Assembly: GCA_015490605.1 (NCBI GenBank)
Contig: WFXL01000152.1
Location: forward strand, 1 to 54,339
Reading direction: 5' to 3'
Length of the DNA stretch: 54,339 bases
Source of the DNA: Rhodospirillales bacterium
GTDB lineage: Bacteria; Pseudomonadota; Alphaproteobacteria; Geminicoccales; Geminicoccaceae
The position numbers and the translations under genes were made by a program. The notes beneath the pieces are model-generated. The model saw only the letters and a program-made list of their open reading frames with translations, was not told the origin of the DNA and ran no database searches. Each line of letters opens with the position of its first letter. Positions within the stretch are counted from its first letter, which is position 1. This document shows, one piece after another, positions 1 through 54,339 of the stretch.

Positions 1-2
1 AC

Positions 3-428
3 ATCACTGCCCTCGCCCGTCATTTCGCCCGCCGTTTCGCCCGCCTCAACGGCCTGCCGGAACGGCTGCCGGACGAGGCCGCGCTCGCCCGCCTGAGGGC
101 CCACACCTGGCCGGGCAATGTCCGGGAACTCGAGAACTGCCTCCACCGGGCCGTACTGCTGGCGAGCGGCGATCACATCGGTCCCGAGGCCATCCTCCTG
201 GACGGCCCGGCGCCCGACCCGGCTCCGAGCCCGGTGGCTACCAATGCGCCCCTGGCCTGCCGGCCGCTTGCTGAGATCGAGCGCGAGGCCATTCTTCGCA
301 CCCTTGAGCGCACCCACGGCAACCGCACCCGCGCGGCCGAGCTTCTCGGCATCTCCATCCGCACCCTGCGCAACAAGCTGCGCCAGTATGCCGAGGCCGG
401 CATCGCCGTGCCGCCGGCGCGAGGCTGA
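3..428 (+). CDS. Sigma-54-dependent transcriptional activator, C-terminal part (FlbD/NtrC-like), 5' truncated by window edge
   Basis: Open frame from window start: ...LARLRAHTWPGNVRELENCLHRAVLL... (GNVRELEN motif of the AAA+ domain) and Fis-type HTH IEREAILRTLERTHGNRTRAAELLGISIRTLRNKL; lies directly upstream of flhA. Confidence 0.85.
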   Translation: MTALARHFARRFARLNGLPERLPDEAALARLRAHTWPGNVRELENCLHRAVLLASGDHIGPEAILLDGPAPDPAPSPVATNAPLACRPLAEIEREAILRTLERTHGNRTRAAELLGISIRTLRNKLRQYAEAGIAVPPARG

Positions 429-440
429 GGAGGCCCGTCC

Positions 441-2540
441 ATGCACGCCCTGGCCGGTCTCCTCCCACCGCGGCTTGTGGGCTGGTTGCGCCGTGGCGCC
501 GGCCAGCGGGACATTCTCTTCGGCCTGGGCGTGGTCGCCATCCTGGTGGTGCTGATCCTGCCGATCCCGACGGCGCTCTTGGACGTGTTGCTGGCGGTGT
601 CGCTGGGCTTCGCGGTGCTGGTGCTGCTCACCACCATGTTCGTCACCCGGCCGCTGGACTTCAGCGCCTTCCCCACGGTGCTGCTGGTGGCCACCATGCT
701 GCGGCTTGCCCTCAATCTCGCCTCCACCCGGCTGATCCTGGCCCAGGGCCATGAGGGGCCCACCGCCGCCGGCGAGGTGATCGCCGCCTTCGGCGGCTTC
801 GTCATGCAGGGCAATGTGGTGATCGGCCTGATCGTGTTCGCGATCCTGGTGATCGTGAACTTCGTGGTGATCACCAAGGGCTCCGGCCGCATCGCCGAGG
901 TGGCGGCGCGCTTTACCCTCGATGCCATGCCCGGCAAGCAGATGGCCATCGATGCCGATCTCTCCGCCGGGCTCATCGATGAGGAGACCGCCCGCCGCCG
1001 CCGGCGCGAGCTCGAGGAAGAGGCGGCCTTTTACGGAGCCATGGATGGTGCCGCCAAGTTCGTGCGCGGCGATGCCATCGCCGGCCTGCTGATCACCGCC
1101 ATCAATCTGGTGGGCGGGCTGGTGGTGGGGGTGGTGCAGATGGGCGTCGACCCCGCCCAGGCGATGCGCACCTATTCGGTGCTCACCATCGGCGACGGCC
1201 TCGTCTCCCAGATTCCGGCGCTGGTGATCTCCACCGCCGCCGGCATGCTGGTCTCCAAGGGTGGCACCCAGGGGCGCGCTGATGAGGCGCTGTTCGGCCA
1301 GCTCGGCGCCAACCCCCGCGCCTTGGCCATGACCGCCGCGCTGGTGGCAATCCTGGCGCTGCTGCCGGGCCTGCCGGCCTGGCCCTTCCTGCTGTTGGCG
1401 GCTGGCCTCGGTCTGCTGGCGCGCCACCTCGCCCGCCGCCAGCAGCAAGAGGCCACCACCGAAGCCGCCAGCGAGAGCCCCCGGGAGACCCGCGAGGCGC
1501 CGACCGCCGACGACCCGCTGCGGGCGCTTGCCATCGATCCGGTGCGGCTGGAGCTGGGCTATGGGCTGCTGCCGCTGGTGGATCGCGGCGAGGGGGCGAG
1601 CCTGCCCGACCAGATCCGCGCGCTTCGCCGGCAGCTCGCGGCCGAACTCGGCTTCCTCATGCCGGCGGTGCGCATCCAGGACAACATCCAGCTGCCCGCC
1701 GACACCTATGTGATCCGGGTCAAGGAGCTCGAGGCCGGCCGCGGCGAGGTTCGCCCCAACATGCTGCTGGTGATGAACCCGCGCGGCGATGAGATCGAGC
1801 TTCCGGGCGAGGATACCCGCGAGCCCACCTTCGGCCTGCCGGCCCGCTGGGTAGCACCACGCCACCGCGACGAGGCCCTGGCGCGGGGCTATACGGTGGT
1901 GGATGCGGCCACCGTCATCACCACCCACCTGACCGAGATCGTCAAGGACCATCTGGCGGAGCTCCTGGGCTTCGCCGAGACCCGGCGGCTCCTGGACGCG
2001 CTCCCCGAAGAGAGCCGCAAGCTGGTGGACGAGCTGGTGCCGTCCCGCCTCACCCTCACCGAGATCCAACGGGTGCTTCAGGGTCTTCTGGCCGAGCGCG
2101 TGTCCATCCGCGATCTGCCCACCATCCTCGAGGCCATCGCCGAGGCGGTACAGCACACCCGCAGCACCCTGCGCCTGATCGAACATGTGCGCAGCCGGCT
2201 TGCGCGTCAGATCAGCTTCGCCTGCCGCGGGCCCGGCGGCTATGTGCCGGTGGTCACGCTCTCGCCCGAGTGGGAGGAGGCCTTCCACAATGCCCTCACC
2301 GGCCCCGAGGACGAGCGCGTGCTCGACATGCCGCCGGACCGCATCCAAGCCTTCCTTCAGCGGCTGCGTGAGGTGTTCGAGGGGCTTGCCGCCCGTGGCG
2401 AGCTGCCGGTGCTGGTCACCTCGCCCACCATCCGCCCCTATGTGCGCTCGGTAGTGGAGCGCGCCCGCCCGGCCACGGTGGTGATCAGCCACGCCGAGAT
2501 CCACCCGCGGGTGCGCATCCGCGTCCTCGGGCAGGTGTAG
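441..2540 (+). CDS. flhA: Flagellar export apparatus protein FlhA
   Basis: 699 aa; N-terminal multi-TM with FVTRPLDFSAFPTVLLVATMLRLALNLASTRLIL and FVVITKGSGRIAEVAARFTLDAMPGKQMAIDADL, typical of the FlhA/FHIPEP family. Confidence 0.97.
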   Translation: MHALAGLLPPRLVGWLRRGAGQRDILFGLGVVAILVVLILPIPTALLDVLLAVSLGFAVLVLLTTMFVTRPLDFSAFPTVLLVATMLRLALNLASTRLILAQGHEGPTAAGEVIAAFGGFVMQGNVVIGLIVFAILVIVNFVVITKGSGRIAEVAARFTLDAMPGKQMAIDADLSAGLIDEETARRRRRELEEEAAFYGAMDGAAKFVRGDAIAGLLITAINLVGGLVVGVVQMGVDPAQAMRTYSVLTIGDGLVSQIPALVISTAAGMLVSKGGTQGRADEALFGQLGANPRALAMTAALVAILALLPGLPAWPFLLLAAGLGLLARHLARRQQQEATTEAASESPRETREAPTADDPLRALAIDPVRLELGYGLLPLVDRGEGASLPDQIRALRRQLAAELGFLMPAVRIQDNIQLPADTYVIRVKELEAGRGEVRPNMLLVMNPRGDEIELPGEDTREPTFGLPARWVAPRHRDEALARGYTVVDAATVITTHLTEIVKDHLAELLGFAETRRLLDALPEESRKLVDELVPSRLTLTEIQRVLQGLLAERVSIRDLPTILEAIAEAVQHTRSTLRLIEHVRSRLARQISFACRGPGGYVPVVTLSPEWEEAFHNALTGPEDERVLDMPPDRIQAFLQRLREVFEGLAARGELPVLVTSPTIRPYVRSVVERARPATVVISHAEIHPRVRIRVLGQV

Positions 2541-2543
2541 GCC

Positions 2544-3470
2544 ATGCGGTTGCGCGTGTTCGAGGCTCCCACCCTGCAGCAGGCGCTCGCGGCCATGCGC
2601 CGGGAGCTGGGACCGGACGCGGTCATCCTCGGCACGCGCGAGGGGCCCCATGGAGCCCGGGTGACGGCCGCACGGGCGGTGGTCGAGCCCCCGCCGGCGC
2701 GCCTGCTGGAGGTGGAGCCCACCGCGGTGGCGGCCGCCCTCGCGCGCCATCTCGGAGCTCACCGCCTGCTGGAGTCCCACCGCCGGCGCCTGCTGGAGGC
2801 TGCGGAGGCCAGCGGACTGGCCGAAGCCGAGGCGGCCCTGGCCCACGCCTTGGCTCAGCTCGGCCGCTTTACCGCGCCCGAGGTGGTGGCGCGCGGCCGT
2901 TGGGCGCTGGTGGGACCGCCGGGCTCTGGCCGCACCACCCTCCTTGCGCGCATGGCCGCCGCCGCCCGGCTCGCCGGCACGGCTGTGCGCACCGCCTCGC
3001 TGGATCTCGAGCGCGCCGGTGTGCGGGCGCGGACGGAAGCGCTGCTGATGCCGCTGGGGCTCAGGCTCGAGCCGGTGGAGGCGGCAGCTGCTGGCGAGGC
3101 GGCGCTGGTGCTGGTGGACACCGCTGGTGTTGATCCCTTCGAGGGTGCTGCCCTCGCACGCCTTGCCTCCATCCTCGAACGGTTTCGGCTGGCGCCGCTG
3201 CTGGTCCTGCCCGCCGCCCAGGACGCCCTCGATGCCTTCGAGATCGCCTCCAACTTCCGTGCCCTCGGCTGCGAACACGCGCTCATCACCCGGCTCGATA
3301 CCGTCCGCCGCCTGGGCGGGGTCGTCGGCCTGCTGGCGGCGGGACCGGCGCTGGTGGGAGCCACCGCAAGCCCCCGGCTCGCCCACGGAATCCGGCCACT
3401 CACCCCGGCGGCTCTCGCCCGCCTTCTGATCCGTCTCTCACCATCCGATCTCCAGGAGAGCGATCCATGA
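2544..3470 (+). CDS. flhF: Flagellar SRP-like GTPase FlhF
   Basis: 308 aa; MRLRVFEAPTLQQALAAMRRELGPDAVILGTRE start and SRP GTPase motifs GPPGSGRTTLLARMA, LVDTAGVDPF; between flhA and flhG. Confidence 0.92.
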   Translation: MRLRVFEAPTLQQALAAMRRELGPDAVILGTREGPHGARVTAARAVVEPPPARLLEVEPTAVAAALARHLGAHRLLESHRRRLLEAAEASGLAEAEAALAHALAQLGRFTAPEVVARGRWALVGPPGSGRTTLLARMAAAARLAGTAVRTASLDLERAGVRARTEALLMPLGLRLEPVEAAAAGEAALVLVDTAGVDPFEGAALARLASILERFRLAPLLVLPAAQDALDAFEIASNFRALGCEHALITRLDTVRRLGGVVGLLAAGPALVGATASPRLAHGIRPLTPAALARLLIRLSPSDLQESDP

Positions 3471-4204
3471 GTCGCATGGTGGCCATCGCCTCAGGCAAGG
3501 GAGGCGTGGGCAAGACCTTCCTTTCGGCGACCCTCGGCCATGCGCTGGTCCGGCGCGGGCGTCGCTGTCTCGTCTTCGACGGCGACCTTGGCCTTGCCAA
3601 TCTCGACGTTCAGCTGGGCGTAGCGGCCTCGGCCGACCTCGGCCAGGTGCTCCGGGGACAGCTCGATCTCGCCGAGGTGGTGGTGCACCACCGCCCCACC
3701 GGCCTCGATCTGGTGGTGGGGCGCTCCGGCTCGGGCCTGTTCGCCGGCCTGCCGCCCGCACGGGTGGCGGCACTGGCCGCCCGCCTGCGGGAACTCGCCC
3801 GCGACTATGATGTGGTGCTGCTGGATCTCGCCGCCGGCATCGAACCCCCCTGTCGGGTGCTGGCACGAGCGGCCGACGAGGTGCTGGTGGTGACCACCGA
3901 GGAGCCTACCGCCCTCACCGATGCCTATGCGTTCCTCAAGGTGGCCTGCGACCGCCGGCGGCCGGTGGGGGTGGTGGTCAATTTCGCCGACGACCTCGCC
4001 CGCGGGCGCGAGACCTATGAGGCCCTGGCCCGCGCCTGCCGCCAGTTTCTCGGCCTCGAGCCACGGCTCGTGGGGATCATCCGCCGTGACCCAAGGGTGG
4101 CGGATGCGCTGCGCGCCCAGATGCCGTTCCTGCTGCGCCATCCCCAGAGCGTGGTGGCGGAGGATGTGGAGGGACTGGTGAGGGCCCTGGCGTCGGGAGC
4201 GTGA
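3467..4204 (+). CDS. flhG: MinD/ParA-like ATPase FlhG (FleN)
   Basis: 245 aa; deviant Walker A IASGKGGVGKTFLSATLGHAL, FDGDLGLANLDVQLGV; overlaps flhF stop. Confidence 0.92.
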   Translation: MSRMVAIASGKGGVGKTFLSATLGHALVRRGRRCLVFDGDLGLANLDVQLGVAASADLGQVLRGQLDLAEVVVHHRPTGLDLVVGRSGSGLFAGLPPARVAALAARLRELARDYDVVLLDLAAGIEPPCRVLARAADEVLVVTTEEPTALTDAYAFLKVACDRRRPVGVVVNFADDLARGRETYEALARACRQFLGLEPRLVGIIRRDPRVADALRAQMPFLLRHPQSVVAEDVEGLVRALASGA

Positions 4205-5245
4205 GAGGCGGCAACGGAAGTCACCGGCGGTCCATCGGAGCGGGTGGTCCAGCTCGGTGGTGGCGGTCGAAGGGAATGGCCCCTGGCGCCCTGCCCTGAT
4301 GACAACCCCCCACCGTCGCCGAGCGACGGGCGATGGGCTTAGGACAAATGCGGACCCGTGGGCCTGCGATGGCCGAACGGGAACGATGGCTCTGCAGCCG
4401 GTGGACGGTGACGGCGGCGCCAACACCCGCCGGGACCAGAGGATGGCCGGTCCCGCGAGAGCCTCCCGGCCCGAGCGCCCACGGCTGCTGCCGAGGGCCG
4501 AGCCACCCGATCCATGGCTGGCAACCGGGCGTGGGAAGGGGGCAGGCCGGTGGCAAGGACTCCCCGGCGCCCCAACACGGCGGGCGTGCGCACCTGCAGG
4601 TCCGTGCCGGCCACGTGCATGCCGCGTCGATTCGCCGGGTATCGCCCCCCCCGGGTGACCGGCGTCCGCCGGAGGGTGACGGCTGCCGGCGCATGGCTAC
4701 CTGTGGGCGACCGCGATCCGTGCAGAATACCAGACCTCTGCTGCCACGGCGCACAATGCCGCCGCCCGGGAGAGCCGAGCGTGGCCATGGCGTGTCCGCC
4801 CCCCTACTGCGGTGCACGCGAAGGGCGATATGCCTTGGCTGTGCGGAGCTGCGGTCCCAAGGCGCTTCGTGCCACACGCGGGAGCCCATCCTTGACCTTG
4901 CGGATTGGGCTCTCCGTCCCGGGCCCCGGCGCGATGTGGCCACACCGCGCCCGCCGGTCTGTCGACCGGCCGAACCCGGCCTCCCACGTCCGATGCCATC
5001 CATCCTGGATCGCCGTCCCCCGTTGACAGCCTCCGTGCGGGGAGCGGGAGGGACGGCACCCCGCCGGCAGCGCGGGCGGGAGCGGATGAATCAGGTGACC
5101 CGGCTGGCGGTTGCGCCCGCAAGCACCATCGGCTAAAGCGCGCGCCCGGAGCCGGGGGGACACGACCGGTCACCCTCCGGTATGTGTTGCCGCCTGCCCG
5201 TCGCGCCATCGAAGAGCCGGACAAAAGCCAGGAGGCCCCGCGCCG

Positions 5246-8324
<3,079 letters not shown>

Positions 8325-8328
<4 letters not shown>

Positions 8329-9038
8329 TGCTGGAGGTGCAGGACGTCCACACCCACTACGGCCACATCGAGGCCCTCAAGGGGGTGACGCTCGAGGTGC
8401 GCCGCGGCGAGATCGTCACCATCATCGGCGCCAATGGCGCCGGCAAGACCACCCTGCTCATGACCATCTGCGGCGATCCGCGCGCGAGCGCCGGCCGCAT
8501 CCGGCTCGATGGCGAGGATATCACCCATCTGCCCACCTGGGAGATTGTCCGCCGCGGCGTCGCCCATGCGCCTGAGGGGCGACGCATCTTCCCGCGGATG
8601 ACGGTGCTCGAGAACCTCAAGATGGGCGCCACCGTCAATGGCGAGCAGTGGTTCGAGGAGGACGTGGAGCAGGTGTTCGCCCTGTTCCCGCGCCTCAAGG
8701 AGCGGCTGCATCAGCGCGGCGGCACCCTCTCGGGCGGGGAGCAGCAGATGCTCGCCATCGGCCGCGCCCTGATGGCCCGCCCCCGGCTGCTGCTGCTGGA
8801 CGAGCCATCCCTGGGGCTCGCCCCCAATCTGGTGCAGCAGATCTTCCGCGCCATCGTCGAGATCAACCGCAGCCGCGGCCTCACCATCCTGCTGGTGGAG
8901 CAGAACGCCTTCCAGGCGCTGAGGATCGCCCATCGCGGCTATGTGCTGGCCACCGGCGAAGTGGTGCTGCAGGGAACGGGCCGGGAACTTCTGGCCAATC
9001 CCGAGGTGCGCGCGGCCTATCTCGAGGGCGGACACTGA
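8325..9038 (+). CDS. livF: Branched-chain amino acid ABC transporter ATP-binding protein LivF
   Basis: 237 aa; [63 protein letters not shown]. Confidence 0.95.
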
Positions 9039-9049
9039 GGGAGGCGGTG

Positions 9050-9415
9050 ATGGCAAATTGGTTTGGCACCTCCTGGCCGGTGTTCCTGGGACTCACGGTG
9101 GTGCTGGCGGGCGGCGCGTCGGCGCTCGCCGGCCGGGCCATCGCCCAGAACTGGAAGCCCGCCTGGCATGTAGCCCTGGCCGCCCTCGGGCTGGCCCTGG
9201 CCGACCGGTTTCTGGTCTACGCCCTGTTCGAGGGCGAGCTTCTTTACCTTCCCGGTTTCCTCACGTCTTACGCGGTCCAGCTCGCCCTCGGCCTGCTCGC
9301 CTGGCGCATCGCCCGGGTGGAGGCGATGGTGCGCCAATACCCCTGGCTCTACCGCAAGGCCTCGCCCTTCCACTATGTCCCCATCGGCCCCGAGGCCGAG
9401 GCCGGCCGGGGCTAG
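9050..9415 (+). CDS. Small membrane protein, DUF6867-like, after livF
   Basis: 121 aa [65 protein letters not shown]...; about three hydrophobic segments; same strand, 11 bp after livF. Confidence 0.7.
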
Positions 9416-9426
9416 TCCGCCATCCT

Positions 9427-10521
<1,095 letters not shown>

Positions 10522-10638
10522 GGCAGGCCTCCCCGCGACGGCCGCTCCCAGACTGGCGGGAGCCGGCGCGGCGGTAAAGGGATGTGGCGTTAACCTCTGG
10601 GTAAGGAAGAGATGGCAGGATGGCGGTGGTCTCTGGAG

Positions 10639-11862
10639 ATGGCCATGGCCACCGTCGAAGCCGCCCCAAGCCCCACCGTGGTGCGCCCGCGCTATCTGGC
10701 CCGCTTTCGCTGCCTCGGCAGCGACTGCCCCGATGACTGCTGCCATGGCTGGGGGGTGGAGGTCGATCGCACGACCCGCCGCCAATGGGAGCGCCACCCC
10801 GACCCCGCCTGGCGCACCCGGCTGCGGCAGGCGATCCGCCGCCATCCCGGCGGCAAGGTCAAACTCCGGCTCGAGCGTAACGGGCGCTGCCCGTTCCTGG
10901 CCGAGGACGGCCTCTGCGAGGTCCATCGCCGCCTCGGCCACGAGGCCCTGCCCCTCACCTGCCGCACCTTTCCCCGGCGCCACACCACCCTGGGCCAGGG
11001 GGTGGTGCTGGAAGCCGCCACATTGGCCTGCCCCGAGATCGCCCGGATTCTGATCGAGGATCCCGCGGCCCTGGTGGATGAGGAACGGCCGGTGCCGCTG
11101 CTGCCTGCCGACCCGCCGGGCTCGCTCGCGCATGGCTTTGCCGCCCTCGATCGGCTGCTGCTGCGGGATCTGGTGCTGCGCATCCTCAGCGCCCATCAGC
11201 GGCCGTGGCCAGCGCGGCTGGCGCTGCTGCGGATCGCGGTGGACGACATGGTGGCGGCCTTCCGCGCGGGGCGTCCGCTTGTGGCCGTGGCCGAGGCGGT
11301 GGAGGCGGTGCTGGCCACACCCGCCCTTGAGGAGCTGGCCCCACCACCGCCCGCCGAGGATGAGGTGGTGCTCCTGCAGATGCCGCTGGTGCGCGCCTTC
11401 CTTGCTCAGGTGACTCGTGGGGCGGCGCTGGATCCGCAGCGCGCAGGCCTGCTGGTCACCACCCTGGTGCGGCTGCGGGAGTCGGGTCTGACGCCCAGGG
11501 AACTGAGCGCTCGCGCGCGGGCGGGTGAGGGGGCGTGTGTACGGCCCCTGTTCGCCCAGCATCCGCACCTGCCGGGCAACCTCCTGGGCGGGCTGCTGCT
11601 GCAGGGCGGCCTGCCGCCGGAGGATCCGACAGCCCTCGAACGCTGTCTGTGGCACGCGGCGTATGGCTTTGCCCTCTGGCGCTTCCTGTTGGCGCTGGAG
11701 CCCGACGACGAGGAGACGGCGCTGCGGCGACGGGCGGTGACCCTCGCCTATCAGCTGGCCCGCTATCTGTTCCACAACCGCCGCTGGCTCGAGGAGCTCC
11801 ACCGCCACTATGAGACAGCTGGCCTGTGTCGCGCGCCCCTGTGGTTCGCGCTGCTGCGCTAG
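10639..11862 (+). CDS. fliB: FliB-like (flagellin) lysine-N-methylase, YkgJ-type Cys-rich N-terminus
   Basis: PRYLARFRCLGSDCPDDCCHGWGVEVDRTTRRQWERHP...GRCPFLAEDGLCEVHRRLGHEALPLTCRTFPR: Cys-rich Fe-S-type signature of the FliB family. Start could also be 10612. Confidence 0.75.
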   Translation: MAMATVEAAPSPTVVRPRYLARFRCLGSDCPDDCCHGWGVEVDRTTRRQWERHPDPAWRTRLRQAIRRHPGGKVKLRLERNGRCPFLAEDGLCEVHRRLGHEALPLTCRTFPRRHTTLGQGVVLEAATLACPEIARILIEDPAALVDEERPVPLLPADPPGSLAHGFAALDRLLLRDLVLRILSAHQRPWPARLALLRIAVDDMVAAFRAGRPLVAVAEAVEAVLATPALEELAPPPPAEDEVVLLQMPLVRAFLAQVTRGAALDPQRAGLLVTTLVRLRESGLTPRELSARARAGEGACVRPLFAQHPHLPGNLLGGLLLQGGLPPEDPTALERCLWHAAYGFALWRFLLALEPDDEETALRRRAVTLAYQLARYLFHNRRWLEELHRHYETAGLCRAPLWFALLR

Positions 11863-11974
11863 GCGCAGGGGAGACACCGACACCGGGGTACGCGGGTGGA
11901 GCGCGGCGTCGGTGACACTCGCGTGGGCGCGCCCGGAGCGGCGAGTGAGGCCAAGGGGGATGGCGTTCGGCTTA

Positions 11975-12387
11975 CGACGCTTGCCTGCGCACGCAGGGGG
12001 GCAGCCATGGCCATGAACGCTTTAACGCGCACGCGTCGCTCGCCTGCGCACGCAGGCGAGGGTCAGGAGATGCCGCCGGCGATGGCCGGGCAGATGCGCG
12101 CGCCTTCGCGCGCAGGGGGAGTGTGGCTTGGCGACCTCTGACCACATCGCGGGCGGCCGCTCGCCTCCGCACGCAGGGGCGTGTTGTGGTGGTCCACGGG
12201 CGGGATCCTCGTCGCGGTCCGGGCCCTCACGGCACGGCACGAGGCGCTGCTCGCGCACGCGTGGGAACATCAAATCCGGCCCAATAACCGCCGGGGAATG
12301 AAGCCGCTACTCGCGCACGTGTGGGATCATCATCGACGTTGCCTGCCGTGCCCGGCTGTGGGTAGTCCCACAGCACGCAGCGGGAAC
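11975..12387. CRISPR. Putative decayed CRISPR-like repeat array, type I-E-like palindromic repeat; no cas genes in window
   Basis: Seven degenerate units whose central CGCACGC-like core starts at 11988, 12047, 12107, 12168, 12254, 12314 and 12372 (spacings 59, 60, 61, 86, 60, 58). Units 1-4 resemble GCTCGCCTGCGCACGCAGGGG; units 5-7 end in CGTGGGAACAT / TGTGGGATCAT / GCGGGAACAT, like the GCGGGGAACAC end of type I-E repeats. Intervening sequences are unrelated. Confidence 0.5.
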
Positions 12388-12613
12388 ATCCGGACGATCC
12401 TGCCAACCCATGCGGCGGCTGGCGGCCGACTATGGGCGAGAACGGTGGCACCCGCACGCCTCCGCCCACCACGCCGGGGCTTGGTGGGCAAAGCGACGAT
12501 CGCGGCGTGTCTGGCGCCACAGCGCGCCGGGCGCCGCTGGCACCATCCGGCCGGATGTGGGCACTGCCCTTGACGGGCTTTGGGCGGCTGCCTAAATGCG
12601 GGCTCGCCTTTAG

Positions 12614-12690
<77 letters not shown>

Positions 12691-13091
12691 CATCTCCTTT
12701 CCGTCGCCTGCCGCCAGCGCATTCCGCGGCGCGGAGGGTTCCTGCCGGGGGGCCGGGGCCGTCGGTAAGTCCGCACATCGGGGCTATTCGTTCGAGCAAG
12801 TCCCGGCCGTGGTCACGGGCGCGGATGATCCACGCGCACGTCTGCCCCTTGCGAAACCCACTGCCCGCATCGGTTTCCGGACGGGATTGGAACCACGTCA
12901 GAGCCATCCGGGCCGGGTGACGGCACCGTCGGGGCCGGCAGACCGGCGCACCGGCACCCCACGACCACCGGCCGTGCCCCTCCGCTTCCGGCCGGGCGGC
13001 CACGGTTCGCCTCCGCCTGGCGGGCGTCGGGGGCGTGCCCTTTGGGCCATACCTACCCCATGGAATGGCGAGCATTCTTGCTTTTCATAGG

Positions 13092-13115
13092 GTTGTTCCG
13101 TTGCATCGGAGCAAC
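13092..13115. promoter_or_regulatory. Imperfect inverted repeat upstream of the nuo operon
   Basis: GTTGTTCCG-ttgcat-CGGAGCAAC: 9-bp arms with one mismatch (a G-U pair as RNA), ~107 bp upstream of nuoA ATG. Confidence 0.4.
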
Positions 13116-13221
13116 ACCTGCCCGATCGGGCTGCTACCACCTGTCCGCTTGGCAAGACCCCCAACGCATTCTATGTTGCGCACCGCCGAACGGGCGTGAG
13201 CCCTGCGACCGGAGGCACAAG

Positions 13222-13587
13222 ATGGCGGAGTATCTGGCCGAATACCTGCCGGTGCTGGTGTTTCTCGCCATCGCCATCGGCCTTGCGGTGATGATCGTGA
13301 TGGCCTCCTACATGATCGCACCGCAGCATCCTGAACGCGAGAAGCTCTCCGCCTATGAGTGCGGCTTCGAGCCCTTCGACGATACCCGCGGCCGCTTCGA
13401 TGTGCGCTTTTACCTTGTGGCGATTCTGTTCATCGTCTTCGATCTCGAGGTCGCCTTCCTGTTCCCCTGGGCGGTAGCGCTCGGGGACATCGGCGTGTTC
13501 GGCTTCTGGTCGATGATGCTGTTCCTCGCGGTGCTCACCATCGGCTTTCTGTACGAGTGGCGCAAGGGAGCGCTGGAATGGGAGTGA
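13222..13587 (+). CDS. nuoA: NADH-quinone oxidoreductase subunit A
   Basis: [26 protein letters not shown]...[42 protein letters not shown]. Confidence 0.97.
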
Positions 13588-14102
13588 GCACGCTCGCGCC
13601 CGCCGCCGACAAGGGCCTGTGGCCGCAGGTGGACCACGGCCTCAAGGAACGTGGCTTCTTCGTCACCCGATTGGAGGCTCTGGTCAATTGGGCCCGCGCC
13701 GGCAGCCTCTGGCCCATGACCTTCGGGCTTGCCTGCTGTGCCGTGGAGATGATGCATGCGGCAGCAAGCCGCTATGACCTCGACCGCTTCGGTTGTGTCT
13801 TCCGGCCGAGCCCGCGCCAATCGGATGTGATGATCGTCGCCGGCACGCTCTGCAACAAGATGGCGCCGGCGCTGCGCAAGGTCTATGACCAGATGGCCGA
13901 GCCGCGCTACGTCATCTCCATGGGCAGCTGCGCCAACGGCGGCGGCTATTACCACTTCTCCTATTCGGTAGTGCGCGGCTGCGACCGCATCGTGCCGGTG
14001 GACATCTATGTGCCCGGTTGTCCACCCACCGCCGAAGCGCTGGTCTACGGCATTCTGCAGCTCCAAAAGAAGATCCGCCGCGAGGGTACGCTCGAGCGGT
14101 GA
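13578..14102 (+). CDS. nuoB: NADH-quinone oxidoreductase subunit B
   Basis: [35 protein letters not shown]...[40 protein letters not shown]; start at ATG 13578 overlapping nuoA. Confidence 0.96.
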
Positions 14103-14112
14103 GGAGAGAGAC

Positions 14113-14739
14113 ATGACGGTGGAGACCGGGCCCGAGGTGGTGGCGGCGCTGGAGGAGGCGCTCGAGACCATCGAGGCCGCCATCGGCGACGATCTTTTGG
14201 AGAAGTCCATCGCCCGCGGCGAGCTCACCATCGTCGTGCCCGCCGCCCACATCGTCAAGGTGCTCACCTTCTTGCGCGACGAACCCACGCTCCTGTTCAA
14301 GGAACTGGTGGATCTGTGCGGGGTCGACTGGCCCGAGCGCGAGCAGCGCTTCGACGTGGTCTACCACCTACTGTCACTGCACCACAACATGCGCATCCGG
14401 GTCAAGGTGCGCACCGACGAGCTGACCCCGGTGCCCTCGGTGGTGTCGGTCTATCCCACCGCCGGCTGGTTCGAGCGCGAGGCGTGGGACATGTACGGCA
14501 TCCTCTTCGAGGGCCATCCCGATCTCCGCCGGCTGCTGACCGACTACGGCTTCGACGGCCACCCGCTGCGCAAGGACTTCCCCCTCACCGGCTATGTCGA
14601 GCTGCGCTACGACGAGGAGCAGAAGCGGGTGGTCTATGAGCCGGTGAAGCTGCGTCAGGACTTCCGCACCTTCGACTTCCTCTCGCCCTGGGAAGGCATG
14701 GGCGAGCTGCTGCCGGGTGACGAAAAGGCGCAGTCCTGA
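14113..14739 (+). CDS. nuoC: NADH-quinone oxidoreductase subunit C
   Basis: [35 protein letters not shown]...[45 protein letters not shown]. Confidence 0.96.
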
Positions 14740-14807
14740 GGGCTTGCGCCGGCGGCGCACCATCGGCAAGCCCGCCGCGGGCGCGCCCAGGCGATGGGAC
14801 CGAGGCC

Positions 14808-15986
14808 ATGGCCGAGACCGAGATCCAGACCTTCAACGTCAATTTCGGCCCCCAGCATCCCGCCGCCCACGGCGTGCTGCGGCTGGTGCTGGAGATGGAC
14901 GGCGAGGTGGTGGAGCGGGCCGATCCCCACATCGGCCTGCTGCATCGCGGCACCGAGAAACTGATCGAATACCGCCCCTATCTGCAGAATATCCCCTATT
15001 TCGACCGGCTCGACTACGTCTCGATGATGTGCCAGGAGCACTCCTACGTGCTCGCGGTGGAGAAGCTCCTCGGCATCACCCCGCCCATCCGGGCGCAATA
15101 CATCCGCGTGCTGTTCTGCGAGATCACCCGCATCCTCAACCACCTCCTCAACATCACCACCATGGCGCTGGACATCGGCGCCATGACGCCGCTTCTGTGG
15201 GGCTTCGAGCAGCGCGAGAAACTGATGGAGTTCTACGAGGAGGTCTCGGGCGCGCGGATGCACGCCAATTATTTCCGCTTCGGCGGCGTCAACCGCGACC
15301 TGCCGGCCGGGCTCGAGGAGCGCATCGCCGCCTGGTGCGACCAGTTCGAGCCCTTCATGGACGACCTCGAGACGCTGCTCACCGAAAACCGCATCTTCAA
15401 GCAGCGTACCGTGGACATCGGCGTGGTCACGCCCGAACAGGCCCTTGCCTGGGGCTTTTCCGGGCCGATGCTGCGGGCCTCGGGCATCGCCTGGGACCTG
15501 CGCAAGGCCCAGCCCTATGAAGTCTACGATCGCATGGACTTCGACATCCCCATCGGCCGCCACGGCGACTGCTATGACCGCTATCTCGTGCGCATGCAGG
15601 AGATGCGCGAATCCCTCAAGATCATCCGCCAGTGTCTCGAACAGATGCCCGAGGGGCCGGTGCGCATCCCCAACCACAAGGTGACGCCGCCCTCGCGTCA
15701 CGAGATGAAGCGCTCCATGGAGGCGCTCATTCACCACTTCAAGCTCTACACCGAGGGCATCCATGTGCCCGCGGGCGAGGTCTATGTGGCGACCGAAAAC
15801 CCCAAGGGCGAATTCGGCGTCTATCTGGTGGCCGATGGCACCAACAAGCCCTACCGCTGCAAGATCCGCTCGCCCGGCTATGTCCATCTCCAGGCGCTGG
15901 AGATGATGTGCAAGGGCCATCAGCTGGCGGACACGGTGGCCATCATCGGCTCGCTCGACATCGTCTTCGGGGAGATCGACCGATGA
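14808..15986 (+). CDS. nuoD: NADH-quinone oxidoreductase subunit D
   Basis: [46 protein letters not shown]... Confidence 0.97.
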
Positions 15987-16615
15987 GCCCGCGCTTTCCC
16001 AGGCGAAAGCCGGTGGGCGCCATGGCGCCGGATGTGGACCACTTCAGCTTCACCCCGGAGAACATGGCCAAGGCGCAGGAGATCATCGCCCGCTATCCCG
16101 AGGGCCGTCAGGCGAGCGCGGTGCTGCCGCTGCTCCATCTGGCCCAGGCCCAGCACGGCGGCTGGCTGCCCAAGGCGGCCCTCGACCATGTGGCTGACCT
16201 CCTGGGGATGCCCCGCATCCAGGTCTACGAGGTCGGCACCTTCTACGACATGTTCAATCTCGAGCCGGTGGGGCGGATCCAGGTGCGGGTGTGCACCACC
16301 ACCCCCTGCTGGCTGTGCGGCTCGGATGAGGTGCTGCGGGCCTGTCGTGATGTTCTCGGGGTGGAGCCGGGCGAGAGCACGCCCGATGGACGGTTCTTTG
16401 TCAGAGAATTCGAGTGCCTCGGCGCCTGTGCCAACGCGCCGGTGATGTGGATCGACGACGACTACTACGAGGACCTGGACTATGAGCGGGCGAAGCGGGT
16501 GCTGGAGGCCATCGCCCGCGGTGACAAGCCCCGGCCGGGCCCGCAGTCGGGCCGGCGCGGCTCCATGCCGGCCGGCGGCAAGACCACCCTGCTGTTCGCC
16601 GAGGAAGGGGAGTGA
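15983..16615 (+). CDS. nuoE: NADH-quinone oxidoreductase subunit E
   Basis: 2Fe-2S thioredoxin-like: [23 protein letters not shown]...[22 protein letters not shown]; start at ATG 15983. Confidence 0.95.
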
Positions 16616-16618
16616 GCG

Positions 16619-17899
16619 GTGCTGCAGGATCGCGATCGCATCTTCACCAACCTCTACGGCGAGCAGCCCTGGCAGCTGGAGGCGGCGCGCCGGCGCGGTG
16701 ATTGGGACGGCACCAGGGAGCTGATCCTCAAGGGGCGCGAGTGGATCGTCCAGCAGATCAAGGACTCCGGCCTGCGGGGCCGGGGCGGTGCCGGCTTTCC
16801 CACCAGCCTCAAATGGTCCTTCATGCCCAAGACCAGCGACGGCGGGCCGGTCTATCTGGTGGTCAACGCCGATGAATCCGAGCCCGGCACCTGCAAGGAC
16901 CGGGAGATCCTGCGCCACGAGCCCCATAAGCTTTTGGAGGGGGTCGTGCTCGCCGGCGCCGCCATGGGCTGCACCCATTGCTACATCTATGTGCGCGGCG
17001 AATTCGTGCGCGAGGCCCAGGTGCTGGAGGCGGCGGTGCAGGAGGCCTATGAGGCCGGCCTCATCGGCCGCAACGCCTGCGGCTCGGGCTATGACATCGA
17101 GGTGGTGGTCCACCGCGGCGCCGGCGCCTACATCTGCGGCGAGGAGACCGGGCTTTTGGAGAGCCTCGAGGGCAAGAAGGGCCAGCCACGGCTGAAGCCG
17201 CCCTTCCCCGCCCAGGTGGGGCTCTATGGTCGTCCCACCACTGTCAACAATGTCGAGACCATCGCGGTGGTGCCCACCATCCTCCGCCGCGGGGCCGACT
17301 GGTTCGCCGGGCTGGGACGGCCCAACAACACCGGCACCAAGATCTTCTGCATCTCGGGTCATGTGAACCAGCCGTGCACCGTCGAGGAGGAGATGGGCAT
17401 CCCCCTCAGGGAGCTCATCGAGAAGCACGCCGGCGGGGTGCGCGGCGGCTGGGACAATCTCCTGGCGGTGATCCCCGGCGGCTCGTCGGTGCCGCTCATC
17501 CCCAAGTCCGTCTGCGACACCGTGCGGATGGACTTCGATGCGCTGCGGGAGGCGGGCTCGGGCCTCGGCACCGCCGGCGTGATCGTGATGGACCGCTCCA
17601 CCGACATCGTAAAGGCCATCGCCCGGCTCTCGCGCTTCTACATGCATGAGTCCTGCGGCCAGTGCACCCCCTGCCGCGAGGGCACCGGTTGGCTCTGGCG
17701 GATGATGGAGCGGCTCGTGCGGGGCGAGGCCGAGATCGAGGAGATCGACCAGCTCTGGGATGTAACCAAGCAGATCGAGGGCCACACCATCTGCGCCCTG
17801 GGCGATGCCGCCGCCTGGCCGGTGCAGGGCCTGATCCGCCACTTCCGCGACGAGCTCGAACGGCGCATCCGCGAGCGCAAGCGCCGCCAGGCGGCCTGA
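16619..17899 (+). CDS. nuoF: NADH-quinone oxidoreductase subunit F
   Basis: [63 protein letters not shown] start. Confidence 0.96.
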
Positions 17900-17915
17900 G
17901 GGAGCGAACCGCACC

Positions 17916-19982
17916 ATGCCGAAGGTCACCATCAACGGCAGGGAATATGAGGTTCCGGCGGGGATCACCGTCTTTCAGGCGTGCGAGCTCGCCGGCATCG
18001 AAATCCCCCACTTTTGCTACCATCCCAGGCTGAATATCGCCGGCAACTGCCGCATGTGCCTGGTGGAGGTGGAGAAGTCGCCCAAGCCGGTGGCCTCCTG
18101 CGCCATGCCGGTGATGGACGGGATGGTGATCCGCACCGACACGCCCATGGTGCACAAGGCCCGTCGCGGGGTGCTGGAGTTCCTGCTAATCAACCACCCG
18201 CTGGACTGCCCCATCTGCGACCAGGGCGGCGAGTGCGATCTCCAGGACCTGACGCTGTTCTATGGGCCAGACCATTCGCGCTATCGCGAGAACAAGCGCG
18301 CGGTGGCGGACAAGTATCTCGGCCCGCTGATCTCCACCCACATGACCCGCTGCATCCACTGCACCCGCTGCATCCGCTTCCTCACCGAGGTGGCGGGGGT
18401 GCCGGAGCTCGGCGGCATCAACCGCGGCGAGCATATGGAGATCACCAACTATATCGAACGGGCCCTCACCTCCGAGCTCCAGGGCAATATCATCGACCTG
18501 TGCCCGGTGGGTGCCCTCAACTCCAAACCCTATGAATACCGCGCCCGCACCTGGGAGCTGCGCAAGACCGAGTCGGTTGATGTGATGGATGCGGTGGGCT
18601 CGGCCATCCGCGTCGATTCCCGCGGCAATGAGGTGATGCGCATCCTCCCGCGCCTCCATGAGGAGGTGAATGAGGAGTGGATCTCCGACCGCACCCGCTT
18701 CGCCTATGACGGCCTCAAGTATCGCCGGCTGGATGTGCCCATGGTGCGACGGGCGGGCCGGCTGGAGGAGGCCGACTGGCGCGAGGCCTTCCGCGCCATC
18801 CGCGACCGCCTCGCGGGCGTACCGGGCGAGCGCGTAGCTTTCATCATTGGCGATCTGGCCTGCTTGGAGTCCATGGTGCTGGTGCGCGAGCTGGCGGCGC
18901 GCCTGGAATGTCCCCATGTGGACAGCCGCCAGCTGGGCGAGCGGCTCTCGGGCCGGGTGCGGGTGGAACATCTGTTCAACCCCACCATCGCCGGCATCGA
19001 GCGGGCCGATCTGTGTCTTTTGGTGGGCACCAATCCGCGCTGGGAGGCGCCGCTGGTCAACGCCCGGCTGCGCAAGGCCTGGCGGCTTTCGGGCCTCGAG
19101 GTGGCGCGGCTGGGCTGTCCCTTCGACCTCACCTATCCGGTGGATCATCTCGGCGACTCCCCCACCATCCTCGAGGCCATCGCCGACGGCAGCCATCCCT
19201 TTGCCCGCCGGCTCGAGAAGGCCGAACGACCGCTTCTGATCCTCGGCACCGGCGCGGTGGCGCGGCCCGATGGCGCCGCCATCCTCCATCTCGCCTGGCG
19301 CATCGCCGAGCGTTACGGGCTCGTGCGCGACGACTGGACCGGCTATGGCTTCCTCCACCATGCGGCGGCGCGGCCCGGGGCGCTCGAGCTGGGTCTGGTG
19401 CCGGCCGAGGGCGGGCGCGATGTGGCCGCCATCCTCGAGGGTGCCGAGCGCGGCGAGATCGAGGTGGTGTTCCTGCTGGGGGCCGATGAGATCGACGCCA
19501 CCCGGCTGGATGGCGCCTTCCTGGTCTATCTCGGCACCCATGGTGATCGCGCCGCCCCCCATGCCGACGTGATCCTGCCGGGGGCGGCCTACACCGAGAA
19601 GAACGCCACCTGGGTCAACACCGAGGGGCGGCCCCAGCGCGGCCGGCTGGCCGTGTTTCCCCCGGGGGAGGCGCGCGAGGACTGGAAGATCCTCCGCGCC
19701 CTCTCGGAGGCGCTGGGGCGCACCGTGCCCCTCGACAATCTCGGCCAGGTGCGCGCCCGCATGGCTGAGATCAATCCCGCCCTCTCGCTGGTGGACGCCA
19801 TCTCGCCGGCCGCCTGGGAGCCCTTCGGCAGCCCCGGACCGGTGCAGGATGAGCCCTTCGTCTCGCCCATCCGCGACTTCTATCTCACCAATCCCATCAC
19901 CCGCGCGTCCAGGACCATGCAGCGCTGCAGCCGCGAGATCCTCCACGGCGAGCCTGCGGCCGAGGAAGCGGAGGTCGCCTGA
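17916..19982 (+). CDS. nuoG: NADH-quinone oxidoreductase subunit G
   Basis: MPKVTINGREYEVPAGITVFQACELAGIEIPHFCYHPRLNIAGNCRMCLVEVEKSPKP...CPICDQGGECDLQDL. Confidence 0.96.
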   Translation: MPKVTINGREYEVPAGITVFQACELAGIEIPHFCYHPRLNIAGNCRMCLVEVEKSPKPVASCAMPVMDGMVIRTDTPMVHKARRGVLEFLLINHPLDCPICDQGGECDLQDLTLFYGPDHSRYRENKRAVADKYLGPLISTHMTRCIHCTRCIRFLTEVAGVPELGGINRGEHMEITNYIERALTSELQGNIIDLCPVGALNSKPYEYRARTWELRKTESVDVMDAVGSAIRVDSRGNEVMRILPRLHEEVNEEWISDRTRFAYDGLKYRRLDVPMVRRAGRLEEADWREAFRAIRDRLAGVPGERVAFIIGDLACLESMVLVRELAARLECPHVDSRQLGERLSGRVRVEHLFNPTIAGIERADLCLLVGTNPRWEAPLVNARLRKAWRLSGLEVARLGCPFDLTYPVDHLGDSPTILEAIADGSHPFARRLEKAERPLLILGTGAVARPDGAAILHLAWRIAERYGLVRDDWTGYGFLHHAAARPGALELGLVPAEGGRDVAAILEGAERGEIEVVFLLGADEIDATRLDGAFLVYLGTHGDRAAPHADVILPGAAYTEKNATWVNTEGRPQRGRLAVFPPGEAREDWKILRALSEALGRTVPLDNLGQVRARMAEINPALSLVDAISPAAWEPFGSPGPVQDEPFVSPIRDFYLTNPITRASRTMQRCSREILHGEPAAEEAEVA

Positions 19983-19985
19983 GCC

Positions 19986-20996
19986 ATGGCGGAGTTTTTC
20001 TGGGGCGTGATCTGGCCGGTGGTGGTGCTGGCCGTGCTCACGGTGGTGATCATCGTGCCGCTGCTGTTGGCGGTGGCCTATCTCACCTACGCCGAACGCA
20101 AGATCATCGCCGCCATGCAGCTCCGCCAGGGGCCCATGTTCGTCGGGCCCTACGGCCTGCTGCAGCCGCTCGCCGACGGCCTCAAGCTGTTCTTCAAGGA
20201 GACCGTCATCCCCAGCCGCGCCAACAAGGGCGTATTCCTGCTGGCGCCCATGATCACCTTCATCCTGGCGCTGATCGGCTGGGCGGTGATCCCCTTCGGC
20301 GAGGGCCTGGTGCTGGCCGACATCAATGTCGGCGTGCTCTACCTCTTCGCGGTGAGCTCGCTGGGCGTCTATGGCATCATCATGGCCGGCTGGGCGTCCA
20401 ATTCGCGCTACGCCTTTCTCGGCGCGCTGCGTTCTTCGGCGCAGATGGTCTCCTATGAGATCTCCATGGGGCTGATCATCATCAATGTGCTGATGACGGC
20501 CGGCTCCCTCAATCTCTCCGAGATCGTCCGCGCCCAGGCGGAGCACGGTTGGTACGTCCTCTGGCACTTTCCCATGTTCATGATTTTCCTGGTCTCCATC
20601 ATCGCCGAGACCAACCGCCTGCCCTTCGACCTGCCGGAGGACGAGGCCAGCCTGGTGACGGGCTACAACGTCGAGTACTCGTCCATGACCTTCGCGCTCT
20701 TCTTCCTGGGCGAGTACGCCAACATGATCCTCATGAGCGCCATCGCCACGATCCTCTTCCTGGGCGGCTGGCTGCCGCCGTTCGAGGTGGCGCCCTTCAC
20801 CTGGATCCCGGGGCCGATCTGGTTCTTCCTCAAGGTGGCGTTGATCCTGTTCGTCTACATCTGGGCACGGGCGACCCTGCCGCGTTATCGCTATGACCAG
20901 CTCATGCGGCTCGGCTGGAAGGTGTTTCTGCCGCTGTCGCTGGCCTGGATCGTGCTCACCTCGGCCGTGCTCGTCTTCTTCGACCTCGCACCGTGA
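19986..20996 (+). CDS. nuoH: NADH-quinone oxidoreductase subunit H
   Basis: [40 protein letters not shown]...[27 protein letters not shown]. Confidence 0.97.
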
Positions 20997-21007
20997 GGAG
21001 AGAGGCC

Positions 21008-21496
21008 ATGCCCACCCTCGACCGCATCGCCCGCACGGTGCTGTGGCAGGAGCTGGTGAAGGGCTTTGCCCTCACCTTCCGCTACATGTTCCGGCCCAAG
21101 GTCACCCTCAACTATCCCTATGAGAAGGGCCCGCTGTCGCCGCGCTTTCGCGGCGAACACGCGCTGCGGCGTTACCCCAACGGTGAGGAGCGCTGCATCG
21201 CCTGCAAGCTGTGCGAGGCCATCTGCCCGGCCCAGGCCATCACCATCGAGGCCGAGCGCCGGGCCGACGGCAGCCGCCGCACCACCCGTTATGACATCGA
21301 CATGACCAAATGCATCTACTGCGGCTTCTGCGAGGAGGCCTGCCCGGTGGATGCCATCGTCGAGGGGCCGAACATGGAGTTCGCCGCCGAGACCCGCGAG
21401 GAGCTGTTCTACACCAAGGAGAAGCTCCTGGAAAACGGCGAGCGCTGGGAGGCCGAAATCGCCGCCCGGCTGGAGATGGACGCCCCCTACCGCTGA
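21008..21496 (+). CDS. nuoI: NADH-quinone oxidoreductase subunit I
   Basis: [37 protein letters not shown]...[21 protein letters not shown] (two 4Fe-4S motifs). Confidence 0.97.
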
Positions 21497-21518
21497 TCCC
21501 TGGGATGGACCCGGCACC

Positions 21519-22124
21519 ATGACCGCTGCGTTGTTCGTCTTCTACGTTCTCGCCCTGGTCACCGTCGCCGCGGCGGTGATGGTGATCGCTGCCCGCAATC
21601 CGGTCCATTCGGTGCTGTTCCTGATCCTGGCGTTCTTCAACTCGGCCGGGCTTCTGATCCTCATCGGCGCCGAGCTCGTGGGCATGCTGCTGGTGGTGGT
21701 CTATGTGGGTGCCGTGGCGGTGCTGTTCATGTTCGTGGTGATGATGCTGGACATCAACTTCGTCCAGCTGCGGGAGGGCTTCCTTCAGTATCTGCCCCTG
21801 GGGGCGCTGGTGGGGCTGATCCTGCTGCTGGAGCTGGTGATGGTCATCGGCACCCGCGCAGTCCCCACCACCGTCGCCGCCATGCCCCAGGCGACGCCGC
21901 CCGGGGTGAACAATACCGAGGCCCTGGGGCGGCTGCTCTATACCGATTACTTCTATTTGTTCCAGGCGGCCGGAGTGATCCTGCTGGTGGCCATCATCGG
22001 CGCCATCACCCTCACCCTGCGCCACCGTCCCGATGCCCGCCGCCAGGACATCGCCGCCCAGGTCCACCGGCGACCGCAGGACACTCTCGAAGTGCGCAAG
22101 GTGCGCCCGCGCAGCGGCATCTGA
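21519..22124 (+). CDS. nuoJ: NADH-quinone oxidoreductase subunit J
   Basis: [79 protein letters not shown]. Confidence 0.95.
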
Positions 22125-22135
22125 GGAGACCGACG

Positions 22136-22450
22136 GTGAGCTTTCCGATCCCGCTGTCCCACTATCTGGTCCTCGCCGCGGTGCTGTTTACCATCGGCGT
22201 GTTCGGCATCTTCCTCAACCGCAAGAACGTCATCGTCATCCTCATGTCCATCGAGCTGCTGCTGCTGGCCATCAATATCAATTTCGTCGCCTTCTCCGCC
22301 TATCTCGGCGACCTGGCGGGCCAGGTGTTCGCCCTGTTCGTGCTCACCGTGGCCGCGGCCGAGGCCGCCATCGGCCTCGCCATCGTGGTGGTTTACTTCC
22401 GCAACCGCGGCAGCATCGAGGTCGAGGACATCCATCTGATGAGAGGCTGA
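22136..22450 (+). CDS. nuoK: NADH-quinone oxidoreductase subunit K
   Basis: 104 aa, GTG start; [69 protein letters not shown]. Confidence 0.97.
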
Positions 22451-22456
22451 GCCGGC

Positions 22457-24376
22457 ATGCTCCACATCCTGCTGGTCTTCTCGCCGCTCCTGGGCAGCGT
22501 CATCGCGGGCCTGTTCGGCCGGCTGATCGGCGCCCGCGCCGCCCAGCTGGTGACCGTGGCGCTCATGGGGGTTTCCGCCATCGCCGCGGTGATCGGCCTC
22601 AGCTACATCGGCACCGAGCCCTTCACCGTGCCGCTGTTCACCTGGGCGGTGGTGGACGGTTTCCAGGTGGAGTGGGCGCTTCGGGTAGACTCCCTCTCCA
22701 CCGTCATGATGTTCGTCGTCGCCGGCATCAGCTTTCTCATCCACGTCTATTCCATCGGCTATATGGCTGACGATCCGGGCGTAGCGCGGTTCTTCAGCTA
22801 TCTGTCGTTCTTCACCTTTGCCATGCTGATGCTGGTCACGGCCGACAACCTCATCCAGCTCTATTTCGGCTGGGAGGGTGTGGGCGTGGCCTCCTATCTG
22901 CTGATCGGCTTCTGGTACACCCGCGCCTCGGCCTGTTCGGCCGCCATCAAGGCCTTTGTGGTCAACCGGGTGGGCGATTTCGGCCTCGCCCTCGGCCTCG
23001 CCGCCACCTACTTCGCCTTCGACAGCGTCCGCTTTGATGACATTTTCGCTGCCGCGACCGAACTCGCCGGCACCCGGCTTGCGGTCTTCGGTGCCGAGTT
23101 CGACACCCTCACCCTGATCGCCCTGCTCCTGTTCGTGGGCGCCATCGGCAAGTCGGCGCAGCTGCCGCTTCACACCTGGCTGCCCGACGCCATGGAGGGC
23201 CCCACACCGGTCTCGGCGCTGATCCATGCCGCCACCATGGTGACCGCCGGCGTGTTCCTGGTGGCGCGCTTCTCGCCACTGTTCGAATACACCCCCGAGG
23301 CGCTGGCGGTGGTCACCTTCATCGGCGCCACCACCGCCTTCTTCGCCGCCTCGGTGGGGCCCACCCAGAATGACATCAAGCGGGTGATCGCCTACTCCAC
23401 CTGCTCGCAGCTGGGCTACATGTTCGCCGCCGCCGGCGTGGGCGCCTATGCCATCGCCATCTTCCACCTGTTCACCCACGCCTTCTTCAAGGCGCTGCTG
23501 TTCCTCGGCGCCGGCTCGGTGATTCACGCGCTCCACCATGAACAGGACATGTGGCGCATGGGCGGGCTCTGGCGCAAGATGCCCATCACCTACGCCACCA
23601 TGTGGATCGGCACGCTGGCGCTGGTGGGCTTTCCGCTCACGGCCGGCTACTTCTCCAAGGACGCCATCATCGAGGCCACCTGGGTCGCCGACAGCGCCTT
23701 CGCCGGCTACGCCTTCTGGCTGTTGCTGATCTCGGCGGTGCTCACCGCCTTCTACTCGGGCCGGCTGATGTTCCTCACCTTCCACGGCCGCCCACGGGTG
23801 CCGGAGCTTGCCGCCCATGCCCATGAGAGCCCGCCGGTGATGACCGTGCCGCTCCTGGTGCTGGCGGTGGGCGCGCTGGTGGCGGGCTTTGCCGGGCTTA
23901 GCATGATCGCGCCCGAGGGCGAGTTCTGGGGGCCGGCCATCTTCACGCGGTCCGACAATGAGGTGCTGGCGGCCATCGAGGAGGTGCCGGCGCTGGTGAA
24001 ATGGTCGCCTACCCTCGCCATGGCCCTGGGCCTTGCCCTCGCCTGGCTGTTCTACATCAAGGCGCCGGAACTGCCCGGCCGTCTCGCCCAGGCGTTCGCA
24101 CCGCTCTACCGCTTCCTCTTCCGCAAGTGGTACTTCGACGAACTCTATGATGCCCTGTTCGTGCGCCCCGCCTTCGCCCTCGCCCGGGCGCTGTGGCAGG
24201 GTTTCGATGTGGCGGTGATCGACCGCTTCGGCCCCGATGGCGTGGCCGCCGCCACCCTCACCGCCACCCGCCGGATGGTGCGCCTGCAGACCGGCTATCT
24301 CTACCACTACGCCTTCGCCATGCTGGTGGGGGTGGTGGTGCTGGTGTCCTGGTACCTCATCGTGGTCCGTCCCTGA
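22457..24376 (+). CDS. nuoL: NADH-quinone oxidoreductase subunit L
   Basis: 639 aa; [56 protein letters not shown]. Confidence 0.97.
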
Positions 24377-24386
24377 TCGGGGGTGA

Positions 24387-25889
24387 ATGCTCGTGAGCGA
24401 CTGGCCGATTCTCTCGCTGGTCACCTTCCTGCCGCTGGTCGGCGTTGCCTTCATCCTCTTCATCCGCGGCGAACCCGAGGTGGTCGCCCAGAACAGCCGC
24501 GCGGTGGCGCTGTGGACCGCGCTGGTGACCTTCCTGCTCTCGCTCCTGATCTGGGTGAACTTCGACCCCTCCCAGCCGGGCTTCCAGCTGGTGGAGAAGA
24601 GCCCCTGGCTCGCCGGCTTGGGGATCAACTATTATGTCGGTGTTGACGGCATCTCCCTGTGGTTCGTCATCCTCTCGACACTACTGACGCTGGTATGCAT
24701 TGTTGATTCCTGGTACTCGGTCGAGTACCGGGTAAAGGAATACATGATCGCCTTCCTGTTGATGGACACGCTCATGGTGGGCGTGTTCGTCGCGCTCGAT
24801 ATCGTGCTCTTCTACGTATTCTTCGAGGGGATCCTGATCCCCATGTATCTCATCATCGGCGTCTGGGGCGGTCCGCGGCGGATCTATGCGGCGTTCAAAT
24901 TCTTCCTCTACACCCTCGCCGGCTCGGTGCTGTTCCTGGTGGCGCTGATCGTCATGTACCTGCAGACCGGCACCACCGAGATCCCCGAGCTCATGAACGC
25001 CCGCTTCGACCCCTCGCTGCAGTGGTGGCTGTGGCTCGCCATGTTCGCGAGCTTCGCTATCAAGGTGCCCATGTGGCCGTTCCACACCTGGCTGCCGGAT
25101 GCCCATGTGGAAGCGCCCACCGCCGGCTCGGTGCTGCTCGCGGGCATCCTCCTCAAGCTCGGCGGCTATGGCTTCGTACGCTTCTCCCTGCCGATGCTGC
25201 CCGAGGCCTCGCTCGCCTTCGCGCCGCTGATCTTCGCCCTGTCGGTGGTAGCGGTAATCTACACCTCGCTCGTGGCCCTCGCCCAGACCGACATGAAGAA
25301 ACTCATCGCCTACAGTTCGGTGGCGCACATGGGTATCGTCACCATCGGTCTATTCTCGCCCAACGCTTTGGCCATCACCGGCGGCATCGCCCAGATGATC
25401 TCCCACGGCTTTGTCTCGGCGGCGCTGTTCATGGTGGTGGGGGTGGTCTATGACCGCATCCACAGCCGCGACATCGAAGCCTATGGCGGGCTGGCGGAGC
25501 GCATGCCGGTCTATGCCACCATCTTCATGCTGATGATGCTGGCTTCGGTGGGGCTGCCCGGCACCAGCGGCTTTGTCGGCGAGATCCTGGTGATCGTCGG
25601 GGCCTTCCAGGTCAACGCCTGGGTAGCGGCGCTAGCGGCCACCGGCATGATCCTGGGCGCGGCCTACATGCTCTACCTCTACCGGCGGGTGATCTTCGGT
25701 CCGCTGGTCAAGGATGCGCTCAAGTCCATCCGCGACATGCGCCCCAACGAGATCATCGCCTTCGCCCCGCTGGTGGTGCTGACGCTGTTCATGGGCATCT
25801 ATCCGCAGTTCTTCCTCGAACCCATCACCAGTTCGGTGGGCCCGGTGCTGGCACGCCTCCAGCCGGCCCTCGAGCTGGCCATGCGCTGA
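24387..25889 (+). CDS. nuoM: NADH-quinone oxidoreductase subunit M
   Basis: 500 aa; VPMWPFHTWLPDAHVEAPTAGSVLLAGILLKLGGYGF, YSSVAHMGIVTIG. Confidence 0.96.
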   Translation: MLVSDWPILSLVTFLPLVGVAFILFIRGEPEVVAQNSRAVALWTALVTFLLSLLIWVNFDPSQPGFQLVEKSPWLAGLGINYYVGVDGISLWFVILSTLLTLVCIVDSWYSVEYRVKEYMIAFLLMDTLMVGVFVALDIVLFYVFFEGILIPMYLIIGVWGGPRRIYAAFKFFLYTLAGSVLFLVALIVMYLQTGTTEIPELMNARFDPSLQWWLWLAMFASFAIKVPMWPFHTWLPDAHVEAPTAGSVLLAGILLKLGGYGFVRFSLPMLPEASLAFAPLIFALSVVAVIYTSLVALAQTDMKKLIAYSSVAHMGIVTIGLFSPNALAITGGIAQMISHGFVSAALFMVVGVVYDRIHSRDIEAYGGLAERMPVYATIFMLMMLASVGLPGTSGFVGEILVIVGAFQVNAWVAALAATGMILGAAYMLYLYRRVIFGPLVKDALKSIRDMRPNEIIAFAPLVVLTLFMGIYPQFFLEPITSSVGPVLARLQPALELAMR

Positions 25890-25902
25890 ACGGGGAGCGG
25901 AG

Positions 25903-27354
25903 ATGACGAGCCTCGTGGTGGGACCCGCCGTACCGGAAGCCTTCCTGTTCATCACCGCGACGCTGCTTCTCGGCATCGCCGCCTTCCTGCCGGAGCGCCG
26001 GGCCGCCGAGATCACCACGCCGGTGGCGGTGATCCTGCTGCTGGTGACCGCCATGCTGGTGGTGGCGGTGGGCGGCGGCCGCGCCCTCGCCTTTGGCGGC
26101 CACTTCGTTCAGGACGAGTTCGCCGCTTTTCTCAAGGTGCTCACCCTGGTGGTGGCGGCCGGTACGGTGCTGGTGGCGCCGGGCTATCTCGCCGACGAGC
26201 GCATGGAGCGGTTCGAATATCCGCTGCTGGCGCTGTTCTCGGCGCTGGGCATGATGATGATGATCTCGGCCAACAGCCTTCTGGCGCTGTACATGGCCAT
26301 CGAGCTCCACAGCCTGCCGCTCTATGTCATGGCCGCCATCAAGCGCGACAGCGTGCGAGCAGCAGAAGCAGGGCTCAAATACTTCGTTCTGGGGGCGCTG
26401 GCCTCGGGCCTGCTGCTCTATGGCGCGTCGCTGGTCTATGGTTTCACCGGCACGCTGATGTTCGACGAGCTCACTCAGCGCTATGCCGGCGCCGAGGCAG
26501 CGCCGCTGCCGCTGGGAGCGCTTGTGGGCCTGATCTTTCTGGTGGCGGGTTTTGCCTTCAAGCTCGCGGCCGTGCCCTTCCACATGTGGACCCCCGATGT
26601 CTATGAGGGCGCGCCCACGCCGGTCACCGCCTTCGTCGCCGCCGCCCCCAAGCTCGCCGCCGTGGGCCTCACCCTGCGGGTGCTGTTCGAGCCCTTCGGC
26701 GCCATGGTGGAGGAGTGGCGCCAGGTGATCGTGCTGGTGGCGCTGGGATCCATGATCCTCGGCGCCTTCGCCGCCATCGGTCAGAGCAACATCAAGCGGC
26801 TGATGGCCTATTCCACCATCGGCCATGTGGGCTATGCCTTCGTGGGTCTCGCCGCCGGCAGTGTCACCGGGGTGCAGGGCGTGCTGGTGTATATGGCCAT
26901 CTATGCGGTCATGACCCTCGGCACCTTCGCCTGCATCCTGATGATGCGCCGCCAGGGGCGCTATGTGGAAACCCTGGATGATCTCGCCGGTCTCTCGCGA
27001 AGCGACCCGCTCATGGCGCTGGCCATGGCGCTGCTGATGTTCTCGCTTGCCGGAATTCCGCCGCTGGCGGGCTTCTTCGCCAAGCTCTACGTGTTCCTCG
27101 CGGCGGTGCAGGCGGGGCTGACCTGGCTTGCGGTGGTGGGCGTGCTCACCAGCGTGGTGGCGGCCTACTACTATATCCGCATCGTCAAGCTCATGTATTT
27201 CGACGAGCCGGCCGAGGCCTTCGACCGGCTGCGGCGCCCCGAACTCCAGCTGGTGGCTGCTGCCAGTGCCGCCTTCGTCGCCCTGTTCGTGCTGTGGCCG
27301 ACACCGCTTCTGACCGCCGCCGAGGCGGCCGCGCGGGTGCTGGTAGGTACCTGA
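25903..27354 (+). CDS. nuoN: NADH-quinone oxidoreductase subunit N
   Basis: 483 aa; AAVPFHMWTPDVYEGAPTPVTAFVAAAPKLAAVGL, MAYSTIGHVGYAFVGL. Confidence 0.96.
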   Translation: MTSLVVGPAVPEAFLFITATLLLGIAAFLPERRAAEITTPVAVILLLVTAMLVVAVGGGRALAFGGHFVQDEFAAFLKVLTLVVAAGTVLVAPGYLADERMERFEYPLLALFSALGMMMMISANSLLALYMAIELHSLPLYVMAAIKRDSVRAAEAGLKYFVLGALASGLLLYGASLVYGFTGTLMFDELTQRYAGAEAAPLPLGALVGLIFLVAGFAFKLAAVPFHMWTPDVYEGAPTPVTAFVAAAPKLAAVGLTLRVLFEPFGAMVEEWRQVIVLVALGSMILGAFAAIGQSNIKRLMAYSTIGHVGYAFVGLAAGSVTGVQGVLVYMAIYAVMTLGTFACILMMRRQGRYVETLDDLAGLSRSDPLMALAMALLMFSLAGIPPLAGFFAKLYVFLAAVQAGLTWLAVVGVLTSVVAAYYYIRIVKLMYFDEPAEAFDRLRRPELQLVAAASAAFVALFVLWPTPLLTAAEAAARVLVGT

Positions 27355-27358
27355 GGCG

Positions 27359-28117
27359 GTGCTGCGCTTTCGCCTGGAGCCGCACGACGAGGTCATCAGC
27401 ACCAACGATCTGGCGCTCGCCCGCGCCCGCACTGGCGCTCCCGAGGGGCTGGTGGTGCTGGCACGGAGCCAGCGGGGCGGGCGCGGCCGGCTGGGCCGCC
27501 GCTGGCACTCGCCGCCGGGCAATCTCTACGCTTCGCTGCTGCTGCGGCCGGAGCGGCCGCTTGCCGCCTGCACCCGCCTGGCGCTGGTGGCGGGGCTTGC
27601 GCTGCAGCGCACCCTCGAGGCCCTGGCGCCGGCCCTCGCGCCGAAGCTGCGCCTCAAATGGCCCAATGACCTGCTGCTGAATGGCGCCAAGCTTGCGGGC
27701 GTGCTGGTGGAGGCGGCGGGATCCACGGGCCGCGACGGCATCATCATCGGCATGGGCGTCAATCTCACCAGCCACCCGCACCTTGAAGACCGCCCCACCA
27801 CCCATCTCGCCGCCCATGGGGTAGAGCTCGAGCCCACAGCGCTGGTAGAGGCGCTCGAGCCCGAGTTCGCCCGGCTCTACCGGCGCTGGCTGGATGAGGG
27901 TTTCCCCGCTCTGGCCCATCTCTACCGCGCGGCGCTGACCGGACTCGGCCAGCCGGTGGTGGTGCAACGGCCTCAGGGCCGGCTTTCGGGCATGCTCGAG
28001 GATGTGGACGTGGAGGGGGCGGCACTGGTGCGCTGCGGCCCCCGCCGGGTGCGGGTGCTGGCGGGCGAACTCGAGCTCCTGTGGTGGGAAGGAGGGCACC
28101 ATGCTGCTGGCACGTGA
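27359..28117 (+). CDS. birA: Biotin--[acetyl-CoA-carboxylase] ligase
   Basis: STNDLALARARTGAPEGLVVLARSQRGGRGRLGRRWHSPPGNLYASLLLRP...LKWPNDLLLNGAKLAGVLVEA; GTG start; follows nuoN. Confidence 0.92.
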   Translation: MLRFRLEPHDEVISTNDLALARARTGAPEGLVVLARSQRGGRGRLGRRWHSPPGNLYASLLLRPERPLAACTRLALVAGLALQRTLEALAPALAPKLRLKWPNDLLLNGAKLAGVLVEAAGSTGRDGIIIGMGVNLTSHPHLEDRPTTHLAAHGVELEPTALVEALEPEFARLYRRWLDEGFPALAHLYRAALTGLGQPVVVQRPQGRLSGMLEDVDVEGAALVRCGPRRVRVLAGELELLWWEGGHHAAGT

Positions 28118-28643
28118 GCGCAGTCTCCTGTTTGTCGTGGACGTGCAGGAACGGTTGCTGCCGGCCATGGCAGCGGGCGAGGCCTGTGTCGCCCGCATCC
28201 GCCTGCTGCTGGAGGGCGCGCGCCATCTGGGCGTGCCGGTGATGGCATCGGAACAGTACCCCAAGGGCCTCGGGCCCACGGTGGCGCCGGTGCGCGAGGC
28301 GCTGGGGGCGGCACCCGTATTCGAGAAGATCACCTTTTCGTGTGCGCGCGATGCCACCATCCGCGAGGCGGTGCTGGCCAGCGGCCGCCGCCAGCTGGTG
28401 CTGTGCGGCATCGAAGCCCATGTGTGCGTGCTGCAGACCGCCCTCGACTTCACCGCCGAGGGCCTGCGGGTGGCGGTGGTGGCGGATGCGGTGGATTCGC
28501 GCCGCCGCGAGAGCCGCCGGCGGGCGCTCGTGCGGCTGCGCCAGCACGGGGTCGAGCTGGTGGAGAGCGAGATGGTGCTGTTCGAATGGCTCGAGCGCGC
28601 CGGCACCAACGAGTTCCGCACCATCGCGCGACTGGTCCGTTGA
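28101..28643 (+). CDS. Isochorismatase-family cysteine hydrolase
   Basis: RSLLFVVDVQERLLPAM...VLCGIEAHVCVLQTALDFTAEGLRVAVVADAVDSR; overlaps birA by 17 bp. Confidence 0.88.
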   Translation: MLLARERSLLFVVDVQERLLPAMAAGEACVARIRLLLEGARHLGVPVMASEQYPKGLGPTVAPVREALGAAPVFEKITFSCARDATIREAVLASGRRQLVLCGIEAHVCVLQTALDFTAEGLRVAVVADAVDSRRRESRRRALVRLRQHGVELVESEMVLFEWLERAGTNEFRTIARLVR

Positions 28644-28664
28644 TCCTGCGGGAGGGCAGGCGCC

Positions 28665-29102
28665 ATGGCCACCACCCCCCATCATGCGGTGCTCACCCTC
28701 ACCACCCGCAGCCGCCGCGAGACCCACGACCTCACCGATCAGGTGGCGACGGTGGTGCGCGCAAGCGGCATCCGCCGCGGGCTGGTCCATGTGGCCTCAC
28801 TCCACACCACCGCCGCCATCACCATCAATGAGCACGAGCCGCGTCTGATGCAGGACCTGCTCGACTGGCTCCACCGAATCGCCCCGGCCGGCGCCGGTTG
28901 GCGCCACGACGCCCTCGCCGCCACCATCCCGGGCGAGCCGCCCAACACCGATGCCCATCTTGCCGCCATGCTGCTGGGCCGCGGTCAGACGGTGCCCGTC
29001 GAGGAGGGGGCGCCGCTCTTGGGCACCTGGCAGCGGATCATCCTGGTGGAGCTGGACGGCCCGCGCACGCGGCGGGTGGCGGTGACGGTCACCGGCCCAT
29101 GA
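28665..29102 (+). CDS. yjbQ: YjbQ (UPF0047) family protein
   Basis: GLVHVASLHTTAAITINEHEPRLMQDLLDWL...NTDAHLAAMLLGRGQTVPVEEGAPLLGTWQRIILVELDGPRTRRVAVTVTG. Confidence 0.9.
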   Translation: MATTPHHAVLTLTTRSRRETHDLTDQVATVVRASGIRRGLVHVASLHTTAAITINEHEPRLMQDLLDWLHRIAPAGAGWRHDALAATIPGEPPNTDAHLAAMLLGRGQTVPVEEGAPLLGTWQRIILVELDGPRTRRVAVTVTGP

Positions 29103-29872
29103 GCGCGCTCAGGGCGCTGCTGTGGGACGTGGACGGCACCCTTGCCGAGACTGAAGGGCTGCACCTCGAGGCCTTCAACCGCGCTTTCCACGACTTCGGC
29201 CTAGATGTGACCTGGTCGGAGGATCTCTATCGCGAGCTCCTGCAGGTCACCGGCGGGCGCGAGCGGCTGCGCCACTATTTCGCCCGCTACCGCCCGGACC
29301 TCGTGGCGCGGGTGGATGTGGCCGCGCTTCACGCCCACAAGACCCGTCTTTACGGCGAACTCGCCCGCAACCGGCTGCAACTGCGCCCGGGGGTGGTGCG
29401 GTTGCTTCGGGAGGCGAAGGCCACGGGCCTCGCCCAGGCGGTGGTCACCACCACCAGTCGGGTCAATGTCCAGACGCTGCTGCGCCAGACCCTGGGGGAG
29501 GAAGGCGAGCGCCTGTTTGACGTCTTTGCCACCGGCGAGGATGTGACGCGCAAGAAGCCGGCGCCGGACCTCTACCGGGTTGCGCTGGCGCGACTTGGGC
29601 TTGCGCCCGAAGCCTGTCTCGCCCTCGAGGACAGCCCCCTCGGCGTGGCGGCCGCGCGGGCGGCCGGGGTGCCGGTGGTGGTGGTGACCAGCCCCTGGAC
29701 CCGGGATGCGCGCTTTTCTGGGGCGCTCGCCGTGTTCGACGGTTTCGGCGAACCGGATGCGCCCGGCCGGCGGCTCGATGGCGGGTCCCCACCACCGGGC
29801 GGATGCCTCGATCTCGCCAGCCTGCGGGCCCTTCACCGCGAGGCTGTCAGGGACGCGGGGCGCGCTTGCTGA
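29099..29872 (+). CDS. HAD-family phosphatase, CbbY-like
   Basis: LRALLWDVDGTLAETEGLHLEAFNRAFHDFGLDVTWSEDLYRELLQVTGGRERL...VTRKKPAPDLYRVAL...CLALEDSPLGVAAARAAGVPVVVV. Confidence 0.88.
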   Translation: MSALRALLWDVDGTLAETEGLHLEAFNRAFHDFGLDVTWSEDLYRELLQVTGGRERLRHYFARYRPDLVARVDVAALHAHKTRLYGELARNRLQLRPGVVRLLREAKATGLAQAVVTTTSRVNVQTLLRQTLGEEGERLFDVFATGEDVTRKKPAPDLYRVALARLGLAPEACLALEDSPLGVAAARAAGVPVVVVTSPWTRDARFSGALAVFDGFGEPDAPGRRLDGGSPPPGGCLDLASLRALHREAVRDAGRAC

Positions 29873-30404
29873 GGATGCGCTGGAGGGTGCGGCGGTGCAT
29901 GCCGAGCCGGCGGGCGGTCTCGGAGACATTGCGGCCGCACTGCTCATAGATCCGCTGGATGTGCTCCCAGCGCACCCGATCGGCCGACATCGGCCGTGCC
30001 TCCTCCACCGCCGCCAGCGCCATGGGATCGCCCAGCAGCGCCGCCGCCAGCCGTTCGGCGTCCACCGGTTTGGCGAGATAGGCCCAGGCACCGCTCTTTA
30101 CCGCCACCACCGCCGAGGCGATGCTGTCGAAGCCGGTAAGCACCACGATGCGGGCCTGGGGGTAGTGGGTGCGCAGCTCGCGCACCAGGTCCATGCCGTG
30201 GCCGTCGGCGAGGTTGAGGTCCACCACCGCAAAGGCCGGGGTGAAGTCCTCCAGCACCTCATAGGCCTCATCGAGGCTGCCGGCGGTGCGCACCGCAAAG
30301 CCGTGGCGCTCCAGAAGACGCTGGAAGGTGCGCCGCAACCCGGGATCGTCGTCTACCAGAAGCAGCGGCCCGGGCCGCGCGGACATCGCCTCCGGACGGG
30401 GCAC
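29847..30404 (-). CDS. ActR/PrrA/RegA-family response regulator, divergent paralogue
   Basis: Receiver LLLVDDDPGLRRTFQRLL...FAVVDLNLADGHG...VVLTGFDS...AYLAKPVDAERL plus RegA HTH MSADRVRWEHIQRIYEQCGRNVSETARRLGMHRRTLQRILSKRAPR. Confidence 0.88.
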   Translation of the reverse strand: MPRPEAMSARPGPLLLVDDDPGLRRTFQRLLERHGFAVRTAGSLDEAYEVLEDFTPAFAVVDLNLADGHGMDLVRELRTHYPQARIVVLTGFDSIASAVVAVKSGAWAYLAKPVDAERLAAALLGDPMALAAVEEARPMSADRVRWEHIQRIYEQCGRNVSETARRLGMHRRTLQRILSKRAPRP

Positions 30405-30407
30405 GGA

Positions 30408-31001
30408 TCACTCCCGCGGGGCGCGCTTGTTGAGGATGCGCTGGAGGGTGCGGCGGTGCATACCGAGCCGGCGGGCGGTCTCGGAGACGTTGCGGCCGCA
30501 CTGTTCGTAGACCCGCTGAATGTGTTCCCAGCGCACCCGATCGGCCGACATGGGCTTGCACGGCGGCGGCGGCAGGCTGCTGCCGGCATAGAGCAGGGCG
30601 TTGGTGATGGAATCGGCGTCGGTAGGCTTGGCGAGATAATCCACCGCGCCCGCCTTGATGGCGGCCACCGCGGTGGCGATGTTGCCGTAGCCCGTGAGGA
30701 TCACGATCCGCATGCGCGGGTGGATCTCACGGAGCTTCTTCACCAGCTCCAGCCCATTGCCGTCCTCAAGGCGCATGTCCACCACCGCGAACTCGGGCTT
30801 GACGTTCTGCGCCACCGGCAGCGCTTCCTGCACCTTGGCAACGGCGTGAACGCGAAAGCCCCGGCGCTCCAGCGCCCGCACCAGCATTCGGCGGAGCGGC
30901 GCGTCATCGTCGATCAGCAGCAGGTTGGGCGGCTCGGTGCCATCGCTCAGCCCCAGTGCCGCGGCTGCACGACGCGCATCGACGACGGTCTCGGTGGTCA
31001 T
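30408..31001 (-). CDS. regA: Redox response regulator RegA/PrrA/ActR, canonical copy
   Basis: LLLIDDDAPLRRMLVRALERRGF...FAVVDMRLEDGNGLELVKKLREIHPRMRIVILTGYGNIATAVAAIKAGAVDYLAKPTDADSI...MSADRVRWEHIQRVYEQCGRNVSETARRLGMHRRTLQRILNKRAPRE. ATG at 31001. Confidence 0.92.
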   Translation of the reverse strand: MTTETVVDARRAAAALGLSDGTEPPNLLLIDDDAPLRRMLVRALERRGFRVHAVAKVQEALPVAQNVKPEFAVVDMRLEDGNGLELVKKLREIHPRMRIVILTGYGNIATAVAAIKAGAVDYLAKPTDADSITNALLYAGSSLPPPPCKPMSADRVRWEHIQRVYEQCGRNVSETARRLGMHRRTLQRILNKRAPRE

Positions 31002-32413
31002 GGCGTCTCCTCCTCGATGGCCCGTTGCAGTCGATCCTCCGGCCAGTGCAGGCACACCCGTGCTCCCCGAGCCCCGTTGGCGAACTGGATACGAGCGCCG
31101 GTGCGCTCGAGCAACGTCTTGGCGATGAACACCCCGAGCCCGAGCCCGCCCTCGCCGCGGCGGGTGGAGACATAGGGCTCCCCCAGCCAGTCGAGGATGT
31201 CGGGGGCAAAGCCGGGGCCGTCGTCCTCGATGGTAACGGTGATCCCGGTGCGCGCCAGTTCCACCTGGATCTCCACCCGGCTGGTGGCGAACTCGCAGGC
31301 GTTCTCGATGAGATTGGCGAAGGCGTGGCGCAGCTCCGGCGGCAGGGTGACCTCGGGTTCGGGCGTGTCGTCGTGGTGGACGGTCTCCACTTCCACCGTG
31401 ATCCCCGGCCGCCCCCATTCCTCGGCGATATCGGCAAGGGCGTGGGATAAGGGGATACGGCTCAGCCGCGCCAGCTCGCGATCACGGGCATGGCGCCCGA
31501 GCCCGCGGAGGATCTCGCGGCAGCGCTCCGCCTCCTGGACGATGCAGGCCACATCCTCACGCAGCGGATGGTCCTCCGGCAGGGCGCTGAGCACCTCGCG
31601 CGCCGCCACAGTGATGGTGGCAAGCGGGCTTCCCAGCATGTGGGCAGCGGCCGCCGCCTGGCTGCCCAGGGCCGACATCTCGCGCTCGCGCGCAAGCGCC
31701 AGCTGGGCTTCCACCAGCGCGCTCGCCCGCCGCCGGGCTTCCTCGGCGAACTGGAAGGTGTAGGTCGCCAGGAGCACCGTGCCTACGAGGAAACCGGTCC
31801 ACACCGCCACCCGATAGAGCGGCGGGAAGGCGAGGGTGCCGTCGAACCAGGGAAGCCCGTCGTCGGTCAGGGCCAGAAGGGTGGCGAGCGCGATGGCGGT
31901 GAGGCCCACCACCACCGTCCAGTTGCGCCCCAGCTGGCCGGCAGCCAGCGCCACCGGCACCAGCATCAGCAGCGCGAAGGGGTTGGCGAGACCGCCGGTA
32001 AAGTGGAGCAGCCAGGCGAGCTGGGCGAGATCGAAGAGGAACAGCAGCCCCACCGCCCGCTCCGACAGCCGCGCCGACCAGCCCAGCACCAGCCCCAGGG
32101 TGATGTTGACCAGAATGCTGGCAGCAATCGCCGGCAACAGCCAGCTCAGGGGCAGCGGGATGCCGAGGGAGAAGTGGACGAACAGGACGGTGAACAGCTG
32201 ACCGATGACCGCCACCCAGCGGGTGAGCGCCAGGGTGTAGTGGCCGATGCGACCGTGGTCGGCGAAACCGGCCTCACCGTCGCGTTCGGTCAGAAAGCGC
32301 AGGAGCCGCTCGCGCCAGCCGCCGAGCCGCGGGATCCCGAAGCGCAGCCGGGCGCGTCCGTCAACGCCCGGGACTGCGAGCGAGGACCGTCTCGAAGAGG
32401 CGGAGATAGGCAT
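30998..32413 (-). CDS. regB: RegB/PrrB-like redox sensor histidine kinase
   Basis: TRWVAVIGQLFTVLFVHFSLGIPLPL, quinone-binding motif GGLANPF, H-box AAAAAHMLGSPLATITV, Cys 40 residues after the His (ERCREIL), ATPase LIENACEFA...IEDDGPGFAPDIL...GGLGLGVFIAKTLLERTGA. Start uncertain. Confidence 0.88.
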   Translation of the reverse strand: MPISASSRRSSLAVPGVDGRARLRFGIPRLGGWRERLLRFLTERDGEAGFADHGRIGHYTLALTRWVAVIGQLFTVLFVHFSLGIPLPLSWLLPAIAASILVNITLGLVLGWSARLSERAVGLLFLFDLAQLAWLLHFTGGLANPFALLMLVPVALAAGQLGRNWTVVVGLTAIALATLLALTDDGLPWFDGTLAFPPLYRVAVWTGFLVGTVLLATYTFQFAEEARRRASALVEAQLALAREREMSALGSQAAAAAHMLGSPLATITVAAREVLSALPEDHPLREDVACIVQEAERCREILRGLGRHARDRELARLSRIPLSHALADIAEEWGRPGITVEVETVHHDDTPEPEVTLPPELRHAFANLIENACEFATSRVEIQVELARTGITVTIEDDGPGFAPDILDWLGEPYVSTRRGEGGLGLGVFIAKTLLERTGARIQFANGARGARVCLHWPEDRLQRAIEEETP

Positions 32414-33458
32414 CGACCATCCGCTCGCGCCCGAACAGCCGCCGACAGCGGCGGCGGTTCGCCCGTCCCAGCTCGGCCCGGAGGTCCGGTGCGGCCGCGA
32501 GGGCCACAAGCGCGCGTGCGAGCGCGTCCGGTGCCTCGCCGGTCACAATATAGGGCCGGTTGGCCGGTGCGACCATCCATCGCACATCGCCCACATCCCG
32601 CGCCACCACCGGCAGGCCCGCCGCCATCGCCTCCAACAGCGCCAGCGGCATCTGTTCGGTGTCGGAGGCGAGGGCGAAGAGATGGGCCTGGGCCAGCCGG
32701 CGCGCCGGATCCGACTCATGGCCGACGAACACCACCCGCCCGGCGAGATCCGCCCGGGCGGCACGGGCCTCGAGCCGTGCCCGCTCAGGTCCGTCCCCTA
32801 CCACCAGGAGCCGCAGGGGCATCTGCGCAACCGCCCGCGCCAGCGCCTCCAGCAGCAGGTCCACCCGCTTCTCCCGCCGCAGCGGTGCTACCGTCACCAG
32901 CCGTAGCGGTCCGCCGTCGCCCGCCGCCGGCCGGGCCCGAGGCACATCCGTCTCCACCCCGTTGGGAATGTGGACGATCCGCGCGGGCGGCAGCTGCCAG
33001 ACGCGACGAGCAAGCCGGGCAAGCTGCCGCGAGGGGACCACCAGCGCACGCGCCCGGCGCAGCAGCAGCACCCGTGCCAGGTCGCGCCGCAGGTGGCGGC
33101 GGCGCGCCTCGTCGGCACCGAACCCGTGTTCGGTATGGACATGGGGCAGCAGTGTGGTGGGTGCGTGGGCCGCCACCACCCAGTCGAAGCTGCCCCAGTT
33201 GCAGGTGACCAAAAGCGCCGGCCGCCGTGCCCTGAGCCACGCCCGGCGCGCCCGCCAGTCCTCGAGGCGGCGGCCGTCGATCCGAGCCACATGCTCGAGC
33301 CCCGCGGCATCCGCCGCCTCGAAGCGGCCGTCCAGCGCCACCACCGTGTGGCGGAAGGCACGGTGGCCTTCGGCCATCACCGCCGCCGCCACCCGCTGGG
33401 CGCCGCCCACGGCGAAGGTGGGGAAGACGTAGAGGATCTCCGGCCGTTCAGCGAGCAC
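32361..33458 (-). CDS. Glycosyltransferase, GT4-like
   Basis: ILYVFPTFAVGGAQRVAAAVM...PNGVETDVPRARPAAGDGGPLRLVTVAPLRREKRVDLLLEALA...LFALASDTEQMPLALLEAMAAGLPVVARDVGDVRWMV; GTG start at 33458. Confidence 0.88.
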   Translation of the reverse strand: MLAERPEILYVFPTFAVGGAQRVAAAVMAEGHRAFRHTVVALDGRFEAADAAGLEHVARIDGRRLEDWRARRAWLRARRPALLVTCNWGSFDWVVAAHAPTTLLPHVHTEHGFGADEARRRHLRRDLARVLLLRRARALVVPSRQLARLARRVWQLPPARIVHIPNGVETDVPRARPAAGDGGPLRLVTVAPLRREKRVDLLLEALARAVAQMPLRLLVVGDGPERARLEARAARADLAGRVVFVGHESDPARRLAQAHLFALASDTEQMPLALLEAMAAGLPVVARDVGDVRWMVAPANRPYIVTGEAPDALARALVALAAAPDLRAELGRANRRRCRRLFGRERMVDAYLRLFETVLARSPGR

Positions 33459-34794
33459 CCTGTCCCCACACCACCACCTGGAAGGTGCGCAGCAGGATGG
33501 CGAGGTCGAAGGCGAGGCTCCAGTGGCGCAGATAGTAGAGGTCATAGGCCAGCTTGAGCCGGGTGGTGGCGAGATCGGCGGCGTAGGGGGCATTGAGCTG
33601 CGCCCAGCCGGCGAGCCCCGGCTTGATGCGGTGGCGCTGTTCGAACCAGGGCACCAGTTCGCGGAAGCGCTGGACGAACTCGGGCCGCTCCGGCCGCGGG
33701 CCGACGAAGCTCATCTCGCCGGTGAGCACATGGATGAGCTGGGGCAGCTCGTCGATGCGAAAGCGCCGCAGCACCCGGCCCACCCGGGTGGTGCGGGGAT
33801 CGCGCGCATCGGCAAAGCGGGGGCCGTCGCGCTCGGCGTCCGGCCGCATGGTGCGGAACTTGTAGAGGCGGAAGGGCACGCCGCAGCGGCCGATGCGGAT
33901 CTGGCTGTAGAAGATGGGCCCGCCATCCTCGAGCTTGATGGCGAGCGCCGCCAGCGCCATCAGCGGGGCGGTGAGGGCCAGCACCACGCTCGCCACCACC
34001 AGATCGAACAGCCGCTTGCCGAAATGATCCAGACGCGAGCCCTCGAACCCGTCCACGAAGACGAACCAGCTGGGCCGCACCGCATCCAGGTCGACCCGGC
34101 CGGTCGCCTGCTCATAGAGGTCCTCATAGGCCACCACGCGGATGCCGCGCATGCGCACCGCCAGCAGCAGGTGTAGCGGCAGCCGCCCGCGGCGCTCGCG
34201 CGCGGCCACCACCAGATCGGCGATGCGCTGGCCCTCGAGGGTGGCGGCAAACGCCTCCGCCTCGGCCGGCCCCAGCTGCCGCACCTGATCCAGCGCCCGA
34301 CTGTCCACCACCACGAAATCGCCGCTCTCCACCGCCGCTTCTCTGAGGCGCGTGAGGAAAGGCTCGTCGCCGATGGCAAAGACCCGTCGCGCCACCGGGC
34401 CGAGGTCGACCATGCGCACCAGCAGCTGGCGGCCGATCCAGAAGCATACCAGCGAGGTGGCCAGCGCCGGCATCACGCCGCTGCGCCAGACCAGGAGCTC
34501 GCGGAAGAGAAAGCCGGTCAGTGCAAGCGGCACCAGCGCGAGGAAACCCGCCAGGAGCAGCCGGGCGGCGATGGTGCTGCCCCGGCGGATCACCGGGATC
34601 TCATAGCCGCCGCAGGCGGCCACTGCCACCAACAGCGCGAAGGCGAAGAGGGCCGCGTGCGGCAGATAGCGCAGGAATTCGGCCGGCAGATGGTCGGGAT
34701 CGGCGTAACGCAGGAAATAGAACAGATAGAGCCACAGCGCCGCCACCAGGGCGTCGACCACGATCAGAACAACCGGGCGGGTACCGCGGAACAT
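33448..34794 (-). CDS. Exopolysaccharide polyprenyl glycosylphosphotransferase
   Basis: N-terminal TM bundle; KRLFDLVVASVVLALTAPLMALAALAIKLEDGGPIFYSQIRIGRCGVPFRLYKFRTMRPDAE...VGPRPERPEFVQRFRELVPWFEQRHRIKPGLAGWAQLN. Confidence 0.92.
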   Translation of the reverse strand: MFRGTRPVVLIVVDALVAALWLYLFYFLRYADPDHLPAEFLRYLPHAALFAFALLVAVAACGGYEIPVIRRGSTIAARLLLAGFLALVPLALTGFLFRELLVWRSGVMPALATSLVCFWIGRQLLVRMVDLGPVARRVFAIGDEPFLTRLREAAVESGDFVVVDSRALDQVRQLGPAEAEAFAATLEGQRIADLVVAARERRGRLPLHLLLAVRMRGIRVVAYEDLYEQATGRVDLDAVRPSWFVFVDGFEGSRLDHFGKRLFDLVVASVVLALTAPLMALAALAIKLEDGGPIFYSQIRIGRCGVPFRLYKFRTMRPDAERDGPRFADARDPRTTRVGRVLRRFRIDELPQLIHVLTGEMSFVGPRPERPEFVQRFRELVPWFEQRHRIKPGLAGWAQLNAPYAADLATTRLKLAYDLYYLRHWSLAFDLAILLRTFQVVVWGQGAR

Positions 34795-34893
34795 GGCGCG
34801 CTCAACTCTCAGAAGAGACGCGGGTTGGATATGTCACCGTGAAGGTGAAGATGATTCCGCTCCCTGCGAAGGGCCGGGACCTACGCTTACATA

Positions 34894-34907
34894 CTTTCGT
34901 ACGAAAG
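34894..34907. promoter_or_regulatory. Perfect 14-bp palindrome upstream of the exopolysaccharide/RegBA gene block
   Basis: CTTTCGTACGAAAG, perfect inverted repeat in the AT-richer gap between hemN stop and glycosylphosphotransferase start. Confidence 0.4.
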
Positions 34908-34960
34908 CCAATGCCTCCGGAGCATATTCCGGGGTGGTTTGGAAATCTGCGGAGCCAGGA

Positions 34961-36334
34961 TCACAGGGCGGCGGCGTGGCGCAGCGGCCCGGCCTGGAGG
35001 TAACGGTCGAAGCAGGAGGCCACCACCCGCAGCAGCGGGCGCATGGTCTCGGGCACCCGCACGCGCATCCCCTCGCGCACCGCCAGCCCCAGGGCCTCGG
35101 CTTCGGCCATGCGGGCCGGCTCGGGCTCCAGCAGCGCCACCGGTAGCCGGTGGCGGGCGGCCACGGCCTCGAGGTCCACCGCCAGCTCGCACATGAGCCG
35201 TTCGATCACCTCGCGGATCGCCCGATCGATGCGCGAGACCGGCCGCCCCCGCACCGTCGGCAGCCGGCCCTCACCCAGAAGCCGCCGCCACCGTTTGAGA
35301 TCGGGTGCACTCTGGGCATAGCCCTGGGGCAGATCGGAGATGGCCGAGGCGCCGAAGCCCACGAGCACCTCGGCGGGATCGTCGGTATAGCCCTGGAAGT
35401 TGCGCCGCAGCCGGCCGGCACGCAGCGCCTTTGCCAGCGGATCTTCGGGCCGGGCGAAATGGTCGAGGCCGATGGCCTCATAGCCGTGGGCGGTGAGGGT
35501 GGCGGCGATGGCCTCGAACTGGGCCACCCGCTCGGCCGCATCCGGCAGTGGATGGCGCTCCAAGAGCCGCTGATGGCGCTTGAGCTGCGGCAGGTGGGCA
35601 TAGCCGAACACGGCAAAGCGGGGAATGCCCAGGGCCGCGAGACGGGCGGCGGAATCCACGGCACTTTCCACCGTCTGACACGGCAGCCCGTACATCAGGT
35701 CCACCGCCATCCGCTCGAGCCCGGCTGTGCGCAGCCGTTCGATCACGGCGAGCACCTGCTCGGCCGGCTGGATGCGCGCCACCGCCCGCTGCACTGTGGG
35801 ATCGAGGGTCTGCACCCCGAGGCTCACCCGGTTGAAGCCGAGGGCCACCAGCCCCTCCACCAGCGCCGCATCCACCTCGCGGGGATCGAGCTCGATGGCC
35901 ACTTCCGCCTCGGGACGGATGTCGAAGTGCGCCCGAAGAGCGGCGAGGATGCGGCCGAGGCCGGCGGGGCCGGCGGTGGAGGGGGTGCCGCCGCCGAAAT
36001 GGAGGTGCACCACCGGCAGGCGCGCGGGCAGCCGAGCCGCCACCAGCTCGATCTCCCGCAGCAGCAGCTCCACATAGGCGTCGATCCGGTGCTGCCGGGC
36101 GCTGATCCAGGTGTGACAGCCGCAGTACCAGCAGAGGTGGCGGCACCAGGGGATGTGGACGTAGAGCGAGAGCCGCGTGGTGGGCGCGAGCTCGCCCAGC
36201 CAGCGCGTGAAGGTGTCAGCCTCGAGCGCGCCGAAGTGCACGGCGGTGGGATAGCTGGTATAGCGCGGCACCCGCGCGTGCTCGAAATAGCGGATCAGAT
36301 CCGCCCTCACCGCAGCGACTCCCCGGGCGATCAC
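34961..36334 (-). CDS. hemN: Oxygen-independent coproporphyrinogen III oxidase
   Basis: RYTSYPTAVHFGALE..., radical-SAM motif CRHLCWYCGC, HLHFGGGTPST, FNRVSLGVQTLDPTVQRAVARIQP. Start GTG 36334 or 36310. Confidence 0.93.
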   Translation of the reverse strand: MIARGVAAVRADLIRYFEHARVPRYTSYPTAVHFGALEADTFTRWLGELAPTTRLSLYVHIPWCRHLCWYCGCHTWISARQHRIDAYVELLLREIELVAARLPARLPVVHLHFGGGTPSTAGPAGLGRILAALRAHFDIRPEAEVAIELDPREVDAALVEGLVALGFNRVSLGVQTLDPTVQRAVARIQPAEQVLAVIERLRTAGLERMAVDLMYGLPCQTVESAVDSAARLAALGIPRFAVFGYAHLPQLKRHQRLLERHPLPDAAERVAQFEAIAATLTAHGYEAIGLDHFARPEDPLAKALRAGRLRRNFQGYTDDPAEVLVGFGASAISDLPQGYAQSAPDLKRWRRLLGEGRLPTVRGRPVSRIDRAIREVIERLMCELAVDLEAVAARHRLPVALLEPEPARMAEAEALGLAVREGMRVRVPETMRPLLRVVASCFDRYLQAGPLRHAAAL

Positions 36335-36459
36335 CGCCCATCTCGTGCACCACACCGGCGGGTCAAGCGCCGTGCGGCTTCAGGGCACCCTGTTCGCCTG
36401 CACGGTCCCGGTCTATCACCCCAGCTGCAGCGGCGCGAAGCCGTGGGGAGCGGTCGAAG

Positions 36460-37479
36460 ATGCGGCGGATCGGCCTGGTGGTGACGGCGGCAGCGGGGCT
36501 GCTGGTGGGAGCGGCGGCACTGGCCATGAGCGGATGGCTGCCGCGCACCTGGCTGCCGGCACCGGCAGAGCCGCCGAAGGTGATCCGTCTCTACGGCAAT
36601 ATCGATCTCCGGGAAGTGCGCCCGGGCTTCAACCTGGCCGGGCGGATCGCCTCCATGGAGCTGGAGGAGGGCGATCGGGTGGAGCCCGGGCGGCTGCTGG
36701 CGACGCTGGAGGATGCGGTGTTCCGCGCCCAGGAGCAGATGGCCCGCGCAGCACTCGCCGGCGCCCGCGCCCGCCTGGCCCGGCTGGAAGCCGGGAGCCG
36801 TCCGCAGGAGATCGAGCGGGCCCGGGCCGAACTCGCCCGGCTGCGGGCGCTGGCGCTGGATGCCGAACGCACGGTCACACGGCTCCGTCGGCTTGCGGCC
36901 GACCGTTTCGCCCCCAAGGCCGAGCTCGATGCCGCCGAAGCCCGGCTCGAGGCCCTGCGGGCCCAGATCCGCGCCCAGGAACAGACCCTCTCGCTGCTGA
37001 TCGAGGGCCCGCGGCAGGAGGACATTGCCGCCGCCCGCGCCGAGGTGGCGCGGCGCGAGGCGGAGCTTGCCATCGCCACCAAGCGCCTTACTGACACCCG
37101 CCTTGTGGCCAACGCCCGCGGGGTGGTGACGGCGCGGCTGCATGAGCCGGGTGATGTGGTGCTGCCCCACACGCCCATCTACATCATCGCCCTCGAGGAT
37201 ACGGTGTTCGCCCGGGTCTATGTGGAGGAGCCGCTGCTGGGACACCTGCGCGAGGGGATGGCGGCCCGCATCCTTACCGATTCCGGCGGCGTCTATGAGG
37301 GCTGGGTGGGCTACATCTCGCCGGTGGCGGAATTCACACCGAAGACCGTTCAGACCGAGGAGCTGCGCACCAGCCTCGTCTATCAGCTGCGGGTCTATGC
37401 CCGCAATGGCGACGGCGGGCTGCGCCAGGGCATGCCGGTGACGGTGGAGATCCCGCTCTCCGACGGGGCGGTGCGGTGA
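36460..37479 (+). CDS. ybhG: HlyD-family membrane fusion protein, YbhG-like
   Basis: Single N-terminal TM, IRLYGNIDLREVRPGFNLAGRIASMELEEGDRVEPGRLLATLEDAVFRAQEQMARAAL..., long coiled-coil; followed by a dual ABC ATPase and two ABC-2 permeases. Confidence 0.85.
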   Translation: MRRIGLVVTAAAGLLVGAAALAMSGWLPRTWLPAPAEPPKVIRLYGNIDLREVRPGFNLAGRIASMELEEGDRVEPGRLLATLEDAVFRAQEQMARAALAGARARLARLEAGSRPQEIERARAELARLRALALDAERTVTRLRRLAADRFAPKAELDAAEARLEALRAQIRAQEQTLSLLIEGPRQEDIAAARAEVARREAELAIATKRLTDTRLVANARGVVTARLHEPGDVVLPHTPIYIIALEDTVFARVYVEEPLLGHLREGMAARILTDSGGVYEGWVGYISPVAEFTPKTVQTEELRTSLVYQLRVYARNGDGGLRQGMPVTVEIPLSDGAVR

Positions 37480-39224
37480 CCCCGGTCATCCGGCTCGAGG
37501 CCCTCCGCAAGCGCTTCCGCCCGGCCTCCCGGCCGGCGCTCGATGATCTTCACTTCACCGTGGCGACGGGCGAGCGGGTGGCCGTGGTGGGACCCGATGG
37601 CGCCGGCAAGACCACCCTCTTCCGCCTGCTGGCCGGCCTGCTGCGGCCCGATGGCGGCCGCGGTGAGGTGCTGGGCTATGACCTCAGCCGTGAGGCGGGC
37701 CGGGTGCAGGCGACCGTCGGCTACATGCCCCAGCGCTTCGCCCTCTATGAGGAGCTCTCGGTGGGCGAAAACCTGGAGCTGCGTGCCGATCTTCTGGGGC
37801 TCCAGGGGACTGCGCGCGCAACCCGCATCCGCCACATCCTCGAGGCCACCGGCCTTGCCCCCTTCGTGGCCCGGCGCGCGGGGCGCCTTTCCGGCGGCAT
37901 GAAGCAGAAGCTGGCGCTCGGGGCGGTGCTGCTGCGGGTGCCGCCGCTGCTGCTCCTGGACGAGCCCACCGTGGGCGTCGATCCGCTCTCGCGGCGCGAG
38001 CTCGCCGGTCTGCTGACACAGCTTGCCGGCCCCGCCACCACGGTGCTGTGGAGCACCGCCTATCTGGATGAGGCTGAGCGCTTTCCGCGGGTGCTGCTGC
38101 TGCATGAGGGGCGCATCCTCGCCGATGCCGCCCCCGCCACCCTCACCGCCGCCCTCGCCGGCCGGGTGTTGCGTCTCGAGACGGAGGCAGGCCGCCGCCG
38201 CCATCTCGCCCGCCGGCTGGCCGGCCTCGCGGGGGTGGTGGATGTGACCCCGCGGGCCGGCGCGCTGCGGGTGGTGACCGACCGGCCCGGGCGGGAGAAG
38301 GCGCTCGCCATAGAGGGTGTGCTTGGGGTGGAGGTGGTGCGGCCGCGGCTGGAGGATGCCGTCACTGCCACTCTCGCAGCCGCCGGCGTGCGCGGCGAGG
38401 GTTTCGGCCCAAAGGCGGCCGAGCGGGGCGACGATCCCCAAGAGCCGCCGGCACGGTCCAATGAGGGCGAGCCCCCGTTGGTGGAGGTACGCGATCTGGT
38501 GCGCTGCTTCGGCCGCTTTCGCGCCGTCGACGGCATCTCCTTCCGGGTCCACCGGGGCGAGGTGTTCGGCCTTCTGGGCCCCAACGGCGCCGGCAAGTCC
38601 ACCACCTTCCGCATGCTCTGCGGCCTGTTGCCGCCCACCGCCGGCAGCGCCCGGGTGCTGGGCTTCGACCTCGCCCGGGCGGCGGCCCAGGCCCGCGCGC
38701 GCATCGGCTACATGGCCCAGAAGTTCGCCCTCTACGGTGAACTCACGGTGCGCCAGAATCTGCGCTTCTTCGCGGCGGTCTATGGGCTGGCGCGGCCCCA
38801 GCGGCGCCGGCGGGTGGCGGAACTGCTGGCCGAATTCGGCCTTGAGGGGGTGGCCGACCAGCGCGCCCAGGGCCTGCCCCTCGGCTTCGAGCGACGCCTG
38901 TCCATGGCGGTGGCGGTGATCCACCGGCCCGATGTGCTGTTCCTGGACGAGCCCACCTCGGGGGTCGATCCCCTCACCCGGCGATCCTTCTGGCGCCGCA
39001 TCCTGGCGCTGGCCGACGGCGGTGTGACGGTGGTGGTGACCACCCACTTCCTGGATGAGGCCGAGTATTGCGATCGGGTGGCCATCATGGACCGCGGGCG
39101 CATCCTCGAACTGGGCCCGCCGGCCGCCATCGTCGCCCGCACCCGCGAGCTGGAGTCGGCGGTGGAAACCCTCGAGGAGGCCTTCGTGAGCCTGCTCCAG
39201 CGACGGCGGGAGGCGGCCGCATGA
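37476..39224 (+). CDS. ybhF: ABC transporter ATP-binding protein with two fused NBDs, YbhF-like
   Basis: Two Walker A motifs: GPDGAGKTTLFRLLAGLL and GPNGAGKSTTFRMLCGLL; two LLLDEPT/FLDEPTSGVDP motifs. Confidence 0.9.
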   Translation: MTPVIRLEALRKRFRPASRPALDDLHFTVATGERVAVVGPDGAGKTTLFRLLAGLLRPDGGRGEVLGYDLSREAGRVQATVGYMPQRFALYEELSVGENLELRADLLGLQGTARATRIRHILEATGLAPFVARRAGRLSGGMKQKLALGAVLLRVPPLLLLDEPTVGVDPLSRRELAGLLTQLAGPATTVLWSTAYLDEAERFPRVLLLHEGRILADAAPATLTAALAGRVLRLETEAGRRRHLARRLAGLAGVVDVTPRAGALRVVTDRPGREKALAIEGVLGVEVVRPRLEDAVTATLAAAGVRGEGFGPKAAERGDDPQEPPARSNEGEPPLVEVRDLVRCFGRFRAVDGISFRVHRGEVFGLLGPNGAGKSTTFRMLCGLLPPTAGSARVLGFDLARAAAQARARIGYMAQKFALYGELTVRQNLRFFAAVYGLARPQRRRRVAELLAEFGLEGVADQRAQGLPLGFERRLSMAVAVIHRPDVLFLDEPTSGVDPLTRRSFWRRILALADGGVTVVVTTHFLDEAEYCDRVAIMDRGRILELGPPAAIVARTRELESAVETLEEAFVSLLQRRREAAA

Positions 39225-40324
39225 GCGCTTCCTGGCGGCGGCTGCGCGCGCTCCTGCGCAAGGAATGGCTGCAGATCCTGCGCGATCCCTCGAGTTTCGC
39301 CATCGCCTTCCTGCTGCCGGTGCTGCTGCTGGTGATCATCGGCTTCGGTGTGTCCCTCGACCCCCGCACCCTGCGGGTGGCGGTGGTGGTGCCGACGCCC
39401 TCGGCTGCGAGCGACGAGCTCATCGCAGCACTTAAGGGCTCGCCCTGGTTCCAGGTGGAAGTGGCGCGCGCCCGCCAGCCGGCCGAGGCCCGGCTCGCCC
39501 GCGGCGAACTCCACGCGGTCCTCGCCCTCGATGGTGAGTTCGCCGGCCGGCTCGCCGCCGGCACCGCCCACATCCAGCTGCTGCTGGATGGGGTCGATGC
39601 CAACACCGCGCGGCTCACCGAGGGCTATCTGCGCGGGGTGGTGGCGCTGTGGGCCGCCCGCCAGGGCTGGCAGCCGGCGCCGCTGCAGATCGAGACCCGC
39701 ATGTGGTTCAACACCGCCGCCGAGAGCCGCGACTTCCTGATCCCCGGTCTCACGGCGGTGGTGCTCACCCTCACCGGCGCCCTGCTCACCGCCATGGTGG
39801 TGGCGCGGGCGTGGGAGCGCGGCACCATGGAGGGGCTGTTCGCGAGCCCCGCCCGCCGCCTCGAGATCTTTCTCGGCGCTTTCCTGCCCTATCTGCTCAT
39901 GGGCTTTGCCGCGAGCGCGCTGGTGGCGGCCGCGGCCGTGTGGGTGTTCCAGGTGCCGCTTCGGGGCTCGCTGCCGTTCCTGGCGCTGGCGGCGCTGCTC
40001 TATGTGACCATCATGGCCGGCTGGGGGCTCGCGGTCTCGGCCGCCACCCGTCACCAGTTCCTGGCCGCCCAGATCGTGCTCTATTCCTCGCTGCTGCCGA
40101 GCTTCATGCTCTCGGGCTTTCTCTTCGACATCGCCAGCATGCCCGCCTGGCTGCAGGCCCTCACCCTGCTGGTCCCGGCCCGCTGGTATGTTTCGCTGCA
40201 GCAGACCCTGTTCCTGGCCGGTGATGTGGCTGCACTCCTTCTGCGGGATCTCGCGGTGCTGGCGCTGATGGCCCTGGCGCTGGCGCTGCTCGCCTACCGC
40301 GGTTTCCGCAAGCGGCTGGACTAG
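39221..40324 (+). CDS. ybhS: ABC-2 type permease, YbhS-like
   Basis: MSASWRRLRALLRKEWLQILRDPSSFAIAFLLPVLLLVIIGFGVSLD...; ABC-2 topology. Confidence 0.85.
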   Translation: MSASWRRLRALLRKEWLQILRDPSSFAIAFLLPVLLLVIIGFGVSLDPRTLRVAVVVPTPSAASDELIAALKGSPWFQVEVARARQPAEARLARGELHAVLALDGEFAGRLAAGTAHIQLLLDGVDANTARLTEGYLRGVVALWAARQGWQPAPLQIETRMWFNTAAESRDFLIPGLTAVVLTLTGALLTAMVVARAWERGTMEGLFASPARRLEIFLGAFLPYLLMGFAASALVAAAAVWVFQVPLRGSLPFLALAALLYVTIMAGWGLAVSAATRHQFLAAQIVLYSSLLPSFMLSGFLFDIASMPAWLQALTLLVPARWYVSLQQTLFLAGDVAALLLRDLAVLALMALALALLAYRGFRKRLD

Positions 40325-40328
40325 GACC

Positions 40329-41429
40329 ATGTGGCGTCGCCTGGCTGCGCTGGTGCGCAAGGAGCTGCTGGTGTTCCTCCAGGATCCGCGGGCGCGCATC
40401 GTGGTGCTGGCGCCACCGGTGATCCAACTGTTCGTCTTCGCCTATGCCGCCACCTTCGATGTGCGCCACGTTCCCTTGGCGGTGCTGGATCGCGATCGCA
40501 CCGGCCTGTCGCGCGCCTTCATCGCCCGGCTCGAGGGGGCCCCCGACTTCCGGCTGGTGCGGGCATCGGCCGAGGCCGAGCTGCGCCGGCTGATCGACCG
40601 CCAGCGGGTGGTGGGAGCGGTGGTGATCCGCGAGGGCTTCGCGCGCGAGCTCCTGGCCGGGCGGCCGGCGCCGGTGCAGCTGCTGCTGGATGGCCGAGGC
40701 TCCAACACCGCCCAGGCGGTGGCCACCTATCTCCGCCGCATCGCCGCCGACTTCCGGCCGCTGGAGACGGAGGCGGAGCGGCCGCGCGCACCGCCGCTTG
40801 CGGTGCGCGCCTGGTTCAACCCCAATCTCGAGAGCGTCGCCTTCGTGGTGCCGGCGCTGGTGGCCATGATCACCATGGTGGCGGTGATGGGGGTGACGGG
40901 ACTCGCCATCGCGCGCGAACGCGAGCTCGGGACCATGGATCAGCTGATGGTAACCCCCCTGAGGCCGCTGGAGCTGGCCCTGGGCAAGCTGCTTCCCGGG
41001 GTGCTGCTGGGGCTGGTGGAGGGAGCGCTGGTGGTGGCCGTGGCCATCCTCTGGTTCGAAATTCCCCTGCGCGGTCCGCTCCTGACCCTGGCGCTGGCGC
41101 TTTTGGTCTTCGCCGTGGCGGTGGCGGGCGTGGGACTGATGATCTCGGCCCTCGTCCGCACCCAGCAGCAGGCCATGGTGGCGCTGTTCTTCTTCATCGC
41201 CCCGGCCGCGATTCTCTCGGGCTTCGCCACCCCCATCGACAACATGCCCGACTGGCTCCAGCAGGTGACCCTGATCAACCCGCTGCGCTACATGATCACC
41301 GTGGTCCGCGGCGTGTTCCTGCGCGGGCTCGGCCTCGAGGAACTCGCCGGCGAAATCTGGCCGATGGCGCTCATCGGCCTCATCACCCTCACCCTCGCTG
41401 CCCTGGTGTTCCGCCGTCACGTCACATGA
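40329..41429 (+). CDS. ybhR: ABC-2 type permease, YbhR-like
   Basis: MWRRLAALVRKELLVFLQDPRARIVVLAPPVIQLFVFAYAATFDVRHVPLAVLDRDRTGLSR...NPLRYMITVVRGVFLRG. Confidence 0.87.
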   Translation: MWRRLAALVRKELLVFLQDPRARIVVLAPPVIQLFVFAYAATFDVRHVPLAVLDRDRTGLSRAFIARLEGAPDFRLVRASAEAELRRLIDRQRVVGAVVIREGFARELLAGRPAPVQLLLDGRGSNTAQAVATYLRRIAADFRPLETEAERPRAPPLAVRAWFNPNLESVAFVVPALVAMITMVAVMGVTGLAIARERELGTMDQLMVTPLRPLELALGKLLPGVLLGLVEGALVVAVAILWFEIPLRGPLLTLALALLVFAVAVAGVGLMISALVRTQQQAMVALFFFIAPAAILSGFATPIDNMPDWLQQVTLINPLRYMITVVRGVFLRGLGLEELAGEIWPMALIGLITLTLAALVFRRHVT

Positions 41430-42196
41430 GTGCCTACGAACTCGCCCGCACCCTGGTACAGCCGAGCCATGCGCTGATGCTGCTGGCGGTGCTGGGTCTG
41501 CTGCTCCTCGTGCTGCGCTGGCGCCGCACCGGCCTCGGCCTGAGCGCCCTAGGCCTCGGCGGCCTTCTGGTGACGGGGGTCCTGCCGGTGGGCGCCTATC
41601 TGGCCCAGGGGCTCGAAGCGCGCCATCCGCGCCCGACATCGCCGCCAGCGCGGGTGGACGGCATCCTCGTGCTGGGCGGCTTCACCGCGCCCGATGCCAC
41701 CTGTGCCGACCGCCACATCCGCCTCAATGATGCCGCCGAGCGGCTGCTGGAGGTGCTGGTGCTGGCGCGCCGCTATCCCGACGCCCGGCTGGTGATCAGC
41801 GGCGGCGGCTGGGCCTTTGCGCAAGGTTGCAGCGAGGCCGAACAGACCGCCCGCTTTCTCGCCCGCTACGGCTTCGACATGACTCGGCTCGAGCTCGAGA
41901 CCCGCTCGCGCAACACCTTCGAGAACGCCCTCTTCACCTACCGGCAGGTGCGGCCGCAGCCGGATGAGGTGTGGCTGCTGGTGACATCCGCCGTCCACAT
42001 GCCCCGGGCGGTGGCGGTCTTCGAACGGGTGGGCTGGCGCGTGGTGCCCTGGCCGGTGGACTTCATCGGCACCGACACCCTCTGGCACCTGCCGGCGGTG
42101 ATCGACCTGCCGCGCCGCTGGCGCGAGCTCGACCTGGTGGCCCACGAGGCCCTGGGCCTCCTGTGGTATCGCTGGCGCGGCCGCATCGCGGGCTGA
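41426..42196 (+). CDS. YdcF/ElyC (DUF218) family protein
   Basis: VDGILVLGGFTAPDATCADRHIRLNDAAERLLEVLVLARRYPDARLVISGGG...LELETRSRNTFENALFT...WLLVTSAVHMPRAVAVFERVGWRVVPWPVDF. Confidence 0.88.
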   Translation: MSAYELARTLVQPSHALMLLAVLGLLLLVLRWRRTGLGLSALGLGGLLVTGVLPVGAYLAQGLEARHPRPTSPPARVDGILVLGGFTAPDATCADRHIRLNDAAERLLEVLVLARRYPDARLVISGGGWAFAQGCSEAEQTARFLARYGFDMTRLELETRSRNTFENALFTYRQVRPQPDEVWLLVTSAVHMPRAVAVFERVGWRVVPWPVDFIGTDTLWHLPAVIDLPRRWRELDLVAHEALGLLWYRWRGRIAG

Positions 42197-42207
42197 GGCG
42201 AGGCGTC

Positions 42208-43140
42208 TCACTCCGGCACCTGCGACTGGCGGCGCTGGCGGTGGAGCGCCCGCTCCTCCTCGGCGAAGTGCCGCGTCTCCTCGAGTTCCTGCTGCAGTTC
42301 CGCCGCCACCTCCGCCTCCACCGCGGCCTCGCGCTGTGCCCGGGCGGCATCGGCACGGGCGAATTCGGCGAGTTCGGCCGAAAGCTCTTCGAGTTCGCGC
42401 CCGCCCGCCATCATCTCCAGGAGCTGTTCGCGGGTGATCTCCTCCTTGCGGAAGGTGCCGAGGGTGCGGCCACGGTTGAGCACGGTGAAGCGATCGCCCA
42501 CCGCCCAGGCGTGGTGGACATTGTGGGTGATGAAGATCACCCCGAGCTCGCGCGCGCGCGCCTGGGCGATGTAGCGCAGCACCACCGAGGCCTGTTTGAC
42601 GCCGAGGGCTGAAGTGGGCTCGTCCAGGATCAGCACCCGCGCGCCGAAATAGACCGCCCGGGCGATGGCCACGCACTGGCGCTCGCCGCCCGAGAGGGTG
42701 CCCACCGCCTGGGAGGGATCGCGCACATCGATGCCGATCCTGGCCATTTCCTCGCGGGCGATGGCATTGGCCTTCTTCACATCGAGCCGGCGGAAGAGGC
42801 CGCGCCCCTTGGTCACCACATGTTCCCGGCCCATGAAGAAATTGCGGGTGATGCTCATGAGCGGGATCAGCGCCAGGTCCTGATAGACGGTCGCAATGCC
42901 GCGATCGAGCGCATCCCGAGGGCTCTCGAACACCACCGGCCGGCCGTCCAGCAGGATCTCGCCGCGAGTGGGCTTGTGGACGCCTGAGAGGGTCTTGATC
43001 AGGGTCGACTTGCCGGCGCCATTGTCGCCCAGCAGACAGTGCACCTCGCCGGCATAGACCTGCATGGACACGCCCTCGAGGGCGATCACCGAGCCGAAGT
43101 GCTTGGAGACGTTGCGGACCTCGATCAGGGGAGTGGTCAT
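42208..43140 (-). CDS. Sugar (inositol) ABC transporter ATP-binding protein, single NBD with charged C-terminal tail
   Basis: [60 protein letters not shown]...[35 protein letters not shown] at 43140; longer track ORF to 43935 is an upstream extension. Confidence 0.88.
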
Positions 43141-44246
43141 CGCGCCTCCGTCGCCTTGCGGCGGACATAGTTGTTGAACAGCACCGCCACCAGCATCATC
43201 ACCCCGAGGAATACCTTGAACCAGTCGGTGTTCACGCCGGTGTAGAAGATCCCCATCTGCACCGTGCCGAAGATCAGCGCGCCGAAGGTGGCGCCGATGG
43301 CGGACCCGTAGCCGCCGGTGAGCAGACAGCCGCCGATCACCGAAGCGATGATGGCCTCGAACTCCTTGAGCTGTCCCCGCAATACGTCGGCCGAGCCCAC
43401 CGACAGGGTCTGCACCAGGGCGAAGATGGTGGCGGCCACGGCGGTGAACATGAACAGGCCGGTCTTCACCCGTGCCACCGGCACGCCCACGTTGCGGGCC
43501 GCATTGGGATCGCCGCCGCAGGCGAAGATCCAGTTGCCCAGGCGGGTGCGCAGCAGCACCCAGGTGGCGAGCGCCGTCAGCACCAGCCACCAGACGATGG
43601 ACATGGGGATCCCCTGCGCCAGCGGCGTGCCGTCGGCGCGGGCGGCGATCCAGCCCATGTCCGCGAGCCACTGCATCAGCCCCTGGCCCACCTTGCCGGC
43701 GAACAGCGGCGCCAGCGGATCTCCCGCCATCACGTCGCGCAGACCCGGGATCTGGGTGCGGCCGGTCAAAAGCCGCGTAAGACCGAGGGTGAGCCCGCGG
43801 AGGATGAACAGGCCGCCCAGAGTGACGATGAAGGAGGGCAGGCCGGTGCGCATGACGATGGTGCCGTTCACCAGCCCCACCAGCAGCGCCACGCCGAAGG
43901 CCAGCAGGATGCAGAGCCACAGCGGCCAGCCCCATTCCACCGCCGGCAGCGCCACCACGATGCCGGCAAAGCCGATCATGGAACCGACGGAGAGGTCGAA
44001 CTCGCCGCCGATCATCAGCATCGCCGCCGCCACCGCGATGATGCCCAGCTGGGCCGAGACCTCGAGGAAATTGATGATACCCAGCGCCGAGAACATGCCG
44101 CTGTCGCCCGCCACCACGGCGAAGAACAGCAGCACCAGCACGAAGCCGGCCACCGAGCCGAGCTCGGGGCGGGAGAACAGCCGCCTGAGCCAGGTGGTCT
44201 CGCGTAGCCGCTCGTCCCGACCGGCGGCCGATGTGGCGGTGGTCAT
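43137..44246 (-). CDS. Sugar (inositol) ABC transporter permease
   Basis: [27 protein letters not shown]...[32 protein letters not shown]: RbsC-like permease. Confidence 0.9.
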
Positions 44247-44273
44247 GGCGTCACCTCCCCTCCCGGACCGACG

Positions 44274-44300
44274 GCGGGGCCCCGCCCGGCGGGGCCCCGC
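44274..44300. terminator. Tandem palindromic GC stem-loop between the substrate-binding-protein and permease genes
   Basis: GCGGGGCCCCGC-CCG-GCGGGGCCCCGC: two copies of a self-complementary 12-mer, just downstream of the substrate-binding-protein stop; no U-tract. Confidence 0.55.
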
Positions 44301-44307
44301 AAACGGT

Positions 44308-45255
44308 TCAGCGGATGCCCTTCTTGGCCAGTTCGATCACCTGCTTGGCGTTCTCGGGCGTCACGAAGCCCGGGCCGGTCATCACCACGCCCGCCGGCAT
44401 GAGGCCGTACTTGGCGTTGAGGGTGAGGAACACCACCGGCAGATAGCCCTGGAGGTACTGCTGCTGGTCGATGGCAAAGAGCATCTTGCCCTCGCTCAGC
44501 GCCTGCAGCACCGCCGGCGAGAGGTCGAAGGTGGCGAGCTTGACCTTGCCCAGAAGCCCCATCTCCTCGAGCGCCTGCATGATGGGCTCGGCCGCCGCCG
44601 GCCCGAGCGCGAGAATGCCCTCGGTGTCGGGATTCTTGGCGAGATAGGCCTTGATGGCGTTGCGGGTCTCGGTGGGGTCCATGCTGGTGGCCAGCACCTC
44701 ACTCTGGCCGCCGAGGCCCTTGGCAAAGCCCTCGCAGCGCAGATCCAGCGCCACATTGCCCACCTCGTGATTGACGCAGACCGCCTTCTTCACCCCGGCT
44801 GCCGCCATCCGCTTGCCGCCGCCGAGGCCGGCCTCGAACTCGGTCTGGCCCACATGGACCCGCACGCCCAGCTTGTCATAGACGTCCGAGCCGGAATTCA
44901 GCGACACCACCGGGATCCCCGCGGCCACCGCATTCTGGATCGAGGGCCCGAGTGCATCGGCATCGGGGATCGAGACGGCGAGGCCGTCGGGCTTGGAGGC
45001 CACGGCCGCGTCGATGAGCTGGGACATTTTCACCATGTCGAAGGTCTCGGGCGCCCGGTACTCCACCTTGACGCCATATTTGGCCATGTCGGCCGCGGCC
45101 GCATCGACCCCATTCTTGACCACGTTCCAGAAGGGATCCGAGGCCTGACCGTGGGTCACCACCACGATGCGGATGTCCTCGCCGGCCGTCGCCGTGCCGG
45201 CCACGACCCCGGCCGCCAGCACGGCCGATGCGAGCAGCCGTCCGAATCGCTTCAT
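44308..45255 (-). CDS. Sugar (inositol) ABC transporter periplasmic substrate-binding protein
   Basis: Signal peptide [103 protein letters not shown]: RbsB-like. Confidence 0.9.
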
Positions 45256-45315
45256 CGCTGCCTTCCCTCCATCTCGGGGGAGCGCCGTGCTCCCGCCTTG
45301 TCCATGGACGCCGCG

Positions 45316-45333
45316 ATGGAAATCTGTTTCCAT
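45316..45333. promoter_or_regulatory. Putative IolR operator 1
   Basis: ATGGAAATCTGTTTCCAT: fits GGAA-N6-TTCC, in the divergent intergenic region between the transporter and rpiR-type genes. Confidence 0.7.
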
Positions 45334-45346
45334 TCGGGCAGCTCGA

Positions 45347-45362
45347 TGGAATACACATTCCA
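45347..45362. promoter_or_regulatory. Putative IolR operator 2
   Basis: TGGAATACACATTCCA: GGAA-N6-TTCC; centre 30 bp from operator 1. Confidence 0.7.
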
Positions 45363-45400
45363 GCCATGAACACAAGCCCTCGCGTGCCGGGGAGAGCCGC

Positions 45401-46282
45401 ATGAACGACGCCAGCCGAAGGGGGACACCGCCCGCCGACTATGAGGCGCTGCGGGTGCGCCTCGCCCGCGAGCACGAACGACTCAGCCCGCGGCTTAGGC
45501 AGATCGCCGAATTCGCCCTGGCCCATCCCGATGAGGTGGCGCTGGAGACGGTGGCGGGCCTGGCCGCCCGCATCGGCGTGCCGCCCTCGGCGCTGGTGCG
45601 CTTCGCCCAGGCCTTCGGCTATTCCGGCTTCAGCGCGCTGCAGCGGATCTTCCGCGAGCGGCTGGTGGCGCGCCTGCCCGCTTATGCCCAGCGCATCCGC
45701 CGCGCCCGGCGCGAGGCCGGCCGGCTGCAGCCGGCCCTGGCAGCCTTCCTGGAAGCCGCCCAGCAGGCCTGCGCCCGCCTGCCGGTGAGCGAACTGCAGG
45801 AGCGGCTGGCGGCCGCCGCTGGCCTTCTGGCATCCCGGCCGCGCCTTGCGGTGGTGGGCATGCGCCGGAGCTTTCCGGTGGCCGCCTATCTCGCCTACGC
45901 CTTCGCCCGGCTGGGGCGGGATGCGCGCCTGCTGGCCGGCCCCGGCGGCACGCTGGCGCTGGAATATCCCTGTCTCGATGCCGAGCGGGCGCTGTTGGCG
46001 GTAAGCTTCTCCCCTTATGCGCCCGAGACCCTCGAGACCATCGGCGTCGCCCGGCGTGCCGGTGCGCCGGTGGTGGCCCTCACCGACGGGCCCCTGTCGC
46101 CGCTGGTGCGGGAGGCGGATGTGGCGCTGGTGGTGGCCGATCCCGAGGTGGAGGGGGTGCGCGGACTTGCGGCCAGCATGACGGTGGCCTCCGCCCTGGT
46201 GCTGGAGCTGGGGCGGCGGCTGGTGGAAACCGACGGCGAGGCCGGGGCCGACGCCGCCGGCAGCCATGGTGATAGAACGTGA
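45401..46282 (+). CDS. iolR: RpiR-family transcriptional regulator (probable IolR)
   Basis: [64 protein letters not shown] plus SIS domain; adjacent to iolC. Confidence 0.87.
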
Positions 46283-46320
46283 ATTCCAGCTCTTGCCGGC
46301 CATTGGAATTCGTGTTTCAT
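46281..46320. promoter_or_regulatory. Putative IolR-type operator upstream of iolC, degenerate, with 8-bp inverted repeat
   Basis: GAATTCCA-N15-TGGAATTC plus GGAA-ttcgtg-TTTC (one mismatch to GGAA-N6-TTCC), in the gap before iolC. Confidence 0.5.
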
Positions 46321-46353
46321 AGCCGCGGGGCACCGCAGCGGGAGCAGCCGGGA

Positions 46354-48264
46354 ATGGACCGGCTCGATGTCCTCACGGTCGGGCGCATCGGCGTCGATCT
46401 CTACGGCGAGCAGTGGGGCGGGCGGCTCGAGGATGTGGCAAGCTTTGCCAAATATCTCGGCGGCTGCCCCGCCAACATCGCCGTCGGCTGCGCCCGGCTG
46501 GGGCTGCGGAGCGGGCTGGTCTCGGCCGTGGGCGACGAGCCCATGGGCCATTTCCTGCGGGAGGAGCTCATCCGCAACGGCGTCGATGTCCGCGGCCTGC
46601 AGGTGGACCCCGAGCGCCCCACGGCGCTGGTGATCCTCGGCATCCGTGACCGCGACACCTTCCCGCTGGTGTTCTTCCGCGAGAACTGCGCCGATGGCGC
46701 GCTCACCGCCGAGCGGCTCGATCCCGCCCTGTTGGGCGCAACCCGCTGTCTCGTGGTCACCGGCACCCATTTCTCGCGTCCCCATCTCGCCGCCATGCAG
46801 CAGCACGCCATGGCGCTGGCGCGCACGGGTGGCGCCCGCCTGGCCTTCGACATCGATTACCGGCCGGTGCTGTGGGGGCTCACCCCGCGGGCCCTGGGGG
46901 AGATCCGCTATGTCCCCAGCGCCGAGGTCACCGCACGGCTGCAGGCGGTGGTGCGGCAGGTGGATCTGGTGGTGGGCACCGAGGAAGAGTTCCGCATCGC
47001 CGGCGGCAGCGAGGATGTGATGGAATCACTGCGCCGCCTGCGCACCTGCGCCCCGCAGGCGCTGTTCGTGCTCAAGCTGGGGGCGCGCGGCGCCGCCGCC
47101 TTTCCCGGCGCCATCCCCGAGCGGCCCGAGGACGGCATCTACCACCCCGGCTTTCCCATCGAGGTCTACAATGTGCTGGGGGCGGGGGATGCCTTCATGG
47201 CCGGCTTCCTCTCGGGCTGGCTGCGGGATCTTCCGCTGCAAGAGTGTCTGCGGCGGGCCAACGCCTGCGGCGCCATCGTGGTCTCGCGCCACGGCTGTGC
47301 GCCGGCCATGCCCACCGCCCCCGAGCTCGACTTCTTCCTCGAGCGCGGTGTGCGGGTGCGGGCGCTGCGTCATGACGCCGAACTCGAGCACCTGCACCGG
47401 GTCACCACCCGCCGCGGCCACTGGCCGCGCCTGTTCGCCCTCGCCTTCGACCACCGCAGCCAGTTGCAGGAGCTGGCTGCCACCAGCGACCGCGGGCCCG
47501 AAGCCATCGCCGCCTTCAAGCGGCTGATCTATCGGGCGCTTCTGGAGGTGGCCGAGCGACGCGAGGATGTGGGTCTGCTGGTGGACGACCGCTTCGGCGA
47601 GGACATTCTCGCCGATGCCGCCGCCCGGCCGCTCTGGGTGGGGCGGCCGGTGGAGGAGCCGGGAAGCCTGCCGCTGCGCTTTGCCATCGGGCGCGATCTT
47701 GGCAGCCAGCTGCGCCGCTGGCCCGTCACCCAGTGCGTCAAATGTCTGGTGCTCTACCACCCGGACGACCCCGAGCCGCTCCGCCGCAGCCAGGAGGAGG
47801 CACTGCTCACCCTTCAGGAGGCCTGTTTTGCCACCGACCACGAGCTGCTGCTGGAGGTGGTGGCAAGCCGCTCGAACCTGCCGGTCGGGGCCGACACCCT
47901 GGCGCGCGCCCTGACGCAGCTGTATGACTGCGGACTCAGACCGGACTGGTGGAAGCTGCCGGATCCCGGCAGCGATGAAGGGTGGGAGGCGGTGGCGGCG
48001 GTGGTGAAGGCGCGCGATCCCTGGTGTCGCGGGGTGCTGCTTCTGGGGCTGGATGCGCCGCTGGCGGAGGCGGAGGCGGCCGTCGTCCGGGCGGCGCGCC
48101 ATCCGCTGGTGAAGGGGTTTGCCATCGGCCGCACCATCTGGGGCGAGGCTGCCCGCGGCTGGTTCGCTGGCACCATGGGCGATGAGGAGGTGGTGGCGCT
48201 GGTGGCCGGACGCTATCGTCGGCTGATGGCGGCCTTCGAGCGGGCGCGGGGAGGAGGGCCATGA
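46354..48264 (+). CDS. iolC: 5-dehydro-2-deoxygluconokinase fused to DUF2090 domain
   Basis: PfkB kinase N-terminal half (VGRIGVDLYGEQWGGRLEDVASFAKYLGGCPANIAVGCARLGL...VLGAGDAFMAGFLSGWL) and DUF2090 aldolase-like half (LFALAFDHRSQLQELA...). Confidence 0.93.
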   Translation: MDRLDVLTVGRIGVDLYGEQWGGRLEDVASFAKYLGGCPANIAVGCARLGLRSGLVSAVGDEPMGHFLREELIRNGVDVRGLQVDPERPTALVILGIRDRDTFPLVFFRENCADGALTAERLDPALLGATRCLVVTGTHFSRPHLAAMQQHAMALARTGGARLAFDIDYRPVLWGLTPRALGEIRYVPSAEVTARLQAVVRQVDLVVGTEEEFRIAGGSEDVMESLRRLRTCAPQALFVLKLGARGAAAFPGAIPERPEDGIYHPGFPIEVYNVLGAGDAFMAGFLSGWLRDLPLQECLRRANACGAIVVSRHGCAPAMPTAPELDFFLERGVRVRALRHDAELEHLHRVTTRRGHWPRLFALAFDHRSQLQELAATSDRGPEAIAAFKRLIYRALLEVAERREDVGLLVDDRFGEDILADAAARPLWVGRPVEEPGSLPLRFAIGRDLGSQLRRWPVTQCVKCLVLYHPDDPEPLRRSQEEALLTLQEACFATDHELLLEVVASRSNLPVGADTLARALTQLYDCGLRPDWWKLPDPGSDEGWEAVAAVVKARDPWCRGVLLLGLDAPLAEAEAAVVRAARHPLVKGFAIGRTIWGEAARGWFAGTMGDEEVVALVAGRYRRLMAAFERARGGGP

Positions 48265-49067
48265 CGGAATTTCTGCGCAAGGGCGGTGAGCCCGACGCGC
48301 GCGGGCTGGTCCACCGGCTGACCCCGGCCGATGCCGGCTGGACCTATGTGGGCTTCGAACTCTGGCGGCTGCAGCCGGGCATGCGGCTGGAGCAGGCGGG
48401 TGACGACCGCGAGCGCTGTCTGGTGTTCATCGGCGGGCGCGCGCGGGTGGAGGCCGGTGGTCGCAACTTCGGTCTTGTGGGCGCGCGCACTTCGCCCTTC
48501 GAGGGCGAACGCCCGCGGCCCCATGCCGTCTATCTGCCGCAGGGCTGCGGCTTTGCGCTGGAGGCGGTGAGTGCGCTTGAGCTGGCGGTGGCCAGCGCTC
48601 CGGGTGGTGGTGACTTCCAGCCGCGCCATATCCGCCCCGAAGAGGTGGCCGCCTCGGTGCGCGGTACGGGCACCAACACCCGCTACATCCACGACATCCT
48701 GCCGGAGACCGAGCCCGCCCACAGCCTTCTGGTGGTGGAGGTATTCACCCCCGGCGGCCACTGGTCCGGCTATCCGCCCCACAAGCACGATCGTGACGCC
48801 CTGCCGGCGGAATCGCTTCTGGAGGAGACCTATTACCACCGCATCCACCCGCCCCAGGGCTTCGCCTTCCAGCGGATCTACACCGACGATCGCAGCCTCG
48901 ATGTGACCCTGACCGTCGAGGACGGCGATCTGGTGCTGGTGCCGCGGGGCTATCATCCGGTAGGTGCGGCCCACGGTTACGATCTCTACTATCTCAACGT
49001 CATGGCCGGGCCGCGGCGGGTCTGGCGCTTCGCCAACGACCCGGCTCATGCGTGGCTGGTGCGCTGA
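48261..49067 (+). CDS. iolB: 5-deoxy-glucuronate isomerase
   Basis: WTYVGFELWRLQPGMRLEQAGDDRERCLVFIGGRARVEAGG...TYYHRIHPPQGFAFQRIYTDDRSLDVTLTVEDGDLVLVPRGYHPVGAAHGYDLYYLNVMAGP. Confidence 0.94.
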   Translation: MTEFLRKGGEPDARGLVHRLTPADAGWTYVGFELWRLQPGMRLEQAGDDRERCLVFIGGRARVEAGGRNFGLVGARTSPFEGERPRPHAVYLPQGCGFALEAVSALELAVASAPGGGDFQPRHIRPEEVAASVRGTGTNTRYIHDILPETEPAHSLLVVEVFTPGGHWSGYPPHKHDRDALPAESLLEETYYHRIHPPQGFAFQRIYTDDRSLDVTLTVEDGDLVLVPRGYHPVGAAHGYDLYYLNVMAGPRRVWRFANDPAHAWLVR

Positions 49068-49084
49068 GGGGAGGGAGGCAGGCG

Positions 49085-50929
49085 ATGGAGACGGTGCGGC
49101 TCACCATGGCCCAGGCGCTGGTGCGCTTTCTCGTCAACCAGCGGATCCGCCTGGACGGGCGCGAGGAGCTCCTGTTCCCCGGCATCTTCGCCATCTTCGG
49201 CCACGGCAATGTCACCTGCCTGTCGGAAGCGCTGTGGCAGGTGCGCGACATCTTCCCCACCTGGCGTGGCCAGAATGAACAGGGGATGGTGCTGGCGGCG
49301 CTGGGCTTCACCAAGGCCAAGCGCCGTCGCCAGATCATGTGCGCCACCAGCTCCATCGGCCCCGGTGCCACCAACATGGTCACCGGTGCTGCGGTGGGCC
49401 ACGCCAACCGCCTGCCGGTGCTGCTGCTGGCGGGGGATTCCTTCGCAAGCCGCGCCCCCGACCCGGTGCTGCAGCAGGTGGAACACTTCCACGACCCCAC
49501 CATCACCGTCAATGACGCCTTCCGTGCCGTCACCCGCTGGTGGGACCGCATCACCCGCCCGGAGCAGATCGTCGAATCGCTGCCGCAGGCGGTGGCCACC
49601 ATGCTCGATCCCGCAAGCTGCGGCCCCGCCTTCCTCGGCCTCGCCCAGGACGCCCAGGGCGAGGCCTTCGACTATCCGGCGCGCTTTTTCGAGCCTACCG
49701 TCCACGAGATCCCGCGCCCGCGGCCTGATCGCGGTGAACTGCGCGCCGCCGCCGAACTGCTGCGCCGGGCCGAGCGCCCGCTGCTGATCGCAGGCGGTGG
49801 TGCGCGCTACAGCGAGGCCGAACAGATCCTCGCCGACTTCGCCCTCAGGCGCGGCATCCCGGTGGCCGAGACGGTGGCGGGACGGGCGCTGCTGCCCCAT
49901 GACCATCCCGCCAATGTCGGCCCCATCGGCATCCTCGGCTCCGCCAGCGCCAACCGGCTTGCCGGCGAGGCCGATGTGGTGGTGGCGGTGGGCACACGGC
50001 TGCAAGATTTCGTCACCGCCTCCTGGACCCTGTTCGCCGCCGATGCCCGCTTCATCCACCTCAATGCCGCCCGCTTCGATGCCCACAAGCACCGCGCCCA
50101 GCCGGTGGTGGGCGATGCCCGCGAGGCCCTGCGGGAGCTGGACGAGGCGCTGGGCGACTGGCGCGCGCCCGCGGCCTGGATGGAGCGTGCCCGGCGCGAA
50201 TATGAGGCGTGGAACCGCTTCATCGAAGAGCGCACCCGCCCCACCAATGCCGAATATCCCTCCTACGCCCAGGTGGTGGGGGAGGTAAACCGGCTGGTGG
50301 ACGAGCGCGCGCTGGTGCTCACCGCCGCCGGCGGCCTTCCCGGCGAGCTCTGCATGAACTGGCGGGCCAAGGCGCCCGATACTTTCGACTGCGAGTTCGG
50401 CTATTCCTGCATGGGCTATGAGATCTCCGGCGCCTGGGGCGCCAAGATGGCCGACCCCTCGCGCGAGGTGGTGGCGATGGTGGGGGATGGCAGCTATCTG
50501 ATGATGAACTCCGACATCTACAGCTCGGTCCTCACCGGCCACAAGCTCATCGTCGTGGTATGCGACAATGGCGGCTTCGCCGTAATCGAGCGGCTGCAGC
50601 GGGCCAAGGGCATTCCCGCCTTCAACAACCAGCTGGAGAGCTCGCGGGTGCAGGAGCTCGTGCGGGTGGACTTCGCCCGCCATGCCGAGTCCATGGGCGC
50701 CCTGGGGCTGCGGGCGCGCGGCATCGGCGAGTTCGAGGACTGTTTCCGCCGGGCGCTTGAGGCTGACCGCACCACCGTGATCCATATCGAGACCGCGCCG
50801 CACGACTGGACCGAGGGCAATGGCGCCTGGTGGGAGACGGGCACGCCCGAGGTCTCGCCGCTCGAGGAGGTGCGCCGGGCGCTTGAAGAGCATCGCGCCG
50901 GCAAGCGCCGCCAGCGCCTGGGCGTCTGA
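49085..50929 (+). CDS. iolD: 3D-(3,5/4)-trihydroxycyclohexane-1,2-dione acylhydrolase (ThDP enzyme)
   Basis: METVRLTMAQALVRFLVNQRIRLDGREELLFPGIFAIFGHGNVTCLSEAL...MVGDGSYLMMNSDIYSSVLTGHKLIVVVCDNGGFAVIERLQ. Confidence 0.94.
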   Translation: METVRLTMAQALVRFLVNQRIRLDGREELLFPGIFAIFGHGNVTCLSEALWQVRDIFPTWRGQNEQGMVLAALGFTKAKRRRQIMCATSSIGPGATNMVTGAAVGHANRLPVLLLAGDSFASRAPDPVLQQVEHFHDPTITVNDAFRAVTRWWDRITRPEQIVESLPQAVATMLDPASCGPAFLGLAQDAQGEAFDYPARFFEPTVHEIPRPRPDRGELRAAAELLRRAERPLLIAGGGARYSEAEQILADFALRRGIPVAETVAGRALLPHDHPANVGPIGILGSASANRLAGEADVVVAVGTRLQDFVTASWTLFAADARFIHLNAARFDAHKHRAQPVVGDAREALRELDEALGDWRAPAAWMERARREYEAWNRFIEERTRPTNAEYPSYAQVVGEVNRLVDERALVLTAAGGLPGELCMNWRAKAPDTFDCEFGYSCMGYEISGAWGAKMADPSREVVAMVGDGSYLMMNSDIYSSVLTGHKLIVVVCDNGGFAVIERLQRAKGIPAFNNQLESSRVQELVRVDFARHAESMGALGLRARGIGEFEDCFRRALEADRTTVIHIETAPHDWTEGNGAWWETGTPEVSPLEEVRRALEEHRAGKRRQRLGV

Positions 50930-50951
50930 ACCCCAGGGCGGAGGGAGTCCG

Positions 50952-51851
50952 GTGCGGGTGCGCCTTGCGGTCTCGCCCATCGGCTGGAAGAATGACGATC
51001 TGCCGGAGATCGGCGCCGACATCCCGCTCGAGCGGGTGCTGGCGGAAGCGGCTTTGGCCGGCTATGCCGGGATCGAGCGGGGTGGCAGCTTTCCCACTGA
51101 TCCCGAAGTGCTGCGCCGGCTGCTGGCCCGCTATGGGCTGGCGTTGGTGGGCGGTTGGGTGTCGGGGCGGCTGCTCGAGCTTGGGGTGGAGGCGGAGCTC
51201 CGGCGTCTCGCGCCCACTCTCGAGCTGTTCCGCGCCTGCGGCGCCAGCGTGCTGGTCTACGCCGAGACCAGCGGCAGCATCCAGACCCGCCGCCAGGTCC
51301 CCCTCGACCAGCGACCGCGGCTGGATGAGCGTGGACTCGCCGACCTCGCCCGGGCGCTCTCGGAGATAGCCCGCCATTGCGCCGATGCCGGCGTGCCGCT
51401 GGTCTACCACCACCACATGGGCACGGTGGTGGAGACGGCGGCTGAGGTGGATGCGCTGATGCGGGCCTCCCACGACTCGGTAGGGCTGCTGCTGGATACC
51501 GGCCATCTGGTGTTCGCCGGCGCCGATCCGCTGGAAGTGGCCCGCCGCTGGCGCGCGCGCATTCGCCACGTCCACTTCAAGGACGTGCGGCCGGCGGTGC
51601 TGGCGCAGGTGCGGGCTAAGCCCACGAGCTTTTTGGATGCGGTGCTGGCGGGGGTCTTCACCGTCCCCGGCGATCCCACTGGTTGCGTCGACTTCGCTGC
51701 TGTGGCGCGAGTGCTGCACCAGGCCGGCTATGACGGCTGGGTGGTGGTGGAGGCAGAGCAGGACCCGGTCCGGGCCGAGCCCTTCACCTATGCCCGGCTC
51801 GGCCGCGCGGCCACCGAGGCGGCCCTGCTGGCGGCGGAGGTGGCGGCGTGA
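50952..51851 (+). CDS. iolE: myo-inosose-2 dehydratase
   Basis: VRLAVSPIGWKNDDLPEIGADIPLERVLAEAALAGYAGIERGGSFPTDPEVLR...VYHHHMGTVVETAAEVDALM...HFKDVRPAVLAQV; GTG start 50952. Confidence 0.93.
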   Translation: MRVRLAVSPIGWKNDDLPEIGADIPLERVLAEAALAGYAGIERGGSFPTDPEVLRRLLARYGLALVGGWVSGRLLELGVEAELRRLAPTLELFRACGASVLVYAETSGSIQTRRQVPLDQRPRLDERGLADLARALSEIARHCADAGVPLVYHHHMGTVVETAAEVDALMRASHDSVGLLLDTGHLVFAGADPLEVARRWRARIRHVHFKDVRPAVLAQVRAKPTSFLDAVLAGVFTVPGDPTGCVDFAAVARVLHQAGYDGWVVVEAEQDPVRAEPFTYARLGRAATEAALLAAEVAA

Positions 51852-52996
51852 GCCGGCGGCTGCGGTTTGGCATGATCGGTGGCGGCGAAGGCGCCAACAT
51901 CGGCCGCATCCACCGCCATGCCGCCGCCCTCGACGGCCGCTTCGAGCTGGTGGCTGGTTGCTTCGATGCCGAGCCCGCGCGCAGTGTGCGTTTTGGCCGC
52001 GAGGTGCTGGGGCTGGATCCGGCCCGCTGTTATCCTGACCTTGATGCCTTCATCGAAGGCGAGAGCACCCGGGACGACGGGGTGGAGCTGGTGGCGGTGG
52101 TCACCCCCAACCACACCCACGCCCCCATCGGCCGGCGCCTTCTGGAGGCCGGCTTCCACCTGCTGATGGAAAAGCCGCTTGCCACCGACCCGGCCCAGGC
52201 GCGCGAACTCGTTGACCTTGCCGCCCGAAGGCGGCGGCTTCTGGCGGTGGCCTACTGTTATTGGGGTTTCTCGCTGGTCCAGGAGATGCGCGCCCGCATC
52301 CGCCGCGGTGATCTCGGCCGCATCCGCGCACTCCGCGCCGTCTGCCCGATCCAGTGGCTCGCTGCTCCTCTCGAGCGCAGCGGCCATGCGGCCGCCGCCT
52401 GGCGCACCGATCCCGCAAGGGCCGGCCCCGGCGGCTGCATCGCCGATGTGGGCACCCATGCCTTCCACTTGGCCCGCTATGTCACCGGCCTTCGGCCCCG
52501 GCGGCTTGCGGCCGATCTGGCGCCGCTGGTCGAGGGGCGGGTGCTGGACGATGATGCCGCCCTGTGGGTGGAGTTCGAGGGCGGCGTGCGCGGGCGCTTC
52601 TGGTTTTCCCAGATCGCCATCGGCCACAGCCAGGGCCTTGCGCTTGAGGTCTTCGGCGAACAGGGAGCCCTCGCCTGGTCGCTGCCAAAGGCAAGCCGGC
52701 TTGCCTGGACGCCGCTTCATGGGCCCACGCACCTGTTGGAGGTGGGCTGTGGCGCGCTGGCGCCCGAGGCGCGGGCGTTTGCCCGCGTACCCCAGGGTCA
52801 TCCCGAGGGCTATATCGACGCCTTTGCCAATCTCTACCGGGGTATCGCCGCGTGCCTTCGGGGCGAGGACCATCCCACCGCCCGGAGCCTTCCCACCGGC
52901 ACCGACGGCCTCGAGGGGGTGATGCTGGTGGCAACGGCAGTCGCGGCAAGCCGCCGCGGCGGCTGGGTCGATTGGCCGGAGGAGGAGGTGTCATGA
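51848..52996 (+). CDS. Gfo/Idh/MocA-family oxidoreductase, second inositol dehydrogenase candidate
   Basis: FGMIGGGEGANIGRIHRHAAALDGRFELVAGCFDAEPARSVRFG...VVTPNHTHAPIGRRLLEAGFHLLMEKPLATDPAQA...CIADVGTHAFHLARYVTG. Confidence 0.88.
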   Translation: MSRRLRFGMIGGGEGANIGRIHRHAAALDGRFELVAGCFDAEPARSVRFGREVLGLDPARCYPDLDAFIEGESTRDDGVELVAVVTPNHTHAPIGRRLLEAGFHLLMEKPLATDPAQARELVDLAARRRRLLAVAYCYWGFSLVQEMRARIRRGDLGRIRALRAVCPIQWLAAPLERSGHAAAAWRTDPARAGPGGCIADVGTHAFHLARYVTGLRPRRLAADLAPLVEGRVLDDDAALWVEFEGGVRGRFWFSQIAIGHSQGLALEVFGEQGALAWSLPKASRLAWTPLHGPTHLLEVGCGALAPEARAFARVPQGHPEGYIDAFANLYRGIAACLRGEDHPTARSLPTGTDGLEGVMLVATAVAASRRGGWVDWPEEEVS

Positions 52997-54009
52997 TCGG
53001 CCTTGCCCTCCTGGGCTGCGGGCGCATCGGCCGGATCCACGCGGCCAATATCGCCGCCCATCCGAAGGCGCGGCTCGTGCGGGTGTTCGACCCCGTGGAG
53101 GCGGCGGTGGCGGCGGTGGTGGCCCGCTGCGGCGGGCGTCCGGCGGCGGATGCGGCCGAGGCCATCCGGGATCCCGAGGTGGCGGCGGTGGTGATCGCCA
53201 CCCCCACCGACACCCACCTCGAACTCCTGGCCGAGACCCTCGAGGCCGGGCGCTGGGCGTTTCTGGAAAAGCCCATCGATCTCGACATCCGCCGGGTGCT
53301 TGCGGCCCGCCGCCGGCTCGCGCCCGCACTCGGGCGGGTCCAGCTCGGCTTCAACCGCCGCTTCGACCCCCATTTCCGGGCCTTCCGCCGCGAACTCCGG
53401 CAGCTGGGCCGGCTCTACCGGCTGCGGATCACGAGTTTCGACCCCGAGCCGCCGCCGGTGGACTATCTCCGGCGCTCGGGCGGGCTCTTCCGCGACATGA
53501 CCATCCACGATTTCGACATGGCCCGGTTCCTGTTGCCGGCCGAGCCCCGCCATGTGGTGGCGGTGGCGGCAGCGCGGGTGGATGGGGCCACCCTCATGGC
53601 GGGGGATGTGGATGTGGCCACAGTGGTGCTGGAGAGCGAAGACGGCCTTTCGGCGGTGATCGAGAACTGCCGCCGGGCGGCCTATGGCTATGATCAGCGG
53701 CTCGAGGCGCTGGGCGAAAAGGGGCTGTTGCAGGCCGACAATCCCCGTCCCACCACCCTCAGCCGCTGGCATGCGGATGCCACCGCCGCGCGCGATCCGC
53801 TGCTGCCCTTTTTCCTCGAGCGCTATGCCGCCAGCTATCAAGCCGAGCTCGACGCCTTCCTGCAGGCGATCATCACCGATGCCGCACCCTCGCCCGGCTT
53901 TGAGGACGGCGTGCGGGCGCAGCTCCTGGCGGAAGCGGCGGTGGTGGCCCATGGCGAAGGACGACGGGTGGATGTCCGGACCCTCGAAGCAACCCTCGAC
54001 GCTGGATGA
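52993..54009 (+). CDS. iolG: Inositol 2-dehydrogenase
   Basis: IGLALLGCGRIGRIHAANIAAHPKARLVRVFDP...VVIATPTDTHLELLAETLEAGRWAFLEKPIDLDI...FNRRFDPHFRAFRREL...LFRDMTIHDFDMARFLLP. Confidence 0.92.
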   Translation: MIGLALLGCGRIGRIHAANIAAHPKARLVRVFDPVEAAVAAVVARCGGRPAADAAEAIRDPEVAAVVIATPTDTHLELLAETLEAGRWAFLEKPIDLDIRRVLAARRRLAPALGRVQLGFNRRFDPHFRAFRRELRQLGRLYRLRITSFDPEPPPVDYLRRSGGLFRDMTIHDFDMARFLLPAEPRHVVAVAAARVDGATLMAGDVDVATVVLESEDGLSAVIENCRRAAYGYDQRLEALGEKGLLQADNPRPTTLSRWHADATAARDPLLPFFLERYAASYQAELDAFLQAIITDAAPSPGFEDGVRAQLLAEAAVVAHGEGRRVDVRTLEATLDAG

Positions 54010-54169
54010 GTGGCTCGCGCGCCCGTGGCACCGCCGCGGGCTCATAGGATTCCTCACGGGCTGGCTGCTGCTGGAGCTGTGGCTCGATCCCCGCTCCCTG
54101 TGGGTGCTGGTGGTGGCGGGACTGCTCGCCTTCGTGCTGATCCGGATCGGCCGGCTGCGCCGGGGCTGA
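53951..54169 (+). CDS. Hypothetical small membrane protein overlapping the 3' end of iolG
   Basis: 72 aa MAKDDGWMSGPSKQPSTLDEWLARPWHRRGLIGFLTGWLLLELWLDPRSLWVLVVAGLLAFVLIRIGRLRRG; two hydrophobic segments; different frame from iolG. Confidence 0.45.
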   Translation: MAKDDGWMSGPSKQPSTLDEWLARPWHRRGLIGFLTGWLLLELWLDPRSLWVLVVAGLLAFVLIRIGRLRRG

Positions 54170-54174
54170 GCCCC
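54162..54174. terminator. Short GC hairpin in the convergent gap between the iol operon and the right-edge gene
   Basis: GGGGC-TGA-GCCCC followed by ATTTG; the loop is the stop codon of the small upstream ORF. Confidence 0.35.
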
Positions 54175-54181
54175 ATTTGCC

Positions 54182-54339
54182 TCAATAGTCGAGATCGACG
54201 ATGAGGGGGAAGTGGTCGGAGGCGTGGGTTTGGTGGTCGATGTGGGCGTGCTGGACGCGGTCGAACAGCCAGGCGGAGAGGAGGATGTAGTCGATGCGTT
54301 TGCCCTGGCAGGTGACACCTTCGCGCTCGTCATGGCCGG
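54182..54339 (-). CDS. Endonuclease/exonuclease/phosphatase-family protein, C-terminal fragment, truncated by window edge
   Basis: Minus-strand translation ...HDEREGVTCQGKRIDYILLSAWLFDRVQHAHIDHQTHASDHFPLIVDLDY*: RIDYIL and SDHFPLIVD motifs of the exodeoxyribonuclease III/EEP fold. Confidence 0.8.
   Translation of the reverse strand, partial: GHDEREGVTCQGKRIDYILLSAWLFDRVQHAHIDHQTHASDHFPLIVDLDY

Follow-up and report, generated by a model that had tools for sequence, protein, structure and literature searches.

The window considered here is a stretch of 54,339 nucleotides from a Geminicoccaceae genome, known as a 2.19 Mb draft assembly of 157 contigs (89% complete). On its minus strand a glycosyltransferase gene is followed by a compact cluster in which the gene of a RegB-type kinase lies directly ahead of two genes for RegA-type response regulators, here called RegA1 and RegA2. 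The features of the cluster are the following:

30998..32413, minus strand: RegB/ActS/PrrB-type redox histidine kinase (NF033792 profile score and motifs; start uncertain, the ATG at 32413 is proposed)
30408..31001, minus strand: RegA1, canonical RegA/ActR/PrrA response regulator (NF033791 score and receiver tree; ATG start, 197 aa)
29847..30404, minus strand: RegA2, diverged paralogue (NF033791 score below cut-off; RegA2 receiver clade, support 100/99; GTG start, 185 aa)
30411..30551, minus strand: Fis-type HTH segment of RegA1, one half of the probably converted repeat (direct repeat, PF02954, HTH tree, site patterns)
29850..29990, minus strand: Fis-type HTH segment of RegA2, the other half of the probably converted repeat (direct repeat, PF02954, HTH tree, site patterns)
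30771..30773, minus strand: Arg77 of RegA1, position D+2 (alignment column table; Arg in 21/21 RegA1)
30213..30215, minus strand: Asn64 of RegA2, position D+2 (alignment column table; Asn in 21/21 RegA2)

The start of RegA1 overlaps the stop of RegB (ATGA), and the GTG start of RegA2, preceded by GGGAG, lies 3 nt past the stop of RegA1. This gene spacing suggests co-transcription and translational coupling of RegB, RegA1 and RegA2. A scan of the region for the sigma-70 consensus, the only type of promoter covered, found no promoter-like site. The 3' end of RegA2 overlaps by 26 nt (29847-29872), within its HTH segment, the convergent plus-strand gene of a HAD-type hydrolase (29096-29872). The plus strand of the window between 24387 and 29872 carries two open reading frames resembling, as judged by eye, the complex I subunits NuoM and NuoN, and after these, ahead of the cluster, an ordinary set of genes of the biotin ligase, isochorismatase, UPF0047 and HAD hydrolase families.

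The kinase reaches 441 bits with NF033792, the equivalog profile for ActS/PrrB/RegB (cut-off 350), and has the H-box HMLGSPL, the quinone-type motif GGLANPF (GGxxNPF) and a redox cysteine in ERCREIL. Against the ActR/PrrA/RegA profile NF033791 (cut-off 250) RegA1 passes with 275.7 bits, and RegA2 falls 15 bits short with 234.6. An earlier note, made from the letters of this DNA, had placed both regulators in the RegA/ActR family; RegA1 belongs there by its score, and RegA2 is a RegA paralogue by descent which we do not file as a canonical RegA. Both have a Fis-type HTH, a conserved cysteine ahead of it and the catalytic residues of the receiver, and the alignment columns contain in both the acidic pocket, phospho-Asp, Thr and Lys already recognised in that note. 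The proline-rich linker is represented in RegA1 by PPPP; RegA2 has no PPP run, here or in any of the 21 RegA2 proteins described below. The kinase thus resembles those of the RegB/RegA systems (PrrB/PrrA, ActS/ActR, RegS/RegR) in its H-box, quinone-type motif and redox cysteine, and the regulators resemble theirs in the Fis-type HTH and in the cysteine before it, which in R. capsulatus forms a redox disulfide (PMC9147068). Unlike these systems, the locus has two regulators behind one kinase, and RegA2 has Asn at D+2, TGYDSIAS in place of TGYGNIAT and no polyproline hinge.

Within the region, the two HTH segments make up the strongest direct repeat (29854-29994 and 30415-30555; 141 nt, ungapped, 94% identical, spacing 561), whereas the receivers, which share 55.7% DNA identity, appear as a direct repeat of only 70% over 98 nt. 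Aligned by codon, the HTH segments differ at 8 nucleotides ahead of the last codon and in two amino acids (I/V and N/S), exactly as counted in the earlier note, and its description of the receivers as strongly diverged agrees with the above figures. Of the 36 HTH codons that specify the same amino acid in both copies, 30 are identical where local codon usage predicts 19.1 (P = 6.5e-5); the corresponding receiver codons are identical in 32 of 61 cases, against 29.2 expected (P = 0.27). Since the HTH codons exceed the codon-usage expectation and those of the receivers do not, the likeness of the HTH segments is greater than chance or shared constraint would give.

RegB, RegA1 and RegA2 occur in the same order in 21 of 32 genomes of the order examined, the pair always being behind RegB. 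Nine of the other genomes are without the tandem pair, including one with two separate RegA copies (G007) and one with a distant second system (G006), and two incomplete genomes gave no match at all. In a class-wide sample of 389 alphaproteobacterial genomes a RegA match at E <= 1e-50 was found in 212. Outside the Geminicoccaceae a single RegA is present in 204 of 207 RegA-bearing genomes, as had been supposed for most alphaproteobacteria; the three others have two copies, far apart or on different contigs, and the tandem pair is absent from all 207. A second RegA was likewise not found nearby at 78 other alphaproteobacterial loci. With three two-copy genomes, none of them tandem, and no neighbouring copy at these 78 loci, the pair is rejected as a general alphaproteobacterial feature. 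No description of a RegA tandem pair was found in the open-access literature searched.

The RegB tree unites all 21 genomes that bear the pair with three single-copy genomes, G011, G016 and G018, in one group (support 92/97), and the other single-copy genomes lie outside. The receiver protein tree places RegA2 in one clade (100/99) and RegA1, together with the single copies of these three genomes, in another (99/96); RegA2 is a long branch, whose rooting is approximate. The simplest reading is one regA duplication inside the Geminicoccaceae followed by three losses. The duplication is old and predates the radiation of the pair-bearing clade; a recent local duplication is rejected, because the receivers split before this clade radiated and the pair is common to a large part of the family. 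Of the duplication with preserved HTH proposed in the earlier note, gene conversion stands, as detailed below, and the recent and local event does not. The note had held that its proposal would suffer if many relatives encoded the pair with ordinary divergence along the whole gene: many relatives do encode it (21/32), but the divergence along the gene is not ordinary.

DNA trees of the HTH and of the receivers, built from the same 42 sequences, are in conflict. The receiver tree shows a clean RegA1/RegA2 split (100/100), whereas the HTH tree rejects a RegA2 clade (AU p 0.000555, delta lnL 104.7). In the HTH tree the two HTHs of one genome group together in G001, G026 and G030 (starred support) and, at weaker support, in G008, G009, G020, G029 and in the genome of the window (G000); the receivers reject such same-genome pairing in 7/7 genomes tested. 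Site patterns for G000 and G001 join paralogues 7 times and orthologues 0 times in the HTH, against 9 and 64 times in the receivers (Fisher P 3.6e-6). When the genome pairs, which are not independent, are all added up, there are 1215 paralogue-joining versus 308 orthologue-joining patterns in the HTH and 2338 versus 9221 in the receivers. The synonymous difference between the two HTHs within G000 is 0.216, compared to 0.30-0.32 to their own orthologues in G001 and G002 of the same genus. Paralogues closer to each other at silent sites than to orthologues, in part of the gene and with conflicting trees, are the mark of concerted evolution, and this is the configuration found here.

Identical HTH codons exceed the codon-usage expectation strongly in the genus of the window (g1) and in g6 and g8, and weakly in members of g7, g14 and g15; no excess over codon usage is present in genera g2 and g10, where recent conversion is not detectable. 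When partners were permuted across nine genomes representing eight genera, P was 0.0003 for the HTH and 0.02 for the receivers, the latter small effect being attributed to shared codon usage. Excess identity extends over the HTH and all but vanishes in the receivers. The same-genome clustering of the HTHs, the site patterns and the codon excess confined to this domain argue for conversion that recurs episodically and affects the DNA-binding domain only. Gene conversion of the HTH between RegA1 and RegA2 is thus highly probable, and the suggestion of it in the earlier note is supported by the permutation, the codon-usage null and the HTH tree.

Two of the single copies look like RegA1/RegA2 chimeras from HTH-HTH recombination, which would delete the RegA2 receiver and leave a chimeric single gene. 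That of G016 has a RegA1 receiver and linker, the RegA2-type end SKRAPRP and downstream DNA matching the RegA2 flank of G028, and that of G011 has a RegA1 receiver and the RegA2-like end SKRAPR; assembly collapse is the alternative for both. As an account of the whole pattern, mixing or collapse of the two repeats in short-read assembly, to which the many metagenome assemblies and the chimeric singles could point, is hardly credible, given copies which are not identical, a gene order identical in 21 genomes and a pattern that holds in the one-contig genome G008 (30/36 codons, P 1.5e-4). It is also very improbable that there was no conversion and that purifying selection on the HTH protein and strong codon bias acted alone. 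In its favour are the strong conservation of the HTH protein, a third-position GC of about 0.8-1.0 and genera g2 and g10, which fit this explanation, but for g1, g6 and others it is rejected by the codon-usage null, the permutation (P 0.0003), the site patterns and the AU test. Simple codon bias is rejected by the codon-usage null and the cross-genome control, and refuted for the genus of the window.

A parallel to the HTH conversion is the concerted evolution of mammalian TLR1/TLR6 (PMC2077338), in which neighbouring paralogues have likewise been homogenised along one part of the gene and have diverged along the remainder; the present case differs from it in concerning a bacterial response regulator homogenised only in its DNA-binding domain.

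RegA2 differs from RegA1 at a position associated with kinetics, on the output side of the receiver and in the linker. Position D+2 is Asn in 21/21 RegA2, versus Arg in 21/21 RegA1, 6/6 other singles and 8/9 outgroups. T+3/T+4 are Asp-Ser in 21/21 RegA2 versus Gly-Asn in RegA1, and Ser replaces Thr at T+7 in 21/21 RegA2. Asp at K-4 and K+3 is fixed in RegA1 and variable in RegA2, and the polyproline hinge is lost in RegA2 (PPP run in 0/21, against 21/21 RegA1). The D+2 residue affects the kinetics of phosphorylation and dephosphorylation (PMC8510515, PMC12632262); the direction of the change from Arg to Asn is a prediction only, because Arg is hydrophilic too. The catalytic residues are fixed in 21/21 RegA2 and the redox cysteine is kept as well; with all catalytic residues in place, loss of function of RegA2 is rejected. 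The kinase-facing helix is mostly kept in both regulators, and at position 21 of helix alpha-1, which faces the kinase, RegA1 and RegA2 never match within one genome. The inputs of the two had been thought to be separated, which is not upheld: both genes lie behind one RegB, and both products retain the catalytic residues together with the greater part of the kinase-facing helix. Every pair differs at two HTH positions (N/H versus S/A after the recognition helix; last residue E versus P/S or absent), so that DNA reading by RegA1 and RegA2 may not be fully equal.

The sequences themselves show an old duplication, domain-limited conversion and fixed changes in the switch of RegA2. In the model we propose, a single regA duplication within the Geminicoccaceae gave rise to RegB-RegA1-RegA2; purifying selection has since held the protein sequence of the HTH, and recurrent conversion between the neighbouring HTH segments has homogenised their DNA in one lineage after another, as the receivers drifted apart. 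RegB most likely feeds both regulators, as indicated by the shared cluster and the largely kept kinase-facing helix, and with their near-identical HTHs both most likely read the same predicted sites. RegA2 would then most likely modulate the RegA regulon: it would compete with RegA1, or take its place, at the same promoters, as a regulator whose phosphoryl lifetime differs (D+2 Arg to Asn), whose output face is altered (GN to DS; Asp at K-4/K+3 lost) and which has no hinge; such competition, already envisaged in the earlier note, is plausible. To the explanation as a whole, i.e. duplication, conversion and tuning of the RegA regulon by RegA2, we give about an even chance. The functional model of one kinase and two regulators with the same predicted sites and different switching properties is offered more tentatively. 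Branched two-component systems, of which Roc of Pseudomonas (PMC12051241) is an example, similarly tie several regulators to shared kinases; here, in distinction, the two outputs proposed have one and the same DNA-binding domain, and phosphotransfer is a prediction.

An unlikely alternative for RegA2 is that it is non-phosphorylated or decaying and merely occupies RegA sites as a dominant-negative partner. Its changed output face, lost hinge and score below the family cut-off would suit such a protein, but a decaying receiver would not keep all catalytic residues fixed in 21/21 cases. Conversion may also be passive, the near-invariant HTH keeping adjacent copies recombinable with no need of selection for equal heads, and the role of RegA2 may be unrelated. 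This is a serious possibility, if somewhat short of even, and nearly as likely as a selected role. It agrees with an HTH protein almost unchanged in outgroup RegA proteins and with conversion that is episodic and absent from some genera without loss of the pair, but it leaves unexplained, though it does not forbid, a RegA2 with the whole HTH kept in 21 genomes and fixed receiver changes. Within our preferred reading, in which RegA2 tunes the RegA regulon, a further step is more doubtful: selection might keep gene conversion as a device forcing both proteins to read the same sites while their switches specialise. RegA2 would then compete with RegA1 under the same kinase, being either short-lived or gated in another way, and the global redox regulon would depend on how much there is of each of two proteins that share a single DNA-reading head.

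After a duplication, two-component regulators are commonly held to part by altering their choice of partner as well as their DNA targets. In this family the DNA-reading half has stayed equal, down to the DNA, throughout its history, while the signal half diverges. The RegB/RegA system itself is known; for its evolutionary pattern here, gene conversion in response regulators, the open-access papers searched gave no precedent. The 21 natural pairs, converting and non-converting, offer a test bed for whether shared binding sites constrain duplicates, and trees and annotation based on the HTH will misplace such paralogues.

Some relatives without the tandem pair show peculiarities of their own. 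RegB is strongly diverged in the single-RegA relatives G013, G014 and G023, with GALANPF/GALSNPF replacing GGxxNPF, and that of G013 has an altered H-box (HDLATPL). The second RegA of G007 (C36:164000-170500) lies away from the other copy, forms a long branch and has no match to RegB beside it, in a genome which is 7% contaminated. The second, distant RegB/RegA-like pair of G006 (C1:3099500-3105000) has about 29% and 44% identity and is perhaps RoxSR-like.
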